In this document: piece by piece, positions 1 through 64,000 of the stretch
Numbering within the stretch: position 1 is the stretch's first letter
How the letters are laid out: every line of letters starts with the position of its first letter
Assembly: GCA_040386775.1 (NCBI GenBank)
Contig: JAZKEU010000003.1
Span: forward strand, 64,308 to 128,307
Direction of reading: 5' to 3'
Source: Bdellovibrionota bacterium
GTDB taxonomy: Bacteria > Bdellovibrionota > Bdellovibrionia > Bdellovibrionales > JAEYZS01
Length of the DNA: 64,000 nucleotides
Translations under genes and position numbers: made by a program
The notes under the pieces: model-generated
Seen by the model: only the letters and a program-made list of their open reading frames with translations
The model's database searches: none
Told to the model about the DNA's origin: nothing

Positions 1-866
1 TGGGATGGATTGACTCAGATGGAGCTGCACAAAAGTATAATATTCCAGAACTCACAGGCAACATTATGAATCTTAGAAGCAAAATCACCATTGATTTTGT
101 TGTTGTTAGTTACAGTAATCAGGATGCTAATAAAATTGGTCCTTTTTTAAAAGAAAACTTTAATGATGTTGTTCCATTTGTGGTTCTTCCTGACCTTACC
201 TATTCATATCTGGGATACAGTGTTACTCATATGGCGGGAATGCCTGCGCTTTCTGTGAATCAGCCAGATTTTTCAACAATTGATATTATTACGAAGAGAA
301 TATTTGATTTTCTAGCAACAGGTCTTGGTTTATTAATCATTTCACCGATTCTTTTGATTGTAGCTATTTTAATTAAATTAGAATCTAAAGGCCCTATATT
401 TTACGGACAAGAAAGAGTTGGCTTAGACGGAGAAAAATTCAAAATGTGGAAATTTCGCTCTATGAGAATAGGTGCTGAATTTGAAAATGGAGATGCTCCT
501 GGGTGGACGGTTAAGGGGGACGCGAGAATTACAAAGATTGGAAAGTTTATCCGATCTACTTCCATTGATGAATTGCCACAGCTTTGGAATGTTTTTGTTG
601 GAGACATGAGTCTTGTTGGTCCAAGACCAGAGAGAGATTTCTTTGTTCAGAAGTTCAGAAATGAAATTCCTGCGTACATGTTAAGACACAAAATGAAAGC
701 AGGCATCACAGGTTGGGCACAAATTAACGGATGGAGAGGTGATACTTCAATTCAAAAAAGAGTCGAATGCGATCTTTATTACATCAACAACTGGTCAATT
801 TGGCTTGATATCAAAATTATATTTATGACTTTCGCCAAAGGCTTTATTAATAAGAATGCATATTAA
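1..866 (+). CDS. Undecaprenyl-phosphate sugar phosphotransferase, 5' end outside window
   Basis: Transfers a sugar-1-phosphate from a nucleotide sugar to undecaprenyl phosphate in the inner membrane, the first step of building a surface polysaccharide. The reading frame (codons from base 3) is open back to the window edge, so the Met codon at 66 is internal and the real start lies upstream. Counting from that Met, residues 72-265 are a complete bacterial sugar transferase domain: a KRIFDF entry, one hydrophobic segment (about 80-102), a KFRSM motif, DELPQLWNV and VGPRPER, and a C-terminal GITGWAQINGWRG. The preceding residues fit the end of the CoA-binding-like domain of the WbaP/EPS polyprenyl glycosylphosphotransferase family. 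It converges on the O-antigen ligase gene with a 4-bp overlap. The exact sugar cannot be told from sequence. Confidence 0.9.
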   Translation, partial: GWIDSDGAAQKYNIPELTGNIMNLRSKITIDFVVVSYSNQDANKIGPFLKENFNDVVPFVVLPDLTYSYLGYSVTHMAGMPALSVNQPDFSTIDIITKRIFDFLATGLGLLIISPILLIVAILIKLESKGPIFYGQERVGLDGEKFKMWKFRSMRIGAEFENGDAPGWTVKGDARITKIGKFIRSTSIDELPQLWNVFVGDMSLVGPRPERDFFVQKFRNEIPAYMLRHKMKAGITGWAQINGWRGDTSIQKRVECDLYYINNWSIWLDIKIIFMTFAKGFINKNAY

Positions 867-2107
867 TTAGCTTTTTGATCCTTAGAAAAATACTGATGAT
901 GAACTCCTACGAGTATTGCCCAAGTAAATATAAGAATATGATTCACTTCGTTGTCAGAGAAATTACACTGAGTAAGTCCGCCTACATAAAAATAAATCTG
1001 AGCTCCAAGTGCGCCTAAGGTCAAAACCTGAAGTTTGCAAAGCTTTGATTGTCTAAATAACTTATAAGATAAAATCACAAAATAGATACAGAACCATAAA
1101 AAGGCAATTGTCCCGGGTACTCCAACACCACTCATGATGTTTAAAAGGTCATTATGAGCATGACCATCAAATCCATCGTTAATATTTAACTTTTGGTAAT
1201 ATTCGCCAAGTCTTGTTCTTCCTCTTTCGAGTCCAACACCAAGAATTGGATTGTCTTTAAACATTTCGAAATTTGATTTCCAAAGATTGATTCTTTCGGT
1301 ATTGCTAGCCTGAGTTTTCATATCGAAAATACTCATGGCTCTTTTTTGAATGGTTGGTTCAAACATCATAGGTCCTGCAACCAAGAGAGAGAATATAAAA
1401 ACGAGCCCTGCTTTCTTTCTATCCAATATAAAAGTAATAATCATTGTTGCTACAAAGAAAGCGATCCATGCACCTCTGGTGCTACTTGCGATGATGGCCC
1501 CGATTGTTGCTACAGTGGCGAAAATAGGTAAAAGGTAGTTTTTTTTCTCTTTCACTTGTAAGAGTAGGGCCGCAAAAGCATAAATCCCCACCATACCTAT
1601 GCAGTATGCGTAGGTGAGCGGAACAGAATAAAAACCAGTTGCTCTATAGAAGTCTCCAATCGCACTCAGATGCGAGTTGCTTGGGCGGATGATATCAATA
1701 CGAGTAAACATTTGAATCATGCCGTAAATTCCAACCAGGATTGTAGCGATCATCATAGTTTTAAAATGTTTTTCTATATTGAGGGTAAAATATTTTTTTA
1801 ACAAATATGAAAATGCGTACAACAAGAAAATCCAACGAACATTTCCAAGAGTATCATGAACTTGCGACCAACTTTGGAAAATAATATATGTAGCGACAAG
1901 AGACCATAAACCAAAAAATAAAATAGGAATATCTGGACCAATCTTCAGATCTTTGAAAGCATTTTTAAATCCGATTTTCTTAACATCAAAAAGAAAGTTA
2001 AAGAAAAACAAAAGCCAAATTGCATAGCCAAAAATTTCTTCACCTGCAGTGCTAGCTACAAAGCTCACTAAATAGAATGGAATTAACCAATAGAAAATCT
2101 TAGCCAA
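863..2107 (-). CDS. O-antigen ligase / polymerase-like membrane protein
   Basis: A 414-residue polytopic membrane protein with about ten to twelve hydrophobic segments. A large extracytoplasmic loop holds NTERINLWKSNFEMF, GVGLERGRTR and DGHAHNDLLN, the pattern of the Wzy_C / WaaL family, in which a loop His and Arg are important. These proteins join or polymerise undecaprenyl-linked O-antigen or exopolysaccharide units on the periplasmic face. The start appears to be TTG at 2107 with a GGGG ribosome binding site about nine bases upstream. It is next to rfbB and a sugar-phosphate transferase, which supports a polysaccharide role. Ligase versus polymerase cannot be separated here. Confidence 0.8.
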   Translation of the reverse strand: MAKIFYWLIPFYLVSFVASTAGEEIFGYAIWLLFFFNFLFDVKKIGFKNAFKDLKIGPDIPILFFGLWSLVATYIIFQSWSQVHDTLGNVRWIFLLYAFSYLLKKYFTLNIEKHFKTMMIATILVGIYGMIQMFTRIDIIRPSNSHLSAIGDFYRATGFYSVPLTYAYCIGMVGIYAFAALLLQVKEKKNYLLPIFATVATIGAIIASSTRGAWIAFFVATMIITFILDRKKAGLVFIFSLLVAGPMMFEPTIQKRAMSIFDMKTQASNTERINLWKSNFEMFKDNPILGVGLERGRTRLGEYYQKLNINDGFDGHAHNDLLNIMSGVGVPGTIAFLWFCIYFVILSYKLFRQSKLCKLQVLTLGALGAQIYFYVGGLTQCNFSDNEVNHILIFTWAILVGVHHQYFSKDQKAN

Positions 2108-2166
2108 ATAAATTACCCCAGGGATTTATGATAAAGAAAATCGAGAGGTTAGGCTATAATTTATTT

Positions 2167-3174
2167 TTAACTTCTAGAATACCACTTTTGATAAAAGTCC
2201 TTGTAGCATCCCGAAGTTACAGATGTGAGCCATTCCTTGTTAGATAGATACCAATCAATTGTGGACTTCAGGCCTGTGTCGAATCCAATTTCAGGTTTCC
2301 AACCCAGCTCCTTGTGAGCTTTGCTCGAATCAATAGCATATCTCTTGTCGTGGCCAGGACGATCTTTAACATATTCAATTAAAGACTCTGGTTTTCCGAG
2401 TAATTGCAAAAGCTCTTTTACGATTTTGATATTTTCCCACTCGTTGTCGGATCCGAAGTTATAAACTTCGCCTGAGATCCCTTTTGTCGCGGCCATCCAA
2501 ATGCCTTTAGAATGATCGAGCACATGGATCCAGTCTCTGACATTCTTACCATCTCCATAGACAGGAAGCTTCTGGTTGTTGCTAGCTCTGTGGATCATTA
2601 GTGGAATTAATTTCTCAGGAAACTGATAAGCCCCATAGTTATTCGAACAACGAGTTGTAATCGTATCAAAGCCAAATGTGTGTTGATAAGAACGCACTAA
2701 AAGATCTGAGGAAGCTTTTGAAGATGAGTAAGGGCTATTTGGTGCTAGCGGAGTTTCTTCAGTGAATTTTCCCGTTGAACCTAGCGAGCCATAAACCTCA
2801 TCCGTTGAAACTTGAACGAATCTGATTTTAGGAGAAGTTTTTCTAACTGATTCTAAAAGATTAAAAGTACCGAAAATATTTGTCTGGATAAACTCTTTTG
2901 GCCCTGTAATAGATCTATCGACGTGACTTTCCGCTGCGAAGTTAATCACCATGTCAGTTTTAGCAATCAAATCATCAGTAATGCTAGAGTCGCAAATATC
3001 ACCTTTTACGAAAGTATGGCGATCTGAATTCAGAAGATCTTTGATATTTTCTAAGTTTCCAGAATATGTGAGAGCATCTAGATTTGTGATGTGAATGTTT
3101 TTATCAAACTTATGAAGCCATTTTACAAAGTTGGACCCAATAAATCCTGCTCCACCAGTTACTAGTAGTTTCAT
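2167..3174 (-). CDS. rfbB: dTDP-glucose 4,6-dehydratase
   Basis: Extended short-chain dehydrogenase that makes dTDP-4-keto-6-deoxyglucose from dTDP-glucose, the first committed step to dTDP-rhamnose and related sugars. It starts with the NAD-binding motif GGAGFIGSNF and has STDEVYGSLG, the catalytic YSSSKASSD (Tyr/Lys pair) and RCSNNYGAYQFPEKLIPL, all typical of RfbB/RmlB. An upstream in-frame Met at 3210 exists, but the ATG at 3174 has a clear AGGAG six bases upstream and begins exactly at the Rossmann strand, so I use it (335 residues). No rmlA, rmlC or rmlD is visible here; they may lie beyond the window. Confidence 0.93.
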   Translation of the reverse strand: MKLLVTGGAGFIGSNFVKWLHKFDKNIHITNLDALTYSGNLENIKDLLNSDRHTFVKGDICDSSITDDLIAKTDMVINFAAESHVDRSITGPKEFIQTNIFGTFNLLESVRKTSPKIRFVQVSTDEVYGSLGSTGKFTEETPLAPNSPYSSSKASSDLLVRSYQHTFGFDTITTRCSNNYGAYQFPEKLIPLMIHRASNNQKLPVYGDGKNVRDWIHVLDHSKGIWMAATKGISGEVYNFGSDNEWENIKIVKELLQLLGKPESLIEYVKDRPGHDKRYAIDSSKAHKELGWKPEIGFDTGLKSTIDWYLSNKEWLTSVTSGCYKDFYQKWYSRS

Positions 3175-3318
3175 AGATACTCCTATCAATTCTATATATT
3201 TGATCAGCATAGACCTTCTATTTCATAGAACTAGATCCCTCAAGAAATAGCTTTAAGGCGCGCCGCAATAAGTAATAATATAAAATACGAAGCATTTCCT
3301 AGGGGAAATGAAGAATTC

Positions 3319-4164
3319 TTAAGGATTAGATTTTAATTTATTTATAATCTTAAAGATTTTTCGTGGCGGATTCATCGCAAAATATCTTAAAGAGAACAAT
3401 AATCTTTGAGCAGAGCTTGTGTTTTTTGAAGAAGCGGGATGCCCTTTTCCATTGATAGCACGACCTCGTCTCCCATACTGGGGAAGTTGATAATATTCCT
3501 CAGGAGATTTTTTCCATTTCTCAAATTTACTGGCAAATTTATCTTTTACAAAAAATAAATTGTCCCCACCATTAGTGCAATGAATGAGTGAATAACCAAA
3601 CTGTTCACACAGTTTGTTGAAAGATGCAAAAGAAGCGCCAAAGTAGTCGTCACCACTCCAAACAAATGAAGGATCATAATTAATTTTAAACTCAGTATTT
3701 GGTCCATAACTGCTATTGAATTCCACACAGATAATTTGAGGTATATAGTTTTCCAGAATTTTTTCTAGAACATAATAATCATTTCCATCTATATCAACGC
3801 ATAAAAATCCTAAATTTTTAGGAACATTCCCATTTTTAAAAAGATCAAGTATGTTTTCTTGAGTTATAAAAGAATTTTTTGTGATTATACTTTCACTATC
3901 TTTATATTTTTCTAAAAGCTTAGGGGCAAGAGAGGATGAGGCCTCAATTAGAAAAGCTTTCCAATCGTGATTTTCAATTAAATTTCTAGTGAAAGAATGG
4001 TTAGAGCCATCACCAGCTCCAAACTCAACGCAAAATTTAATAAGATCTGATTGGCCTATTTTAGTAATGATATATGCTATTAAACCTTCTTCCACAATTC
4101 CATTCACAGGAGACAGTTTTTTTTCATATTTACTTAACGGTAATGTTTTATGAAAAAATAGCAC
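3319..4164 (-). CDS. FkbM-like SAM-dependent methyltransferase
   Basis: A 281-residue soluble protein with a methyltransferase-like core. VEFGAGDGSNHS (about residues 46-57) fits SAM-binding motif I, and CVDIDGNDYYVLEKIL (about 121-136) fits the acidic second motif of the FkbM / Methyltransf_21 group. The C-terminal third is basic and rich in Ser/Lys, with no recognised domain. The start is GTG at 4164 with GGAGG eleven bases upstream. Its place in the polysaccharide cluster suggests it methylates a sugar or glycan, but the substrate is unknown. Base composition is more AT-rich than in rfbB, as is common for glycan-modifying accessory genes. Confidence 0.65.
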   Translation of the reverse strand: MLFFHKTLPLSKYEKKLSPVNGIVEEGLIAYIITKIGQSDLIKFCVEFGAGDGSNHSFTRNLIENHDWKAFLIEASSSLAPKLLEKYKDSESIITKNSFITQENILDLFKNGNVPKNLGFLCVDIDGNDYYVLEKILENYIPQIICVEFNSSYGPNTEFKINYDPSFVWSGDDYFGASFASFNKLCEQFGYSLIHCTNGGDNLFFVKDKFASKFEKWKKSPEEYYQLPQYGRRGRAINGKGHPASSKNTSSAQRLLFSLRYFAMNPPRKIFKIINKLKSNP

Positions 4165-4192
4165 TATTGAATACCCCTCCAGATAAAATGGT

Positions 4193-4294
4193 AAATATCA
4201 GAATATCTCCAGTACAACAACGTTTTAGTTGAAGAGCAAGTTAAGGTCGAAAATGAATATCGAAAAGCTTCTCTTCCGGGCGAAGTGAGCATAG
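4193..4294 (+). pseudogene. Decayed fragment of ddl (D-Ala-D-Ala ligase)
   Basis: About 100 bases match the inside of the intact ddl gene downstream (6496-6608). The block at 4219-4241 matches ddl at 6518-6540 with four mismatches in 23 (19/23). The block at 4251-4288 matches 6571-6608 with three mismatches in 38. The copy lacks about 30 bases between these blocks. In the preserved frame it reads VLVEEQVK then ENEYRKASLPGEV, against VLVEEQIK and GNEYPKASLPGEV in Ddl residues about 215-244. It has no start or catalytic residues and runs to a stop about 80 bases on, so it is a remnant, lying just upstream of the HipBA pair. Confidence 0.75.
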
Positions 4295-4340
4295 GAAGTT
4301 TTCGTGCATCAGCGTTAATCCTATTTAAAAGTCTTAGTTT

Positions 4341-4358
4341 TTCATATGATCATATGAA
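4341..4358. promoter_or_regulatory. 18-bp perfect palindrome, candidate HipB operator
   Basis: TTCATATGATCATATGAA is a perfect palindrome located 67 bases before the antitoxin start, next to an AT-rich stretch that could hold a promoter. HipB-type antitoxins are known to bind palindromes in their own promoter and repress the operon. The match to this role is inferred from position and symmetry only. Confidence 0.5.
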
Positions 4359-4424
4359 TTTTATTGAAAAATAGTGTAAAAAATGAGATTTTATATAAAA
4401 TTTCACTTGATTGTAGGAAGCGCT

Positions 4425-4649
4425 ATGAATGCTAAAACTGTTAAACTTGGCAAATTTATCCGTGAGCAACGAGAGTCCAGGGGAATCTCTCAAACTGATC
4501 TGGCCCATCTTTCTGGGACTAGCTTGAATTTTATTAGCCAATTGGAAAATGGGAAGGAAAGCGTTCGAATCTCCAAAGTGTTAGATATTTTGAGTTCTCT
4601 GGGGATAAAAATAAAGCTTTCTCTTGGGAAAAATGAAATTGAATTATGA
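4425..4649 (+). CDS. hipB: HipB-like XRE-family antitoxin
   Basis: A 74-residue Cro/C1-type helix-turn-helix protein. Residues about 7-62 hold the HTH, with QTDLAHLSGTSLNFISQLEN as recognition region, followed by a short C-terminal beta strand typical of HipB dimers. The open frame reaches back to 4383, but the ATG at 4425 has AGGAAG four bases upstream and begins just before the HTH, so I use it. The stop overlaps the start of the downstream kinase gene (ATGA), showing tight translational coupling, as in HipBA operons. It should neutralise the toxin and repress the operon, probably through the palindrome at 4341-4358. Confidence 0.85.
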   Translation: MNAKTVKLGKFIREQRESRGISQTDLAHLSGTSLNFISQLENGKESVRISKVLDILSSLGIKIKLSLGKNEIEL

Positions 4650-5842
4650 GTAGTAAAAACATCAATGAAATTGTGATTCAAAAGAACAATATCAGGGCCG
4701 GTGTCTTGCGTAGAACCAAAGATGGCGCAGAGTTTGTTTACGATCAAGAATATTTTTCTTCCAAAGATTCTGAGGCGGTTTCATTTGGTTTACCTAAATC
4801 CCAATTTGTCCACGCAGTTCAAGGAGAAAACCTTCATCCTTATTTTGCGGGACTGTTGCCAGAAGGTTTAAGGCTTAAGGCTATTACCGAGAAACTTAAA
4901 ACCTCTCCCAGTGATTACTTTTCTATCTTTGCTGAAGTCGGTTTTGATTGCATTGGAGATGTCACGGTTCAAAAAGACACTCCTAAATTAGAATTTATAC
5001 GCAAATGGGCTGATGTGGATTTTTATGAATATTTTTTTGAGACTCTAAAGAGCGATTACTTAGAAAATACAGCATTTGCCGGCGTTCAAGAAAAAATTTC
5101 TGCATCAATGATCAGTCTACCAATAAAAGGTTCTTCTAGAAATAAATCTTATATTTTAAAATTAAATTCTAAAGATAAACCCAGATTGATCTATAACGAA
5201 TATTATTGCTTAGAACTGGCAAAAAAATGTGGTTTGAAAGTGAACAAGACAAGGCTCATACCAGACAAAAATAAAAATCATGGATTATTGGTCGAAAGAT
5301 TTGATCGTTTGTATAATATAGATCAGAAAAAATTAACTAAAATTCATCAAGAAGATGCTTGTCAGTTTTTAAATCAATATCCCGCAAACAAATACAGGTT
5401 GTCTTTCCGCGAGATACTGGAGCAGATGAATATCTTGTGCACCTCTCCAAAAATTGAAATACTCAAGGCCATTGAGCAATATATTTTTTCATATTTGATT
5501 TGTAACGGAGATATGCACGCAAAAAATATCAGTATCATGGTTGATCCGAAAGATAAAACCATAGTGTTGACTCCGGCCTATGATCTCATCTCCACTCTGG
5601 TTTATGGTGACGAAAATATGGCTTTAAAAATAGATGGAAAAGATAAAAAGCTAAATCGTAAAATTTTTGTTAGTTTTGCTGAGGCATTTGACATTCCGAG
5701 TATAGCTATAGAATCAAAGATTGAGGCTCTCCTAAAAAATGTTTCTAAAAATAAAGGTATTTTGAAAAAAATTGGCTTTGAAGAAAAAAAAGAAATTTAT
5801 CTGTTTAAAAATATCAATGAAAGATTGAAATCCTTAAGTTAA
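4646..5842 (+). CDS. hipA: HipA-like serine/threonine kinase toxin
   Basis: A 398-residue protein with the HipA layout: N-terminal subdomain (about 15-110, containing GLLPEGLRL), then the kinase core. GVQEKIS at 146-152 fits the conserved GAQxK loop. NGDMHAKN at 287-294 carries the catalytic Asp289, and PAYDLIST at 310-316 carries the metal-binding Asp313; the 24-residue spacing is that of HipA. Known HipA enzymes phosphorylate glutamyl-tRNA synthetase and arrest growth; the target of this one is unknown. Because the N-terminal subdomain is fused, this is a two-gene HipBA system and not the three-gene HipBST type. It overlaps hipB by four bases and is followed 33 bases later by ddl. All catalytic residues are present, so it should be active. 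Confidence 0.88.
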   Translation: MSSKNINEIVIQKNNIRAGVLRRTKDGAEFVYDQEYFSSKDSEAVSFGLPKSQFVHAVQGENLHPYFAGLLPEGLRLKAITEKLKTSPSDYFSIFAEVGFDCIGDVTVQKDTPKLEFIRKWADVDFYEYFFETLKSDYLENTAFAGVQEKISASMISLPIKGSSRNKSYILKLNSKDKPRLIYNEYYCLELAKKCGLKVNKTRLIPDKNKNHGLLVERFDRLYNIDQKKLTKIHQEDACQFLNQYPANKYRLSFREILEQMNILCTSPKIEILKAIEQYIFSYLICNGDMHAKNISIMVDPKDKTIVLTPAYDLISTLVYGDENMALKIDGKDKKLNRKIFVSFAEAFDIPSIAIESKIEALLKNVSKNKGILKKIGFEEKKEIYLFKNINERLKSLS

Positions 5843-5875
5843 AGAATAAGATATACAAGAGAGTAGGGAGCATTT

Positions 5876-6970
5876 ATGAAAAAAAGAGTGGCAGTTATTT
5901 TTGGTGGAAAATCAGCGGAACACGAGATCTCTCTGATGTCGGCAAAAAATGTGGTGAATGCGCTTGATCCAAAAAAATACGAAGCGATTCTTATCGGTAT
6001 TAGTCCTGAGGGTCATTGGAAATATCTCAAAGAAGCTCAAACTCTTCTGAACTCTGGCAAATTGACAAAATTTTTAGACACGCAAAAAAACACGAAAGAA
6101 GTTTCCGTAGTTCCTGGTCAAGAGAGTGGGTCTTTGACAACGGTAGATGAAACATTCAAGATCGATGTGGTTTTTCCAGTTCTTCATGGTCCTTTTGGTG
6201 AAGATGGAACAGTTCAAGGGATGTTGAAGCTTTTAAACATTCCCTACGTCGGCCCCGATGTTTTAGCGTCGAGTGTTTCTATGGATAAAGACGTAATGAA
6301 AAAACTTTTGCGAGATTCAAAAATTCCTGTGGCTCGCTGGGCCTGCTTCAGAAGGCACGAAGCTAAAGATTTTCCTTACTCAAAAATTTCACAAGAACTT
6401 GGGACGACGGTATTCTTAAAACCGGCGAATATGGGTTCATCGATCGGCGTTCACAAAGTGACAAGCGAAGCGGAATACAAAGTTGCAATCGACGATGCCT
6501 TCCAATACGACAATAAAGTTTTAGTCGAAGAACAAATCAAAGGCCGTGAAATCGAATGTTCGGTTCTTGGAAATGAATATCCAAAAGCTTCACTTCCGGG
6601 TGAAGTGATCGTGACATCAAAAGACGGTTGGTATTCTTATGACGCAAAATATGTGGACGAGAAGGGTGCTGATACGAAAATCCCTGCGGATCTGCCACAA
6701 CACATGATTGAAAAAATTCAAAAGACAGCCGTGGAAACTTTCAAAGCCTTGGGGTGCGAAGGCATGTCTCGCGTGGATATGTTTGTTTGTCCAGATGAAA
6801 AAATCTACATCAACGAAATCAACACCATCCCCGGATTTACCAACATCAGTATGTACCCAAAGATGTGGGAAGCCACAGGTCTAAAATATTCTGATCTCAT
6901 CGACACTTTGATTGACCTTGCCATTCAAAGATTCCAAAGAGACCAAAAATTAAAAATCCTTAAGGATTAG
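5876..6970 (+). CDS. ddl: D-alanine--D-alanine ligase
   Basis: ATP-grasp enzyme that joins two D-alanines for the peptidoglycan precursor in the cytoplasm. The 364 residues are normal for the longer DdlA-type. Motifs: FGGKSAEHEISLMS (9-22), HGPFGEDGTVQGML (104-117), YVGP (124-127), ATP-binding KPANMGSSIGV (182-192), the omega-loop Tyr in GWYSYDAKY (251-259) that favours D-Ala over D-lactate, and EINTIPGFT (314-322). The ribosome binding site is TAGGGAG six bases before the ATG. It may be co-transcribed with hipBA upstream. A decayed partial copy lies at 4193-4294. Confidence 0.95.
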   Translation: MKKRVAVIFGGKSAEHEISLMSAKNVVNALDPKKYEAILIGISPEGHWKYLKEAQTLLNSGKLTKFLDTQKNTKEVSVVPGQESGSLTTVDETFKIDVVFPVLHGPFGEDGTVQGMLKLLNIPYVGPDVLASSVSMDKDVMKKLLRDSKIPVARWACFRRHEAKDFPYSKISQELGTTVFLKPANMGSSIGVHKVTSEAEYKVAIDDAFQYDNKVLVEEQIKGREIECSVLGNEYPKASLPGEVIVTSKDGWYSYDAKYVDEKGADTKIPADLPQHMIEKIQKTAVETFKALGCEGMSRVDMFVCPDEKIYINEINTIPGFTNISMYPKMWEATGLKYSDLIDTLIDLAIQRFQRDQKLKILKD

Positions 6971-7006
6971 CAGTTCTGCCAAGAATCATAACGCGTATGC
7001 GACACA

Positions 7007-7027
7007 TAAAGGTGCAGGGCACCTTTA
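7007..7027. terminator. Hairpin overlapping the valS stop codon
   Basis: TAAAGGTGC, loop AGG, GCACCTTTA: a nine-pair stem. The rightmost TTA is the valS stop codon on the minus strand, so the stem begins with that stop. It sits between the convergent ddl and valS genes and could terminate both. Neither side has a long T-run, so strength is uncertain. It belongs to the AAAGGT...ACCTTT hairpin family seen at 17.1, 17.2, 18.0 and 62.7 kb. Confidence 0.5.
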
Positions 7028-9709
7028 TTGTAGGCGTTTAATCTGAGCCGACAGGGTTGAAATTTGGGATTTTAGTTCTTCGATTCGGGCTTTGTCTTTT
7101 TCGATGACTTCTGGGGGTGCGTTTTTAACGAATTTATCGTTTCTGAGTCTGCCTTCAGTTGATCCTAATTCTTTTGATGATTTTTCAATTAACTTTTCAA
7201 TTCTTGAAATCTCAGCTGCGAAATCGATCAAGCCTTCAAGTGGAATGACCACTTCAACCTTATGATCTTGTTTCTGGCCTGATGTTTTTTGAACCAAAGA
7301 CACCGCGCACTTCGCAAAGTCTTTTACAAGTGCGATATCGCATTGATCAAGACCTGCTAAGCGAATGACCGCGGATTTATTTTCTTCTAGAATTTTTTGT
7401 ACTTTTTCATCGCCTGGAGAAAGTTTTACGTTCATCTTTACACCTGGCTTGATCAAGTTTTCGCCGCGGATGTTTCTGATCGCTGTGATGACATCTTTTA
7501 AAAGTTCAAATTCAAAGTGAGCATCCTTATTTCCAATCGATAACCATTCTTCGTCGTTGTGCTTTGTTGGATAAGCGTCAACAGTCACGGAGGCTGATTT
7601 GATTGGTAGTTTTTGGAAAATTTCTTCTGTAATAAACGGAACGAACGGATGAAGTAATCTCATAATTCTATTGAGAGTTACTGCAAGAACCATTTGGGTG
7701 CCTTTTTTATCTTGAGAATCATTTCCATAAAGAATTGGTTTTGTGTACTCCACATACCAGTCACAAAAATCATTCCAAACGAATTGGTAAAGCGCTGTCG
7801 TTGCATCCGAGAATCTGTAATTCTCTAGTGCATCTTGAACTTCAGCTTCCACTTCGCCTAGACGGAAAGTCAGCCACTTGTCTGCAAGATTGAGAGCTGA
7901 TTTCTCAGGGACGATCTGTTTTGTTTCTTTAAAGTCAGAAAGATTTGAAAGCGAAAATCTCGTCGCGTTCCAAATTTTATTCATAAAGTTTCTGTAACCT
8001 TCTAAGCGTTGTTCGGAGAATTTAATATCTTTTCCAGATGAGATCAGAGACAGCAGCGTGTATCTCAAAGAATCGGCACCATGCTTTTCGATGATATCGA
8101 GAGGATCCACTGTGTTGCCTACAGACTTGGACATTTTTTTGCCGTTGGCATCTCTTACGATACCATTAATATAAACCTTTCTGAAAGGTACATCGCCCAC
8201 AAAATAAAGTCCCATCATTACCATTCTCGCAACCCAGAAGAAAATAATATCATGACCAGTCACAAGAACTGTTGTTGGGTAAAAAGTTTTTAAGCTTTCA
8301 GTCTCTTTTGGCCAACCCAATGTTGAAAACGGCCAAAGTGCGGATGAGAACCAAGTGTCTAACACGTCAGTGTCTTGATGAATTTTTTTAGATTTGCAGT
8401 GAGAGCACTCTGTTGGATCTTTGAGTTCCACGGTGATCTTTTGGCAATTGTCACAGTGCCAAGCTGGAATTCTGTGTCCCCACCAAAGCTGTCTTGAAAT
8501 ACACCAGTCTTCAATATTCTCCATCCAGTGAAGATAGGTCTTGGACCAGCTTTCCGGTTCAAAAGTGATTGCGCCACTCTTGACGACATTCTTTGCAGGC
8601 TCTGCTAATTTTTTAATGGCTACGTACCATTGATTGGAAAGATAAGGCTCAATGATAACACCTGATCTTGAGCAGATGGGTACTGTCAATTTGTGTGGTT
8701 GTTCTTTGGCGATAAGTTCTTGAGCTGCTAAATCCTCTAAGATTTTCTTTCTCGCGTTTTGAACTTTCAATCCTTTGTATGGACCCGCGTTTTCATTTAG
8801 AGTTCCATCGGGATTTAAGATATTGATGAATTGTAAGTTGTGTCTCTTTCCAATCTCATAATCATTGAAATCATGAGCAGGAGTTATCTTCACAACTCCG
8901 GATCCAAAATCTTGATCTACGTAATCGTCAGAAATGATTTTAATTTTTCTTCCCAATAATGGCAGAACTACATTCTTTCCAATATATTTTTTGTATCTTT
9001 CGTCGTCAGGATGAACGCAAACTGCGGTATCTCCAAGAAGTGTCTCGGGTCTTGTTGTTGCAATCACTAAGAACTCATTCGTGCCTTCGATCTGATATTT
9101 CAAATGCCAAAGAGTTCCGTTTCTTTCTTCGTTTTCAACTTCGAGATCAGAAACTGCCGTTTCCAGGTGAGTATCCCAGTTCACAAGGCGTTGGCCGCGA
9201 TAGATCAATCCGTCTTTGTGTAACTTCACAAAAACTTCTCTTACCGCTTGAGACAAACCTTCGTCCAACGTAAATCGTGTTCTATCCCAGTCCACTGAAT
9301 CGCCCATGTACTTCATTTGCCCTAAAATTCTTGAGCCGTACTTGTCTTTCCAATCCCAAACTTTTTCTAAGAATTGTTCGCGAGTAAGATCTTTTCTTTT
9401 TACATCTTGTTTGAGAAGTTCTTTTTCAACTACCATTTGCGTAGCTATACCTGCGTGATCAGTTCCTGGTAACCAAAGGGCATTGAAACCGCTCATTCTC
9501 TTCCAGCGAGTAAGAACATCTTGAATTGTATGATTGAGGGCATGTCCGATGTGCAATGTGCCTGTCACATTGGGCGGGGGAATGACGATGGAGTAAGGTG
9601 GTTTAGTCGAAACGTCGGCGGCTTTAAAGTAATTATTTTTTAGCCAAAACTCGTAGTTTTTAGATTCAACTTCTTTATGATTATAACGATCTGATAATGT
9701 TTCTGACAT
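7025..9709 (-). CDS. valS: Valyl-tRNA synthetase
   Basis: Class I aminoacyl-tRNA synthetase charging tRNA-Val in the cytoplasm. The 894 residues start at the ATG at 9709; the other Met two codons upstream is too close to its AGGG, which is seven bases from 9709. PPNVTGTLHIGHAL contains the HIGH signature (53-56) and KKMSKSVGNT near residue 525 the KMSKS loop. The middle holds the editing domain (TTRPETLLGDTAV and the threonine/aspartate region VKITPAHDFNDYEIG). The end is the ValS C-terminal coiled coil, rich in Lys/Glu (about 830-894). It is a single-gene unit whose stop codon is part of the hairpin at 7007-7027. Confidence 0.97.
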   Translation of the reverse strand: MSETLSDRYNHKEVESKNYEFWLKNNYFKAADVSTKPPYSIVIPPPNVTGTLHIGHALNHTIQDVLTRWKRMSGFNALWLPGTDHAGIATQMVVEKELLKQDVKRKDLTREQFLEKVWDWKDKYGSRILGQMKYMGDSVDWDRTRFTLDEGLSQAVREVFVKLHKDGLIYRGQRLVNWDTHLETAVSDLEVENEERNGTLWHLKYQIEGTNEFLVIATTRPETLLGDTAVCVHPDDERYKKYIGKNVVLPLLGRKIKIISDDYVDQDFGSGVVKITPAHDFNDYEIGKRHNLQFINILNPDGTLNENAGPYKGLKVQNARKKILEDLAAQELIAKEQPHKLTVPICSRSGVIIEPYLSNQWYVAIKKLAEPAKNVVKSGAITFEPESWSKTYLHWMENIEDWCISRQLWWGHRIPAWHCDNCQKITVELKDPTECSHCKSKKIHQDTDVLDTWFSSALWPFSTLGWPKETESLKTFYPTTVLVTGHDIIFFWVARMVMMGLYFVGDVPFRKVYINGIVRDANGKKMSKSVGNTVDPLDIIEKHGADSLRYTLLSLISSGKDIKFSEQRLEGYRNFMNKIWNATRFSLSNLSDFKETKQIVPEKSALNLADKWLTFRLGEVEAEVQDALENYRFSDATTALYQFVWNDFCDWYVEYTKPILYGNDSQDKKGTQMVLAVTLNRIMRLLHPFVPFITEEIFQKLPIKSASVTVDAYPTKHNDEEWLSIGNKDAHFEFELLKDVITAIRNIRGENLIKPGVKMNVKLSPGDEKVQKILEENKSAVIRLAGLDQCDIALVKDFAKCAVSLVQKTSGQKQDHKVEVVIPLEGLIDFAAEISRIEKLIEKSSKELGSTEGRLRNDKFVKNAPPEVIEKDKARIEELKSQISTLSAQIKRLQ

Positions 9710-9806
9710 ATGCATTCCCTGGGGTAACTTTTTTAACTGTGATGCTCTAACTATTTTTAGTCAGTAAAAGTTATACCAAGACAGGGAATAAGACAAGAAT
9801 TCGGGT

Positions 9807-10043
9807 TTATTTCTTATTTTTCGGTGGATTTACGATCTCGATGCGTTCGCCCACGGATGTCAGATTGAGGGCGTGCATTTCGTTATTGTTGATCATTTCT
9901 GCTTCCTCGATGTGTTCTATGCCCGTAAACAAGTTGGTGGGTAGCTTTGATTGTTCTTTATTGGCCAAAGCAGTTATGGAAACAAAAAGCACTCCTAGAA
10001 TGCCTACAGAGAACAGACGGAAAAAACCTTCATTTGACAACAT
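9807..10043 (-). CDS. Small exported or membrane-anchored protein, unknown function
   Basis: A 78-residue protein beginning with a clear signal peptide or N-terminal anchor (hydrophobic residues about 8-26, ending ALA-NKEQ). The remaining 50 residues are hydrophilic with no domain I recognise; ERIEIVNPPKNKK at the end is positively charged. AGAGG lies five bases before the ATG. It stands alone between valS and an S33 hydrolase, both on the same strand. The clear ribosome site and signal peptide favour a real gene. Confidence 0.6.
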   Translation of the reverse strand: MLSNEGFFRLFSVGILGVLFVSITALANKEQSKLPTNLFTGIEHIEEAEMINNNEMHALNLTSVGERIEIVNPPKNKK

Positions 10044-10203
10044 ACGTACCTCTTGGGATCAATGCCCTCTAAATTATCTAAATGGTTTCTATTGCAAGGA
10101 GAAGGCCAAGTTATCTGCTTGAATACAATGGGTTTTAAGGGTCTGAAAGATGCCCTTTTTGGGTTAACTGTTAAGTAAAAATTTCTAAAATGAATCGGCG
10201 GTA

Positions 10204-11535
10204 TCAATTTTTGATTAAATTACTGATAACTAAGTCTTCGGTGTAATAGCCTTCGTGACCCGAGCTTTCAAATATATGAAAAGAATTTTCTATGTTCAGC
10301 TTTGCGGCAGTCCACTCAAGTAAATGGACAGGTAAGAATGTGTCGTATCGACCCGCGTAATAGTGAATCGGAATTTTATATTCAGATATGTTCTCTTTAA
10401 CTCTCTCTAAATCAATAGGATTTGGTTGAAATGTTGGACGATTTTCGAGCGGCATTATAAAAAGCCTTCCAAATCGGCATTCAGAAAATATTATATTCTC
10501 CGATACCTTTGTGCAGCCATCATAAAAAAATCGGCCAGGAATGAGTTCGTTATATGTTATCAAATTCAAGGCGGCCATTTGGTTTTTTTTATTGAATCTT
10601 AAAACGTAGGTGTGCGCAAAATTTTTAAAAAAAGCATCTAATTCTTTAAAATTTTTTGCTTCAATGAATTCGGATATTTTAAATAGCTTCTCATGTATTA
10701 TGGGCCACATATTATGAAAACCTATCATCAAGAATAAACCATCAAAAATATTCTGTCCGCAGAGTTTATTTTTTAAAACTCCTTCGATTTCAATGCATAA
10801 GTTTTTATAGAAAATTCGTCCCTCTTCGTTTCCGGAATGAACGATGGTATCTATGATCTCCCCAATGGTTTTTGAGGAAACTTTAGGGTTGTGGTAGCTT
10901 AAGAGATCATTGGTTAATTCTTTGAGACGGGTTTCTCTAGCATCGAGAAAATCCTCTGTTTTTTCTGAGAAACCAAAACCATGAATATGAGCCGAATCGA
11001 TAGAGTTTGGAAACATCTCAAGATATCTAAAAGAGGTTAGGCCCCCAAAGCTCTGGCCATAGACTTTCCACTTTTTTCTTCCAAATAATTTTTTTCGAAT
11101 AGCCTCGGCATCTCTAACGATAGACTCTGAACCATATTTCTTAAAAATTTCTATATTTTCATCTGTGGGCTCTAAAAATGGTGTAGAGCAACCCGTTCCT
11201 CTCTGATCCATAAGAATTAAATTTTCATTATCCAGCTTTTTAATTTTACTGAATATGGGTATGCCAGCAACGCTCGATATTGTTGGTCCACCATTTATAA
11301 ATACAATTGGTATTTTACCTTGAACTAGAACTTGATCTTTAAAGTAGTAATAAACCTCAATTTTTTCTGATGTCTCTGGATGTTCCCAATCGAATGGGAC
11401 CTGTATTTTGTCATATTTCCAATTGCTGTCGAGATTTTGAATTCTTTGTTTACATTCTTCGGTGGAAGCGGCGAAAGAGAATACCTTATACAAAAAAACA
11501 GTTACGAGTAAAAAAATAAATAATATTTTTCCCAC
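10204..11535 (-). CDS. Exported alpha/beta hydrolase, peptidase S33 family
   Basis: A 443-residue protein with an N-terminal signal peptide (hydrophobic 3-20, then FAAS), so it probably acts in the periplasm or outside. The alpha/beta-hydrolase parts are all visible: oxyanion-loop NGGPT (81-85), MDQRGTGCS (109-117), nucleophile elbow GQSFGG with Ser162, Asp in YAGRYDTFLPV (near 396) and His in SSGHEGYY (near 424). The DQRGTG motif is typical of proline iminopeptidases and tricorn-associated aminopeptidases. It may release N-terminal residues from peptides, useful to a protein-degrading predator, but the substrate is not proven. It lies 155 bases downstream of a small histidine kinase on the same strand. 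Confidence 0.8.
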   Translation of the reverse strand: MGKILFIFLLVTVFLYKVFSFAASTEECKQRIQNLDSNWKYDKIQVPFDWEHPETSEKIEVYYYFKDQVLVQGKIPIVFINGGPTISSVAGIPIFSKIKKLDNENLILMDQRGTGCSTPFLEPTDENIEIFKKYGSESIVRDAEAIRKKLFGRKKWKVYGQSFGGLTSFRYLEMFPNSIDSAHIHGFGFSEKTEDFLDARETRLKELTNDLLSYHNPKVSSKTIGEIIDTIVHSGNEEGRIFYKNLCIEIEGVLKNKLCGQNIFDGLFLMIGFHNMWPIIHEKLFKISEFIEAKNFKELDAFFKNFAHTYVLRFNKKNQMAALNLITYNELIPGRFFYDGCTKVSENIIFSECRFGRLFIMPLENRPTFQPNPIDLERVKENISEYKIPIHYYAGRYDTFLPVHLLEWTAAKLNIENSFHIFESSGHEGYYTEDLVISNLIKN

Positions 11536-11690
11536 AAACCCTCTCTGTATGCCTAGTATGGCCTTTACGGCAAGATTGTCGAGAGAGGTTAATTTGTCAA
11601 ATACTTAAACATATATTATTTATATATGATCATGATGTATGTAATAATTATGAAATAGTATTTGTTTTTAAGATCATAAGTCTTGTTTGG

Positions 11691-12305
11691 CTAAAGTGAA
11701 ATGCAAACTTCGGTTCCTTGATATGGTAAAGAGTTAACGTCAATTTTTCCGCCGATGGATTCGATGTATTTCTTTGCGTGAGAAAGGCCTAAGCCCGATC
11801 CGCCAATCTTAAAGGACCTCCAATAAATTTGGGACATTAAAGATAATGGAATTCCTTTGCCATTATCCTTAACCGTGATTTTGGTAACTCCGCGGGCATT
11901 TACGAGAGAAACTTTGATTTTCCCTGTTTTACCCTCATAAGCTTCGACGGAATTATTGATGAGATTAGAAATGATTCTTTTCATTTCTATAGGATTAAGT
12001 AGGCTCGTTACATCTGAGTTTGTGCTGTTCTCAAATTTAAATTCGAATCTTGGAAATGTAGCTTTTTTTTCATTTAGGATTTCTTGAATTGCGGAAGCGA
12101 TGTGGACTTCTTTTGCTTGACGGTTTTCTTGCAAAATTCCGTCTGCGATATCTTGTAATCTTTGAGCCACTGACATTATAAGTTTTCTTTTTTTGTCGTC
12201 GAATTCGCCGGAGGATTCTAAAACAGCCATTAGGGCAAATACTGGAGAGCGGATGTCGTGAGCGATTTGTACTACATTATCTAATAAGCGTCTTTCACGT
12301 AACAT
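11691..12305 (-). CDS. Short cytoplasmic histidine kinase without sensor domain
   Basis: Only 204 residues. The phospho-acceptor helix IAHDIRSP carries His16 almost at the N-terminus, followed by the second dimerisation helix and a HATPase_c domain with N box (NLINNSVEAYEG), G1 box (VKDNGKGIP) and G2 box (GGSGLGLSHAKKYIE). No membrane segment, PAS, GAF or HAMP is present. AAGGAG lies seven bases before the ATG, so the short form is probably natural and not a truncation artefact. It needs a separate input protein or phosphorelay partner, which is not beside it. The next gene downstream is an S33 hydrolase. Confidence 0.85.
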   Translation of the reverse strand: MLRERRLLDNVVQIAHDIRSPVFALMAVLESSGEFDDKKRKLIMSVAQRLQDIADGILQENRQAKEVHIASAIQEILNEKKATFPRFEFKFENSTNSDVTSLLNPIEMKRIISNLINNSVEAYEGKTGKIKVSLVNARGVTKITVKDNGKGIPLSLMSQIYWRSFKIGGSGLGLSHAKKYIESIGGKIDVNSLPYQGTEVCISL

Positions 12306-12425
12306 AACTGTCTCCTTTGTGTTTTGCCGTAAGGCTTAACTCCAGTCCGCTGCTGGGATGTTTTGAATATAAATCCGATACCCGGACTTTCGATAGGTTT
12401 AGTAATTTAATTATTAATATAAAAG

Positions 12426-12441
12426 TTAGCAAATATGCTAA
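12426..12441. promoter_or_regulatory. Inverted repeat before TIGR02147 gene
   Basis: TTAGCA-AATA-TGCTAA, a 6-bp perfect inverted repeat ending 3 bases before the annotated start at 12445. Its position over the start region suggests an operator or a start-blocking hairpin. Autoregulation by the HTH protein it precedes is an inference. Confidence 0.3.
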
Positions 12442-12444
12442 TAT

Positions 12445-13260
12445 ATGGGTTCTATGAAGATATATGAGTTCTCAGACTATAAAGCCTACGTAAATCAGCG
12501 CGTGGAGAACATGCCGAACAAAGGGCGTGGCCAATTTCGGAAGTTCGCAGAACTCCTTTCGGTGAACTCTGTGGTGGTCAGCCAAATTTTTAAAGGCGCC
12601 CGGGAACTGAGTTTAGAGCAAGCCAATATTCTTTCTAATTATTTTGGTATGGGGGAGCTGGAGAAAGAATATTTTTTCCTGCTCGTTCAAAAAGGCAGAA
12701 CTTCTAATCATGAACTCACTAAGTATTACGATCAGAAATTAAAAAAGATCGCAATTGAAATGCAAGACGTAAAAAATATCGTAACGAACGAAAGGCTTTC
12801 AGAAGAAACACAATCCTTGTTCTATTCGAATTGGTACTACAGCGCGATTAGGCTTTCTACTTTAATTCCTGGAAATGAAAATGCAGATAAGATCGCGGCC
12901 CATCTCAGTCTTCCGATTCATGTCGTACAGAAAGTGATGACGTTTCTTTTGAATCACAAACTTGCTGTGGAAGAAAAAGGTAAAATTAAAATTGGTCCTC
13001 AAAGAACTCATATCGAAGCTTCATCGCCTTTTGTGAATCGTCATCATATCAACTGGAGATTAAAAGGCATTGAGCACATGGATAATCTTCACCCAGATGA
13101 ACTTTTTTATACAAGCCCGATGACGTTATCGGCAAAGTCGATGAATGAAATTAAAAAGATGCTGCTTAAGCTAGTGGTGGATATGTCAGAAGAAGTAAAG
13201 CTCGCAAAAGACGAGAAGATCGCTTGTCTCAACATCGACTTCTTCGAGCTCGATAAATAA
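12445..13260 (+). CDS. TIGR02147 / DUF4423 family HTH protein
   Basis: A 271-residue protein of the TIGR02147 type, a family expanded in Bdellovibrio and Fibrobacter. The N-terminal part (about 5-75) has the conserved FSDYKAYV opening and an HTH-like region with the FRKFAELL and SQIFKGARELS motifs. The C-terminal DUF4423-like part has SEETQSLFYSNWYYSAIR and a winged-helix-like segment ending IGPQRTHIEASSPFVNRHH. Members are thought to be transcription regulators, but their targets are not established. The start could be Met1 (12445) or Met4 (12454); neither has a strong ribosome binding site. It is divergent from the small histidine kinase, with about 140 bases between them. Confidence 0.8.
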   Translation: MGSMKIYEFSDYKAYVNQRVENMPNKGRGQFRKFAELLSVNSVVVSQIFKGARELSLEQANILSNYFGMGELEKEYFFLLVQKGRTSNHELTKYYDQKLKKIAIEMQDVKNIVTNERLSEETQSLFYSNWYYSAIRLSTLIPGNENADKIAAHLSLPIHVVQKVMTFLLNHKLAVEEKGKIKIGPQRTHIEASSPFVNRHHINWRLKGIEHMDNLHPDELFYTSPMTLSAKSMNEIKKMLLKLVVDMSEEVKLAKDEKIACLNIDFFELDK

Positions 13261-13273
13261 TTTACAAATAAAT

Positions 13274-14440
13274 TTAGCTATATGCCGGAATTCCCGTGAT
13301 ATGTTCGCCTAAAATAAGTCGATGAATGTCTTCGGTTCCTTCGTAGGTGTTTACGCTTTCTAAATTTGCCATGTGACGGCCGCATTGGTACTCATCGGTG
13401 ATGCCTGCCGCGCCTAAAATATCGCGTGTGGTTCTTGCGATATCGAGGGCAAGTCTTACGTTATTCATTTTGGCCATGGAGATTTGTTGGGGGATTGCCG
13501 TCCCTTGATCCATTAATTTTCCAAGTTGGTAACATAATAATTGTGCCTTAGTGATTTCTGTAAACATGTAAACAAGTTTGGCTTGAACCAGTTGAAAGCT
13601 TGCGATGGGCTTATCAAATTGAATTCTGGTTTTTGCGTAATTGAGCGCTTCATTGTAACAAGCCATCGCCGAACCAATGGCTCCCCAAGAAATTCCGTAA
13701 CGTGCTTGATTCAAACAACTCAAAGGACCTTTTAATCCCACCACATTCAGTGCTTGAGATTTAGAAATTTTTACGTCTTCAAAAATTAATTCTGAAGTGA
13801 CAGATGCTCTTAATGAGAACTTATTAATGATATCTTTGGTTTTGAAACCTGGAGAATCTTTATCCACAATCAGACCGATAACTTTTCCGTCATCGTTTTT
13901 TGCCCACACGATGGCAAGATCAGCAATACTACCGTTAGTGATCCACATCTTCGTTCCACTCAATATGTAGTGGTCGCCTTTATCTTTTGCTCTCGTAATC
14001 ATGCCTGATGGATTTGATCCGAAGTCAGGTTCTGTTAAACCAAAACAACCAATCATTTCTCCCTTGGCCATTTTCGGTAAGTACTTGTTTTTTTGTTCAT
14101 CGGTTCCGAATTTATAAATTGGATACATGCAAAGTCCGCCTTGCACCGATACAAAAGATCTCAAGCCAGAATCGCCACGCTCTATTTCTTGCATGATCAA
14201 TCCATAGCTCGTGTAGTTGAGTCCAGCACAACCGTAGCCTTCGATGGTTGGACCAAAAACTCCTAAGTTCGCGAAACCAGGTATAAGTTGTTTTGGAAAA
14301 GTTCCTTCGCGATGATTTTTTTCTATGATCGGCATAACTTCTTTTGTGACAAAACTTCTAACCGAATCTCTAACCATCTTCTCATCCAAACTGAGCAGGG
14401 GATCAATCTGGTAAAAATCTGGCGCTGCGAAATTTTTCAT
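13274..14440 (-). CDS. gcdH: Acyl-CoA dehydrogenase, glutaryl-CoA dehydrogenase type
   Basis: FAD-dependent enzyme; the family member it most resembles oxidises and decarboxylates glutaryl-CoA to crotonyl-CoA in lysine/tryptophan breakdown. In 388 residues it shows GCFGLTEPDFGSNPSGM (the GCDH form of the FAD/substrate loop), MWITNGSIADLAIVWA, RYGISWGAIGSA and NTYEGTEDIHRLILG, with the catalytic Glu near residue 367 and the usual GCDH ending ITGIPA. It lies downstream of a thiolase on the same strand (134 bases apart), which fits a short acyl-CoA breakdown unit. Specificity for glutaryl-CoA is based on motifs only. Confidence 0.85.
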   Translation of the reverse strand: MKNFAAPDFYQIDPLLSLDEKMVRDSVRSFVTKEVMPIIEKNHREGTFPKQLIPGFANLGVFGPTIEGYGCAGLNYTSYGLIMQEIERGDSGLRSFVSVQGGLCMYPIYKFGTDEQKNKYLPKMAKGEMIGCFGLTEPDFGSNPSGMITRAKDKGDHYILSGTKMWITNGSIADLAIVWAKNDDGKVIGLIVDKDSPGFKTKDIINKFSLRASVTSELIFEDVKISKSQALNVVGLKGPLSCLNQARYGISWGAIGSAMACYNEALNYAKTRIQFDKPIASFQLVQAKLVYMFTEITKAQLLCYQLGKLMDQGTAIPQQISMAKMNNVRLALDIARTTRDILGAAGITDEYQCGRHMANLESVNTYEGTEDIHRLILGEHITGIPAYS

Positions 14441-14574
14441 AAAACCTTTTCCTTTTTAAAAAAACCTGTGTCACTCTTATAGAGGTGCATGGATGCTTCC
14501 TTAGGGGATGGGGCGATTAAAGAGGGGGGAGACACGGACGTCTTTCCTGCCTATTTCCTACCTACTAAAAATCC

Positions 14575-15753
14575 CTATAATCTTTCGATCACAATCGCAA
14601 TACCTTGACCGCCACCAATACAAGCGCTACCAACTCCGAATTTTTTATTTCTTCTCTCTAACTCATACATCAAATGATTCATGATTCTAGTTCCGCTCGC
14701 TCCGAGTGGATGTCCTACAGCGATGGCTCCGCCGTTTACGTTTGTGATTTCAGGATTGAATTTCAATTCTTTTTGTACGGATAAGAATTGTGCTCCGAAG
14801 GCTTCGTTCACTTCTATGAGATCCATTTGCTCTAATTTCATGTTTGCTTTTTTAAGCGCATTTTGAATTGCGTAGACTGGTCCGATTCCCATGATTTTTG
14901 GATCGCAGCCCACTGATGCGTAAGAAACAATCCTAGCCATAGGCTTTAGATTTCTTCTTTTTGCTTCGTCTTCAGACATTAGAATACTTGCACAGGCTCC
15001 GTCCACGATTCCCGAAGCCGTTCCTGCGGTGACCGTTCCTTCTTTTTTGAAGAGAGGTTTAAGTTTTTGTAAGCCTTCGATTGTTGTTTCGGGTCTTGGG
15101 TGTTCATCTTTAGTGACAACAACGTTTCCTTTAGGGTTTACGATTGTCACGGGAGAAATTTCTGCATCGAAATATTTTTTATCAAACGCTGCTTTATATT
15201 TTTTCTGAGAAGAGAGTGCGAATTGGTCAACATCATCTCTTGAGATTTTATATTGTTCAGCTAAATTTTCCGCAGTGATCGCCATTGGAGTTCCGGTGTA
15301 AGAATCAGTTAAGGCAGCAGTTAGATAATCTTCCACCTCGCCTTGACCCATTCTGTAGCCCCATCTAGCTCCGCGAAGGATGTAGGGAATTTGGGACATC
15401 TGTTCTACTCCGCCCGCGAGGACAACTTCAGATTCTCCTGTTTGAATCATCTGCACAGCATTTATCCACGATTGAAATCCGCTACCACATAAGCGGTTAA
15501 CGCCAAGGGCTCCGCGATTCATTGGGATTCCAGCTTTGAGTCCAATGTGTCTTGGAAGATAGATGGCATCTTTTGCAGCTTGTACTACTGTGCCCATTAC
15601 AATGTGATCAATTTCATCTGGGGATATTTTGGCTTGCTCCATTGCTGCTTTTGATGCAGCAACTCCTAGATCTGTAGCTGATACGTCTTTTAAAGATCCA
15701 CCAAATGCACCAAACGGTGTGCGTTTCCCTGATACTACAACTATCGATTTCAT
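14575..15753 (-). CDS. Acetyl-CoA acetyltransferase (thiolase)
   Basis: 392 residues with the full thiolase triad: nucleophile Cys89 in NRLCGSGFQ, His in GGAIAVGHPLGASG (near 348) and Cys in GSACIGGGQG (near 379). The opening KRTPFGAFGG and NEAFGAQFL are also diagnostic. It condenses or cleaves acetoacetyl-CoA in the cytoplasm. Together with the glutaryl-CoA dehydrogenase downstream it could finish the crotonyl-CoA route to acetyl-CoA, though hydratase and dehydrogenase genes are not in view. The upstream gene purD is divergent, 100 bases away. Confidence 0.92.
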   Translation of the reverse strand: MKSIVVVSGKRTPFGAFGGSLKDVSATDLGVAASKAAMEQAKISPDEIDHIVMGTVVQAAKDAIYLPRHIGLKAGIPMNRGALGVNRLCGSGFQSWINAVQMIQTGESEVVLAGGVEQMSQIPYILRGARWGYRMGQGEVEDYLTAALTDSYTGTPMAITAENLAEQYKISRDDVDQFALSSQKKYKAAFDKKYFDAEISPVTIVNPKGNVVVTKDEHPRPETTIEGLQKLKPLFKKEGTVTAGTASGIVDGACASILMSEDEAKRRNLKPMARIVSYASVGCDPKIMGIGPVYAIQNALKKANMKLEQMDLIEVNEAFGAQFLSVQKELKFNPEITNVNGGAIAVGHPLGASGTRIMNHLMYELERRNKKFGVGSACIGGGQGIAIVIERL

Positions 15754-15853
15754 AAAATTCTCCTGTATTTATAAAGTTACTGCGGTACAATTGTAAATGC
15801 AAATGCTAAGAGCAAAGGTTAAGAGCAACAACAGAAACATCCGGCGGTGAAGC

Positions 15854-17125
15854 ATGAACATTTTGATTATTGGAAATGGTGGACGCGAAGCTGCAATTGC
15901 AAAAGAGCTCACGCACTCTAAGAAAGTGAAAGACCTGCACATGTTGCCGGTGAATCAAGCTTTCAGCTCTAAAATTAAAACTCATGATATTTCGCCTGAC
16001 GATCACGATAAAATTTTAAAATTTGTAAAAGACAACAAGATTGATCTTGTTGTGATTGGACCTGAAAAACCTTTGGTGGATGGGCTCTCCGATTTTCTTC
16101 GCTCAAATGAAGTAAATGTTTTTGGACCTTCACAAAAAGGCGCCATGCTAGAAGGATCAAAAATATTCTGCAAAGAATTTTTAGACTCTGCGGGAGTTCC
16201 CACAGCAAAGAGCATTCAGGTTTTTTCTGATGATGATATTTTAGAGAAATCTAAAACATTCTCTGCTCCTTGGGTGGTGAAGGCCGACGGTTTGGCTGGG
16301 GGAAAAGGCGTTTATATTTGCGAGAATGAAGAAGAATTAAAACTTTCAGGGAAAGATTTATTCGTAGATAAAAAATTAGGAGAGACGAGAGTTTTCTTAG
16401 AAGAATATATTTCTGGAAAAGAATTAAGTTATTTGATCGTAACCAACGGAAGAATATCTGAGCCTTTACCACTTGCTCAGGATCACAAAAGAATTTTTGA
16501 TCAAGATCAAGGCCCCAACACAGGCGGAATGGGCGCGGTGGCTCCTTTAAAAATTCCTGATGATCTTTCAAAAAAAATCCAAGTGGAAATTGTTGATAGA
16601 ACATTAAAGCAGCTTCAAAAAGACAATATCGATTATCGCGGAGTGATTTATTTCGGAGTGATGGTAAAAGACAATCAACCTTACGTTCTAGAAATCAACG
16701 CAAGATTTGGTGACCCTGAAACGCAAGTGACCATGCCTTTACTTGATGGTGACTGGGCTGATGTATTCTGGAGCATCTCTCAAGGTACCGTAAATAAATT
16801 AAAATGGAAAAAATTGTACGCTACGGCAATTGTCATGGCAGCTCCAGGCTATCCTGAAGATCCAGAGAAAAACGTTTTCATTAACGGTAATATCTTCGAC
16901 GAAAAAATAGGTGCCTACTACATTTGCGCCGGCGTAAAACAAAACCCGCATGCGCAATGGGTAACCAACGGCGGCAGAGTATTGAACGCCGTAGGAATTG
17001 CCGAGACTGCAAAAAAATCCATCGAAGTAGCTTATGGCTATGCCGAAAAAATAAATTGGCGAGGAATTTTAAAAAGATCCGACATTGGTCAAAAAGTCTT
17101 AAAGAAAAACGATTTCATCTTCTAA
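15854..17125 (+). CDS. purD: Phosphoribosylamine--glycine ligase
   Basis: ATP-grasp enzyme of de novo purine synthesis (GAR synthetase). In 423 residues it has IGNGGREAAIA (5-15), KADGLAGGKGVY (142-153), the signature QGPNTGGMGAVAP and LEINARFGDPETQ with metal-binding Glu and Asn. The start ATG follows GGTGAAGC. It stands alone. Its stop codon TAA is the first part of the hairpin element at 17122-17159. No other pur genes are visible. Confidence 0.96.
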   Translation: MNILIIGNGGREAAIAKELTHSKKVKDLHMLPVNQAFSSKIKTHDISPDDHDKILKFVKDNKIDLVVIGPEKPLVDGLSDFLRSNEVNVFGPSQKGAMLEGSKIFCKEFLDSAGVPTAKSIQVFSDDDILEKSKTFSAPWVVKADGLAGGKGVYICENEEELKLSGKDLFVDKKLGETRVFLEEYISGKELSYLIVTNGRISEPLPLAQDHKRIFDQDQGPNTGGMGAVAPLKIPDDLSKKIQVEIVDRTLKQLQKDNIDYRGVIYFGVMVKDNQPYVLEINARFGDPETQVTMPLLDGDWADVFWSISQGTVNKLKWKKLYATAIVMAAPGYPEDPEKNVFINGNIFDEKIGAYYICAGVKQNPHAQWVTNGGRVLNAVGIAETAKKSIEVAYGYAEKINWRGILKRSDIGQKVLKKNDFIF

Positions 17126-17159
17126 AGGTGAGCCGCACCTTTTCCACAGATCTGTGTCA
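17122..17159 (+). repeat. 38-bp element, copy 1, supplying purD stop and hairpin
   Basis: Starts CTAAAGGTGAGCCGCACC and contains the stem AAAGGTG-AGCCG-CACCTTT followed by TTCC and the 12-bp palindrome CACAGATCTGTG. The same 38 bases are present in inverted orientation at 17958-17995 with one mismatch. A shorter inverted copy (23 bases) is at 17175-17197. The purD stop TAA (17123-17125) lies in it. Likely acts as terminator. Confidence 0.75.
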
Positions 17160-17174
17160 ATTGACGCAAATGTT

Positions 17175-17197
17175 TGGAAAAGGTGCGGCTCACCTTT
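17175..17197 (-). repeat. Partial copy of the 38-bp element with hairpin (copy 2)
   Basis: TGGAAAAGGTG-CGGCT-CACCTTT, reverse complement of the first part of copy 1. The stem AAAAGGTG/CACCTTTT spans 17178-17198, and the minus-strand stop codon of the secreted-protein gene (17197-17199) overlaps it. It faces copy 1 across 15 bases, so the two could act as a bidirectional terminator between the convergent genes. Confidence 0.65.
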
Positions 17198-17760
17198 TAC
17201 CATGCCCATTGGACTTGGACGAGGCTGAGGTCTTCGGTTTCGTTTGTGGTATGGACGAGGTTTAATTTGTAAGCTTCAAAATCTTCTGTGATTTCGAATT
17301 GCGCGTCTCCGCTGTCGTATGTCGCTGATGCATTTACAAATCCTGTGTACTGAAGTTTTGCTTTTGTTTGAATTGGATCTACTTTTACTTTGAATTTATG
17401 TTTTACAGATGTTGGGTCTGTAGGATCGCCGCCGATTGCCATTTCTGTATTGAGGCCGTCTTTAAGGCTATCTGCTGTTTGACCTAGAGATGAGCTCTTT
17501 ACTGCGTCACTCTTTAAAGCTGATTTTAGAGCTTTATCGAAGACCATTTTTCCTACTGTACTATTCGATGCCCCAACAGGAATATCTGTCGGAATAACAG
17601 CAGCTACGGATTCTTGAGTGATCGTAGGTTCTGGCGCTACGGGCATCACTTGATAGATATCCAACATCTTTTGCTCTGAAGGAATTGCGGCAAAACTATT
17701 GATCGAAAATAGGATCAATAGGACTAAGATAATAAAGATGGCTTTTAAATCTGCTCTCAT
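17197..17760 (-). CDS. Exported protein of unknown function
   Basis: 187 residues with an N-terminal signal peptide (hydrophobic 8-24, FAA cleavage-like site). The middle is Pro/Ala/Val-rich, then a segment predicted to be beta-rich (KHKFKVKVDPIQTKAKLQY, then alternating residues to the end), finishing in the aromatic QVQWAW. A C-terminal aromatic residue is common in outer-membrane beta-strands, but the protein is too short for a full porin. I do not recognise a family. The gene is bracketed by inverted 38-bp elements (17122-17159 and 17958-17995), and its own stop lies in a third partial copy. Confidence 0.6.
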   Translation of the reverse strand: MRADLKAIFIILVLLILFSINSFAAIPSEQKMLDIYQVMPVAPEPTITQESVAAVIPTDIPVGASNSTVGKMVFDKALKSALKSDAVKSSSLGQTADSLKDGLNTEMAIGGDPTDPTSVKHKFKVKVDPIQTKAKLQYTGFVNASATYDSGDAQFEITEDFEAYKLNLVHTTNETEDLSLVQVQWAW

Positions 17761-17898
17761 GCAGGTATATAAAGCAACCGCCGTACCAGGCTTATGTCCT
17801 GCAGGCTTCCATGTTGATTTTTAGATCAAAAATAAACCAGAAATGTCTATGGAGTTTGCGAGTGACATAGCTGTAATGCCAATTTTTGCTCAAAACAA

Positions 17899-17923
17899 AA
17901 AACGTCTCATTGTGAGACGTTTT
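17899..17923 (-). terminator. Rho-independent terminator after the M14/kinase/regulator operon
   Basis: Perfect 11-pair stem AAAACGTCTCA / TGAGACGTTTT with a 3-base loop; on the minus strand it is followed by a T-run (GTTTTTTG). It lies 69 bases past the stop of the sigma-54 regulator at 17992, in the 231-base gap before the exported protein gene, so it most likely ends the regulator operon. Confidence 0.75.
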
Positions 17924-17957
17924 AAATCATCCTATTCGATTATAATTCTCAGCCGTA

Positions 17958-17995
17958 TGACGCAGATCTGTGGAAAAGGTGCGGCTCACCTTTAG
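17958..17995 (-). repeat. 38-bp element, copy 3, supplying the regulator stop and hairpin
   Basis: Inverted copy of the element at 17122-17159, 37 of 38 bases identical. On the minus strand it reads CTAAAGGTGAGCCGCACC at its start, and the TAA there (17992-17994) is the stop codon of the sigma-54 regulator. It encodes the same hairpin and the same 12-bp palindrome. Confidence 0.75.
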
Positions 17996-19401
17996 GCTTC
18001 TGGGGCTAGGCCTTTCTTTTTGATTTTTTCTACTAGGGTTGTGCGGTTTAGTTTTAAGAGTTGAGCCGCTTGGTTTCTGTTCCAGTTTGTTCTTTCTAAG
18101 GCTCTGATGATCAATGCGTTTTCGTAAGCATCAACGGCAGAGTTGAAATCGATTCCACTGTCTGGAATTTCGAGATCTTGGGAGTTCTGAACGTACTTTC
18201 TTTGTTGGTATTTTTCTGGAAGGTCAAAGGGTTGGACGATACCTTGTCCTTTGAGAATCGCAATTCTTTCTACTAAGTTTTCTAACTCTCTGACGTTACC
18301 TGGCCAGTTGTAGCTATATAGCATCTCCATGGCTTCAGGAGAAATACCCGTGATATTTTTGCCTTTTGAAGCATTAAAGTGCGAAATGAAGTGGTGGAGA
18401 AGGAGGGCGATATCGCTATGTCTTTCTCTTAAAGGCGGAATCTGGATCGGAATCACATTCAATCTGTAGAATAAATCTTCTCTGAATCTTCCGTCTTCTA
18501 CTGCTTTTTCTAAATCAATGTTTGTAGCTGCAATAATTCTTACGTCCACTTCCATAGTTTTGGTTGAACCCACAGGTTCGAATTGTCTTTCTTGAATCAC
18601 TCTTAAGAGTTTCACTTGCAAAGTTGGGCTCATTTCGCCAATTTCATCGAGGAAGATCGTTCCCTCATGCGCCAATTCAAATCGCCCCACGCGATTTGCA
18701 ATGGCTCCCGTGAACGCCCCCTTCATATGACCAAATAATTCACTCTCTAATAAATCTCCTGGAATTGCACCGCAGTTCACAGGAATCAATCTTTTGTTAG
18801 CACGATGAGAATTATAGTGTACAGCTTTTGCGACAAGTTCTTTTCCAGTTCCGCTTTCTCCTTTGACGAGGACCGTGGAATCTGAAGTTGAAACTTTCTC
18901 GATCATCTCCATCACTCTTGTGATGCCGTCCGATGATCCTACTATATTATCAAATTTATATTTTTGTTTTAATTGGCTTTTAAGAATCTTGTTCTCTTGC
19001 TCCAATTGGTGATGCTCGAAAGCTTTATCCACTAAACCTATAAGCTCTTCGATGTTGAAGGGCTTAGTCAGGAAGTGGAATGCGCCTTGTTTGGTCGCCT
19101 CGATTGCTGACTCGATAGTTGCAAATCCTGTCAGGACAATAAATTGACAGTTTGGATTTGTTTTTTTGATGTGTGCTAGTAACTCTAAGCCATTGCCATC
19201 TGGAAGTTGTAAATCAACCAGCGCCAAATCAAAATTCTGATTGCTACTAGCAAACTGAATCGCCTCGGCTTTTGTCTGTGCGGTGATGACTTGGTAGTTT
19301 TTTCTTGTGAGTAATCTGAAAAGTGCAGTTCTTAAACTTGAATCATCGTCGATGACTAGAATCTTTCTGTTACCACGATTTTCCTCATTGCGTTCTTGCA
19401 T
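17992..19401 (-). CDS. Sigma-54-dependent response regulator (NtrC family)
   Basis: 469 residues: receiver domain (12-130, acidic DDD at 18-20, phospho-acceptor Asp63 in LVDLQLPDG), AAA+ domain with Walker A GESGTGKE (near 180), the sigma-54-contacting GAFTGA loop and FLDEIGEM Walker B, then a C-terminal Fis-type HTH ([20 protein letters not shown]). It activates transcription from sigma-54 promoters when phosphorylated. A GTG at 19434 is in frame, but ATG at 19401 has GGAAGGGG about eight bases upstream and is the better start. Downstream of a sensor kinase and an M14 peptidase on the same strand; the kinase is its likely partner. Its stop codon lies in the 38-bp element. Confidence 0.93.
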
Positions 19402-19585
19402 TGAGTTTTCCCCTTCCAATAGGTTTCTACGCACTCCATCTTGGAGTCGTTAGACATTAAACTTTCACTTCAACTTATTCCTGGATGTACCCACAACTGA
19501 TGTCTACTATTAGGATAAGTAAAACGTTTGGCGCTGTCAATTTTTGACGTCAAATTTTTGTTATAGAAGTTTAAAACTGGACGGT

Positions 19586-21466
19586 TTAGTTTTTAGGAAA
19601 AGTGATTCTTGCGCGTGTCTTTTTTTCAAAAACTTGAGTGAGTTCAATATCTCCCGCGTGTTCTTGCAAAATTTGATACGAAGTTGTGAGACCTAGTCCT
19701 CGGTGCTGCTCAGGATTTTTTGTTGTAAAAAATGGAGTGAAGACTTTGAGTTGCTCATTTTTTCCTAGACCAATTCCGTTATCTAATATGTCTAAGAAGA
19801 AAGAGCTTGAATCATTCGACAACTCGACCTCAATCAAGGGGTTAAAAGTTTTTTCAATTTTTTGTCTCTCAGATATTGAGTCTAAAGAGTTTTGCATAAT
19901 GTTCACCAGACTCTGCGTGAGTGGGTTTTCGTGTCCTTCTATAATATCTGTTTTTACCTTAGAAGAGAATTTGATTTCAATACCGAGAGGCTTTGTTTTG
20001 ATCTGAATAATTCGAATGGCCTTGTTGATAAGATCTTGTAGGTGAAGAGATTCTTTTTTTGTATTTGATTTTCTAGAGAAGCTCAATAAATTCTGGATGA
20101 TTTCTTTGCATCTCAAGGCACTCTTTTCCATTTCTTCTAAATCATCGAAAAGAGGTTTATTGTTGTCGGTAACAACATCTTGTTTGAGCATTTGAATAAA
20201 GGTAATGAGTCCAGCCAAGGGATTGTTTAATTCGTGAGCAATGCTGCCGCCGATCAGTCCTAGTTCTGCGATCTTTGACGACTCAAGAATTTGTCGCTCT
20301 GTCTTTTTCTGTTTGGTGAGGTCTCTATATATATTGATATAAATATTTTCACCTAAATCTGATTTCATTTTTTGACTGTCAACCTCAAATAATTTTTCTT
20401 GGTTGTTTGCGGGATTCACTCTATCAGTACTTGTGCGAAGAGAAAATTTTTCGCCCAACTCATGTTGATGTTCAGCTTTATGAAGCTCGGTAGGGAATTG
20501 TTTTTTATAGGCAGCATTGTGTTGAACAATTTCAAAATTAGAGCGAATAAGGGCCACGGGTTCGGTGATTGCATCAAAAGTGGATTGCCATTGTTTTCTC
20601 AAGAAATCAGATTGCTCTCTCTGAATTAATCTATCCATCGCAAGTGAAATGGCGTCAGACATCTGTCGTAAGAATTGAATTTCTTCTTTATTAAATTTCG
20701 CCGAAGATTTGGAATCGCTTTCTCGAGCAAAAATTATTTTTCCCAGGTTTCTTTTTTCTAAAACAAGATCATGCTCAAAAACGGCGTAGTTCTTGAGTGT
20801 TTTCTTTGCATCATTAGTAACGCTAGTTTGAGATTGAAAAAGAATTCTGACCCAAGAGATATTTAATGGCTCATTCAGGGATTTTAAAAGGGTTCGTTCC
20901 ATTTCAGAAATGGACTCAGATTTCTGAATAGCGACGAGTGCCACAAGAATGGATCCGTAGTACTTGCTCGTCTGTAAGAGTTTTTCTTTGGACTCGAGCA
21001 GTCCTTGTTGTCTGATCACAATGCGATCTTCAAGATCTTTTTTTATGACCTGAAGCTTTTCGTTCTGTTCAGTTAGAATTTTTAAAAGCTCATTGTTCTG
21101 GGCTTTAAGATTGTATTCTTCTAAAGATTCTTGAATTGTTCTGAATAAGAATTTTTCGTCAAAGCTGGAAATGATTTTAAATACAGAAAACTTATTGCTG
21201 ATCTGCTGTACACCTTGTGCCTGATTGAATCCTTGATTTTCATCAGAAATGAAAATGATTTGTGTATCTGTATTTTTATTTTTTATAACCTGAACTATTT
21301 CAAGCGCTTGGTTTGAAGATAGAGCACTTTGGCTGAGCGTGATGGATTGATAATTATGATTCTGGATTGCGTGCTTTACATCTTCAAAGCTATACGCGGT
21401 ATCCGCACCGAGAGTGTTCTCGCGTGAAATTCTTTTATCAAAAATAAGAACACTCGATTTGAACAT
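19586..21466 (-). CDS. Sensor histidine kinase, cytoplasmic, NtrB-like
   Basis: 626 residues without membrane segments. Order: a degenerate receiver-like domain (1-125, opening SSVLIFDKR), a coiled coil (about 128-175), a GAF-like region (about 180-295), a PAS-like region (about 300-380), then HisKA with SIAHELNNPLAG and HATPase_c with IMQNSLDSI, DILDNGIGLG and RGLGLTTSYQI. The arrangement is that of a soluble NtrB-type kinase for a sigma-54 regulator, and the regulator gene follows 184 bases downstream. Its start touches the stop of the M14 peptidase gene with no gap, so the two are translationally linked. The signal is unknown; the peptidase suggests a link to peptidoglycan fragments (inference). 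Confidence 0.9.
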   Translation of the reverse strand: MFKSSVLIFDKRISRENTLGADTAYSFEDVKHAIQNHNYQSITLSQSALSSNQALEIVQVIKNKNTDTQIIFISDENQGFNQAQGVQQISNKFSVFKIISSFDEKFLFRTIQESLEEYNLKAQNNELLKILTEQNEKLQVIKKDLEDRIVIRQQGLLESKEKLLQTSKYYGSILVALVAIQKSESISEMERTLLKSLNEPLNISWVRILFQSQTSVTNDAKKTLKNYAVFEHDLVLEKRNLGKIIFARESDSKSSAKFNKEEIQFLRQMSDAISLAMDRLIQREQSDFLRKQWQSTFDAITEPVALIRSNFEIVQHNAAYKKQFPTELHKAEHQHELGEKFSLRTSTDRVNPANNQEKLFEVDSQKMKSDLGENIYINIYRDLTKQKKTERQILESSKIAELGLIGGSIAHELNNPLAGLITFIQMLKQDVVTDNNKPLFDDLEEMEKSALRCKEIIQNLLSFSRKSNTKKESLHLQDLINKAIRIIQIKTKPLGIEIKFSSKVKTDIIEGHENPLTQSLVNIMQNSLDSISERQKIEKTFNPLIEVELSNDSSSFFLDILDNGIGLGKNEQLKVFTPFFTTKNPEQHRGLGLTTSYQILQEHAGDIELTQVFEKKTRARITFPKN

Positions 21467-22147
21467 TTAAGACTTTTTATCCAAGATCATTTCGAAAGCT
21501 TTACCGAAGCGATTCCAGGTTTCTTCTTTACTCGCACCTTCACGTTCTTCTGTGCAAACAACACCGAGTTGATGTTCGAGAAGTCCATACTGACCCAGGC
21601 TTCCCGGAGTCGGGTAGCCAATGTCTGCTTCCAAAGGATATCCTGAAACTTCTGCAAAGGCTTCGGCAACTGTTTTTGCCTGATCACCGGTATAAACAAC
21701 CAGCGGCTTCCAGGAGTGGCAGTGAATGATCATATGAGGCTTGTATTTTTCTATAAGCTCAATCACGCATTGGGTTTCGATTTCACTCGCGGGACTTTCG
21801 CCAGGATAGTAGCGCGGTTGCTTGTGTTCTGTAGACCAATCTTTTGAGGGAAAGTTGCGATTTAGATCCACTCCGTTGCCATTCACTCGTTCATTTTTTG
21901 ATAAACCGTCGGGATTTAAACACGGAATCGCGATCCAAGGTTTGAGATTGTGTCCTTTAAGCGACACTGCTTCTTTGGCCCACTTTATGAATGATTCGAC
22001 GAGATAAACACCTTCAGGCTCATCTCCGTGGACTCCACCAATAATCAAGAATGGTTTTTCATTCTCAAAATTTAAATTTTGAGAGGAGGAATAAAGCTGA
22101 ATATGTCTATCGTGCGCTGTTTTTTTCCATTTCAAATTTTCATACAT
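21467..22147 (-). CDS. M14 zinc carboxypeptidase, murein peptide amidase A-like
   Basis: 226 residues with the M14 zinc site: GGVHGDEPEG (His40, Glu43), the third ligand in IIHCHSW (142 or 144), substrate residues in GVDLNRNFP (92-100) and catalytic Glu in CTEEREG (200-204). No signal peptide. Length and motif pattern fit MpaA-like enzymes, which remove diaminopimelate from murein tripeptide in the cytoplasm during wall recycling. Other small M14 enzymes cannot be excluded. It is the first gene of an operon with an NtrB-like kinase and an NtrC-like regulator, and divergent from glmU, an enzyme of the same wall-precursor pathway, across 70 bases. Confidence 0.8.
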   Translation of the reverse strand: MYENLKWKKTAHDRHIQLYSSSQNLNFENEKPFLIIGGVHGDEPEGVYLVESFIKWAKEAVSLKGHNLKPWIAIPCLNPDGLSKNERVNGNGVDLNRNFPSKDWSTEHKQPRYYPGESPASEIETQCVIELIEKYKPHMIIHCHSWKPLVVYTGDQAKTVAEAFAEVSGYPLEADIGYPTPGSLGQYGLLEHQLGVVCTEEREGASKEETWNRFGKAFEMILDKKS

Positions 22148-22217
22148 AGAGGTATAGTATGCTTTGTTTTACTAAACTTGATAAATGATTTTATTATGAT
22201 TTCATTAAAAACCCAGC

Positions 22218-23603
22218 ATGGAAAAAATTATGGCCGACAAAACTAAGCTTAGCGTTATTATTTTAGCAGCCGGACAGGGGACTCGAATGAAGTCGCCACT
22301 TCCAAAGGTGCTGCATCCAATTGCAGGCACGCCAATGATTGCGCGAGTCATCAATGCGGCTAAGTCTTTTAAACCCGCGGAAATTCGAGTGGTTGTTGGA
22401 CATGGGAAGACTCTAGTTGAGCAAGTGATCATTCCGATGGGTGTATCGACTCACGAGCAAAAAGAAAGAAAGGGAACGGCGCACGCGGTTATGGCTGCCG
22501 ATTGTGAAACTCTTTCTGGTAGCGTGTTGATCCTCAATGGAGACCATCCGTTGATTCGATCAGAAGATATTAATAAAGCATTAACGGAATTCAACGATTT
22601 GAAGGCCGATGTTGCGGTTTTGACGTGCGTACTTAAAAAACCAAAAGAATTTGGTAGGGTCATCAGACAAGGCGGAAATGTTCAGGCTATCGTAGAGGTC
22701 AAAGATGCTTCTAACGATACATTGAAAATCAATGAAATCAATACAGGTGCTTACATTGTCAGAGCAGAAATCTTGAAAGAATTTCTTCCGCAAATTAAAC
22801 CCAACAATAAACAAAATGAATTCTATCTCACAGATTTAGTAGCTCTTTGTGTTGAGAACCGGAAAAAAGTTTTAGGCGTCCAGGTGAGCCAAAGATTTGC
22901 CTTTGGTATCAATGATCAAGTGCAACTCGCTAAAGCTACAAGCATCGTGAATAGCGATAAGATCAAAGATCTTATGGTGAATGGTGTGATCTTTATAAAA
23001 CCTGAAACCTGCTATGTAGAAGACGAGGTGAGAGTTGGTACGGGCGTAGTAATTTATCCAAATGCCTTTATCAAAGGATTCACAGACATCGGTGACTTCA
23101 CGGTGATTGAACCGAACTGTTTTATTCTGAGTTCAAAAATTGGAAGTGGCGTACAAATCAAAATGGGATCTCATCTTGAAAAGGTAGTGATCCATGACAA
23201 ATCAGAAATCGGTCCCTACGCAAGACTTCGTCCTGAGACAGAAATTGGTGCGGGCGCTAAAGTTGGAAATTTTGTTGAAATGAAAAAAGTAAAATTTGGC
23301 GAAGGATCTAAGGCGAGTCACTTGGCTTACCTAGGCGATGCAAAGATTGGTAAGGACGTAAATATCGGTTGCGGAACAATCACATGTAACTATGCTGTCG
23401 ATAAAAAGAAATATGAAACAATCATAGGCGATGGAGTTTTTGTGGGAAGTGATTCTCAGTTTGTGGCGCCAGTCACAATAGGTGCGGGTGCCATTATAGG
23501 ATCTGGCTCTACAATCACAAAAGATGTTCCTGCGGATGCACTTGGGGTTGCGAGAGCAAAACAAGCCAACGTTGAGAACTACGCTAAAAGACTAAAAAAA
23601 TAA
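22218..23603 (+). CDS. glmU: Bifunctional UDP-GlcNAc pyrophosphorylase / GlcN-1-P acetyltransferase
   Basis: Makes UDP-N-acetylglucosamine for peptidoglycan and LPS. In 461 residues, the N-terminal uridylyltransferase has LAAGQGTRMKSPLPKVL and GTAHAV; the C-terminal left-handed beta-helix (from about 255) has many I/V-G hexapeptide repeats and the acetyltransferase motifs YARLRPETEIG, GNFVEMKK and GCGTITCNYAVDKK. The second Met (22230) follows GGAAAAAATT and may be the real start; 22218 is the longer option. First gene of a glmU-glmS pair, 23 bases apart. Confidence 0.97.
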   Translation: MEKIMADKTKLSVIILAAGQGTRMKSPLPKVLHPIAGTPMIARVINAAKSFKPAEIRVVVGHGKTLVEQVIIPMGVSTHEQKERKGTAHAVMAADCETLSGSVLILNGDHPLIRSEDINKALTEFNDLKADVAVLTCVLKKPKEFGRVIRQGGNVQAIVEVKDASNDTLKINEINTGAYIVRAEILKEFLPQIKPNNKQNEFYLTDLVALCVENRKKVLGVQVSQRFAFGINDQVQLAKATSIVNSDKIKDLMVNGVIFIKPETCYVEDEVRVGTGVVIYPNAFIKGFTDIGDFTVIEPNCFILSSKIGSGVQIKMGSHLEKVVIHDKSEIGPYARLRPETEIGAGAKVGNFVEMKKVKFGEGSKASHLAYLGDAKIGKDVNIGCGTITCNYAVDKKKYETIIGDGVFVGSDSQFVAPVTIGAGAIIGSGSTITKDVPADALGVARAKQANVENYAKRLKK

Positions 23604-23626
23604 TTTAGGCGAAAAAGGAAAGTAAT

Positions 23627-25471
23627 ATGTGCGGTATCGTTGGTTATTACGGAGAGAAAAATCCTAAAGACGTTATCATGGATGGACTCAAAGCCCTGGA
23701 ATATCGCGGATACGACAGTGCGGGTGTTGCGATCTTTGATCACGGCCAAGTGAAAAGAGTAAGAGCTGAAGGAAAATTGGTGAATCTAGAGGTCCTTCTG
23801 AAAAATACTTCTTTTGATGGTCATACCGGAATTGGTCACACAAGATGGGCCACTCACGGAGTTCCTTCGGAAAGAAACGCGCATCCTCACACGGTGGATG
23901 GCGTAAGTATTGTTCATAATGGAATCATCGAAAACTATATCGACATCAAAGAAAAATTAGCCAAAGACGGTGTGAAATTCACTTCTGACACAGACTCTGA
24001 ACTTGTGGCGCATTTGATTTCTAGAGAAATTAAGAATACAAAAAATTTATTAAAAGCTGTCTTTAATGTTTTACCAAAACTTCATGGCGCATTTTCTATT
24101 GTGACGTTATGGCAGGAAACTCCAAATGAGATTGTAGCATTTAAAAATGGTCCACCGCTTCTACTGGGCGCGGGAGATGGAGAAAATATCATTGCAAGTG
24201 ATCTTCAGGCCATTGTGAAACACACAAAAAACATTGTCTATGTAGAAGACAACGAAGTGATCCATGTGGATGGTGTTAAGTATGCACTGTATACGGGAGA
24301 CGGAAAGAAAATCAGTAGAGCTCCAGAAAAAATTGAATGGACTCAGGAAGCCGCGGAAAAAAAAGGTTATCCCCATTTTATGCTTAAGGAAATTTTTGAG
24401 CAGCCAAGAACTGTAGCAAGTGCAATTCAGCCCTATATCGATTTAGAAACAATGTCTTTAAATATGGGACAACTTGCAAATACAACGGACGAGATGCTTT
24501 CAAAGCAACTTTCTAAGTTTGAAAGAATGATCATAGTGGCTTGCGGAACAAGTTACTACGCAGGAATGGTAGCTGAATATTATTTAGAGAAAATAGCAAA
24601 GATTCCAGTAGAAATCGAGTTTGCTTCAGAATTTAGATACAGAGAACCTATCGTGGATAAAAACACATTGGTTTTATTTATTTCTCAAAGTGGTGAGACG
24701 GCAGATACTATTGCAGCGATGAAGCTTGTGAAAGAGCAAGGCGTTTCGACGATGAGCCTTTGCAATGTAAAGCTTTCGACTCTTGATCGTGCTACGCAAT
24801 TTAAAATGTACATGAACTGTGAATCTGAAATCGGTGTGGCAAGTACAAAAGCCTTTACAAGCAGTTTGATTCTATTGAATCTTTTCTCTTTATATCTTGG
24901 AAAAATTCGTGGTCATGTGAATGCTGATGAAGAGAAGAAACACATTCGTGCGCTTTTGGATTTCCCAAGTCTTATGGAAAAAGTTTTAGCCTACGATTCT
25001 TTCTTTAAAGAAACGGCGGAAGATTTAAAAAAGTTCAGAGGCTTTTTATATATAGGACGCGGTGTAAATTACCCGATAGCAATGGAAGGTGCTTTGAAAT
25101 TAAAAGAGTTGGCTTATATGCATGCAGAAGGTTATGCCGCAGGCGAAATGAAGCACGGACCGATTGCCTTGATTGATGAGAAGATGGCTATTGTTGCGGT
25201 TGCACCTTACGATGACGTTTTTGAAAAAACGATGAGCAATGTAGAAGAAGTTGCGGCTCGTGGAGGAAAAGTGATTGGCATTGGCTCTGATCAAAACGAA
25301 AGTATGAAAAGAGTTTCACAACACTATTTAACTCTTCCACAGGCGCATTGGAGTTTGAATCCAATTTTAGCAGTTGTCCCATTACAACTTATGGCATATC
25401 ACGTATCCGATTCCCTAGGCTACGACGTCGACCAGCCTAGAAATCTTGCCAAGTCCGTAACAGTCGAGTAA
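23627..25471 (+). CDS. glmS: Glutamine--fructose-6-phosphate aminotransferase
   Basis: Makes glucosamine-6-phosphate from fructose-6-phosphate and glutamine, the entry to UDP-GlcNAc. 614 residues (normal): N-terminal glutaminase with catalytic Cys2 (MCGIVGYYG), TRWATHG and SDTDSE; two SIS domains (ACGTSYYAG, SQSGETADT; then GRGVNYPIAMEGALK) and the family C-terminus DQPRNLAKSVTVE. AGGAAAG precedes the ATG. Only 23 bases separate it from glmU, so there is no room for a glmS ribozyme. The terminator-like hairpin follows at 25475. Confidence 0.97.
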   Translation: MCGIVGYYGEKNPKDVIMDGLKALEYRGYDSAGVAIFDHGQVKRVRAEGKLVNLEVLLKNTSFDGHTGIGHTRWATHGVPSERNAHPHTVDGVSIVHNGIIENYIDIKEKLAKDGVKFTSDTDSELVAHLISREIKNTKNLLKAVFNVLPKLHGAFSIVTLWQETPNEIVAFKNGPPLLLGAGDGENIIASDLQAIVKHTKNIVYVEDNEVIHVDGVKYALYTGDGKKISRAPEKIEWTQEAAEKKGYPHFMLKEIFEQPRTVASAIQPYIDLETMSLNMGQLANTTDEMLSKQLSKFERMIIVACGTSYYAGMVAEYYLEKIAKIPVEIEFASEFRYREPIVDKNTLVLFISQSGETADTIAAMKLVKEQGVSTMSLCNVKLSTLDRATQFKMYMNCESEIGVASTKAFTSSLILLNLFSLYLGKIRGHVNADEEKKHIRALLDFPSLMEKVLAYDSFFKETAEDLKKFRGFLYIGRGVNYPIAMEGALKLKELAYMHAEGYAAGEMKHGPIALIDEKMAIVAVAPYDDVFEKTMSNVEEVAARGGKVIGIGSDQNESMKRVSQHYLTLPQAHWSLNPILAVVPLQLMAYHVSDSLGYDVDQPRNLAKSVTVE

Positions 25472-25474
25472 CCT

Positions 25475-25491
25475 AGTGCCCTGCACTTTTT
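25475..25491 (+). terminator. Short hairpin after glmS
   Basis: AGTGC-CCT-GCACT followed by TTTT, starting 4 bases after the glmS stop. A 5-pair stem with a short T-run, so a weak terminator; some read-through into the bacterioferritin-like gene is possible. Confidence 0.5.
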
Positions 25492-25511
25492 GAGTAGACG
25501 AGGAGATCATT

Positions 25512-25940
25512 ATGAAGAATGCAAAAGTTATTGAAAGTTTAAATCATATTTTAGAATTAGAAGTTTCTGGAGTAGTTAGATATTTGCATTATGCTCTGAT
25601 GATCACGGGGCCAAATAGAATTCCAATCGTGAAATGGTTCCATGAACAAGCCAACGAAGGCTATGCTCACGCCTCTATTATTGGTGAGAAGATAACAGCT
25701 TTGGGTGGTCATCCTTCATTAAAAGTGAGCCCCGTGCCGGAAACGAAGACTCATAAAGTACTCGATATCCTAAAAGAAAGCCTACAATTCGAAGAAAAAG
25801 CAGTAGAAAAATACAAAGAATTACTAAGATCTATTGATCCAGAGGATATCGCTCTCGAAGAACTCATTCGTGGAATGATTAAAATTGAAACTGAGCATAT
25901 CGAAGAAGTTCATAAGATGCTTGCCGTCGAGAAAAATTAA
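25512..25940 (+). CDS. Bacterioferritin-like four-helix protein
   Basis: 142 residues forming four helices like bacterioferritin/ferritin. Carboxylate and His residues of a di-iron centre are present: Glu15/17 in helix A, Glu49 and His53 in helix B (NEGYAHA), Glu94/95 in helix C (LQFEEKAVEKY) and the ETEH motif (126-129) in helix D. The Met that ligates haem in true bacterioferritins (EMKH context) is not conserved, and the B-helix Glu-His spacing is one residue longer. It may store iron or act as a di-iron oxidase in oxidative stress. Clear AGGAG nine bases before the ATG. Confidence 0.75.
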   Translation: MKNAKVIESLNHILELEVSGVVRYLHYALMITGPNRIPIVKWFHEQANEGYAHASIIGEKITALGGHPSLKVSPVPETKTHKVLDILKESLQFEEKAVEKYKELLRSIDPEDIALEELIRGMIKIETEHIEEVHKMLAVEKN

Positions 25941-26107
25941 ACCAGAGAAAAATTAATCCGTTTCATTCTGAGACGTAAAATCAAAAACAAAATGTCAAAC
26001 TGACAGACACCTGTTGTTTGTATATGCGTTTGTACATTTCATTAGCCTCCCAATTGTTTTAGGCCGGTATGACCTTTGCTTTATTAGTAAGTGTCCGGGG
26101 GGATACA

Positions 26108-27913
26108 ATGTCTACAGCTTCATCTAAAAAAGTTATACCTATGTTACTTGCAACTGCGCTGGGCTCAACGCTTGTGACGTATCAAAACTGCGCACAAATG
26201 AAATTCAGTCCATCCGAACAAAAGGTAATTAATGAAAATCCATTTAGCTTTAACCCTAATGACTTTGTCGCTGGTGTTGATGCTATCGACGGAACTGTGC
26301 CAACGGAAAATCTAAGAGTGAACAGCGTACAAGAGGCGGCGCAAAGCTTTGTGAAAGACTGTTCACTTCAAGAAACATATGAAATAGAAAAAGAACAAGT
26401 ACTCGAAGAAGTAAAAGCCGATCCTACAGGCAAAACACTTCCCATCGCTTATGCTGTATCTTATGGACATAAAGAAGATGTGCTTGCTCAGTTCGCGCAT
26501 AAAAGAGCAATTCTAAGTAAAGACAATGCTGGGGTATCTTATATTCCCGTGGGTCCTAAAAAATCTTCTACGATGGAAGGTGGGCATCTCTATTATTCAG
26601 TAAATCATGACAAAGCTAAGGAAGATTATATTAAGGGCAATAGATGTTTCTTCAACACTGTGACAATCCTTGGTGAAAAGAAACAACCTTCTAATGAAAG
26701 ATATGATTTCATCGGTAACATTGGTGACAATCACAACGTTCACTACATGTATTATGGATGGTGTGATGCCGGTGCAGGTGGTTCATGCGCGGCGGATGGC
26801 AACTACGGTAAAGACAAATTTGCCAATAGACTTTTCCAAAGAGTGGATCCAAATGCTGAGCCGCAAATCGTAAAACTTTATGTGGCAGACATTAGAGAAA
26901 AACATTTGGCTTTGGGAAGTGGCGGTAATCCTGTCATCAACGTGAATGAAGGCGCGGCGAGAGGTGCGGAAAACACTGTAGACCTAAAAGAGTTGGTAGA
27001 TCTAGATGTGATTTTCCAAAATCTAGGTCAAGCGATCAGAAACTTAAGCTCGGATCGCTCAGGTGATGGCGGTAGAGTTTTTACCGAGATGGTTGGTGTA
27101 CCACAATTGTTACATAACTTATTATTGGCTGGTGAATCAGGAACCGTAATTTCAAGTCAATATACGCCAATCGCGTTGGATCTTGGAGAGAAGAAAGTTG
27201 TTACTTCAAGTGTAAATTGGGGTTCATTCTTCAATATGGCAGCCCTTGAGAATTTAGATCCACTAATTAGAAAAGAAGCTCTTAATGTTCCACATAAAAC
27301 AGCATGGTTGGGTGGTGGCCTCGTGGACAAAAAATCATCTGTATTGGACGGAAGAGCATTCAAAATAGATGTGAGAAGAGAAGTAACGGATGGATTCTTA
27401 GTGATGCCAGACGCTGATGGAAAAGTAAGAAGCTCAAGAAATATGTTTGGTGATCATACCATCGTCGATGGAAAAACTTATGAAAATGGATTCTTGGCTC
27501 TACAAGCTCTGGCTAAAAAAGATTGTGATAGCGAAGATGTAAAAGATCGCTACTTTGGCCCGTGGGATGGCGACTTGTATAAAGACAAAGTGAAAGTATG
27601 GACGGACGCAAATAAAAACGGTGTGGTGAACGACGGAGAAATCAAATCCTTAGCCGATGCAGGTGTAGTGGCGGTGAGTTCATGCAACATCGTACACAAT
27701 GAAACAGAAGATTCTTTTGGTAACGGTACACATTTAAGATCGGCATTCTTATTCGATACAAAAAAGGATATCGATGAATTGGAAATCATTAACAGAATCA
27801 TCACCGGTGAAACTTCGGATGGTTTAGAAGCGGAATTCCGACTTGCAATCGACTTGATCTTTAAGACCAAGCCGGGAGTTCTCTTAAAGAATTACCCTGC
27901 AGGGTTGAAATAG
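26108..27913 (+). CDS. Large putative lipoprotein, unknown function, EF-hand-like loop
   Basis: 601 residues from ATG at 26108, which has GGGGGG five bases upstream; the longer frame from 26069 has no such site. The N-terminus is a signal peptide with TLVTYQNC around Cys28, an unusual lipobox because the position before Cys is Asn. The rest is soluble. A calcium-loop-like segment, DANKNGVVNDGE, occurs around residue 500, and Cys residues at C185, C218, C226 and C473 could form disulphides. No enzyme motif recognised. It probably sits on the cell envelope. A strong terminator at 27946-27977 follows. Confidence 0.65.
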   Translation: MSTASSKKVIPMLLATALGSTLVTYQNCAQMKFSPSEQKVINENPFSFNPNDFVAGVDAIDGTVPTENLRVNSVQEAAQSFVKDCSLQETYEIEKEQVLEEVKADPTGKTLPIAYAVSYGHKEDVLAQFAHKRAILSKDNAGVSYIPVGPKKSSTMEGGHLYYSVNHDKAKEDYIKGNRCFFNTVTILGEKKQPSNERYDFIGNIGDNHNVHYMYYGWCDAGAGGSCAADGNYGKDKFANRLFQRVDPNAEPQIVKLYVADIREKHLALGSGGNPVINVNEGAARGAENTVDLKELVDLDVIFQNLGQAIRNLSSDRSGDGGRVFTEMVGVPQLLHNLLLAGESGTVISSQYTPIALDLGEKKVVTSSVNWGSFFNMAALENLDPLIRKEALNVPHKTAWLGGGLVDKKSSVLDGRAFKIDVRREVTDGFLVMPDADGKVRSSRNMFGDHTIVDGKTYENGFLALQALAKKDCDSEDVKDRYFGPWDGDLYKDKVKVWTDANKNGVVNDGEIKSLADAGVVAVSSCNIVHNETEDSFGNGTHLRSAFLFDTKKDIDELEIINRIITGETSDGLEAEFRLAIDLIFKTKPGVLLKNYPAGLK

Positions 27914-27945
27914 TCTCGAGAATTTATTTTACCTAGGCAACTAAT

Positions 27946-27980
27946 AAAAGCAGATTGAGCCTCCTCAATCTGCTTTTTTA
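27946..27980. terminator. Strong bidirectional terminator
   Basis: Perfect 14-pair stem AAAAGCAGATTGAG / CTCAATCTGCTTTT with a 4-base loop, then TTTATTTTTAG. It lies between the lipoprotein gene and the convergent small secreted-protein gene and is A-rich/T-rich on both sides, so it can end both transcripts. Confidence 0.9.
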
Positions 27981-27983
27981 TTT

Positions 27984-28328
27984 TTAGTTCTGTGTACAGT
28001 TGAAAGTCTCAGGAGAGCTACCATCTGTCTCTATGAATGAAAGAGCCACAGGAACATATTTTCCATTAACATGATCGAACTCTAAAGCAGCGTCTGACTT
28101 GATGCCATTTAAAAAGCCTACACAGTCTTGATACGAACAAATAAAGTCAGCTACGCGAAAAGTTCCTTCGACTTTTACTTTGTAAAGAGCTTGTGCTCCA
28201 TCTTTTAACAAAGAAACAGATGCTGATGTCCAAGGTGATTTTTCACTAGGAGTACATTCTGCGCTATTGGCATATGATATGCTTGAATAAGAAATTAATA
28301 ATGACATTATAAGAGTGTTGATTTTCAT
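27984..28328 (-). CDS. Small exported protein with four cysteines, unknown function
   Basis: 114 residues with a signal peptide (hydrophobic 6-20, YANSA cleavage-like). The mature part has four Cys (SAECTPS, FICSYQDCVG, FNCTQN), spaced so as to allow two disulphides, and looks like a compact beta protein. No family recognised. Its start region has an AT-rich leader with GGGGGATC just upstream of the ATG, a good ribosome site. It is the only gene between two convergent or same-strand units. Confidence 0.6.
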   Translation of the reverse strand: MKINTLIMSLLISYSSISYANSAECTPSEKSPWTSASVSLLKDGAQALYKVKVEGTFRVADFICSYQDCVGFLNGIKSDAALEFDHVNGKYVPVALSFIETDGSSPETFNCTQN

Positions 28329-28450
28329 AGATCCCCCGTTGGTTTAAAAAATTACTTACTTCTCAAGGTAAGATATTCGAATTCTTTAGAATGTATATCA
28401 CTTTTTTATATATATCTATTATAGGTAAAAAATTATGATAGTACTTTTAG

Positions 28451-29800
28451 CTATAAGTGAGTGGGTAGAGATTTATTTAGCCATGCGTTAAAAGCTACTT
28501 GAGCATTCTCAATCTGTTTTTTCTTTTTTATGTCCTTGGGAATTTTTCTACCTTTGGGTACAGGAAGCGCAGGCAATAATCCAAAATTGATGTTTGTGGG
28601 TTGGAAATTTTCTTTTTTTTCTAGAGTGATCGCGTGTAGCAGTGCGCCCATGGCACTTTCTCGAGGTGGGGGATTGAAGGGTTTGTCTGAGTATTTTTGT
28701 TCTATAAAGTTTGCGACCAACATCCCGATGCAAGTAGATTCAAAGTATCCTTCAACTCCGGTGATTTGACCTGCAAGGTAAAGATCTGGATCTTTTTTAC
28801 TAGAGAGATCCTGGTTTAAAACCTCTGGAGAATTGACGTACATGTTTCGGTGAATGCTACCAAGCTTTAAAAATTCTGCATTTTGTAATCCTGGAATCAT
28901 TTTAAAAATTCTTTGCTGTTCACCGTAAGCGAGTTTGGTTTGAAAGCCCACCATATTGAAGGCGGTTCCTTCAAGATTATCCTGTCTCAATTGCACAACG
29001 GCATAAGGATATCTTCCAGTTCTTGGATCGTCGAGACCAACAGGTTTCAGTGGACCAAACCTTAGAGTTTCATCCCCGCGCCTGATCATTTCTTCGATAG
29101 GCATACAGCCATCAAAGTAAGGCGTGTCTTTCTCAAATTCTTTAGGTTCAATTTTTTTAGCGAGTTTTATTTCGTTGATGAAGGCGTAGTATTCTTCTTT
29201 GTTCATTGGGCAATTGTAGTAATCATTATTGCCTTTACCATAGCGGTCAGCTTTCCATGCAAAAGTTGTATCAATAGTGTCGGCATCCACAATGGGTGCA
29301 ATGGCATCAAAGAAATATAAAAATTTTTGTCCAAGATGTTCTAAAAGATCTCGGGCTAAATTTTCATTCGTTAGGGGACCCGTTGCAATGACGGCCGGAC
29401 GTGGAATGTCTGAAAGTTTTTCGACAACTTCTTTTCTCACTTCGATATTGGGATGATTTTCAATCTGCTTTGAAATTTCTTGAGCAAAAACAGCTCGATC
29501 AACTCCGAGAGCCTGGCCTGCGGGCACTGCCGCAAGTTTTGCCGCTTTTAAAATGTAAGAACCAAGGAGTTCCGCTTCGGCCTTCAATTCCCCAGGACAT
29601 GAAACCGGATTGAGCGTGCCAAAAGAATTTGAGCAGACCAGCTCGGCAAAATCCTTTGTTTTGTGAGCTGGCGTCATGATGTTGCCTTGGCGCATTTCAA
29701 ATAAAACAACTTTAAAGCCAAAATTGGCGAGTTGTAGTGCGCACTCGCTACCAGCTAGACCACCGCCCACGATATGAATTGTCTGATTTGCCTTTTTCAT
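28451..29800 (-). CDS. trmFO: Methylenetetrahydrofolate--tRNA-(uracil-5-)-methyltransferase
   Basis: Folate/FAD-dependent enzyme forming ribothymidine at U54 of tRNA. 449 residues (normal): FAD-binding HIVGGGLAGSECALQLA (9-25), NSFGTLNPVSCPG, TGPLTNENLA, FFDAIAPIVD, YNCPMNKEEYYAF and the distal FAD site YLAGQITGVEGYFES. It is divergent from the DciA-like gene with only 15 bases between starts. Confidence 0.95.
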   Translation of the reverse strand: MKKANQTIHIVGGGLAGSECALQLANFGFKVVLFEMRQGNIMTPAHKTKDFAELVCSNSFGTLNPVSCPGELKAEAELLGSYILKAAKLAAVPAGQALGVDRAVFAQEISKQIENHPNIEVRKEVVEKLSDIPRPAVIATGPLTNENLARDLLEHLGQKFLYFFDAIAPIVDADTIDTTFAWKADRYGKGNNDYYNCPMNKEEYYAFINEIKLAKKIEPKEFEKDTPYFDGCMPIEEMIRRGDETLRFGPLKPVGLDDPRTGRYPYAVVQLRQDNLEGTAFNMVGFQTKLAYGEQQRIFKMIPGLQNAEFLKLGSIHRNMYVNSPEVLNQDLSSKKDPDLYLAGQITGVEGYFESTCIGMLVANFIEQKYSDKPFNPPPRESAMGALLHAITLEKKENFQPTNINFGLLPALPVPKGRKIPKDIKKKKQIENAQVAFNAWLNKSLPTHL

Positions 29801-29815
29801 ATAAAAATAAATCCT

Positions 29816-30241
29816 ATGTCTGAGAACAAATACTCTTCAAAAAATTCAAGTCCCAGAGCTCTAAAAACTCCGGCCCGCAAAGCTGATCTCAGCAATGCTA
29901 CCGATGTTCTGGAGAGCGTGCTTCTTAATAACAAATCTCCTCTCTCGGATCAATTTATGCGTTGGAAATTGTGGAGAAAATGGCCGGAAGTTGTAGGACC
30001 TACAATCTCTGCTCAGAGCATGCCGGTAGGATTTGTTCAAGGGACGCTCTATGTGTGGGTCAAAAACGCCGTTTGGATGCATGAAATGCTCTTTTTGGCG
30101 GGCCCCATCAGAGAGAAGGTAAATACTTTCATGGAGAAGGGTTGGGTGCAGCAAGTGCGCTTCACTCTCAATCAGCACGAAGTCCCAAAGATGGATGAAG
30201 ACAGCGCCATGAAAGATTCTGAAATTATCAATAAGAAATAA
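29816..30241 (+). CDS. DUF721 / DciA-like protein
   Basis: The start ATG at 29816 (141 residues) is chosen over the Met at 29774, which lies inside trmFO. Residues 44-125 form the DUF721 region: WRKWPEVVGPTISAQSMPV, GTLYVWVKNAVWMHEML and a short beta/alpha end. In many bacteria DUF721 proteins (DciA) help load the replicative DnaB helicase. The N-terminus is Ser/Lys/Ala-rich and disordered. It is divergent from trmFO. Its role here is inferred from the family. Confidence 0.75.
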   Translation: MSENKYSSKNSSPRALKTPARKADLSNATDVLESVLLNNKSPLSDQFMRWKLWRKWPEVVGPTISAQSMPVGFVQGTLYVWVKNAVWMHEMLFLAGPIREKVNTFMEKGWVQQVRFTLNQHEVPKMDEDSAMKDSEIINKK

Positions 30242-30418
30242 ACTCTACTCGGGGCAGTTTTTTTTCTTATTTTGCAATTGTTGTTAAAAAGTTGCTCCAA
30301 TTTTGAAATGTCATTAATGAGCCTAGTTTTAATCTCTAAACAGATTCTTATTTCCATTTGTAATATTGAACTTTTAGGCTGGCATACAGGATGCATCTAA
30401 AGTTGGTTGAGGTGTTCC

Positions 30419-31498
30419 TTGGCGATTGGTTATAAAATCATTCCATTTTTTCTAGCTATTTTGCTGCCTTTGTTTGCTCAAGGGAGTAATCAATGCCTTC
30501 ATCTATTTGAAAATTTTAACTCACCTCAAATTCTTAAAATAGTTGACCCTCAAGCGAGTAAATCCTTTATCTATGATTCGCAGTGGTTGATTCACAAACT
30601 CTTCAATGAAGGGTGGCAAAAACGCCTACAAAATGCCGATCCTGGACGAGATCATTTATCGCTCTTGCAAGATATTTTGTTGGAGACGCAAAAAGAGTTA
30701 AAGGACAGCATACAAAGAGAATATCTAGAACCTCCTGCGGAAGTTTTGGAAATTTACGTGCATTTGTCGAACTCTCTTGCTCAAGGCATTCGGGAAAGAA
30801 GAATCACTTTGGATTTCTATACGGCTTATCTCAAGGTCGTTTCTTATATTTTTTTTGATAGTCAGACTGTTCTTTTTCCTAATCGATATAAAGTTGATCC
30901 CGGCGCCGTCAGAGATGATCTTCTTCGTCCGTCTAAATCTTCTTTAGGAGAAATATTTCATTTACTGACGCTAGCACACCTTGATTTTTATGATTTCATT
31001 TATCTATGGCCCGATGTTCATCCGGAAGGTATTGTGATGCAAAGAGAAATCAAATTCGAAGGCAAAAGTAATGGGGATACCATTCGCTTTCGCGCCCATG
31101 ACCACTTCCACTCCAAAGGCTTTATGTCTGCGTATAAGAGGCTCTCTGCTCTAGATAGATTAGAATTTAGGGAAATTTTAAAATTTGTTAGAAGCTATAA
31201 AAATCAATTGAACGAGCAAGAGCAAGTGATTTTCAGTTCAGTCTTTTTTGAGTTTATGCACGAAGTTCACGATTTAAATTATATTGTCCAAACTTTTAAT
31301 GATCAGTCGCAACTAGGAAGTAGTACCCGTAAAATTATGGCTAAAAAATTAAAGGAAAAAGCACAAACAACTTATGATCGATTTCAAAATCCAAATGATT
31401 ACGGAGTGGCTTACGCTTTAAAGAGTATGGATAAGAATTACTTTGTTAATCAAACCGAGAGAATTTTCAAAAGAGTGACCATAAATTATCAAAAATAA
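30419..31498 (+). CDS. Exported protein of unknown function
   Basis: 359 residues from a TTG start with GAGGTG four bases upstream; the frame is open to a TTG at 30407, which has no good ribosome site. Signal peptide: hydrophobic residues about 5-20, cleavage near AQGS. The mature part is mostly helical with charged residues and a His-rich stretch (AHDHFHSKGF, near residue 230). I recognise no domain. A 165-base gap separates it from the DciA-like gene, so it probably has its own promoter. It converges with the M23 peptidase gene, 17 bases away. Confidence 0.6.
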   Translation: MAIGYKIIPFFLAILLPLFAQGSNQCLHLFENFNSPQILKIVDPQASKSFIYDSQWLIHKLFNEGWQKRLQNADPGRDHLSLLQDILLETQKELKDSIQREYLEPPAEVLEIYVHLSNSLAQGIRERRITLDFYTAYLKVVSYIFFDSQTVLFPNRYKVDPGAVRDDLLRPSKSSLGEIFHLLTLAHLDFYDFIYLWPDVHPEGIVMQREIKFEGKSNGDTIRFRAHDHFHSKGFMSAYKRLSALDRLEFREILKFVRSYKNQLNEQEQVIFSSVFFEFMHEVHDLNYIVQTFNDQSQLGSSTRKIMAKKLKEKAQTTYDRFQNPNDYGVAYALKSMDKNYFVNQTERIFKRVTINYQK

Positions 31499-31515
31499 AA
31501 ATATATCAAGAGACC

Positions 31516-32295
31516 TTAAAAGCAAGCCATCTTTACCGTTTCCATAAATACCAATGGATCTGTGACTATGCCTTTCCAGGCCACTTCCCAGTGCAAGTGA
31601 GGGGCTTCGACCCTTCCTGTATTTCCAGATTTGGCGATGAGCTCGCCTTTTTTAATATTCTGACCAGGTTTCACGAGTAGTTCGCTCAAATGATAATATT
31701 TAGAAAAAATAGCATTACCATGATCGATGATCACAGCATTTCCAGGAATAACAAATTTATTTGCTATTGAAACTTTGCCGTCAGCCATGGCGTAAACTTT
31801 AGTCCCAATCATGGCTCTTAAATCGAGGCCCGTGTGGAAGTACTGCATGCCCGTTGGGAGTCTTCGATAAGAACCAAATTGTGAAACTTGTTTTGATTTA
31901 ATTGGAAGTTGGGTTTCTAAACAAAAAGATCCTGGGCTTTCTTTTAAAAGCGAAGATTTAATGGTGGATTTTTCTTGATCAATTTGAGTGGCTTCGATTT
32001 TTTGAAGTTCATTAAAAAAGTTTGCGGGAATACGAATGGACGAAGGATTATCCAATTTCCTCACCTGTAGGCTCGTGATCGTCCCCGCAATGTCTTGAGT
32101 GGGGTGAGAAAATAATCCTCTTGATATATTTGAAAGAGACATAATGACGGCCTGATCATTTTTATAAAGTGGAATAACGCCAAAGAATTTGGTTGGGCTA
32201 ATTCGGGAGAGTTTTGTGTTGTCGAAATAAAAATCAGAATTTTTTTGATCAATCGATTCCAGCCAAAATGACTCTCCCGCCTTAGGAGAGCTCAT
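31516..32295 (-). CDS. M23 (LytM) family peptidase with atypical start
   Basis: Peptidoglycan endopeptidase-type domain in the C-terminal half: FHTGLDLRA (His154, Asp158 from the ATG at 32295) and HLHWE (His233, His235) are the zinc site. The N-terminal half is a beta-rich domain typical of exported LytM proteins. The ATG at 32295 has no signal peptide. The frame stays open upstream and encodes a near-ideal one (IIFCLCLFTLWIFPSS), back to the mlaD stop region at 32385, but without ATG, GTG or TTG there. So either translation begins at a non-canonical codon (ATA at 32385, right after AAGGAAGG) or by frameshift from mlaD. Last gene of the Mla operon. It should act in the periplasm. Confidence 0.8.
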   Translation of the reverse strand: MSSPKAGESFWLESIDQKNSDFYFDNTKLSRISPTKFFGVIPLYKNDQAVIMSLSNISRGLFSHPTQDIAGTITSLQVRKLDNPSSIRIPANFFNELQKIEATQIDQEKSTIKSSLLKESPGSFCLETQLPIKSKQVSQFGSYRRLPTGMQYFHTGLDLRAMIGTKVYAMADGKVSIANKFVIPGNAVIIDHGNAIFSKYYHLSELLVKPGQNIKKGELIAKSGNTGRVEAPHLHWEVAWKGIVTDPLVFMETVKMACF

Positions 32296-32381
32296 TTTGA
32301 AAGCAAGTTCCGATACGATATTTGTTTTTAAAATATTACTTGAAGGAAAGATCCAAAGCGTAAAGAGGCAAAGGCAAAATA

Positions 32382-33209
32382 TTATTCTTTTCCTTCCTTG
32401 ATCTTTTTTTGATCGGTAATCGTCTTTTGAATGATGGACTTCATGTAATCGTTCCGTTTCCCACCCCCGAGAACACCTTTAATTTTTTCATGAATGGTTG
32501 GGTCATTAATTAGCGCACCCAAGCTTCCACTTCCATTATCGATTTTTTCGAGGATACTTGCTAGATCTTTTGAAATTCTCTTCAGATTTTTCTGATCTTC
32601 CCCACGTAAGTCCGAGACAGCCAAATTGAATTTTTGCATTGCCTGATCCATATGGGAGCTTGCACTCAAAAGATTTGTCATCATCTTGTCGCTTCTGCCG
32701 TCTTTATTTAGAGTTTTCGCAAATTTATCAAGTTCTCCTACGATATCAAAAACCTTAGACAGTTCCTCGCCCCTTTGTGTGAGTGTAGTAATTAGGTCTG
32801 TAGAAGTTTCTACGTGCAAAACGTCTCCGTCTTTTAGTGGAGTTCCGCCTTGTAGCCCTGGAGAAATATAGACGTATTTATCTCCCAGAGCTCCTTGGGT
32901 TCTTAGTCCAGCTACAGATTTGTCAGTGATTCTTGATTGGTGTTCTTTAAATAGTTTTACGTAAACCACAATTTTAGATTCTTCTTCTGAGAACTTAATA
33001 TCAGAAATATTTCCTACTTCAAAACCACTCAATCGAACAACGCTTCCGGGGGCCAAGCCATCAATTTTGTCGAATGGGACTTTGAGAGTATACGTGCTTG
33101 ATAGAAAAGATTTTTCTCCACCCAGCAAAAATATCGTTATGACTAAGAGTAACAATCCCAGTCCAACGCCAATACCAACTTTTAATTCTGTAGCGCCACG
33201 TTCTGTCAT
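32382..33209 (-). CDS. mlaD: MlaD-like MCE-domain lipid transport protein
   Basis: 275 residues: one N-terminal membrane anchor (about 10-29, VGLGLLLLVITIFLLGG), an MCE domain (about 36-115, with VPFDKIDGLAPGSVVRLSGF), then a long helical tail. MlaD proteins form hexameric rings in the periplasm that pass phospholipids between the membranes, bound to MlaE/MlaF. The start overlaps the mlaF stop by four bases. The 3' end contains the sequence A AAA AAG in the reading frame (CAA AAA AAG) shortly before the stop. Confidence 0.9.
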   Translation of the reverse strand: MTERGATELKVGIGVGLGLLLLVITIFLLGGEKSFLSSTYTLKVPFDKIDGLAPGSVVRLSGFEVGNISDIKFSEEESKIVVYVKLFKEHQSRITDKSVAGLRTQGALGDKYVYISPGLQGGTPLKDGDVLHVETSTDLITTLTQRGEELSKVFDIVGELDKFAKTLNKDGRSDKMMTNLLSASSHMDQAMQKFNLAVSDLRGEDQKNLKRISKDLASILEKIDNGSGSLGALINDPTIHEKIKGVLGGGKRNDYMKSIIQKTITDQKKIKEGKE

Positions 33210-33949
33210 TTTGCAACCTCTTTACCATGAACAAATTGAAATACAGGATCATTCGTATCCTGACTAATATCCGTGAGTTTACCTTCGTATGTAATAAAAC
33301 CTTTAACTAATAGTGCAATGCGATCGCAAACAGCAGCAGCAGTTGGCATATCATGTGTCACGAGAATTGATGTCACGCCTTTTTTCTTAAGCTCTAGGAT
33401 CATTTCTTGAATACGAATCGTATTGTAAGGATCTAATCCTGCGGTGGGTTCGTCATATAGAACTATATCCGGATTCATAATGATTGCGCGAGCCAGACCC
33501 ACTCTCTTTTGCATACCGCCGGAGAGTTCAGCAGGGTAAATCTTGTCGTTACCTTGTAGTCCAAATTCTTCTAGAAGACCTAAAACTTTCTTGGAAATTT
33601 CTTCTTCGCTAAACTTTGTGTGTTCTCTAAGTGGATAAGCTAGGTTTTCGAAAACTGTGAGAGAGTCAAAGAGCGCTCCACCTTGGAACACATAAGCAAC
33701 TTTTTTTCTAACAGGTAATAGTTCTTTTTCGTTCATTTTAGCAATATCTTCGCCATCAATAATTATTTGTCCACTATTTGGTTTCTCAAGACCAATCAAG
33801 GATCTCAAGATTACGCTTTTTCCTGAGCCCGAACCACCAATTAAACCCAGACATTCGCCCTTCATAAGATTGAAGGAAACATCTCTGTGAACTTCTTTAG
33901 TTCCGAAAGATTTTTTATAATGTTTTACTTCAATCGCTTTCTTACTCAC
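33206..33949 (-). CDS. mlaF: MlaF-like ABC transporter ATPase
   Basis: Cytoplasmic ATPase of the Mla phospholipid transporter. Walker A GGSGSGKSV, Q-loop FQGGALFDSLTV, signature LSGGMQKRVGLARA, Walker B DIVLYDEPTAGLDP and H-loop VTHDMPTA are all present. The GTG at 33949 has AAGGA seven bases upstream, directly after the mlaE stop, and is the better start; a TTG at 33973 is in frame. It lies between mlaE and mlaD, overlapping mlaD by four bases. Confidence 0.93.
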   Translation of the reverse strand: MSKKAIEVKHYKKSFGTKEVHRDVSFNLMKGECLGLIGGSGSGKSVILRSLIGLEKPNSGQIIIDGEDIAKMNEKELLPVRKKVAYVFQGGALFDSLTVFENLAYPLREHTKFSEEEISKKVLGLLEEFGLQGNDKIYPAELSGGMQKRVGLARAIIMNPDIVLYDEPTAGLDPYNTIRIQEMILELKKKGVTSILVTHDMPTAAAVCDRIALLVKGFITYEGKLTDISQDTNDPVFQFVHGKEVAK

Positions 33950-33959
33950 TTTAGAATCC

Positions 33960-34748
33960 TTATAGGGTCTCAATAATCCAAAATAGTTTAGTTAATATAA
34001 AGTCACTTATAACAATCAAAATAGAGGAGGCCACCACAGACTTTGTCGTAGCAATACCCACTCCTCTTGTGCCTTCCGAAACTCTCATTCCGTAATGACA
34101 ACCAGTCAGTCCCACAAACAATGCAAAGAAGAATGTTTTGGCAACGCCCACCATATAGTCATGGATCTTAATTGTTTGAGTTACTTTTTGTATAAAGAAA
34201 GATTGATCTAATCCAAGCTCAGTTGAGCCGATTACCGATGCTCCATATATTCCAAGGGAGTTAGCAAATACTGTGAGAAGTGGCAACGAGATCACAAGAG
34301 CTAAAATTCTTGGGATGATGATCTTCTTAAGTGGCGAAGTACCCAGGGCCCTCATGGCATCGATCTGCTGAGTCACTTTCATGGATCCAATTTCTGATGC
34401 GATACCAGCGCCTACGCGACCAGCAATCATAAGACTTGTGAATACTGGACCTAATTCTCTCACTATGGATAGAGAAACAATTTTAGGAACATACAATTTT
34501 CCACCGAATTTTTCTAGACCCAATCCGAATTGTAAAGTGATAACCATTCCGGTGCTCAATGCACAAACGGCAACTAGCGGTGCGGATTTAATTCCAAGGC
34601 TATAAATTTGGTCAATGATAAGTCGGGGATAAAATGGTTTTCTAAAAGCTTCACGAAAAGCATTGTAACAAAGTTCAGAGAGGCTACCTATGAAGTAGCA
34701 CAATTCAAACATCATGTTCCCAAGTGTATGAGCAAATGAATGTATCAT
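33960..34748 (-). CDS. mlaE: MlaE-like ABC transporter permease
   Basis: 262 residues with about five or six membrane segments, the MlaE/YrbE fold. Motifs: VRELGPVFTSLMIAGRVGAGIASEIGSM (shown here in part as VREL and GRVGAG), and the coupling-helix region VTQQIDAMRALGTSP. It is the inner-membrane permease that lifts lipid to MlaD. Its start overlaps the end of the upstream lipoprotein gene by four bases, and mlaF follows. No MlaB or MlaC homologue is in the window. Confidence 0.92.
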   Translation of the reverse strand: MIHSFAHTLGNMMFELCYFIGSLSELCYNAFREAFRKPFYPRLIIDQIYSLGIKSAPLVAVCALSTGMVITLQFGLGLEKFGGKLYVPKIVSLSIVRELGPVFTSLMIAGRVGAGIASEIGSMKVTQQIDAMRALGTSPLKKIIIPRILALVISLPLLTVFANSLGIYGASVIGSTELGLDQSFFIQKVTQTIKIHDYMVGVAKTFFFALFVGLTGCHYGMRVSEGTRGVGIATTKSVVASSILIVISDFILTKLFWIIETL

Positions 34749-35242
34749 GGCACCCTGAAGTTTTTTATGAAGTTTGTAAATTGATCTAACTCTTTTTCAA
34801 AATTTTCTTTTAAAGCCACGTATGACAAGTGATAAGAACAAGAATTTTTCTTGAACACAATAAATTGTACTTTTACAGGTACACCTTCTAATTTTCCTTC
34901 GATATTGGATTTTAATCCTTCACGCTCATTGATGTTAATATTTTCTTCTTTTGAAACATCCACGCCTTCAAGGCTTGCAAAAGCTGTTGAGCGAATTGTT
35001 TTGAGCGCAGGTTCTGAAGAACTACAGCTTGTGAAGTAGGTGATTGTACTAGCAGTTTTGCTGCTGACCCACATTCCATCAGAACTTGCGGAGTTTGAAG
35101 ATTTGAATGGAGCGGGCGGAGCTTTTACGTTGAGATTTGTAGCTTTTTCTGGCGCCGCAGACATCGGTATCTTTACAGATACGCATGATGTTGCCATGGC
35201 TAATATCATTAAAGTGGTAAAAATTTTTTTTTCTATCGTCAT
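34745..35242 (-). CDS. Putative lipoprotein of the Mla operon
   Basis: 165 residues, N-terminal signal peptide ending LAMATSC with lipobox Cys20 (Thr-Ser before Cys). The mature protein has a Pro/Ala-rich linker, then a compact domain with beta strands and three Cys (TSCSSSE, KKNSCSYH). No family recognised; it is not MlaA-like in length. First gene of the unit lipoprotein-mlaE-mlaF-mlaD-M23, and its overlap with mlaE shows they are co-expressed, so it is a candidate partner in lipid transport or envelope maintenance. Confidence 0.6.
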   Translation of the reverse strand: MTIEKKIFTTLMILAMATSCVSVKIPMSAAPEKATNLNVKAPPAPFKSSNSASSDGMWVSSKTASTITYFTSCSSSEPALKTIRSTAFASLEGVDVSKEENININEREGLKSNIEGKLEGVPVKVQFIVFKKNSCSYHLSYVALKENFEKELDQFTNFIKNFRVP

Positions 35243-35419
35243 GTTGTAATCTCGCTGTGCTAAATTTCTTGCATAATTTTTTATGCATTTGAAATCACTG
35301 ATGTCTTCACTCTTTATTTCGGGATCTTTCTGAATGAAATTAAGCCCTGCAAGCAGAACAAGACTAGACCATCCACCGAGACAAAAGCCCTGTCACAATC
35401 TAGACGTCAGCTTTAGGCA

Positions 35420-35476
35420 AAAAGTGACATAGAAAGTGACGTGAAAAGGTGTCAGAAAGTTGTCGCTATGACAAGA
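35420..35476 (+). promoter_or_regulatory. Repeated AAAGTGAC motifs upstream of a sigma-54 promoter
   Basis: AAAGTGAC occurs twice, at 35420-35428 and 35433-35440, then related AAGGTGTC and AAAGTTGTC, each about 12 to 14 bases apart. The last two also form TGTCA...TGACA. The cluster lies about 85 to 135 bases upstream of the sigma-54 promoter, the usual place for an activator to bind. The activator could be the receiver-less regulator of this operon (inference). Confidence 0.4.
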
Positions 35477-35556
35477 ATTATTGGTCGAGATATTTGTTTA
35501 AAGTGCACATATGTGAATAGAATCTCACAAATTCTTACTTTGATAGTCTCGTAGCC

Positions 35557-35573
35557 TTGGCACCTGCTGTGCA
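35557..35573 (+). promoter_or_regulatory. Sigma-54 promoter of the flagellar operon
   Basis: TTGGCACCTGCTGTGCA: the -24 box TTGGCAC, exact GG-N10-GC spacing and a -12 box GTGCA (one base from TTGCA). Transcription would begin near 35583, about 20 bases before the GTG start of the TPR protein gene. A sigma-54 activator gene is second in the operon, supporting the call. It lies in the 360-base gap between divergent operons. Confidence 0.75.
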
Positions 35574-35602
35574 TTGTTATTATTCGAGTGAAGGAGTCAT
35601 TC

Positions 35603-38425
35603 GTGTTCATCAAAACTTTAGTATTGCTTATTTTATGTGCGACGAGCTTTGAGGTTACGGCCCAAGGTACAGGTACTGCAGTTGCTCCAGTTGCCAACAG
35701 CGGCAGCATTTCTGTGGGAATCGAAGACATGAACGACGTTGCTCATTTCGAATTCAACGGCAGAGAAATCTGGGATTATAAGCTCACGAGAGAGGCTGAC
35801 GGCATTGTTTCGGTGGAAGTGGATCAACTAGATGATAAATCTGTTATCCAGCTCAAAACAATCAAAAGCAAGCACATTGAAAAAATCGAAATTCTTCCAG
35901 GGGTAAATTTAAAAAATAAAATCGTTTTTTATCTAAAAGACAAATCGACTCAAAGTTTTGATTATATCACTGATCAACCTTCAAGATTGGTTGTGGATTT
36001 CTTTAAAGATGCTCCGCAAAAACCAGCGGCTGTAGTCCAAGTAAAAAAAGTTCCAGCTAAAATTGCAAAACTACCTGTCAAAAAAGGTAGAGCTCCTGCC
36101 GGGACTGATTTTTTAATCAGTGATACAAAAAAAGAAATTACTAGAGTAGCTCCAAGCGTGTTGGATGGAGCAGATCCCAATTATACACGTTTTAAAATTG
36201 AAGATTATGAAATAAAAGAATCTGCAATCATTGCGTCTAAATTAAATTTATACATTACTTATCCGATGCTTTTAGTTGAAATGCATGACCTTCAGGATAT
36301 TTTGGCTACACCCAATATTTATAATTTCGAAAAGAGCGAAACAGATGAAGGAAAAAAGGCACAATTGCTTTTAACTTTATTCAAAAAAGGAAAAACTGAT
36401 CCTGAAACTCAAGAAAAAAATCCACTTGAAAAACCTAGGAATGCAGTTTTTTTAAAGACTCTAGATTTATTTAAAAAAGAATATCCAGATTCAAAATACA
36501 AAGAGACTCTAGATTTCATGGAAGCCGACACATATTATAATTTGTGGGTCCAAGACAAAAAAATTTCGGATTTCGATACAGCAATCAATTTATACACAAA
36601 AATTTTATTATCAGTAAAAGCCTCTAAGTATCATGATAGAATTGAAAGACTCATGGGCTATTCTCATATGGATAGAGCAGATTACTTAACGGCCTTCACC
36701 GTATTCCAAAAATACATCAATAGGAATCCAGATTCAGAACACAAATATAGAATCAAGACTGCAATGGCAGAGTGTTTGGCCAAATTGAATAACACATCTG
36801 ATGCTCTAAAAATTTATGAAGAAATTGAATCAGATCCAAAAGCGGGCATCAATGCTGCAGAAGCGGCCTTTAGAAAAGGCGATATATATGCCATCACAAA
36901 GCAATATGATAAAGCGATCGCTGAATATGAGAGAGCTCTTAAGAAATATTCTAAAGAGCAAGATCAGTATCCAAATGCATTCTATAACATTGCAGAAAGC
37001 AAATTTTGGCTCAATAGAAATAGAGAAAACTTAAAGCAAAGTTTGAATGCCTACATCGAGTTCTTAAAAAAATATCCAAAGAGCGAGCATGCAAGCTATG
37101 CGATGGAAAGAATCGGCGAAACTCTAGAAATCTTAGGAGCTCCTCAAAAAAGATATAACGGAGCCTTTGTAGAAACTATTTATAGATATGGAAACTCTCA
37201 GGCAGCAGGAATTGCGAAGATTCGCTTGTTGAGAGCACAGATTCCTTCAATGAAAGATAAGCAAGTCGTTGAAGAAGTTGCTAAAGTGAATGAGTTCATT
37301 AAAACCTCGAGCTTAGAAAAATTAACAGAATTCAAAACAATCATGATTTCTGATGGCTACTACGCAGATAAAAACTATGATGAAGCCTTAAAAAATCTAA
37401 TTGCTTTCTATCAAGAGCATCCGCTTTCAGACTATCTTGATGTCTTTAAGAAAAGAATCGTACAAACGATCAAAGATCAAATTGGATTCTCAATTGCGAA
37501 AGGCGATTACTTAAAAGCTTTCCAAATTTATGGTCAGAATGCGGGAAGTTGGTTAAAGGGTGCAGATCGAATAGACACAAGCTATCTTTTAGGAGTGGCG
37601 TTCGAAAAATCAGGCGTTCCTGATGAAGCGCAAAAGAAATATCAATCCGTATTGAATAAGCTTTATGCTATTCGTGGAACTATTGAAGAAAAAGAAAGAG
37701 GCGTTTTTGAGGAGCTACCGAGTATCGATGAAGTCAATCTAAGGCTGGCAGCAGTTTTTGTTGCTAAGAATGAATATGGAAAAGCTCAAGATCACCTCAA
37801 AGAAATATCCGGAAAAGATGCTACAGATGATGAAAAAGTAGAAAAAGTTTATTTGTCTTCTATCGTTTATGAAAAATTAAATAATCCAGAATTCGCAATC
37901 AGAAATTTAAAAGAATTGACGGAAACTTGGAGAGGAAATCCCGAAAAGCTTTCGTCCGTATATCTGAGGTTGGCAAAGCTTCAGTCGGAAAGTAATCAAA
38001 ATGCAGATGCGATCGGAACACTGGATCGTCTTCTCAACATGTCTACAGATTCTTCGGTTGTAACGGATGAAGACCAGATGTTGGCTTTAAGATTAAAAGC
38101 TGAATATGCCGTGGCAATAAAAAAAGACAAAACTGCGATCGAAGCTTATAGATCACTGCTTGATCTTTTCGAAGACAAGTATCCACTTTACTCTGCCAGA
38201 TACCAACTGGGGAAAATTCATTACGACACCGGCGATGTCAAAGAAGCAGAAAAAGTATGGAGCCCACTTAAAGACAAATCTGATGCGCAATTGTGGGACA
38301 AATTGGCACAAGAAAATTTAAAAAGTTCTAACTGGAACAGCGAATACAAAAAGTACACAAATAGAATTCCAGCTATGGTGAACGATAAAGCTGGCTCATC
38401 TCCTAAAGAAGGAAACAAAAAATGA
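35603..38425 (+). CDS. Exported TPR-repeat protein with AMIN-like domain, flagellar operon
   Basis: 940 residues from GTG at 35603, which follows AAGGAG seven bases upstream; the frame also contains a GTG at 35588. Signal peptide (hydrophobic 5-20, VTAQG). Residues about 30-130 form an AMIN-like beta domain as in envelope proteins. Residues about 250-930 contain many TPR-like helical pairs (e.g. AIAEYERALKKYSKEQ, AIEAYRSLLDLFEDKY). It is probably a periplasmic scaffold for flagellar assembly or a wall-associated component. First gene after the sigma-54 promoter and overlapping the activator gene start by four bases, so it belongs to the flagellar operon. Exact role unknown. Confidence 0.8.
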   Translation: MFIKTLVLLILCATSFEVTAQGTGTAVAPVANSGSISVGIEDMNDVAHFEFNGREIWDYKLTREADGIVSVEVDQLDDKSVIQLKTIKSKHIEKIEILPGVNLKNKIVFYLKDKSTQSFDYITDQPSRLVVDFFKDAPQKPAAVVQVKKVPAKIAKLPVKKGRAPAGTDFLISDTKKEITRVAPSVLDGADPNYTRFKIEDYEIKESAIIASKLNLYITYPMLLVEMHDLQDILATPNIYNFEKSETDEGKKAQLLLTLFKKGKTDPETQEKNPLEKPRNAVFLKTLDLFKKEYPDSKYKETLDFMEADTYYNLWVQDKKISDFDTAINLYTKILLSVKASKYHDRIERLMGYSHMDRADYLTAFTVFQKYINRNPDSEHKYRIKTAMAECLAKLNNTSDALKIYEEIESDPKAGINAAEAAFRKGDIYAITKQYDKAIAEYERALKKYSKEQDQYPNAFYNIAESKFWLNRNRENLKQSLNAYIEFLKKYPKSEHASYAMERIGETLEILGAPQKRYNGAFVETIYRYGNSQAAGIAKIRLLRAQIPSMKDKQVVEEVAKVNEFIKTSSLEKLTEFKTIMISDGYYADKNYDEALKNLIAFYQEHPLSDYLDVFKKRIVQTIKDQIGFSIAKGDYLKAFQIYGQNAGSWLKGADRIDTSYLLGVAFEKSGVPDEAQKKYQSVLNKLYAIRGTIEEKERGVFEELPSIDEVNLRLAAVFVAKNEYGKAQDHLKEISGKDATDDEKVEKVYLSSIVYEKLNNPEFAIRNLKELTETWRGNPEKLSSVYLRLAKLQSESNQNADAIGTLDRLLNMSTDSSVVTDEDQMLALRLKAEYAVAIKKDKTAIEAYRSLLDLFEDKYPLYSARYQLGKIHYDTGDVKEAEKVWSPLKDKSDAQLWDKLAQENLKSSNWNSEYKKYTNRIPAMVNDKAGSSPKEGNKK

Positions 38426-39378
38426 TTCAACAAAATCATGCTATCTTAACTCTAGATCCAAATATGAGAAAAGTTCTTAAAGTAGCTGAGAACATTGCTC
38501 ACAGTAAAGCTTCTGTGCTTGTGACTGGTGAAAGTGGAACAGGTAAGGAATTGTTAGCAAGATACATTCACTCTAAGAGTCCAAGAGTTCTTAAGAGAAT
38601 GGTTGCCATCAATTGCGCAGCTGTTCCAGAAGGATTATTAGAGAGCGAGTTGTTCGGCCATGAAAAGGGATCCTTCACGGGAGCACATCAAGCAAAACCT
38701 GGGAAATTTGAATTGGCTCACCAAAGTACATTGTTATTAGATGAAATGGGAGAGCTTCCACTTCTTTTACAATCTAAGCTTTTAAGAGCGCTTCAGGAAG
38801 GTGAGATCGAAAGAGTTGGCGGCAGAGAGCCAATCAAAGTGGATGTGAGAATTATCGCGACGACAAATAAAGATCTAAAGAAATTAGTTCAAGAGGGACT
38901 ATTTAGGGAAGACCTTTACTACAGATTGAATGTGATCCCTGTTCATATTCCGCCACTTAGGGCTCGACCAAAAGATTTAATTCTTTTGGCAAAACACTTT
39001 GTGGAGGTGGCATGCATCAATAATGGAATCCAAGCCAAGGATCTCTCGCAAGATGCCATCAACAGTCTTCAGATTTCTCAATGGCCAGGAAATATCAGAG
39101 AATTACAAAACGTCATCGAGAGAACAGTGCTCTTAAGTCAGAATCAAATCATCACGGAAGAAGATTTAAATCTACAAATTGAAAATAATGTAGGAGACGT
39201 GCCATTCACTCCAGGAATGACATTAGGAGATGCCGAAAAGTTTTTGATTTTAAAAACTCTAGAGTTTACAAGCCAAAACAGAACTCAGGCTGCAAAAATT
39301 TTAGGAATTAGCATTAGAACTTTAAGAAACAAACTGAGCGAATATCGAAAGGACGGTGAGCATGAGCAAACTGTTTGA
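38422..39378 (+). CDS. Sigma-54 activator without receiver domain, flagellar
   Basis: 318 residues starting directly at the AAA+ domain: Walker A GESGTGKE (36-43), GSFTGA loop (83-88), Walker B-like LLLDEMGELP, arginine region REDLYYRLN, then a C-terminal Fis-type HTH (RTQAAKILGISIRTLRNKLSEYRK). There is no receiver or other sensor domain. It resembles flagellar activators (FlrC/FleR/FlbD class) in context but lacks the usual N-terminal control region, so its activity may be set by its amount or by protein partners. It begins inside the end of the TPR gene (ATGA overlap) and its end overlaps the flgB start. It probably activates this operon's own sigma-54 promoter and other flagellar promoters. 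Confidence 0.9.
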   Translation: MIQQNHAILTLDPNMRKVLKVAENIAHSKASVLVTGESGTGKELLARYIHSKSPRVLKRMVAINCAAVPEGLLESELFGHEKGSFTGAHQAKPGKFELAHQSTLLLDEMGELPLLLQSKLLRALQEGEIERVGGREPIKVDVRIIATTNKDLKKLVQEGLFREDLYYRLNVIPVHIPPLRARPKDLILLAKHFVEVACINNGIQAKDLSQDAINSLQISQWPGNIRELQNVIERTVLLSQNQIITEEDLNLQIENNVGDVPFTPGMTLGDAEKFLILKTLEFTSQNRTQAAKILGISIRTLRNKLSEYRKDGEHEQTV

Positions 39379-39775
39379 TAGAACTGCAGAAGGTCTCGCA
39401 AAGTCTTTAGATATGAGGCTACTGAGACACAATATCACTTCAGCCAACATCGCCAATGCTGAGACGCCGGGCTATACTGCAAAGAAAATTGATTTCGAAG
39501 CAGAATTATCTCGCGCTCTACAAATGGAAGGAATTCCCGGCGTAGAGAGTTCAAGCCCTGAACACTTTCCAACGGTGGAAGGTGCTGTGAACAAAGTCCA
39601 AGCTGATGTTTACGACAATCCAGATATCAATGTAGCAAACGATAAGAACACGGTGGATTTAGAGAAAGAAATGGCAACTCTTACGGAAAACTCAATCATT
39701 TACAAAGCCGCCATCGAATTGATGAGAAAAAAGATGGCTGCAATGAAGTATGCAGTGAGCGAGGGTGGTAGATAA
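39362..39775 (+). CDS. flgB: Flagellar basal-body rod protein FlgB
   Basis: 137 residues. N-terminal NITSANIANAETPGYTA motif is the flagellar rod signature, and the C-terminal amphipathic helix is typical of rod proteins. Part of the proximal rod. The ATG at 39362 has AAGGACGG upstream and overlaps the end of the activator gene; a GTG two codons earlier is also in frame. Its stop overlaps the flgC start (ATAATGG). Confidence 0.93.
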   Translation: MSKLFDRTAEGLAKSLDMRLLRHNITSANIANAETPGYTAKKIDFEAELSRALQMEGIPGVESSSPEHFPTVEGAVNKVQADVYDNPDINVANDKNTVDLEKEMATLTENSIIYKAAIELMRKKMAAMKYAVSEGGR

Positions 39776-40212
39776 TGGATTTCATGACGGCAATGCGAGT
39801 TTCAAGTAGTGGGATGACGGCGCAAAGAACGCGCATGAATACGATTTCTTCGAACATCGCAAACGTGAATACAACAAGAACTCCTGAAGGTGGACCGTAC
39901 CGAAGAAAGGATGCAATCTTTGAGGCGATCCCAGAGCAAAAAACTTTCGGAGAAATTTTGATTGATAAGGGCGATAGAAATCTGCACAGGGTCCAGGTTT
40001 CTGATATTGATGTCGATACGAAGGCACCTCTACTAAAGTATGAACCCGATCACCCAGATGCAAATGAAGACGGTTACGTTGCTTATCCGAACATCAATTT
40101 GATGGAAGAGATGGCCAACATGATCCAAGCAACACGTTCTTATGAAGCGAATATTTCAGCTTTTAACTCTTCTAAGAACATGGCGCTGGACGCGATTGAA
40201 TTAGGACGATAA
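39775..40212 (+). CDS. flgC: Flagellar basal-body rod protein FlgC
   Basis: 145 residues with the rod-protein N-terminus (SSGMTAQRTRMNTISSNIAN) and C-terminal motif NMIQATRSYEANISAFNSSK typical of FlgC. Proximal rod component. It begins at the flgB stop. A 70-base gap with two hairpins follows before fliE. Confidence 0.94.
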   Translation: MDFMTAMRVSSSGMTAQRTRMNTISSNIANVNTTRTPEGGPYRRKDAIFEAIPEQKTFGEILIDKGDRNLHRVQVSDIDVDTKAPLLKYEPDHPDANEDGYVAYPNINLMEEMANMIQATRSYEANISAFNSSKNMALDAIELGR

Positions 40213-40221
40213 AATATAACT

Positions 40222-40238
40222 AAGAGTCAAAGACTCTT
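40222..40238 (+). other. Hairpin between flgC and fliE
   Basis: AAGAGTC-AAA-GACTCTT, a perfect 7-pair stem ten bases after the flgC stop, followed by GGGG. It precedes the conserved element at 40247. No T-run follows, so it is more likely to influence mRNA processing or stability than termination. Confidence 0.55.
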
Positions 40239-40246
40239 GGGGTAAC

Positions 40247-40276
40247 TAGTTGTCGCCAGAAGGCGACACTGAGGCA
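40247..40276 (+). repeat. Conserved intercistronic hairpin element, copy 1 (before fliE)
   Basis: TAGTTGTCGCC-agaa-GGCGACACTGAGGCA: stem TGTCGCC/GGCGACA (7 pairs). The same block with a different but still paired stem occurs at 49652 and 50130. Ends six bases before the fliE start and supplies part of its ribosome binding region. Confidence 0.7.
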
Positions 40277-40282
40277 GGAACC

Positions 40283-40633
40283 ATGGATGGTTTAAGATTT
40301 AATACGGGGACAACAAACGTTACAGATAATGTGAACGAGCTCAGAAAGAGTATAACTTCTGAAGCGAAAGCACCATCTGGATCAAATTCTCCCGGAATAG
40401 GTTCCAGCTCTGGGGAATCATTTGCCGATTCACTCAAGAAAGCTGTCAACACTGTGGATAGCTTGCAAAAAGACGCCGACGTCAAAATGCAAGAGTTAGC
40501 TACAGGCAAAAGCCAAAACATCCATGAAACAATGATCGCTGCAGAAAAAGCAGATATCGCTTTAAAGTTAATGGTTCAAGTTAGAAATAAAATTATAGAT
40601 GCGTACCAAGAAATTATGAGAATGCAGGTGTGA
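40283..40633 (+). CDS. fliE: Flagellar hook-basal body protein FliE
   Basis: 116 residues from ATG at 40283 with AGGAA three bases upstream; the longer frame from 40250 would pass through the hairpin element and is unlikely. The C-terminal half (DIALKLMVQVRNKIIDAYQEI) is the FliE signature that links the MS ring to the rod. Follows flgC and precedes fliF, with four bases to its start. Confidence 0.93.
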   Translation: MDGLRFNTGTTNVTDNVNELRKSITSEAKAPSGSNSPGIGSSSGESFADSLKKAVNTVDSLQKDADVKMQELATGKSQNIHETMIAAEKADIALKLMVQVRNKIIDAYQEIMRMQV

Positions 40634-40637
40634 TGAT

Positions 40638-42290
40638 ATGACAAAATTATGGTCGAGCTTAATTGTTCAATTTAAAAATTTTTACAAGAATCTAACGCCG
40701 ACAAAGCGAATGTCGATGATTGCATCTCTCGGGATCGTGTTGGCAGCAATCACGATTGTATCGGTGATGATGTCGAGCACTAGTTTTGTACCGATGATGA
40801 AGGATGTTTCTTCAGAAAGTTTACCTCTCGTCATTGAAAAATTAAAATCTAAGAATATCCCCTTCAAAGTCGAAGAAGGCGGAAAAACAATTTCCGTGCC
40901 ACCGGAGCATGTTTACACAACTCAAATGGCATTGATGACAGAGCTTGGAACAAGTCATGTTGGCAATATTGGTTTAGAATTATTTGATAAGCAAGATCTA
41001 GGCGCTACAAGTTACGTTCAAAGAATCAATTACCAACGAGCACTCCAAGGTGAATTGATGAGAGCTATCAATAGTCTGGATGCAGTTAAAAAATCAAAAG
41101 TTCTTTTAGCTCTTCCTCCAAAGAAAACTTTTCTAGAGGAAGCAGGAAAAACAACAGCTTCTGTAACAGTGGATCTGCACCCTGGAAAAACTCTCTCTGA
41201 AGATCAAGTTCGAGGCATCACAAACTTGGTGGCATCGTCTGTTGAGAATCTAATTCCAGAAAATGTAACGGTTGTAGATTCAAGAGGAAAGGTACTTTCT
41301 AAAAACAATGGTGATTCAGTTTCTGCAATGTCTCTAGAGATGATGGAGCTGAAAGAAAAAACCGAAAGACAATTAGAGAGTCGAATCGAAGGAATTTTAA
41401 CTCGTGTCGTGGGCCAAGGAAAAGTGATCGCAAAAGTAAATGCGGATATCAATAGCCGTGATGTAGTATCGGTAGAAGAAATCATTGACCCCGATAAGAC
41501 AGCAGTAAAATCTACAATTACCGAAGATGAAAAATTAAATGGCAACAGGAGAAATCCAACGGGTGTGCCAGGAGCCAGAGCCAATCTTCCTGGAGCGGAA
41601 GAAGGTCAGCAAGTGGCCTTCAACCAAGATGTTTCTAAAGAATATAAAACAATCAATTACGATGTACCAAAAACGGTTAGAAATATAAAAGAAGCCCCGG
41701 GAGCTATCGAGAGAATCAGTATCTCTGTTGTTGTTGATGGCGTAATGGAAAATATTAAAAAAGAAGATGGCACTTTCGAAAAGCAATATAAACAAAGATC
41801 GCCAGAAGAGCTTCAGAAATATGCTTCCTTAGTTCGTGGAGCAATCGGCTTTAGCGAAAAGCGCGGCGATACATTCACGATCGAGAACATGCCATTTGAG
41901 CAAGAAAATTTTGAAGAGGCAGAGCAAATTCTCAACTCACTTGAGAGAAGAAAGTTATTCTCTTACATGTTAAAATGGGGAATCATAGGTTTAGCCTTCC
42001 TATTGTTCTTCTTTGTTGTGGTGCGACCATTCATGAGATGGATTACGGATAATTTCCAAGAATCTGTGGAAGAATTGTTACCGAAGACAATTGAAGAGTT
42101 AGAAGAATTGCAATCTGTCGATAATACTTTGCCAGGCATGTCTGCAGCGCTCCCTACGCTTGAGGAATCTATTGATCCTGATAAAGCTGAAAGTGAATTA
42201 TTGAAAGATAGAATTCTTGGATTGGTTGGAAGCAATAACAAGAAAGCAGCTGATGCTCTTGGTCTGTGGCTTGTAAGGAGAGATTCGTGA
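40638..42290 (+). CDS. fliF: Flagellar MS-ring protein FliF
   Basis: 550 residues with two membrane segments: one near 24-44 (MIASLGIVLAAITIVSVMMS) and one near 450-468. The periplasmic region contains the FliF ring-building motif region LELFDKQDLGATSYVQRINYQRALQGEL and the sequence VDSRGKVLS. The cytoplasmic C-terminus that binds FliG is present and ends in RRDS. Forms the base ring of the flagellar motor. Its stop overlaps the fliG start (GTGA). Confidence 0.95.
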   Translation: MTKLWSSLIVQFKNFYKNLTPTKRMSMIASLGIVLAAITIVSVMMSSTSFVPMMKDVSSESLPLVIEKLKSKNIPFKVEEGGKTISVPPEHVYTTQMALMTELGTSHVGNIGLELFDKQDLGATSYVQRINYQRALQGELMRAINSLDAVKKSKVLLALPPKKTFLEEAGKTTASVTVDLHPGKTLSEDQVRGITNLVASSVENLIPENVTVVDSRGKVLSKNNGDSVSAMSLEMMELKEKTERQLESRIEGILTRVVGQGKVIAKVNADINSRDVVSVEEIIDPDKTAVKSTITEDEKLNGNRRNPTGVPGARANLPGAEEGQQVAFNQDVSKEYKTINYDVPKTVRNIKEAPGAIERISISVVVDGVMENIKKEDGTFEKQYKQRSPEELQKYASLVRGAIGFSEKRGDTFTIENMPFEQENFEEAEQILNSLERRKLFSYMLKWGIIGLAFLLFFFVVVRPFMRWITDNFQESVEELLPKTIEELEELQSVDNTLPGMSAALPTLEESIDPDKAESELLKDRILGLVGSNNKKAADALGLWLVRRDS

Positions 42291-43321
42291 GCAGTCTTAA
42301 AAAACTAGAAAATATGAAGTTTGAAGAACTCAAAGGATTTGAGAAGGCCGCAATCCTTCTGAACTACTTGGGTAAAGATGCTACCACACAAATGCTTCAA
42401 TTCTTAGATGATGCTGACATCAGAAAACTTCTTGGAATCATGAATAGATTGAGAGTGGTTCCGGTAGATATCACCAAAAAAGTATTAGAAGAATTCTATG
42501 AAATGATCAGTGAAAGTAATGAGTATATTTTCTCTGCGGACTTAACAAATAAAGACAATATTGTAAATGCAGTCGGTGAAGAACGCGCACGCGGAATCTT
42601 GGGTCACTTAAATACAAAGGGTACATCAAGAAGCTTAGAAAGCTTAGAGACTGTAGATGCAAAATCCTTGTCAAACTTCTTGATCAATGAACATCCACAA
42701 ACAATCGCGGTGGTATTGGCCCATTTGGAGCCAGAGAAAAAAGCGGAAGTGATCAAGCGTTTACCAGAGAATATCCAAACGGAAGTGGTATTGAGACTTT
42801 CTAACTTGGATTATATTTCTCCGGCATTGATTGCAGAATTGGATCAAGTATTGAAGGAAGAACTTTCAACTGTGGGTACTGTGGATCAGGCATCTTTGGG
42901 TGGGGTACAGCCAGTGGCCGAGATGATGAATATCATGGACAAAAATACAGAATCGCAAATTATGGGTCGATTGGAAGAAAAAGATCCTATCTTGGCGGAA
43001 GAAATCAGAAAACTGATGTTTGTATTCGAAGACATTACAAAAATCGACGACAAGGGTATTCAGACTCTTCTCAAAGAAGTTCCAAACGACAAACTTCTGC
43101 TTTCTCTCAAAACTGCAAACGAAGATATTCGCGGAAAAATCTTCAAGAATATCTCTGCTCGTGCGGCTCAATTATTGAGAGAAGATTTAGAGGCTATGGG
43201 CCCTGCAAGATTGTCAGATGTTGAATCGGCACAACAGGAAATTGTGAATGTAGCAAGAAAGCTAGAGCAAGAAGGAAAGATCTTAATCGCAAGAGGCGGT
43301 TCGGAGGATGCGCTTGTCTAA
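42287..43321 (+). CDS. fliG: Flagellar motor switch protein FliG
   Basis: 344 residues. GTG start at 42287 with AAGGAG six bases upstream; the frame reaches back to 42266 without a site. Contains the three FliG domains with the middle EHPQ motif (NEHPQTIAVVLAHL) and the C-terminal charged region (MFVFEDITKIDDKGIQTLLKEV) that interacts with MotA. Controls rotation and direction. Part of the C-ring on the cytoplasmic face of FliF. Confidence 0.95.
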   Translation: MSSLKKLENMKFEELKGFEKAAILLNYLGKDATTQMLQFLDDADIRKLLGIMNRLRVVPVDITKKVLEEFYEMISESNEYIFSADLTNKDNIVNAVGEERARGILGHLNTKGTSRSLESLETVDAKSLSNFLINEHPQTIAVVLAHLEPEKKAEVIKRLPENIQTEVVLRLSNLDYISPALIAELDQVLKEELSTVGTVDQASLGGVQPVAEMMNIMDKNTESQIMGRLEEKDPILAEEIRKLMFVFEDITKIDDKGIQTLLKEVPNDKLLLSLKTANEDIRGKIFKNISARAAQLLREDLEAMGPARLSDVESAQQEIVNVARKLEQEGKILIARGGSEDALV

Positions 43322-44099
43322 TTTTACTAGGTCAAACTTTGTACGCACAAGTATTGTTATTCGTCACGATGACGAAGACAAAAAAGGTGTTCTCAACTAT
43401 GAGGCAAAGAAGATCGATATGGAAATGCCTCGCTCTGCTAGACAATTTGTGACCGAGCAGCCTTTGGAGCTAGGGCCTCAATTCGTTATTGATGAATTGA
43501 TTTCTAAACAGACGGGTATTTTTGAAAAAGAAAAAATGAAAGTCGAACAAGCAATCGATGATAAGGTTATCGAAAAGCTTAAAGATATTCAAGAAAAGGC
43601 CTATAAAGAAGCTTATGAATTGGGATTGGAAGAAGGTAAAAAACTTGCCTATGACAATAACCAGGAAGCGATCAAGTTTCATCTTTCCGAAATGATCACA
43701 TTATTTGAAAATTTAAAAACCATGAAAAAAGACATCTTAAATAAAAACGAAAGTGTCTTTGTAGATTTAATCTATCACATCGCTGAAAAGGTTGTCATGG
43801 AACATGTTCAAAAGAGCGAGACAACAACCGTAGAGGTGATCAAGCAGGTTGTCGATTCTCTCGATGTAAAAGAAGATATCTCGGTAAGGTTGAATCAAGA
43901 AGATTTTGCAATCATGCAAAAGCTTATGGGTGAGAATAGTCAAGAAGCGGAGATTTTTAAAAAATTAAAATTCTACGCGGATCCAGAGATACAAAAGGGC
44001 GGATGTATGTTCGAGACCAATCACGGATTGGTGGATGCAACTCTGGAAGAGAGAATTGCAAAGCTTTGGACGCTTTTAAATCAAACTAAACCAGTGTAA
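43308..44099 (+). CDS. fliH: Flagellar assembly protein FliH
   Basis: Up to 263 residues, with the FliH C-terminal region (about 150-255: VFVDLIYHIAEKVVMEHV and VRLNQEDFAIMQKL) and a charged coiled-coil middle region. Binds and restrains the export ATPase FliI. The ATG at 43308 touches GGAGG with no spacing; the TTG two codons later (43314) has GGAGG six bases upstream and is the more likely start. Overlaps fliG by up to 14 bases. Confidence 0.9.
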   Translation: MRLSNFTRSNFVRTSIVIRHDDEDKKGVLNYEAKKIDMEMPRSARQFVTEQPLELGPQFVIDELISKQTGIFEKEKMKVEQAIDDKVIEKLKDIQEKAYKEAYELGLEEGKKLAYDNNQEAIKFHLSEMITLFENLKTMKKDILNKNESVFVDLIYHIAEKVVMEHVQKSETTTVEVIKQVVDSLDVKEDISVRLNQEDFAIMQKLMGENSQEAEIFKKLKFYADPEIQKGGCMFETNHGLVDATLEERIAKLWTLLNQTKPV

Positions 44100-44120
44100 A
44101 TAAAAACAGGCGGAGATTTT

Positions 44121-45443
44121 TTGGATACGGTTTTAAAACTTGATAAGTACAAAAAAATTCTCGATCAAAATTCTCTTTCGAAAGACGTAGGGAAGATCAC
44201 CCGCGTTGTGGGAAGCTTGCTTGAAGGCTACCTTCCGGGTGCCTCGGTGGGTAGTCAATGTTATGTGCAAGCTGCAAATAAAAAACAAGTTTTAGCAGAA
44301 GTTGTGGGATTCAAAGATCAAAAAGCACTCATGATGCCATTCTACGACATTCAAGGAATTGGCTTAGGATCAAAAATTGTCTTAGACAAACAAGTTTCTA
44401 CAATCAAAGTCGGTAAAAATATTCTTGGAAGAATTCTTAATGGATTAGGACAAGAGATTGATGGACACGGACCTGTAGAAACTCATGATGAAATTGATAT
44501 CTATAGAAAGTCAGTAAACCCATTGCAAAGAAGACCCATCGAAGAGCCTTTGGATCTCGGTGTAAGGGCAATCAATAGTCTTATTACTGTTGGAAAAGGT
44601 CAGCGTATTGGTATTATGGCGGGCTCGGGCGTGGGGAAGTCCGTGTTGCTGGGGCAAATGGCAAAGAACACTCAAGCAGATGTGAATGTGATTGCATTGA
44701 TAGGTGAGAGGGGCCGTGAGGTTCGTGAGTTTATCGAGAGCGATTTGGGGCCTGAAGGTTTAGCAAGATCAGTGATCATCTGTGCTACGTCAGATGAAAG
44801 CCCGCTCATGAGAATGAGAGGAGCCTTTGTTGCGACAGCCATTGCCGAATATTTTTCTGATATGGGGCTCAATGTTTTATTTATGATGGACTCGGTGACT
44901 CGTTTTGCAATGGCGCAAAGAGAAATTGGACTCAACATTGGCGAGCCGGCAACAACAAAAGGTTACACGCCAAGTGTATTTGCATTGTTGCCAAAATTAT
45001 TAGAAAGAATGGGTTCATTTGAATCAGGAAGCTCAATCACGGGTCTCTATACTGTTTTAGTAGAGGGCGATGATATGGACGATCCAATTGCCGATTCAGT
45101 AAGATCAATTGTTGATGGTCACATTGTTTTAACTAGAAAATTAGCTCACAAGGGTCATTTCCCTGCTATCGATGTGCTTCAAAGTTCAAGTCGTGTGATG
45201 AGAAAAGTCATCGCACCCGAACACATGAACTTTGCCCATCAATTCAAAGAGCTTTTAGCAACTTATGCGGACGCGGAAGATCTAATTAATATTGGAGCTT
45301 ATAAAGCCGGAGCTAGTCCAAAGATTGATAGAGCTGTAAGACTTCACGATAAGATGGATCAATTTTTAAAACAAAATATAGACGAGAAAGCCAGTTTTAA
45401 TGATTCGCTTTATGGAATGGTAGATATCTTAAGCGGTGGATGA
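44121..45443 (+). CDS. fliI: Flagellar export ATPase FliI
   Basis: 440 residues from a TTG start with GGAG five bases before it. Walker A GSGVGKS, Walker B VLFMMDSVTRFAMAQREI, the flagellar/type III signature RPIEEPLDLGVRAINSLITVGKGQR (given here in part as RPIEEPLDLGVRAI) and SSSRVM are typical of FliI. Energises export of rod and hook proteins. Next to fliH and fliJ, with which it works. Confidence 0.95.
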   Translation: MDTVLKLDKYKKILDQNSLSKDVGKITRVVGSLLEGYLPGASVGSQCYVQAANKKQVLAEVVGFKDQKALMMPFYDIQGIGLGSKIVLDKQVSTIKVGKNILGRILNGLGQEIDGHGPVETHDEIDIYRKSVNPLQRRPIEEPLDLGVRAINSLITVGKGQRIGIMAGSGVGKSVLLGQMAKNTQADVNVIALIGERGREVREFIESDLGPEGLARSVIICATSDESPLMRMRGAFVATAIAEYFSDMGLNVLFMMDSVTRFAMAQREIGLNIGEPATTKGYTPSVFALLPKLLERMGSFESGSSITGLYTVLVEGDDMDDPIADSVRSIVDGHIVLTRKLAHKGHFPAIDVLQSSSRVMRKVIAPEHMNFAHQFKELLATYADAEDLINIGAYKAGASPKIDRAVRLHDKMDQFLKQNIDEKASFNDSLYGMVDILSGG

Positions 45444-45455
45444 TAGAATTATTAT

Positions 45456-45491
45456 AAGTGGACATGAAGTCCGCTTCGCACTGAATAGTGC
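45456..45491 (+). other. Two hairpins between fliI and fliJ
   Basis: First stem AAGTGGAC-atgaa-GTCCGCTT (8 pairs with one T-G) at 45456-45476, second stem GCACT-gaat-AGTGC at 45478-45491. They fill the 71-base gap between fliI and the fliJ start, upstream of its ribosome site. No T-run, so not clear terminators. Confidence 0.5.
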
Positions 45492-45514
45492 AATCAGACA
45501 GGAAGTTTAAGCCA

Positions 45515-45958
45515 ATGAAGTTTAAGTTCGCACTTGAAAAAGTACTTAAGCATAAAAAAATTCTGGAAGACCAGGCCAAGAAAGACTTTGGCGAAATTTC
45601 TAAAAGGCTTAGAGATCAAGAGCAATTCCTGACAAATTTAGAAGCGGATCTCAAAACGGCATTCGAAAATAAACATCAAATTCAAATCATGGGTGGAAAC
45701 ATAGGTGCATACCTAGAATTTTTCCATAACTATTACAATGCTCAAAAGAAATTGATCGAAAATCAAAAGAAAATCATCTCAGGGTTAGAGCGTATTCTCG
45801 AGGAAAAAAGACAATTTCTCGTACAGGCAGCTAGAGATCACAAGACCTTCACAATGTTAAAAGAAAAGAAAAAATTAGAATTTAAAAAAGAATTAAATAA
45901 ACGCGAACAGAAACGTCTCGATGATATGAACATCATGAGACATGATAAGGCAGTGTAA
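45515..45958 (+). CDS. fliJ: Flagellar export chaperone FliJ
   Basis: 147 residues, almost entirely coiled coil and rich in Lys, Glu and Gln (KFKFALEKVLKHKKILEDQAK and later REQKRLDDMNIMR). Matches FliJ in length and place after fliI. The ATG at 45515 has AGGAAG about nine bases upstream and is preferred to the Met nine codons earlier at 45488, which falls in the hairpin region. Binds FliI and the export gate. Confidence 0.85.
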   Translation: MKFKFALEKVLKHKKILEDQAKKDFGEISKRLRDQEQFLTNLEADLKTAFENKHQIQIMGGNIGAYLEFFHNYYNAQKKLIENQKKIISGLERILEEKRQFLVQAARDHKTFTMLKEKKKLEFKKELNKREQKRLDDMNIMRHDKAV

Positions 45959-45960
45959 TA

Positions 45961-46743
45961 ATGAAAACAGGGTACGACACACACTTTAAAAAAATTCAAA
46001 AGAACTCACGCTTTCAAGTGAAGCCGAATAGCTCTCCTGCGGCCAATCGCCCAGAGGGAATGAAAATTCAAAAGAAAAAGAAGAAGCAAGGTTTTCCTCT
46101 TGTTTCAGTTCTTTCTACTTTGTGCATTTTGGGAGGAGCTACCTACGGATATATCAATCCTGATCAAGTTGATCAGTACTTAAGTAAAATTGAAATTGGA
46201 TTTTTAGGTCAATCGTTTGCAGAAAGTGCACCAGCACCAAATGCATCTAAAGGGCAAAAAGCTCCTGCTGAATCCGGAAAAGTGGAAAAATCTGCCGACG
46301 GCAAAAGTCTTGAGACAAAAACAAAAACAACGACAGCTACAGGTCTCACTTCCGAAGAAATCGCTCTTTTCAATAGTTTAGATGAAAGAAAAAAACAACT
46401 AGACGTGAAAGAGGCGGAACTCAAAAAGTTGGAAGAAGAATTGCATAATCAAAAGGTAGAGCTCGAAAAGCGTTTAGCAAGTTTGGAGCAACTGAGAACA
46501 CAAATTGGAAATCAGTTGCAAGAAAGAGTGAACACAGATGCCGAGCAAGTAGATAAGTTAGTGGCTTTCTACTCTTCGATGAAACCGCAAACGGCGGCCA
46601 AGGTCATCGAAAAATTAAATGAGGACTTGGCAGTTGAAGTTCTCAAGAAGATGAAAAAGAAAGAAGCTGCTGAGATCATGAATATGATCGAACCAGATAA
46701 GGCTCAGAGATTGAGCGAGAAGTTTGCAGGCTATAAGAAATAG
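45961..46743 (+). CDS. motE: MotE-family flagellar protein
   Basis: 260 residues: a Lys-rich N-terminus, one membrane segment (about 44-62, FPLVSVLSTLCILGGATYG), a linker, a coiled coil (about 125-190) and a C-terminal MgtE-N-like segment (MKPQTAAKVIEKLNEDLAVE and later IMNMIEPDKAQRLSEKF). MotE-like proteins help place the motility protein MotC/stator in some bacteria. The role in this organism is by homology only. Two bases after fliJ and 45 before fliK. Confidence 0.75.
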   Translation: MKTGYDTHFKKIQKNSRFQVKPNSSPAANRPEGMKIQKKKKKQGFPLVSVLSTLCILGGATYGYINPDQVDQYLSKIEIGFLGQSFAESAPAPNASKGQKAPAESGKVEKSADGKSLETKTKTTTATGLTSEEIALFNSLDERKKQLDVKEAELKKLEEELHNQKVELEKRLASLEQLRTQIGNQLQERVNTDAEQVDKLVAFYSSMKPQTAAKVIEKLNEDLAVEVLKKMKKKEAAEIMNMIEPDKAQRLSEKFAGYKK

Positions 46744-46788
46744 TTAGGATAAAAATAGTTAATAGACGGGATTGGGGAACGAACTAAG

Positions 46789-48573
46789 ATGGTATCAGGA
46801 ATTGGGTTAGGAAAATTTAATCCGCTCGATATGAAAGAGACTGCAAAGTCTTCCAAGCCTTCTTCTTTTGATTCTTCATCATCTCAAGAGGTTACACCTC
46901 GCTCAAACAACTCTTCGGCGTCACAAAATAAATCTTTAGAGAAATCCAGAGAAAAATCTGACAAAAAAGATTTCAATAGTAAAGTAGAAAGTTATTCAAA
47001 AGAGCCGCAGAATTCTTCAAAAGTAGACAAGTCTGGTAAGTTCACTGATAAAAAAATCAAAGAAGCTCAATCCGAAATACAACAGAGTTCAGAGAAAAAT
47101 TCACAGGAAAATTTACAGAATGGTTCTGAAATCCCGCAGATGGCAATGCTCCAAGGTGTTCAACCATTATTTATAAATCAACAAGCTACAGCAGAAGTGA
47201 AGTCTTCGGACTCAGTTGGATTGAACTTAGAGAATGTGTCTGGCAAAGTATCAGAGCAGACACAGCCGGTTCTTCAATTCTTAAAAGCAATGCAAGAGAA
47301 CTTTGGAATTAGCCCTCATCAAGTGATGAAGGCTTTGGGTGAAATGCCAACAGAAACAATGTTGCAATCACCGCAAGCGGCAATGACTCCACTTTTTGAA
47401 AAATTAGGAATTCAACCAAAGCAATTCACTAAGGCTCAAATCTTGTACACAGAGATGTTAACGGCAATGGAAAAAAATCCGCCAGAAGCATTTAGTGGTA
47501 AACTTGCAGTTGGAGCTGGTACTGCTGGCGTAGGTGCAGCTGCTGCTATGAAGTCCTCTGAGCTTCCAGTTCAGATGATGGACAAGCCCGTCGCAGGTCC
47601 AAAATCAACATTGGATCAGTTGATTGAACAAAAAATTTCAAGACGTGCTCTAGAGCCCTCAAATATGAAAGGTGCTCTTCCACAAGTTCAGCAGCCGCAA
47701 GTCAACATGGCTCAAGTATTTAAGATGGACCCAAGCCAAATAAATCCCTTGGCTACGCCAGTAGATATGGATTCGGTGGCACTTAACAAATTACAAGAAC
47801 TAGATCCAAACTTAAGAATCGAAGACATCAAAATCAATCCCAACAGAGTGACTGAACAATTCTCATCAAGTGCCCCAATCTTAGGTGCAGGCGCAGCGGT
47901 TACGGCTTTAGCGGCAGCGACTAAAGATCAACAAAAAGATATGTCTGAAGAACAAATGAAAGATCAATTTGCGGAGCAGATTGGTCAAATGCCAACAGAC
48001 AAAAAATTAGATGGTCAATTTGCCATGGACAAACTTGGAGCTCCAGTAGCGGCCGGGACATTGGCAGGCCAACCGAATCAACTTTCAAATGAAAACGTAG
48101 AAAAATTAATTTCCGGATCGCAAACTCTAATTAAAAAGGGTGGCGGAGAAATGAAAATTCAACTCAATCCAGAGGGATTGGGTACAATCCACGTGAACAT
48201 TCAAGTGAAAGACGGCCAAGTGGGTGTGCAGATGATGGCTGATAATCATGAAGCGAAAAAACTTCTTGAGACAAGCATGAGTGATTTAAAAGTAGGATTA
48301 GCAGATCACAAATTAAACTTGAACCAAATGAAAGTGGATGTCTCTGAACAGGCTTCTCAAAATATGAATCAAAATCATGATTTTAAGAGAGAAGAAGCGA
48401 GAGATTTCTTAGGACAATTTAGACAGTTCAATGAAGGATTTAGACAAGGTGCAAGTGATACATCGGGAGCGAGAGCTTATAAAAAAGCAGCACAACCAAC
48501 TCCAGATATTAACCCGGTGGAATCAAGAAGATCAGAATCAAACAAGTCTGGTGGATTGTACTTAGTAGCGTAA
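46789..48573 (+). CDS. fliK: Flagellar hook-length control protein FliK
   Basis: 594 residues. The N-terminal half is low-complexity (Ser, Gln, Lys, Pro), as expected for a molecular ruler. The C-terminal Flg_hook domain (about 430-525) has MKIQLNPEGLGTIHVNIQVK (shown in part) and the following switch region. Sets hook length and changes export specificity. A hypothetical role would be to measure the hook built from flgD/flgE downstream. 14 bases to flgD. Confidence 0.88.
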   Translation: MVSGIGLGKFNPLDMKETAKSSKPSSFDSSSSQEVTPRSNNSSASQNKSLEKSREKSDKKDFNSKVESYSKEPQNSSKVDKSGKFTDKKIKEAQSEIQQSSEKNSQENLQNGSEIPQMAMLQGVQPLFINQQATAEVKSSDSVGLNLENVSGKVSEQTQPVLQFLKAMQENFGISPHQVMKALGEMPTETMLQSPQAAMTPLFEKLGIQPKQFTKAQILYTEMLTAMEKNPPEAFSGKLAVGAGTAGVGAAAAMKSSELPVQMMDKPVAGPKSTLDQLIEQKISRRALEPSNMKGALPQVQQPQVNMAQVFKMDPSQINPLATPVDMDSVALNKLQELDPNLRIEDIKINPNRVTEQFSSSAPILGAGAAVTALAAATKDQQKDMSEEQMKDQFAEQIGQMPTDKKLDGQFAMDKLGAPVAAGTLAGQPNQLSNENVEKLISGSQTLIKKGGGEMKIQLNPEGLGTIHVNIQVKDGQVGVQMMADNHEAKKLLETSMSDLKVGLADHKLNLNQMKVDVSEQASQNMNQNHDFKREEARDFLGQFRQFNEGFRQGASDTSGARAYKKAAQPTPDINPVESRRSESNKSGGLYLVA

Positions 48574-48586
48574 AAGGAAATAGCGA

Positions 48587-49639
48587 ATGAACGTAAAGTT
48601 GAATACAAAATTAATTAACGATAAGCCCAACGAAAAGCTTGAAGGCACTTACAACAAGGCTTCAAATCTGGATGCAAAAAAATCAGAAGAGTTTTTCCAA
48701 GGTAAGGACATGGGTCAGGTTCTCAATGAGATCTCTGATCCAAACTGGGTTGATCCAAAGAAAATGAGAAGAGCTGAAAGCAAGATGGATAAAGATGCTT
48801 TCATGAAATTGATGCTCACTCAGCTGAAGTATCAAGATCCAATGAACCCTCTCGAGTCACATGAGATGGCTGCTCAGTTGGCTCAGTTCTCGCAACTAGA
48901 ACAATTATCAAATATTGATGAAAGCGTTAAGAGTTTAAAAACTGCCCAAGACCCAATGGCCAACTATCAAGCATTGAATTTCATTGGCAAGTCTGTGACT
49001 ACGAATACTGAAAAAATCATTCGTAACAAAGGCGACAGTGCACATGACTTAAGATTCTCTCTTCCACAAGGTGCTCGTGAAGTGAATGTAAAGATCATGG
49101 ATGAGGTGGGAGAAGTTGTAAAAACAGTTAAAGCTACAAATTTAAAACCAGGTGAAAACACACTCACTTGGAATGGAACTAAGAATGATGGTTACCCAGC
49201 ATTCTCTGGAAATTACACCATCGCGGTAGAAGGAGTCTCTGAACAAGGCGCTAAGATCGTTGGCAGAACAACTGCCTCTGGTGTTGTGACAGGATTGAAT
49301 TATTCTCCTGAAGGACCAATCTTAATGATCGGTGATCAAAAAGTAAGATTGAGTGACGTAAAAAATATTGAAGACTTAAATGAAAAGATGGCTCAACAAA
49401 TTAGAGAGCAAGGACAACAGGCTCCGCAAGTTCCAGGACAAGCGGTAGCACCGGTTCCAGCCCAGGGGCAGAATGGGGCAAATGCTTCCCCAAAACAAAG
49501 TCCAACTAATGTCTCTAAAGGTGCAAAGAAAGAAGAAGTTGCTGGAGCTCCTGATCGTCCCGCTGGTAATATAAATAAAGTACCAATGAGCGGCGAGCTT
49601 CAACAAATGTTAGCAAAAGAAGCGAGCTTAAAAAGTTAG
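48587..49639 (+). CDS. flgD: Flagellar hook cap protein FlgD
   Basis: 350 residues, longer than usual. The conserved N-terminal part has MLTQLKYQDPMNPLESHEMA and AQLAQFSQLEQL, the FlgD signature. The middle (about 150-240) is an Ig-like beta domain. The extra C-terminus is Pro/Gln/Ala-rich and unstructured. Acts as scaffold for hook growth. A hairpin element follows before the next gene. Confidence 0.92.
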   Translation: MNVKLNTKLINDKPNEKLEGTYNKASNLDAKKSEEFFQGKDMGQVLNEISDPNWVDPKKMRRAESKMDKDAFMKLMLTQLKYQDPMNPLESHEMAAQLAQFSQLEQLSNIDESVKSLKTAQDPMANYQALNFIGKSVTTNTEKIIRNKGDSAHDLRFSLPQGAREVNVKIMDEVGEVVKTVKATNLKPGENTLTWNGTKNDGYPAFSGNYTIAVEGVSEQGAKIVGRTTASGVVTGLNYSPEGPILMIGDQKVRLSDVKNIEDLNEKMAQQIREQGQQAPQVPGQAVAPVPAQGQNGANASPKQSPTNVSKGAKKEEVAGAPDRPAGNINKVPMSGELQQMLAKEASLKS

Positions 49640-49651
49640 AATATAGAGGAA

Positions 49652-49683
49652 TAGTTGTCGCTCGATAGAGCGACGCTGAGGCA
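49652..49683 (+). repeat. Conserved intercistronic hairpin element, copy 2
   Basis: TAGTTGTCGCTC-gata-GAGCGACGCTGAGGCA. Stem GTCGCTC/GAGCGAC (7 pairs), same ends as copy 1 but with a changed closing region that still pairs. It ends six bases before the start of the small flagellar-operon protein gene and carries its ribosome binding region (GAGGCAAG). Confidence 0.7.
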
Positions 49684-49689
49684 AGTGGA

Positions 49690-50121
49690 ATGTTAAAAAA
49701 TATGGGATCGATACAACCTAATTCTCAAGTGACTCCGTCGACTGGTGGAATCAACAAGGGAATCTCGTCTAAAGATGGCGAGTTATTTAAAGGGTTATTA
49801 GAGAAAGAAGTCTCTAAAGACCTAAAGGATTTAGGCCAAACGAAACCAGCATTAGCACAAACGGAAGGTTTAAAATTTTCTACGCATGCGATCGAGCGAA
49901 TCCAGTCACGTGGAATCAAGCTCACACCGGATGATATGAAGAAGTTAAACGATGCAGTTGATAAAGCCATTCAAAAAGGCTCTAAAGACACGCTTGTGTT
50001 AATGGGTGAAAATGCTTTTGTTGTAAGTGCAAAAAATAAAACTGTAATTACAGCAATGGACAAAAACCAAATGAAAGAAAACGTGTTTACGAATATCGAT
50101 AGCACAGTTTTCATGGGTTAA
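49690..50121 (+). CDS. Flagellar operon protein, TIGR02530 type
   Basis: 143 residues with KFSTHAIERIQSRGIKLTPDD (shown in part as FSTHAIERIQSRGI) and a following DTLVLMGENAFVVSAKNKTVIT, the pattern of the TIGR02530 flagellar operon protein found between flgD and flgE. Role not settled; it may help hook assembly. Place and conservation support a real gene. Confidence 0.8.
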   Translation: MLKNMGSIQPNSQVTPSTGGINKGISSKDGELFKGLLEKEVSKDLKDLGQTKPALAQTEGLKFSTHAIERIQSRGIKLTPDDMKKLNDAVDKAIQKGSKDTLVLMGENAFVVSAKNKTVITAMDKNQMKENVFTNIDSTVFMG

Positions 50122-50129
50122 GAAAAACT

Positions 50130-50158
50130 TAGTTGTCGCTAGGGAGCGACACTGAGAC
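50130..50158 (+). repeat. Conserved intercistronic hairpin element, copy 3
   Basis: TAGTTGTCGCT-aggg-AGCGACACTGAGAC. Stem TGTCGCT/AGCGACA (7 pairs). Sits 8 bases after the stop of the small flagellar protein and 126 bases before flgE, so here it is not joined to a ribosome site. Confidence 0.65.
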
Positions 50159-50234
50159 TAGTTAAAAGGGGTATTAAGGGTTTTAGGTTACGGATTATAA
50201 ATTAGGGGCTGGACCCGCAAGGGGGGCCCTCCAA

Positions 50235-50257
50235 ATCTCGAATAGAATGTTCGAGAT
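50235..50257 (+). other. flgE leader hairpin
   Basis: ATCTCGAA-tagaatg-TTCGAGAT, 8 pairs, ending 27 bases before the flgE start, downstream of a GC-rich segment (50203-50231) that may also fold. The 163-base gap before flgE therefore contains three structures, suggesting a regulated leader or an internal promoter. Confidence 0.5.
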
Positions 50258-50284
50258 ACAATGTCTTTAATGACAGGAGGTCAT

Positions 50285-51571
50285 ATGAGTGTTCTTTCAT
50301 CAATGCTGACAGGTGTGTCAGGTTTAACAGCGCAAGGTGAGGCGTTAGGTGTTATCGGAGATAACATTGCCAACTCACAAACAACAGGTTTCAAATATTC
50401 AAGAGCTGAGTTCCAAGACATCGTGTCGAAGAACTTAAAAGGTATTCTTGGTGGTAACCAAATCGGTCGAGGTGTGAAGATCGGTGCCGTGAATCCAATC
50501 ATGATTCAAGGTAATATTGATCAAACAGAAAAGGCTACGGATTTAGCAATTTCTGGAGACGGTTACTTTACTCTTAGAGGTGGCGACGGGGAAACATTCA
50601 CTAGAGATGGTTCTTTCCACTTCGACAAAGATGGTTTCTTGGTAACAAATGACGATAGAAAAGTGCAGGGTTATCAAACCGATGCAAAAGGAAAATTGAT
50701 CAATCAAATTGGTGATATCAGATTCCCGAAAGCTCTTGTTCCAGCAAAGCCAACAAAAGAATTAATGGTTCACTTGAACTTAGATTCTAGAGAAGTAGCC
50801 GGTAAAACATTCGATATCAAAGATCCACACGCAACTTCAAACTATTCAACTGGTGTAGAAGTTTATGATTCTCAAGGAACTAAGCACTTAGTAACAGTTT
50901 TCTTCAACAAAACTGCTGATAGAAATTGGGAATATCGTGGTTTAGTGGATGGTAAAGAAGTAACCGGTGGTAAAGAAGGCGAAATGTCAGAAGTTATCAA
51001 AGGCAAAATCTCGTTCAACGTGGACGGTATCTTGGATACAGAAGAAACATCTTCTCAAGGATTCAACTTCACAGGTGGAGCATTACAAGGCCAACAAATC
51101 AAATTGGATTTTGGCGATTCATTAACAACAGACAAAGGCAAAGGATTAATCGGTTCTAAGCAATACGGTAAAGAATCAGATTTAATCACTTGGAAACAAG
51201 ATGGAGCCGCAGCAGGAACAATCAATAACCTATCATTCAATGATGATGGTGTTTTAACGGCTCTATACAGTAACGGGCAAGCAGAAGATTTAGCACAAGT
51301 TGTGATTTCAAGATTTGAAAATTCCGAAGGTTTGTACAAACTTGGTAACAACAGATTTAAGCAATCCAGAAACTCTGGGGAAGCTTCAATCGGTAAGCCA
51401 GGTTCGAACGGTAGAGGAACTTTACAGGCGAAATCTCTCGAGAAATCAACTGTGGATTTGGCTCTTGAATTCGTAAAACTAATTCAAAACCAAAGAGCGT
51501 TCCAGGCCAACGCAAAGACGATTACAACAACTGACGAATTGTTAGCAGAAGTAATCAACTTAAAGAGATAA
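50285..51571 (+). CDS. flgE: Flagellar hook protein FlgE
   Basis: 428 residues from ATG at 50285 with AGGAGG four bases upstream. N-terminal rod/hook motif (SSMLTGVSGLTAQGEAL and NIANSQTTGFKYSRAEF), YFTL and FTRDGSF, and the C-terminal helix LALEFVKLIQNQRAFQANAK (shown in part) with TTTDELLAEVINLK are the FlgE signature. It forms the hook filament. No terminator hairpin is visible directly after it. Confidence 0.95.
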   Translation: MSVLSSMLTGVSGLTAQGEALGVIGDNIANSQTTGFKYSRAEFQDIVSKNLKGILGGNQIGRGVKIGAVNPIMIQGNIDQTEKATDLAISGDGYFTLRGGDGETFTRDGSFHFDKDGFLVTNDDRKVQGYQTDAKGKLINQIGDIRFPKALVPAKPTKELMVHLNLDSREVAGKTFDIKDPHATSNYSTGVEVYDSQGTKHLVTVFFNKTADRNWEYRGLVDGKEVTGGKEGEMSEVIKGKISFNVDGILDTEETSSQGFNFTGGALQGQQIKLDFGDSLTTDKGKGLIGSKQYGKESDLITWKQDGAAAGTINNLSFNDDGVLTALYSNGQAEDLAQVVISRFENSEGLYKLGNNRFKQSRNSGEASIGKPGSNGRGTLQAKSLEKSTVDLALEFVKLIQNQRAFQANAKTITTTDELLAEVINLKR

Positions 51572-51675
51572 TTGAATTTTTAATCATCACTCATGACCTT
51601 GCTCAGAGGTAAAGCCGACACAACTTTATCTCTGGCATTTTCGTGTATCTGTTTGGCCAGCGGGCGGAGCGTTGA

Positions 51676-52146
51676 ATGAAAGCTTTAGTATTTTTATTAG
51701 CATTATTATTTTTATCACCTTCGATTTTAGCGGAGACATCTAAACCGGAATTGAGTTTAGATAAAGTCGTATCTGAAATGAACAAAGAAAAAGAAAACAA
51801 AGTAAAATATTTTGTGTCAGTGGCAGAAGCAAAAAAAGATGTCGATGTCGTAAAGGCATTAAAGGCCGACAAGAATTATACTTTTATAAATACAATAATT
51901 CACGGTGAGCATATCCTCACTTACTGCATCAAAAACAAGATGTGGAAGTCTGCAGAAGAGCTGATAAAAGGTGGAAGTAACCTTAATCACAAAGATAGCG
52001 ATGGAAAAGTAGCGCTTATGTATGCAGCGGAAGGAAAGAACAAATATTTAGCCACGATGATAATTGCTTCCAAGGCAGACAAAAAAATCAAAGACAATGC
52101 TGGAGTCACAGCCGAAGAATATCTTAAAAGAAATGGTTTGAATTAG
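51676..52146 (+). CDS. Exported ankyrin-repeat protein
   Basis: 156 residues: signal peptide (hydrophobic 3-18, ILAETS), a Lys/Glu-rich segment, then two ankyrin-type repeats (about 75-150), with GSNLNHKDSDGKVALMYAAE and DKKIKDNAGVTAEEYL. Probably binds protein partners in the periplasm or outside. It pairs with the next gene, also an exported ankyrin protein, eight bases away. A 104-base gap lies after flgE, so it may have its own promoter or extend the flagellar transcript. Confidence 0.75.
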   Translation: MKALVFLLALLFLSPSILAETSKPELSLDKVVSEMNKEKENKVKYFVSVAEAKKDVDVVKALKADKNYTFINTIIHGEHILTYCIKNKMWKSAEELIKGGSNLNHKDSDGKVALMYAAEGKNKYLATMIIASKADKKIKDNAGVTAEEYLKRNGLN

Positions 52147-52153
52147 AGGGTTT

Positions 52154-52873
52154 ATGAAAATCGGTTTAATAGCACTGATCTTGTTACTATTAAATTCAGC
52201 TTTTGCCGGCAGTTGTGAAAGTGCAGGGATTTCCTACGGAAAAGATCCCGAATGGGCATTTACCCATGCTTCTCACGCCAATTTACGAAAGTTATCGGAC
52301 GCTCAAAAAGGTGGGTGTAATTTCAATGCAAAAGCAAAATGCTTGAATATGAAAACTCGAGTTTCCGCTTTGAGCTGTGCGATCATCATACTTGATGGTG
52401 AATACGAAACAGATGTTGTAAAAAAATTCATCGAATTCCAGGTCGATGTAAATTCTAAAGATGCAGACGGAGAAACTCCACTTTCCTATGCCATCAGAAA
52501 TAGCAGTGTACAAACAATAAAACTTTTGATGGATGCAAATGCTGAATACGACAAATTACTTGCAGACAAATTAAAATTAAAAATTGCTGACGATGTTTCG
52601 CTCTATGCACTCACTGCGCTTTTAATAAAAAATAAGGTGAACAGTGAAGAACTGAATCTATGTCAGTACAAACATAAAGTAGTAGAAGGAATGTTCTTCG
52701 CCACTAGAGCGATGAGTGATAGTGATTCTAAAGATAAAAATCTCAAACAACTATCAGATAAACTGTATTTACTAAGTTCTGAGACAGGCTATAATGAAAG
52801 ATGTCTTTATGCTTCAAAGGATTCTGAAAACCCCGGATCGCAAGGATCACTAGGGGTAGAAGCTAATAAATAA
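52154..52873 (+). CDS. Exported ankyrin-repeat protein
   Basis: 239 residues: signal peptide (hydrophobic 4-17, AFAGS), then ankyrin-like repeats including VDVNSKDADGETPLSYAIRN (about 96-115). Several Cys residues (CESAG, GGCNF, KCLNM, SCAII) may form disulphides in the periplasm. Partner of the preceding ankyrin gene. Function unknown; ankyrin pairs of this kind often act as protein-protein adaptors or immunity-like factors, but nothing here proves that. Convergent with a trypsin-like protease gene 22 bases away. Confidence 0.7.
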   Translation: MKIGLIALILLLLNSAFAGSCESAGISYGKDPEWAFTHASHANLRKLSDAQKGGCNFNAKAKCLNMKTRVSALSCAIIILDGEYETDVVKKFIEFQVDVNSKDADGETPLSYAIRNSSVQTIKLLMDANAEYDKLLADKLKLKIADDVSLYALTALLIKNKVNSEELNLCQYKHKVVEGMFFATRAMSDSDSKDKNLKQLSDKLYLLSSETGYNERCLYASKDSENPGSQGSLGVEANK

Positions 52874-52894
52874 AAATCATCATATTTTAAAGAT

Positions 52895-53872
52895 TTAATT
52901 TTTAAGACAATCAGTTTTTCGGCACTTCATTTTTTCTAGATCAAAAGATTTAACATACGCCTTGTTGCCTTTTAATAGTTGGGTAACAGGAACTATAAAA
53001 TTTTTCGTGTGAACTGCGGTGTTGGCATATCTGTGGCTGAATTCGGCGACTGGTGTGTCTGGATAAAACTCACCAGAGAGAATGCCAACTATTTTACATT
53101 TCGCCCCGTCACAAGAGAGCAAAGGGGAGCCAGAGCTTCCGCTTATAACATCGCAATCAAATTCAAAGACGTTAGGTCTAAACATTAACCAGTAACTGTC
53201 TTTTGCCATTCTTTCTTGGTATCTACATTGCTCACGGTACAAACTATTGTAAGCGTCATCATGGTGACCAGCAAAAGTAATCCAAGGGTTGTCCTTCAGT
53301 GATTCCGTGGAGCTAATGGGTAAGGTGCCCATAATGGATCCATCCTCATAACGATGAAGATTCTTTACCATTTTTTTTGTTGCAGGATTGTATACATATT
53401 CTGGTTCTGCACCAATTTCTTCTTCTTCAACTTCAATGACGGCCCAGTCGTTTGAATTGGGTTGCCATTTGGAATTATTATTTTCTTCCCAGTCAGATTG
53501 ATTATTGGAAGAATTAATATCTACGTAGATTTTTTTACCTGTAGCTTTACTGGTGGTTAGAAGTTTATCGTACTGATTGTAAATAAGAATTTTTTTTGAA
53601 TTGGCCACGCAGTGAGCCGCAGTTAAAATATGAATTTTAGAAATCCAAACACCATTACAAGGATAGTTACTTTTATGCACTTTCTCTACAAGAATAGCGA
53701 CAATTGGTTTCAACCCCATTTTTTCTGCAAGTTCTTTGGATATCGGTTTACGATTGTCTTCACCATAAATTACAGCATTAGATATCGTTGGTTTTAAAAA
53801 AATAAAACAGCTTATTGCTAGGCCTATCATTAGGCTTATTGTTGAAAGCAGAAAATATTTTAGATACCCCAA
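52895..53872 (-). CDS. Trypsin-like serine protease, membrane-anchored
   Basis: 325 residues with one N-terminal membrane segment (about 7-27) and an S1-type domain outside it. The catalytic triad is visible: LTAAHCV with His87, NDWAVIEVEE with Asp142 and SGSSGSP with Ser247. The segment around Cys240 and GSSGSPLLSC matches the oxyanion hole. Probably acts in the periplasm or outside the cell. It may take part in digesting host proteins, which is common in this group, but the substrate is not known. Convergent with the ankyrin gene. Confidence 0.85.
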   Translation of the reverse strand: MGYLKYFLLSTISLMIGLAISCFIFLKPTISNAVIYGEDNRKPISKELAEKMGLKPIVAILVEKVHKSNYPCNGVWISKIHILTAAHCVANSKKILIYNQYDKLLTTSKATGKKIYVDINSSNNQSDWEENNNSKWQPNSNDWAVIEVEEEEIGAEPEYVYNPATKKMVKNLHRYEDGSIMGTLPISSTESLKDNPWITFAGHHDDAYNSLYREQCRYQERMAKDSYWLMFRPNVFEFDCDVISGSSGSPLLSCDGAKCKIVGILSGEFYPDTPVAEFSHRYANTAVHTKNFIVPVTQLLKGNKAYVKSFDLEKMKCRKTDCLKN

Positions 53873-53997
53873 GTTTTCCCCTGATCAGCGAGACTTCAAA
53901 TGACGGCCCCACGCTGTCATTTGAAGGGATGATGCCTATACTGATTGAGGTTTTCAAACTAAAATAATTTATCCTAGGTATAAATTTTGATGAGACT

Positions 53998-54978
53998 TTA
54001 GATCGAAAGGATTTGAGTTAGCTGCATTAGCTCGAGTCTTATAGATTTTTGCTTTGTAATTACTTCAGCGAGTGGCAACGTAACGATTTGATCATTCTGT
54101 ATGCCAATCATAACGTCAGTATGACCGTGCAGCAGTCCATCCACGGCGGAGGCCCCAAGGCGACTTGCCAAAATTCTATCTTGAGCGGTGGGACTTCCAC
54201 CTCTTTGCAAATGCCCGAGGATACAAACCTTAGATTCATAACCAGATTTTTTTCTGATGGCCTCTGCAAGATCATAGGCTCGACCGGGTTTTTGTCCTTC
54301 GGCGGTCACAAGAATACTGCTCAGTTTTCCTCTTTGAACGGATTTATTGATATGATCAATAACATTGTCGATATTGAGTGGGCTCTCAGGAATAAATATT
54401 TCCTCTGCGCCTCCTGCTAGGCCCACGTTGAGTGCAATAGATCCAGAGTCTCTGCCCATCACCTCGACAACAAAAAGTCTATCATGGCTAAATGCGGTGT
54501 CTCTGATCTTATCTATGGCATCGAGAGCCGTGTTGAGTGCGGTATCAAACCCAATGGAGTAATCTGTTCCGTAAATATCATTATCAATTGTGCCAGGAAC
54601 ACCTACGATAGGAAATTGAAACTCTTCTGCTAGGGCATGGGCACCCTTGAAGGTCCCATCTCCTCCGATACAAACTAAGGCATCGATTCCTTGGTTCTTT
54701 AAATTTTCATGAGCTTTTTTTCTGAATTCAGGTTTTAGAAATTCTTTGGATCTTCCTGTTTTTAAAATAGTTCCACCGCGCTGAAGAATATTTCCCACAG
54801 ATTTTGCGGTCATCACTTCAAAGTTGCCATTGATAAGGCCGTTATAACCTTGAATAATCCCTGTCACTTGAAGATTTCTATATAAACCAGTTCGAACAAC
54901 TGCACGAATAGCGGCATTCATTCCAGGAGCATCTCCTCCGGAAGTTAAAACGCCAATATGTTTGATATCTTTAGACAT
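53998..54978 (-). CDS. pfkA: ATP-dependent 6-phosphofructokinase
   Basis: 326 residues, normal for PfkA. GVLTSGGDAPGMNAAIRAVVR (shown in part as GGDAPGMN), GGDGTFKG with ATP-site residues, PGTIDNDIYGTDYSIGFDTA and EVMGRDSGSIAL are the family motifs. The GGDGT form indicates ATP rather than PPi use. Phosphorylates fructose-6-phosphate in glycolysis. Third gene of the set yacG-hup-pfkA on the same strand; 25 bases from the HU gene. Confidence 0.94.
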   Translation of the reverse strand: MSKDIKHIGVLTSGGDAPGMNAAIRAVVRTGLYRNLQVTGIIQGYNGLINGNFEVMTAKSVGNILQRGGTILKTGRSKEFLKPEFRKKAHENLKNQGIDALVCIGGDGTFKGAHALAEEFQFPIVGVPGTIDNDIYGTDYSIGFDTALNTALDAIDKIRDTAFSHDRLFVVEVMGRDSGSIALNVGLAGGAEEIFIPESPLNIDNVIDHINKSVQRGKLSSILVTAEGQKPGRAYDLAEAIRKKSGYESKVCILGHLQRGGSPTAQDRILASRLGASAVDGLLHGHTDVMIGIQNDQIVTLPLAEVITKQKSIRLELMQLTQILSI

Positions 54979-55003
54979 GCAATCAGCTTATGCCTAAGGA
55001 AGA

Positions 55004-55276
55004 CTACTTAACAAGACTTTTGAAGTCTGAACCTGGCTTAAATTTAGGAGTCCAAGTCGCAGGAATTTGGATTTCTTTTCCTGTGTTTGGATTGCGGCCA
55101 GTGCGGGCTTTTCTTTTTGCTTTGGAGAATGTACCAAAACCAACGAGTTTTACTTCTTCACCTTTTTTAACGGATTTCGTGATGGTATCAACAACAGAAT
55201 CAAGCACCGACTCAATATGTGCTTTGGTCATAGAAGTTTGTTTTGCAACCTTTTCTACTAGTTCTGCTTTATTCAT
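55004..55276 (-). CDS. HU-family DNA-binding protein
   Basis: 90 residues of the HU/IHF fold: KAELVEKVAKQT, VKLVGFGTFSKAKRKARTGRNP (the DNA-binding arm, with RxGxNP near 60-65) and the C-terminal helix FKPGSDFK. Binds and bends DNA, compacting the nucleoid. AAGGGGG nine bases before the ATG. The upstream gap of 241 bases contains its promoter. HU rather than IHF is favoured by length, but not proven. Confidence 0.93.
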   Translation of the reverse strand: MNKAELVEKVAKQTSMTKAHIESVLDSVVDTITKSVKKGEEVKLVGFGTFSKAKRKARTGRNPNTGKEIQIPATWTPKFKPGSDFKSLVK

Positions 55277-55351
55277 TGATTTTCCCCCTTGAAAATTATG
55301 TCAAAAAATTACGCTGTCGAAGTGATGATTGTATCTCTCGAAGTGTTGGCC

Positions 55352-55380
55352 ATTGAAATCCATGCTGTAAAAATCGTCAA
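55352..55380 (-). promoter_or_regulatory. Possible sigma-70 promoter for the HU gene
   Basis: On the minus strand TTGACG (at 55380-55375), 17 bases, then TTCAAT (55357-55352), about 75 bases upstream of the ATG. The spacing is right; the -10 box is weak. No other structure seen in this gap. Confidence 0.35.
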
Positions 55381-55517
55381 TGACTAAATTTAGAATTTTA
55401 TAAAAAGCGCGTTAAGATGTTTTAATGAGGAATCTACGGATTGATACCACAAATAAAATGAGTGGCATTTTGGGTAATTATTTTTTTTGCTCTTGACAGT
55501 ATATTTTTGGTGACAGG

Positions 55518-55715
55518 TTATTCTTGATCTTCTTCGGAGTTTTTTTCTTCGCGATCTTCGATATCGTCGTTCTCAGTTTTATATAAGGGAATTGCATATT
55601 TTCCGTCGGCCCAATCGCCCAGATCAATTACTCTACATCTTTCAGAGCAAAACGGACGAAACTCGTTGCCATGATATTCAACGAGTTTTCTACATTTAGG
55701 ACATGGTACTTGCAT
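55518..55715 (-). CDS. yacG: YacG-like zinc-binding protein (DNA gyrase inhibitor)
   Basis: 65 residues with the zinc site CPKC (5-8) and CSERC (23-27), followed by the conserved VIDLGDWADGKY and a disordered acidic tail. YacG binds and inhibits DNA gyrase in other bacteria. Precedes the HU gene on the same strand, with 241 bases between them. Both act on DNA topology. Confidence 0.85.
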   Translation of the reverse strand: MQVPCPKCRKLVEYHGNEFRPFCSERCRVIDLGDWADGKYAIPLYKTENDDIEDREEKNSEEDQE

Positions 55716-55755
55716 AAGGAATATTTAGATCGACTTCAAGGAAATGTCTACTTTT

Positions 55756-56361
55756 TTAGTAGTCATATCCTTTGTCCATAGTTCCGTTGGCAATTGTTTT
55801 CCAAGATGAATTGTCTTTGAAGTTCAAAGTGTAATACGTTGAATTTCCACTTAAACCTTGGTGTAAAACTAATTCTGCGATGATGTATCTAGTCGGATTG
55901 TTATAGTACACTTCAAAAATCACTTGGTTACTGCCATCATAAGTAAACTTGGTTCCATTCAATCTTACGGTTTGCGCGACTTGTCCGATGGTTTGTCTAT
56001 ACCCTAAGCTAGTTGAAGTTAAGTAAACATAATACTCAGTATCGTTGATTTTTTGAACTTTAGCCTGGATATCACGGCAACCGTATGGATAGCTCCATAC
56101 ACATAAAGAGTAGCTGTCCTGAACAAATATTCTAAGGTTAAAATCTCTAAATTTACTTTCGTCAGTGATGTTTCCGTTTGGATTATAAACGCCTCCACCG
56201 CTACCTGGATTCGAAGGATCCCAAGTACAAATACCGTTTACAACTTGGCCTTGGCAGGCTGCAGGAGCACCGTTCTTTTCTTTGTCAGAGCAGGCCACTA
56301 AAGTTAGTCCTACTGTAACCCAGACTAAAGCCATACTGAAATATACTCTTAGCGCTTTCAT
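55756..56361 (-). CDS. Lipoprotein of unknown function
   Basis: 201 residues with a clear lipobox LVAC (Cys24) after the hydrophobic segment (8-22). The mature part begins SDKEKNG, has Gly-rich linker NPGSGGGVYNPNG (about 50-62), then a compact beta-rich domain with two Cys (SLCVWSYPYGCRD). It is likely an outer-membrane-anchored protein. Strong AAGGAG before the ATG. Upstream on the minus strand a weak sigma-54-like motif (CTGGCACG, 56403-56410) is present. Followed by yacG on the same strand, 40 bases away. Confidence 0.7.
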   Translation of the reverse strand: MKALRVYFSMALVWVTVGLTLVACSDKEKNGAPAACQGQVVNGICTWDPSNPGSGGGVYNPNGNITDESKFRDFNLRIFVQDSYSLCVWSYPYGCRDIQAKVQKINDTEYYVYLTSTSLGYRQTIGQVAQTVRLNGTKFTYDGSNQVIFEVYYNNPTRYIIAELVLHQGLSGNSTYYTLNFKDNSSWKTIANGTMDKGYDY

Positions 56362-56532
56362 AGCGTTTTCTCCTTATACACATCCTATTGTATTACAGGA
56401 TCCGTGCCAGACGAGGATCGGTTATATTGCAGCTAATAACCATTTTTAGCCGACTGCCAAAAAACGTCCACCACCTGTACAGAAAGGCGCCAGCTATAAA
56501 GCTTTAAACCTATAATGTTTAGAAATCTTAAT

Positions 56533-56557
56533 ACTCTCTCAAAACTCTTGAGAGAGT
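56533..56557 (+). other. Strong hairpin in the gap before a small membrane ORF
   Basis: Perfect 10-pair stem ACTCTCTCAA / TTGAGAGAGT with a 5-base loop, followed by GGGTTTTCC. It lies in the 248-base stretch between two genes, 53 bases before the start of the 40-residue ORF. It could be a leader element, an attenuator or the terminator of an upstream small transcript. Confidence 0.55.
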
Positions 56558-56609
56558 GGGTTTTCCGAGGGAAAATGACTGTAGGGAAATCCAGAAGGGT
56601 AACTAAAAT

Positions 56610-56732
56610 ATGAAAAAAATCTTAATGAAGAATAAGACCACGAGAGAATTAAGGCGTGAGACTCGTAAAGTGATCGGCCTGACATCTATTCTGCTATTGA
56701 TCGTTATTTTTGGAATGACGGCACTCGGTTAA
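56610..56732 (+). CDS. Small membrane protein candidate, 40 residues
   Basis: ATG at 56610, stop TAA at 56730-56732. The N-terminal half is strongly basic (KNKTTRELRRETRK) and residues about 21-39 form a single hydrophobic helix (VIGLTSILLLIVIFGMTALG). AGAAGGG lies about ten bases upstream. Basic-then-hydrophobic is typical of small inner-membrane peptides. No homology known to me. It follows the hairpin at 56533 and converges with the minus-strand small ORF. Confidence 0.5.
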   Translation: MKKILMKNKTTRELRRETRKVIGLTSILLLIVIFGMTALG

Positions 56733-56737
56733 GCGGA

Positions 56738-56806
56738 TTAGTAAGAAATCACGGCATTTAGAATAAAAATCAAAAACATCATCAGTGAAACATATCTGTA
56801 AAGCAT
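56738..56806 (-). CDS. Very small hydrophobic ORF, 22 residues
   Basis: On the minus strand, ATG at 56806 and stop TAA at 56738-56740. The peptide is one hydrophobic segment with an N-terminal Arg (MLYRYVSLMMFLIFI and on). TAGGAG nine bases upstream lies in the 3' arm of a bulged hairpin (56811-56847), so translation might be controlled by folding. Too short to be sure. Confidence 0.3.
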   Translation of the reverse strand: MLYRYVSLMMFLIFILNAVISY

Positions 56807-56810
56807 AACT

Positions 56811-56847
56811 GCAAACTCCTACCTATGAATACCCATCGGTAGTTTGC
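56811..56847 (-). other. Bulged hairpin before the 22-residue ORF
   Basis: On the plus strand GCAAACT-cct-ACC ... GGTAGTTTGC: ten paired bases with a 3-base bulge. On the minus strand, the 3' arm contains the GGTAGGAG ribosome site of the small ORF at 56806. Could also be the terminator of the lgt2 gene, whose stop is 19 bases away. Confidence 0.4.
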
Positions 56848-56865
56848 ATAGAGGCTTTAGGCTTT

Positions 56866-57618
56866 TTATGCTTTCTTACGCAAAAACCAAAACATACTAA
56901 AAATTATAAAAAGAACGCTGATCAAAGATGAGACAGAAAGTCCCAGCACTTGATCGCCACGGAAATCCCCTCGGAACTGTTCAACGACAAGTCTTCCAAA
57001 AGCATGAAGAAGGAGCCAAATAAAGAACAGGGATCCACTTTTAAGTTTTTTCCTTTTCTCCGTTAGGACTAGGAGTATCCAAATGATCGCCTCAATCAAA
57101 ATCGAATAAACTTGCGTGGGATGGAGAAGGATATTGGTAGGAGCCTCCACACCTTCAGGGAATCGAATGGCCCAAGGAAGGTCACACTCTTTCCCAAAGC
57201 AGCATCCGGCAAAGATACAGCCAATTCTTCCAATGATGTACCCTAGTGGAAGAACAAGCGCTGAGCAGTCTAGCCAGTTAAAATAATTTTGCTTAATTTT
57301 TTTGACGAAAAGATAGGAAGCTAAAATTCCACCGACTAATCCTCCGTAAAAAACAAATCCACCTTTATAAATTTTAAAAACCTCTACAGGGTCACTGAGG
57401 TAATATTGAGGATACTCAAAAAGAATATGAAACACTCTTGCGCCCAAGAAAGCACCGAGCATTACCATGATAGATATTTCTGTAGAAATTTTAGGAGGAA
57501 GGTTAAGTTTAATGGCTCTTTTATAAAAATAAACAATAGAAATGGAGAAGGCCAGACTCATCACCACAAGATAAATTGGAATATTAATATGTGGTGATGG
57601 ATGAAAGATGGGAAACAT
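56866..57618 (-). CDS. Divergent Lgt-like membrane protein
   Basis: 250 residues with about seven membrane segments, the Lgt fold. It aligns with the neighbouring Lgt but key positions differ: the catalytic SFHGG segment is FVFYGG (His to Tyr), and GRLGNFINGELYGR is GRIGCIFAGCCFGK, losing the conserved Asn and Glu. The Arg in GRIGC and the late Arg in FGRLVVEQFRGD are kept. It may be an enzyme with altered specificity or a helper; whether it still transfers diacylglycerol is unknown. It begins one base after the stop of lgt, so is made with it. Terminal gene of the ileS-lspA-lgt unit. Confidence 0.75.
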   Translation of the reverse strand: MFPIFHPSPHINIPIYLVVMSLAFSISIVYFYKRAIKLNLPPKISTEISIMVMLGAFLGARVFHILFEYPQYYLSDPVEVFKIYKGGFVFYGGLVGGILASYLFVKKIKQNYFNWLDCSALVLPLGYIIGRIGCIFAGCCFGKECDLPWAIRFPEGVEAPTNILLHPTQVYSILIEAIIWILLVLTEKRKKLKSGSLFFIWLLLHAFGRLVVEQFRGDFRGDQVLGLSVSSLISVLFIIFSMFWFLRKKA

Positions 57619-57619
57619 A

Positions 57620-58519
57620 TTATTCTAGATCGTAGGTGTAAGATTGGTATCTCACGCTCTTGGTGACGCTTCTAACAATTATGATTCCGGCTACAATCAT
57701 AATGAAGCAAAGAATTTGTCCCATAGAAAAATATTCTGCGAAGAATCCAAGTTGTGCATCCGGCTCTCTAAAGAACTCGATGATAAATCTTGCGATTCCG
57801 TAGAAAATCAGGAACCAACCGGCGATGACGCCTGTGCGTTTCCACTCGATTTTTACTTTTTTAGGAGGTTTTCCATTTTTTGATTGTTCCGCAATCGCAG
57901 TTTCTAGAACCGGAGCAAAACCTTTTTTCTGTTCCCACTTTTGAATCACATGGCAGAGGAAGAATACGATTAAACCTTCGCCGAGAGCTTGGTAAAGCTG
58001 CGAAGGATGTCTTGGCATTGGCCCGCCTTCGGGAAAGATCACGCCCCATGGAACGTCAGTAAATCTCCCATAAAGTTCGCCGTTGATAAAGTTTCCAAGT
58101 CTCCCAAAGAAAATCCCAATGGCCGCACCAATGACGACATTGTCTACGATATGATAAAACTGAATCTTATATTTTCGGCAGAAGAAAATAACCGCTACGA
58201 CATAACCAAGAAGTGCTCCATGGAAAGAAAGCCCGCCTTGCCAAACGGCAAATACTTCTGATAGGTGATTCATGTAGTACATTGGATTATAAACCGCGAC
58301 ATATACGAGTCTTGCACCGATAATCATGCCGATCATGATGTAAGTGATAAGAGCTTGGTTGCCTTCCGAATTTAAAATGTTTAAGCCGCGCTTATGGCGT
58401 CTCATCAAAACTAGGTAGCCCACAAAATAACCCACAAGGTACATTAATCCGTACCATCTGATTTGAAGTGGGCCTAAATGAACAAGAACGGGATCTATGT
58501 TGTGAATATAATGTGTCAT
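57620..58519 (-). CDS. lgt: Prolipoprotein diacylglyceryl transferase
   Basis: 299 residues with about seven membrane segments. Attaches diacylglycerol to the lipobox Cys of prolipoproteins. All conserved Lgt parts are present: WYGLMYLVG, SFHGALLG with the catalytic His, GRLGNFINGELYGR with Asn, Glu and Arg, PRHPSQLY and ARFIIEFFREPD. There is an insertion of roughly 35 residues rich in Lys/Pro after the PRHPSQLY region. Follows lspA by 19 bases. Together with lspA it processes the many lipoproteins seen in this window. Confidence 0.95.
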   Translation of the reverse strand: MTHYIHNIDPVLVHLGPLQIRWYGLMYLVGYFVGYLVLMRRHKRGLNILNSEGNQALITYIMIGMIIGARLVYVAVYNPMYYMNHLSEVFAVWQGGLSFHGALLGYVVAVIFFCRKYKIQFYHIVDNVVIGAAIGIFFGRLGNFINGELYGRFTDVPWGVIFPEGGPMPRHPSQLYQALGEGLIVFFLCHVIQKWEQKKGFAPVLETAIAEQSKNGKPPKKVKIEWKRTGVIAGWFLIFYGIARFIIEFFREPDAQLGFFAEYFSMGQILCFIMIVAGIIIVRSVTKSVRYQSYTYDLE

Positions 58520-58538
58520 TCGTACATTGCACTAGAAT

Positions 58539-59069
58539 TTAAGCGACTTGTCCACTCTCTTTTGGCTCTTCTTTCCTGAAGCTCAAGAAAAATAGAATAA
58601 TGATTCCGCACACAATAGCAGAATCAGCAATATTGAATGCGGGCCATGAATAAAGATGTCTAAAATGGAAATCAAGGAAATCGATAACGTATTTTACTCT
58701 TAAGCGATCGATATAGTTCCCAAGCGCACCACCAAAAACTAAACTCAGAGCAAGAACTTGGATTTTATCGCTTGCTTTAACAGATTTTAAAAAATAAATG
58801 ATAATCCCCATGGCAATAGGCGGAATAAGAAGAAAAAAAGTTTCTCTAAAAACCTCAGGGCTTCTTGCCATAAATCCAAAGGCTGCTCCTGGATTTTGCA
58901 CATAAGTGAAGTTAAAATAATTTTCAATAACGGTAACGCTTTCGCCTAAGTAAAACTTAGATTGAACATAGATCTTTGTGACTTGATCCATTGCTACTAA
59001 AAGTGCCGTTGTCGTTAATAGATAAACCAATTTTATTTTTGTGTCTGTTTTCATGGTCAGTAAACTCAT
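58539..59069 (-). CDS. lspA: Signal peptidase II (lipoprotein signal peptidase)
   Basis: 176 residues with four membrane segments. The two catalytic Asp are in GNYIDRL (DFxDF region VIDFLDFHF) and FNIADSAI; also FNFTYVQNPGAAFGF. Cleaves the signal peptide after the modified Cys. The ATG overlaps the ileS stop (ATGA) at 59066-59069. Confidence 0.95.
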   Translation of the reverse strand: MSLLTMKTDTKIKLVYLLTTTALLVAMDQVTKIYVQSKFYLGESVTVIENYFNFTYVQNPGAAFGFMARSPEVFRETFFLLIPPIAMGIIIYFLKSVKASDKIQVLALSLVFGGALGNYIDRLRVKYVIDFLDFHFRHLYSWPAFNIADSAIVCGIIILFFLSFRKEEPKESGQVA

Positions 59070-61894
59070 ATCAGTGCCTCAACGCATTTCGGGCAAATGC
59101 CCGGATGTTTGCTAGATGATTTTAGATCTGTGTTGTATGTCCAGCATCTCACGCACTTCTCGCCCTCAGCTTTTTTTGCTTCGATGTGGAGTTTGCCATT
59201 TTTAAGATGCACTTGAGAAACAATGAAAAACTCTAAAAGACTGTCTTTTAAAAGTTCTAAGACTTTTAGGTCTTCACCTTCGGCTGTGATGATCAGCTGA
59301 GCCTCAAGACCAGATCCAATCACTTTATTTTTTCTAAGCTCTTCTAAAGTTTTAAGAGCTTCAGCTCTGATGGCCTGGAAAGTTTCAAAAGTTTCGATCA
59401 CTTCAGGATTTACCCAGGCTTTATTTGTTGTTGGGAATTTTTCTAAGAACACGGATTCTTTTTCTTTCCCTAGAGTGTGAGCATAGGTTTCTTCAGCCAG
59501 GAACGAAGCAATCGGTGCCAGCATTTTTGCTAGGCTGGTGGTGATTTCATAAAGAGCTGTTTGCGCAGATCTTCTCAGATGACCATTGGTTTTTCTAACA
59601 TACAGTCTATCTTTCAAAATATCCAAGTAGAACGCCGAAAGATCTACGGTCACAAAGTTATTGATCAAATGATAGATCTTGTAGAATTCATATTTTTCAT
59701 AACCTTCGGTTACGTTTTCTACCAGTGCGGTTAGTTTTGCAAGCGCCCACTGATCAAGAGAAGTTAAATCTTTATAAGGAAGAGCATCTTTTTTGTGATC
59801 ATAATCAGAAAGATTTCCGAGAAGGAATCGGATTGTATTTCTAAGGCGTCTGTAAGTTTCTGTGATTCTTGCGATACCTTCTGGATTGCAAGACAAATCA
59901 TTGGCGTAATCTTCATGCGTGGCCCAGAGTCTAAGAATGTCAGATCCGCTATTCTTGATCACGTCCATGGGATCGACAACGTTTCCTAAGCTCTTACTCA
60001 TTTTTTGACCTTTAGCAAACATCACAAATCCATGAGTGAGGACAGTCTTAAATGGAGCAATTCCTTCGGCGGCGACAGAAGCAAGGAGAGAAGTGTGGAA
60101 CCAACCTCTGTGTTGATCCGAACCCTCGAGATACAAATCTGCTGGTTGAGTGAGACCCGTACGTTTTTTCTGAACCGCGGCCCAACAGACTCCACTATCA
60201 AACCAAACATCAAGAATATCTCTACCTTTTTCGAATTCAGCTTTTCCGCACTTTTCACATTTGTGAGAGCCAGCAAAAATTTTAACGTCTGTATCAAAGT
60301 AACCTTCGATGCCTGCGCCACCTTTAGTATCAATTCGGTTAGCATCAGTGTGATCCATGCTATCCGCGATTCTCATCATCACATCTTCTTTGGCAAGAGG
60401 AGTCTGACAAGCTTTGCAGTACAATACTGGAATCGGAACACCCCAAAGTCTTTGACGAGAAACACACCAGTCTGGGCGATTCTCGATCATTGCAGAAATT
60501 CTTCTTTCGCCCCAAGAAGGAACCCAGTTCACCTCTTTGATGGCGTTCAAAGATTTTTCGCGGATGGTGTGACCAGAATCTTTTAGATCCATTTTCAAGA
60601 ACCACTGGGGAGTCGCTCTGTAAATCAACGGAGCTTTCGATCTCCAGCAATGTGGATAGCTATGTTCGATTTCACTGTGATGAAGGAGGTGCCCGGTTTC
60701 TTTGATGAGATCGAGAACGATTTTATTCCCTTCTTTGAGAACGTGTTTCCCTTGAAGGAATGCTGGAGCATCTAAATTATAAAAACCACCATCATCTACG
60801 GGAGATAAAATCGGAAGATGATATCTCATACCAACGTTGTAATCGTCGACACCGTGACCTGGGGCTGTGTGCACGAGTCCTGTACCAGCTTCAAGCGTTA
60901 CGTGATTTCCGAGAAGAACTTTTCCAGTTCTTTCGATGAAGGGATGCTTGTACTCAAGGTTTTCTAGATCTATGCCCTTTAAAGTTTTTGCGGGAGATAA
61001 GGACTTAAGAATAATGCCGGTGTCTTTTTCAAAAGCTTCTTTAAGACCTTGAGCAACAACCAAATAATCAGACTGACCATTGATTTCGTGTGTTTCATAA
61101 ATTTCGTATTCAAACTCTGGGTGAACAGTAACAGCTAAATTCGCCGGAAGAGTCCAAGGAGTTGTGGTCCAAATTACCAGATTGGTTTTCTTATGAGAAT
61201 TCGGAACACCTAAGTGTTTTAACATTTCAAATTTTACGTAGATCGCTTGGCTCTTGTAGTTTTTGTATTCGACTTCGGCTTCAGCAAGCGCAGTTTTCAG
61301 AGCCCAACACCAGTAGACTGGTTTTGTGCCGTGGTAGAAGGCGCCAGTTTTTAGAATGTTCGCGAGAACTCGAACTTCTTCCGCTTCGTATTCTGGTTGC
61401 AGAGTCATGTATGGGTTTTCCCAATCCGCCATCACTCCAATTCTTTTGAATTCTTCTCTCTGTATACTCATCCACTTCGTAGCTTCTTCACGGCAAAGAT
61501 TTCTAAATTGCTTATCAGTGAGATCGTTCCTTTTATCGCCAAGAGCTTTTGTAACTACCAATTCAATTGGCAAACCATGGCAATCCCAGCCCGGAATGAA
61601 TGGCGCTTTGTAGCCGCTCATATTTTTGTATTTGATCACGGTGTCTTTTAAAATTTTATTGAGAGCATGACCCACGTGAATATGGCCGTTGGCGTAGGGA
61701 GGACCATCGGGCATTGAGAAAGAACCTTTCTCTGCATTGGAGTTCAGCATCAGATTGTAGATATCTTTTGAACGCCAGAATTCAATAAACTCAGGTTCCC
61801 TTTGATTGAGATTTCCTTTCATAGGGAAATCCGTTTTTGGCAAATTGAGGGTGTCTTTATAGTTCACTGGCTCTGTGACTGGTTCTTTACTCAT
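59066..61894 (-). CDS. ileS: Isoleucyl-tRNA synthetase
   Basis: 942 residues: HIGH-like PYANGHIHVGHALNK (near 65), KMSKSLGNVVDP (near 610), editing domain with WTTTPWTLPANLAVTVHP (shown in part), and a C-terminal zinc finger CVRCW...CPKC (residues about 915-940). Charges tRNA-Ile. First gene of the ileS-lspA-lgt-lgt-like unit. No T-box leader is visible; the 80-base gap upstream holds only an AT-rich region. Confidence 0.97.
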   Translation of the reverse strand: MSKEPVTEPVNYKDTLNLPKTDFPMKGNLNQREPEFIEFWRSKDIYNLMLNSNAEKGSFSMPDGPPYANGHIHVGHALNKILKDTVIKYKNMSGYKAPFIPGWDCHGLPIELVVTKALGDKRNDLTDKQFRNLCREEATKWMSIQREEFKRIGVMADWENPYMTLQPEYEAEEVRVLANILKTGAFYHGTKPVYWCWALKTALAEAEVEYKNYKSQAIYVKFEMLKHLGVPNSHKKTNLVIWTTTPWTLPANLAVTVHPEFEYEIYETHEINGQSDYLVVAQGLKEAFEKDTGIILKSLSPAKTLKGIDLENLEYKHPFIERTGKVLLGNHVTLEAGTGLVHTAPGHGVDDYNVGMRYHLPILSPVDDGGFYNLDAPAFLQGKHVLKEGNKIVLDLIKETGHLLHHSEIEHSYPHCWRSKAPLIYRATPQWFLKMDLKDSGHTIREKSLNAIKEVNWVPSWGERRISAMIENRPDWCVSRQRLWGVPIPVLYCKACQTPLAKEDVMMRIADSMDHTDANRIDTKGGAGIEGYFDTDVKIFAGSHKCEKCGKAEFEKGRDILDVWFDSGVCWAAVQKKRTGLTQPADLYLEGSDQHRGWFHTSLLASVAAEGIAPFKTVLTHGFVMFAKGQKMSKSLGNVVDPMDVIKNSGSDILRLWATHEDYANDLSCNPEGIARITETYRRLRNTIRFLLGNLSDYDHKKDALPYKDLTSLDQWALAKLTALVENVTEGYEKYEFYKIYHLINNFVTVDLSAFYLDILKDRLYVRKTNGHLRRSAQTALYEITTSLAKMLAPIASFLAEETYAHTLGKEKESVFLEKFPTTNKAWVNPEVIETFETFQAIRAEALKTLEELRKNKVIGSGLEAQLIITAEGEDLKVLELLKDSLLEFFIVSQVHLKNGKLHIEAKKAEGEKCVRCWTYNTDLKSSSKHPGICPKCVEALI

Positions 61895-61974
61895 GTTATC
61901 CTTGGTCGTATGCTTTAATGTAGGAACTAATCTATTGAAATTAGGGCTTTAAAGTCAATGATCGGGACAGGGTT

Positions 61975-62586
61975 CTATGAGCGATTTGGGAAAATGGTCT
62001 TAAGTTTGTCATAACCGAGGGTTATAAGCATCCTAACGACATCCGCATCTGATTCCATATTGAGTTCAGCCTTTACGGTATCAATGATATTTTGAGATTT
62101 TTGATCTACAGAAACACCAGTTTGACGTCTTTCTGAGACTTTGAACTCAATGCTTCGCTCATCATAACGAGGTTGCGTAGGTGACTTCACAGGAGCTTCT
62201 TGCTCAAACTCAAACGCACGACTCATATCAAAGTTTTGCGTGAAATCTGGAGCATCTGGTAAGTTTTGTGGAACGGGATTTTGTACGGGCTTAAGTGGTA
62301 CTTGTGCTTTCAAGGTTTCTTTCTGTTTCTCAAACTGATTGAGTTCTGTTGCTAATGACTGAAGTTGATTTTTGAAATCTTTTGAACTGACTGGAGCAAT
62401 GTTTTCTAGGCGACCATCCCCTAAAGAGGAAACACCATTTCTTCTGGCTTGAAGATAAAGTGCGACAAGAGTTTCTTTTGTTGTCGCCATGTTTTTAACA
62501 TACTCAGGCTGTGACTGTACCCAAACGTACGCTTTCGCAACGTCTTCTCTAGTGTAAGCCTGTGGTGGTATATGATTACTTGCCAT
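61975..62586 (-). CDS. Hypothetical protein with possible ribbon-helix-helix end
   Basis: 203 residues, no signal peptide or membrane segment. The N-terminus (about 10-60) is helical, the middle (90-150) Pro/Gln-rich and disordered, and the C-terminus (about 160-200) has a pattern of beta strand then two helices (VKAELNMESDADVVRMLITLG), which could be a ribbon-helix-helix or similar. No family recognised. It is an isolated gene between ileS and a sigma-54 regulator, all on the same strand. Confidence 0.55.
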   Translation of the reverse strand: MASNHIPPQAYTREDVAKAYVWVQSQPEYVKNMATTKETLVALYLQARRNGVSSLGDGRLENIAPVSSKDFKNQLQSLATELNQFEKQKETLKAQVPLKPVQNPVPQNLPDAPDFTQNFDMSRAFEFEQEAPVKSPTQPRYDERSIEFKVSERRQTGVSVDQKSQNIIDTVKAELNMESDADVVRMLITLGYDKLKTIFPNRS

Positions 62587-62732
62587 GAAGGGTCAGAAAC
62601 TAGCTGGATTTCTAAGACTCATCAAGATTTAAGTTCATGAGACCGCGTAATATTTTTTGATGTCAAAAATAAAAATTATTTTGCTCTGAAGTGAGACGAA
62701 AACAACAAACAGTGGACTAACAGATTTATCCA

Positions 62733-62754
62733 CAAAAGGTCCGAGTACCTTTTG
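62733..62754 (-). terminator. Hairpin after the sigma-54 regulator
   Basis: CAAAAGGT-ccgagt-ACCTTTTG, an 8-pair stem beginning two bases after the stop codon of the regulator gene on the minus strand. Same family as the AAAGGT...ACCTTT hairpins elsewhere in the window. Likely terminator. Confidence 0.6.
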
Positions 62755-62755
62755 T

Positions 62756-64000
62756 CTACGTTGTGCTGATATAATCTCTTGGATTAATTCCGTATTTTTC
62801 AATTTTTCTCAAAAGAGTTTTCTTTGGAATGTTTGCATGAAGAGCAGTTTGATTGATTCTACCTTTAAAAGTTTTCAAAGCTTTAATGATAAATTCTTTT
62901 TCGAAGAGCTCTTTGTGCTTGCCAAAATCCAATTCACCATTCACTTCAACGCCAGCAATTTGAATTTCTTCTTCGCCTGCAACTGGAGCAATCGTTTCAC
63001 CAGGTTCTTCAGAGCCCTGAGCTAATTTCTGAACATCTTCAAAAGAGATCCCGAGCGACTTTAATACTTTTTCAGGCAATGAATGAAGTGTGATTTTGTT
63101 TGAAGTTTCAATTACAAATGCATATTCCATGACGTTTTCTAATTCACGAATGTTTCCTGGCCAGCCGTACTTTTTAAAGCACGCCATAACCTCAGGAGAA
63201 ATTCCAAGCATCTTTTTGCCATGAGCTTTATTGAATTTTGCTAAGAACATATTGAGTAATGTGTCGATATCATCCTTGCGATCTCTCAGAGGTGGTAAGA
63301 ACATCGGGATAACGCTCAAACGGTAAAATAAATCTTCTCTGAAGGTTCCTTCTTCGATCATTTTTTCGAGAGGTTTGTTTGTAGCTGCAATGATTCTAAC
63401 ATTGGCTTCCAATTCTCTGTTCGCACCAACTGGAGTGAACACTTTTTCTTGCAATACTCTCAAAAGTTTTGCTTGCATCAAAAGTGGCATATCTCCGATT
63501 TCATCTAGGAAGAGAGTTCCGCCTTCAGCGTATTGAAATTTACCGATTTTTCTTTGGTCAGCGCCTGTGAAAGAACCTTTTTCGTGACCAAACAATTCAG
63601 ATTCAAATAAATTTTCAGGAATTGCAGAGCAGTTGATTGCGACGAACTTTTGATCTTTTCTTGCAGAGTTAAAGTGGATCGCTCTAGCCACGAGCTCTTT
63701 GCCTGTTCCTGATTCACCACGGATCAAAACTGAAGTATCTACGTTTGAAAGTCTCGAAATAAGGCTAAACACCTTTTTCATTTCGATGTTTTTACCAACA
63801 AATTTTCTATCAGATTCAATAAGGATAGGAGATGAGGCTGCTGCTGACGAGATCATATCGTGAGCCTCGATCGATCTTTCTACGAGTTGGATCAACTCAT
63901 CGCCTTTAACAGGCTTTGAAAGATAGTTGTAAGCGCCCTCTTTAACAGCAACAACAGCATCGTTGATGTTTGCGTAGGCAGTCATGATCAATACAATTGT
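62756..64000 (-). CDS. Sigma-54-dependent response regulator (NtrC family), 5' end outside window
   Basis: The frame is open to the window edge (I-V-L-I-M-T-A-Y), so it continues beyond 64000. Visible: the C-terminal part of a receiver domain (MTAYANINDAVVAVKEGA, then the conserved Lys in YLSKPVKG), the AAA+ domain with [14 protein letters not shown] and FLDEIGDMP, and a C-terminal Fis-type HTH (NQTALHANIPKKTLLRKIEKYG). It is the third sigma-54 activator in this window and, as far as seen, has all functional residues. Partner kinase not in view. Confidence 0.92.
   Translation of the reverse strand, partial: TIVLIMTAYANINDAVVAVKEGAYNYLSKPVKGDELIQLVERSIEAHDMISSAAASSPILIESDRKFVGKNIEMKKVFSLISRLSNVDTSVLIRGESGTGKELVARAIHFNSARKDQKFVAINCSAIPENLFESELFGHEKGSFTGADQRKIGKFQYAEGGTLFLDEIGDMPLLMQAKLLRVLQEKVFTPVGANRELEANVRIIAATNKPLEKMIEEGTFREDLFYRLSVIPMFLPPLRDRKDDIDTLLNMFLAKFNKAHGKKMLGISPEVMACFKKYGWPGNIRELENVMEYAFVIETSNKITLHSLPEKVLKSLGISFEDVQKLAQGSEEPGETIAPVAGEEEIQIAGVEVNGELDFGKHKELFEKEFIIKALKTFKGRINQTALHANIPKKTLLRKIEKYGINPRDYISTT

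Follow-up and report, generated by a model that had tools for sequence, protein, structure and literature searches.

A leader RNA of three hairpins (P1 to P3; positions 50205-50284) precedes the flagellar hook gene flgE in the window, by which we mean the whole 64,000-nucleotide stretch of Bdellovibrionota DNA analysed here. It was noticed on reading the TIGR02530-flgE gap of relatives and lies 47 nt downstream of the last of three copies of a shorter hairpin in the same operon (Table 1). The leader is found at homologous places in related genomes and carries compensatory base changes, as expected of a conserved cis-regulatory RNA, and thus reaches a standard that the three-copy hairpin, with a single covarying pair and no counterpart found in relatives, does not. 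We infer that the leader very probably controls the amount of flagellar hook protein.

Table 1. Positions of RNA elements and genes of the flagellar operon in the window
Feature	Positions	Strand	Description
Sigma-54-type promoter match	35558..35573	+	1 mismatch; before the operon's first gene
Small hairpin	40222..40238	+	AAGAGTC-AAA-GACTCTT; upstream of copy 1 and unrelated to it
Hairpin copy 1	40247..40275	+	flgC-fliE gap; tail GAGG is a candidate fliE Shine-Dalgarno, 8 nt 5' of ATG 40283
fliE start-codon hairpin	40278..40293	+	GAACC-AUGGAU-GGUUU; CsrA-type hexaloop form
fliE	40283..40633	+	TIGR00205
Hairpin copy 2	49652..49682	+	flgD-TIGR02530 gap; gains one base pair; GAGG of the tail 8 nt 5' of ATG 49690
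TIGR02530 flagellar gene	49690..50121	+	Pfam PF12611
Hairpin copy 3	50130..50158	+	TIGR02530-flgE gap, directly 3' of the TIGR02530 stop; tail GAGAC, no start codon behind it
flgE leader P1	50205..50230	+	GGGGCU-GG bulge-ACCC GCAAG GGG GGCCCU
flgE leader P2	50235..50257	+	Hairpin; loop type NGANYGANYGAN in most relatives, not in the window
flgE leader P3	50270..50284	+	AUGAC-AGGAG-GUCAU; loop holds the Shine-Dalgarno (CsrA-type GGA hairpin); flgE ATG 50285 follows directly
flgE (hook protein)	50285..51571	+	

Structure and conservation of the flgE leader

A covariance model of the leader, built in two rounds, gives exactly one match per genome in 107 of the 141 genomes of the order. It also matches three genomes of another family in the class and two from other classes of the phylum; in the latter two, P1, P2 and the Shine-Dalgarno stretch are likewise recognisable ahead of a flgE-like start. 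In the loci that were read, flgE follows directly 3' of the leader. The assignment of genomes to the order, like the term Bdellovibrio-like used below, is based on gene content. Among 60 aligned sequences, 93% of the cells pair and 17 of the 20 pairs change on both sides, with 252 cells changed on both sides versus 68 in shuffled controls and no more than 37 in slid ones; these figures are somewhat inflated by the fitting of the alignment to the structure, and the slid and shuffled controls are far off. At 37.9 bits, the leader of the window is one of the weaker matches.

Each of the three hairpins has features of its own. The P1 consensus across relatives consists of GGGC(U/C), a nearly invariant GG bulge, a stem and GGCCC, followed in most sequences by UCC or UUC, while P2 carries a 12-nt loop. 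We know of no RNA element that corresponds to P1, with its bulge, or to P2. Helix P3 covaries at all four pairs, its stem varying with compensation between GAC/GUC, AAC/GUU, ACC/GGU and AUC/GAU, and A(N)GGA occurs in the P3 stretch of 58 of the 60 sequences, with G-G-A-G invariant where aligned.

The search of the window against Rfam 15 gave no match, and none of relevance was obtained at E<=5 for six loci, namely the locus of copy 1 and five flgE leaders, each from a different genome, none scoring above the curated gathering threshold by which Rfam membership is decided. The same searches agree with the original prediction that the three-copy element belongs to no named family. A search of the open-access literature found no published description of the flgE leader.

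A hairpin present three times in the operon

The original prediction had described three covarying hairpin blocks, which were confirmed in the window sequence at their positions and strand: all three lie on the sense strand within a long chain of flagellar genes, at gene boundaries. The operon, which starts behind a sigma-54-type promoter match, also encodes its own sigma-54 activator (38422-39378). The blocks share a unit of 29-31 nt, UAGUUGUCGCY-(4-6 nt)-RGCGACRCUGAGRC, including the 3' tail GCGAC(A/G)CTGAG(G/A)C as it had been described, and outside this unit their flanks are unrelated, so that its boundaries are sharp. In the best common fold predicted for the three copies, UAGU pairs with RCUG and GUCGCY with RGCGAC, leaving one bulged U; the stem base and the tail are conserved and the apical loops vary (AGAA, GAUA and AGGG). 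Fold energies are better than those of shuffled sequences (z of -2.0, -2.2 and -2.8). Copies 1 and 2 directly precede fliE and TIGR02530, at a distance of seven bases from the ATG rather than the six first given, and their tails contribute part of the ribosome binding region of these genes, as had been proposed.

The recurrence of the unit is far beyond chance expectation. The pattern TGTCGC-N3-8-GCGACR has five matches in the window versus 0.03 expected, the five corresponding to three places, two of which are counted on both strands. In the entire genome of 2.86 Mb, AGTTGTCGC-N2-12-GCGAC occurs exactly three times, always on the same strand and in the same flagellar operon. All 30 of the 30 pair cells are standard pairs; since slid versions pair in at most 53% of cells as against 100%, the fold is a real sequence architecture. 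Eight of the ten pairs are invariant, one is changed on both sides and one is a wobble, and copy 2 gains one more; the inner pairs change as originally reported (C-G in copy 1, U-A and an extra C-G in copy 2, U-A in copy 3). The term covarying was an overstatement, as one pair only is concerned and the covariation of three sequences is not significant by itself (143 of 500 shuffles are as good). Such covariation is consistent with a selected RNA without proving selection, and conservation among three copies in one genome can reflect recent common descent instead of selection.

The covariance model of the three copies recovers them at 41-46 bits, and its scan of the 141 genomes of the order found nothing else above chance-like scores (<=26 bits). 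Homologues of TIGR02530 and fliE were searched in 60 genomes, and the unit was not found in the gaps before these genes in the loci that were fetched and read, including those of two genomes of the same family. The outcome that had been named as refuting the prediction was thus seen by half: the homologous operons of relatives yielded no copies, and one pair of the stem does covary. Given this result for the relatives of the order, the three hairpins are, at the level of sequence comparison, lineage-private. Weak matches of the model within the order, where their context is readable, lie in open reading frames (L066, L067, L069 and L070) or overlap a gene end (L068); a Mycolicibacterium match from the scan of GTDB contigs is inside an open frame and near chance by estimate, and viral contigs gave zero matches. 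In four Bdellovibrio-like genomes (L005-L008) a different hairpin, GAAGCTGTCCYGAAGNGACAG, follows the TIGR02530 stop at the place that copy 3 has in the window; it was rejected as a homologue, being present in a single copy in each and unrelated in sequence.

With the looser pattern TAGTT..CTGAGRC, paired arms are formed in the own genome by the three copies and by one weak AT-rich place only. The tail GACRCTGAGGC occurs at two other genomic places, neither in rRNA, which does not support mimicry of 16S rRNA. One such place (L156/L174) led, in a local scan covering 460 kb, to a possible diverged fourth copy, AUAAUUGUCACU..AGUGACGCUGAGGC, of 23.0 bits (L174:10038-10064, C26 of the own genome, minus strand); it lies in the spacer 5' of a gene for a hybrid sensor kinase. 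Because it was reached via its matching tail, we treat this match as unproven; a fourth copy outside the operon, if real, would argue against a flagellar-specific role.

Origin and possible roles of the repeated hairpin

Intercistronic stem-loops of bacterial operons serve segmental mRNA stability and processing. The hairpins studied here are like them in lying in the gaps of one transcript near gene boundaries, and unlike them in that the same short, sharply bounded unit is present three times in one operon, any processing being putative. We tentatively prefer, with nearly balanced confidence, to read them as cis-acting stem-loops of this kind that came about through local copying. One unit of 29-31 nt would have multiplied into three spacers within one chain of flagellar genes, and the resulting hairpins would delimit or stabilise segments of a long mRNA (those of fliE and following genes, TIGR02530 and flgE). 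A protein or nuclease possibly reads the conserved stem base, the tails of two copies may additionally supply ribosome binding sequence, and the flgE segment 3' of copy 3 would be governed separately by the old, conserved three-hairpin leader. Action as an intercistronic stem-loop, by stability, processing or protein docking, appears the most likely mode in this model. Masking or freeing of the Shine-Dalgarno sequence was rejected, as shuffling the hairpin in silico leaves the predicted accessibility of the fliE and TIGR02530 start regions unchanged, and no intrinsic terminator (a hairpin followed by a U run) is called on the sense strand at any of the three hairpins.

A more specific role had been proposed, in which the hairpins are the site of an RNA-binding protein or RNase that tunes the subunit ratios of fliE, TIGR02530 and flgE. 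Their placement at gene boundaries would suit such a site, and the conserved bulge, stem base and tail next to a free loop suggest recognition of the stem base; we nevertheless consider it unlikely, given that the hairpin is not conserved beyond its own genome and that there is no candidate protein, CsrA being out because the loops have no shared GGA. More generally, the differences between the three loops make it unlikely that the hairpins are bound by a protein which, like CsrA, reads the loop. The four Y1 (REP-type) transposase genes of the genome prompted a test of a transposon-like origin, by which the hairpins would be functionless copies, made within the operon, of a small mobile palindrome similar to REP or MITE elements. 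The unit resembles REP/RAYT palindromes as a short palindromic sequence copied in a genome with Y1 transposases, its boundaries are sharp, a weak, putative fourth copy lies elsewhere in the genome, three of the Y1 genes have long inverted palindromic ends, and one of these ends contains TTAGTCGC..GCGACTA. As a rule, REP elements are scattered over a genome in large numbers, whereas here three sure copies share one operon and one orientation, and no match of the hairpin model falls at the four Y1 loci or their transposase ends, which makes this origin improbable. The lowest probability is assigned to TGTCGC..GCGACA as a DNA operator, that is, a palindromic site of a transcription factor. Although copies 1 and 3 are near-perfect palindromes on both strands, the arm distance varies (6, 8 and 6 nt), the conserved flanks are asymmetric, the changes keep RNA pairing, and the region has no excess of promoters, so that an operator is very hard to credit.

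Three of the Y1 loci (L157, L158 and L159; C12, C10 and C16 of the own genome) each carry inverted palindromic repeats of ~41 nt with the same 707-nt spacing and differing end sequences, and look like a family of small IS-like elements. As for the three-copy hairpin, it is best regarded as a modest, lineage-private curiosity.

CsrA, FliW and the hook gene

The third hairpin of the flgE leader has the sequence form of a CsrA operator, with A(N)GGA in the loop of a small stable hairpin at the Shine-Dalgarno sequence (AGGAG in the window). A csrA gene (TIGR00202) is present in the own genome and was found in 57 of 60 genomes that were searched, and fliW and csrA stand side by side, adjoining flgL and flgK (L161:3349-4190, C25 of the own genome; FlgK assigned by sequence only). 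The leader of Campylobacter flaA contains an operator hairpin for CsrA (RsmA/E), high-affinity CsrA/RsmE sites have the CANGGANG hexaloop, and in Campylobacter jejuni the flgE mRNA is enriched 68-fold with CsrA (PMC4894983). P3 is like these operators in that the loop of a small hairpin presents the Shine-Dalgarno GGA; the C-AUGGAG-G of most relatives fits the CANGGANG hexaloop, and the window's pentaloop AGGAG is one base shorter. Unlike the operators of the same study (PMC4894983), the leader has P1 and P2 in addition and its binding of CsrA is a prediction only, and the three-copy hairpin does not fit them.

The A(N)GGA motif in 58 of 60 sequences, the compensated stem, the presence of csrA and fliW and the binding of flgE mRNA by CsrA in C. 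jejuni together suggest that CsrA is the likely reader of P3, and that it may regulate through it. A similar form is seen at the start codon of fliE, where most relatives retain a hairpin with an AUGGAN hexaloop and show some compensating changes in it (for example AAUUCC-AUGGAA-GGAAUU in L058), its sequence being in part also constrained by the encoded protein (MDG/MEG). Hairpins with an A-N-GGA-N hexaloop are not above chance across the whole window, and it is therefore conservation that speaks for the fliE hairpin.

Based on these comparisons, we propose that CsrA and FliW may control the translation of the hook protein via the flgE leader. In its fullest form, which we advance tentatively and would not yet call probable, the proposal is that the leader represents a new regulatory RNA family of the phylum, in which P3 would be a CsrA operator over the ribosome binding site of the hook gene, P1 with its GG bulge and P2 with its patterned loop would bind a second factor, and FliW/CsrA together with a second signal would check hook synthesis, the private hairpins being a later addition. 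In the open-access literature we found no report of flagellar genes being controlled post-transcriptionally in this way in this phylum. Flagellin is the best-known target of FliW and CsrA; a hook gene whose Shine-Dalgarno sequence is presented in a CsrA-type loop among the relatives of Bdellovibrio would, if true, extend their control to the hook.
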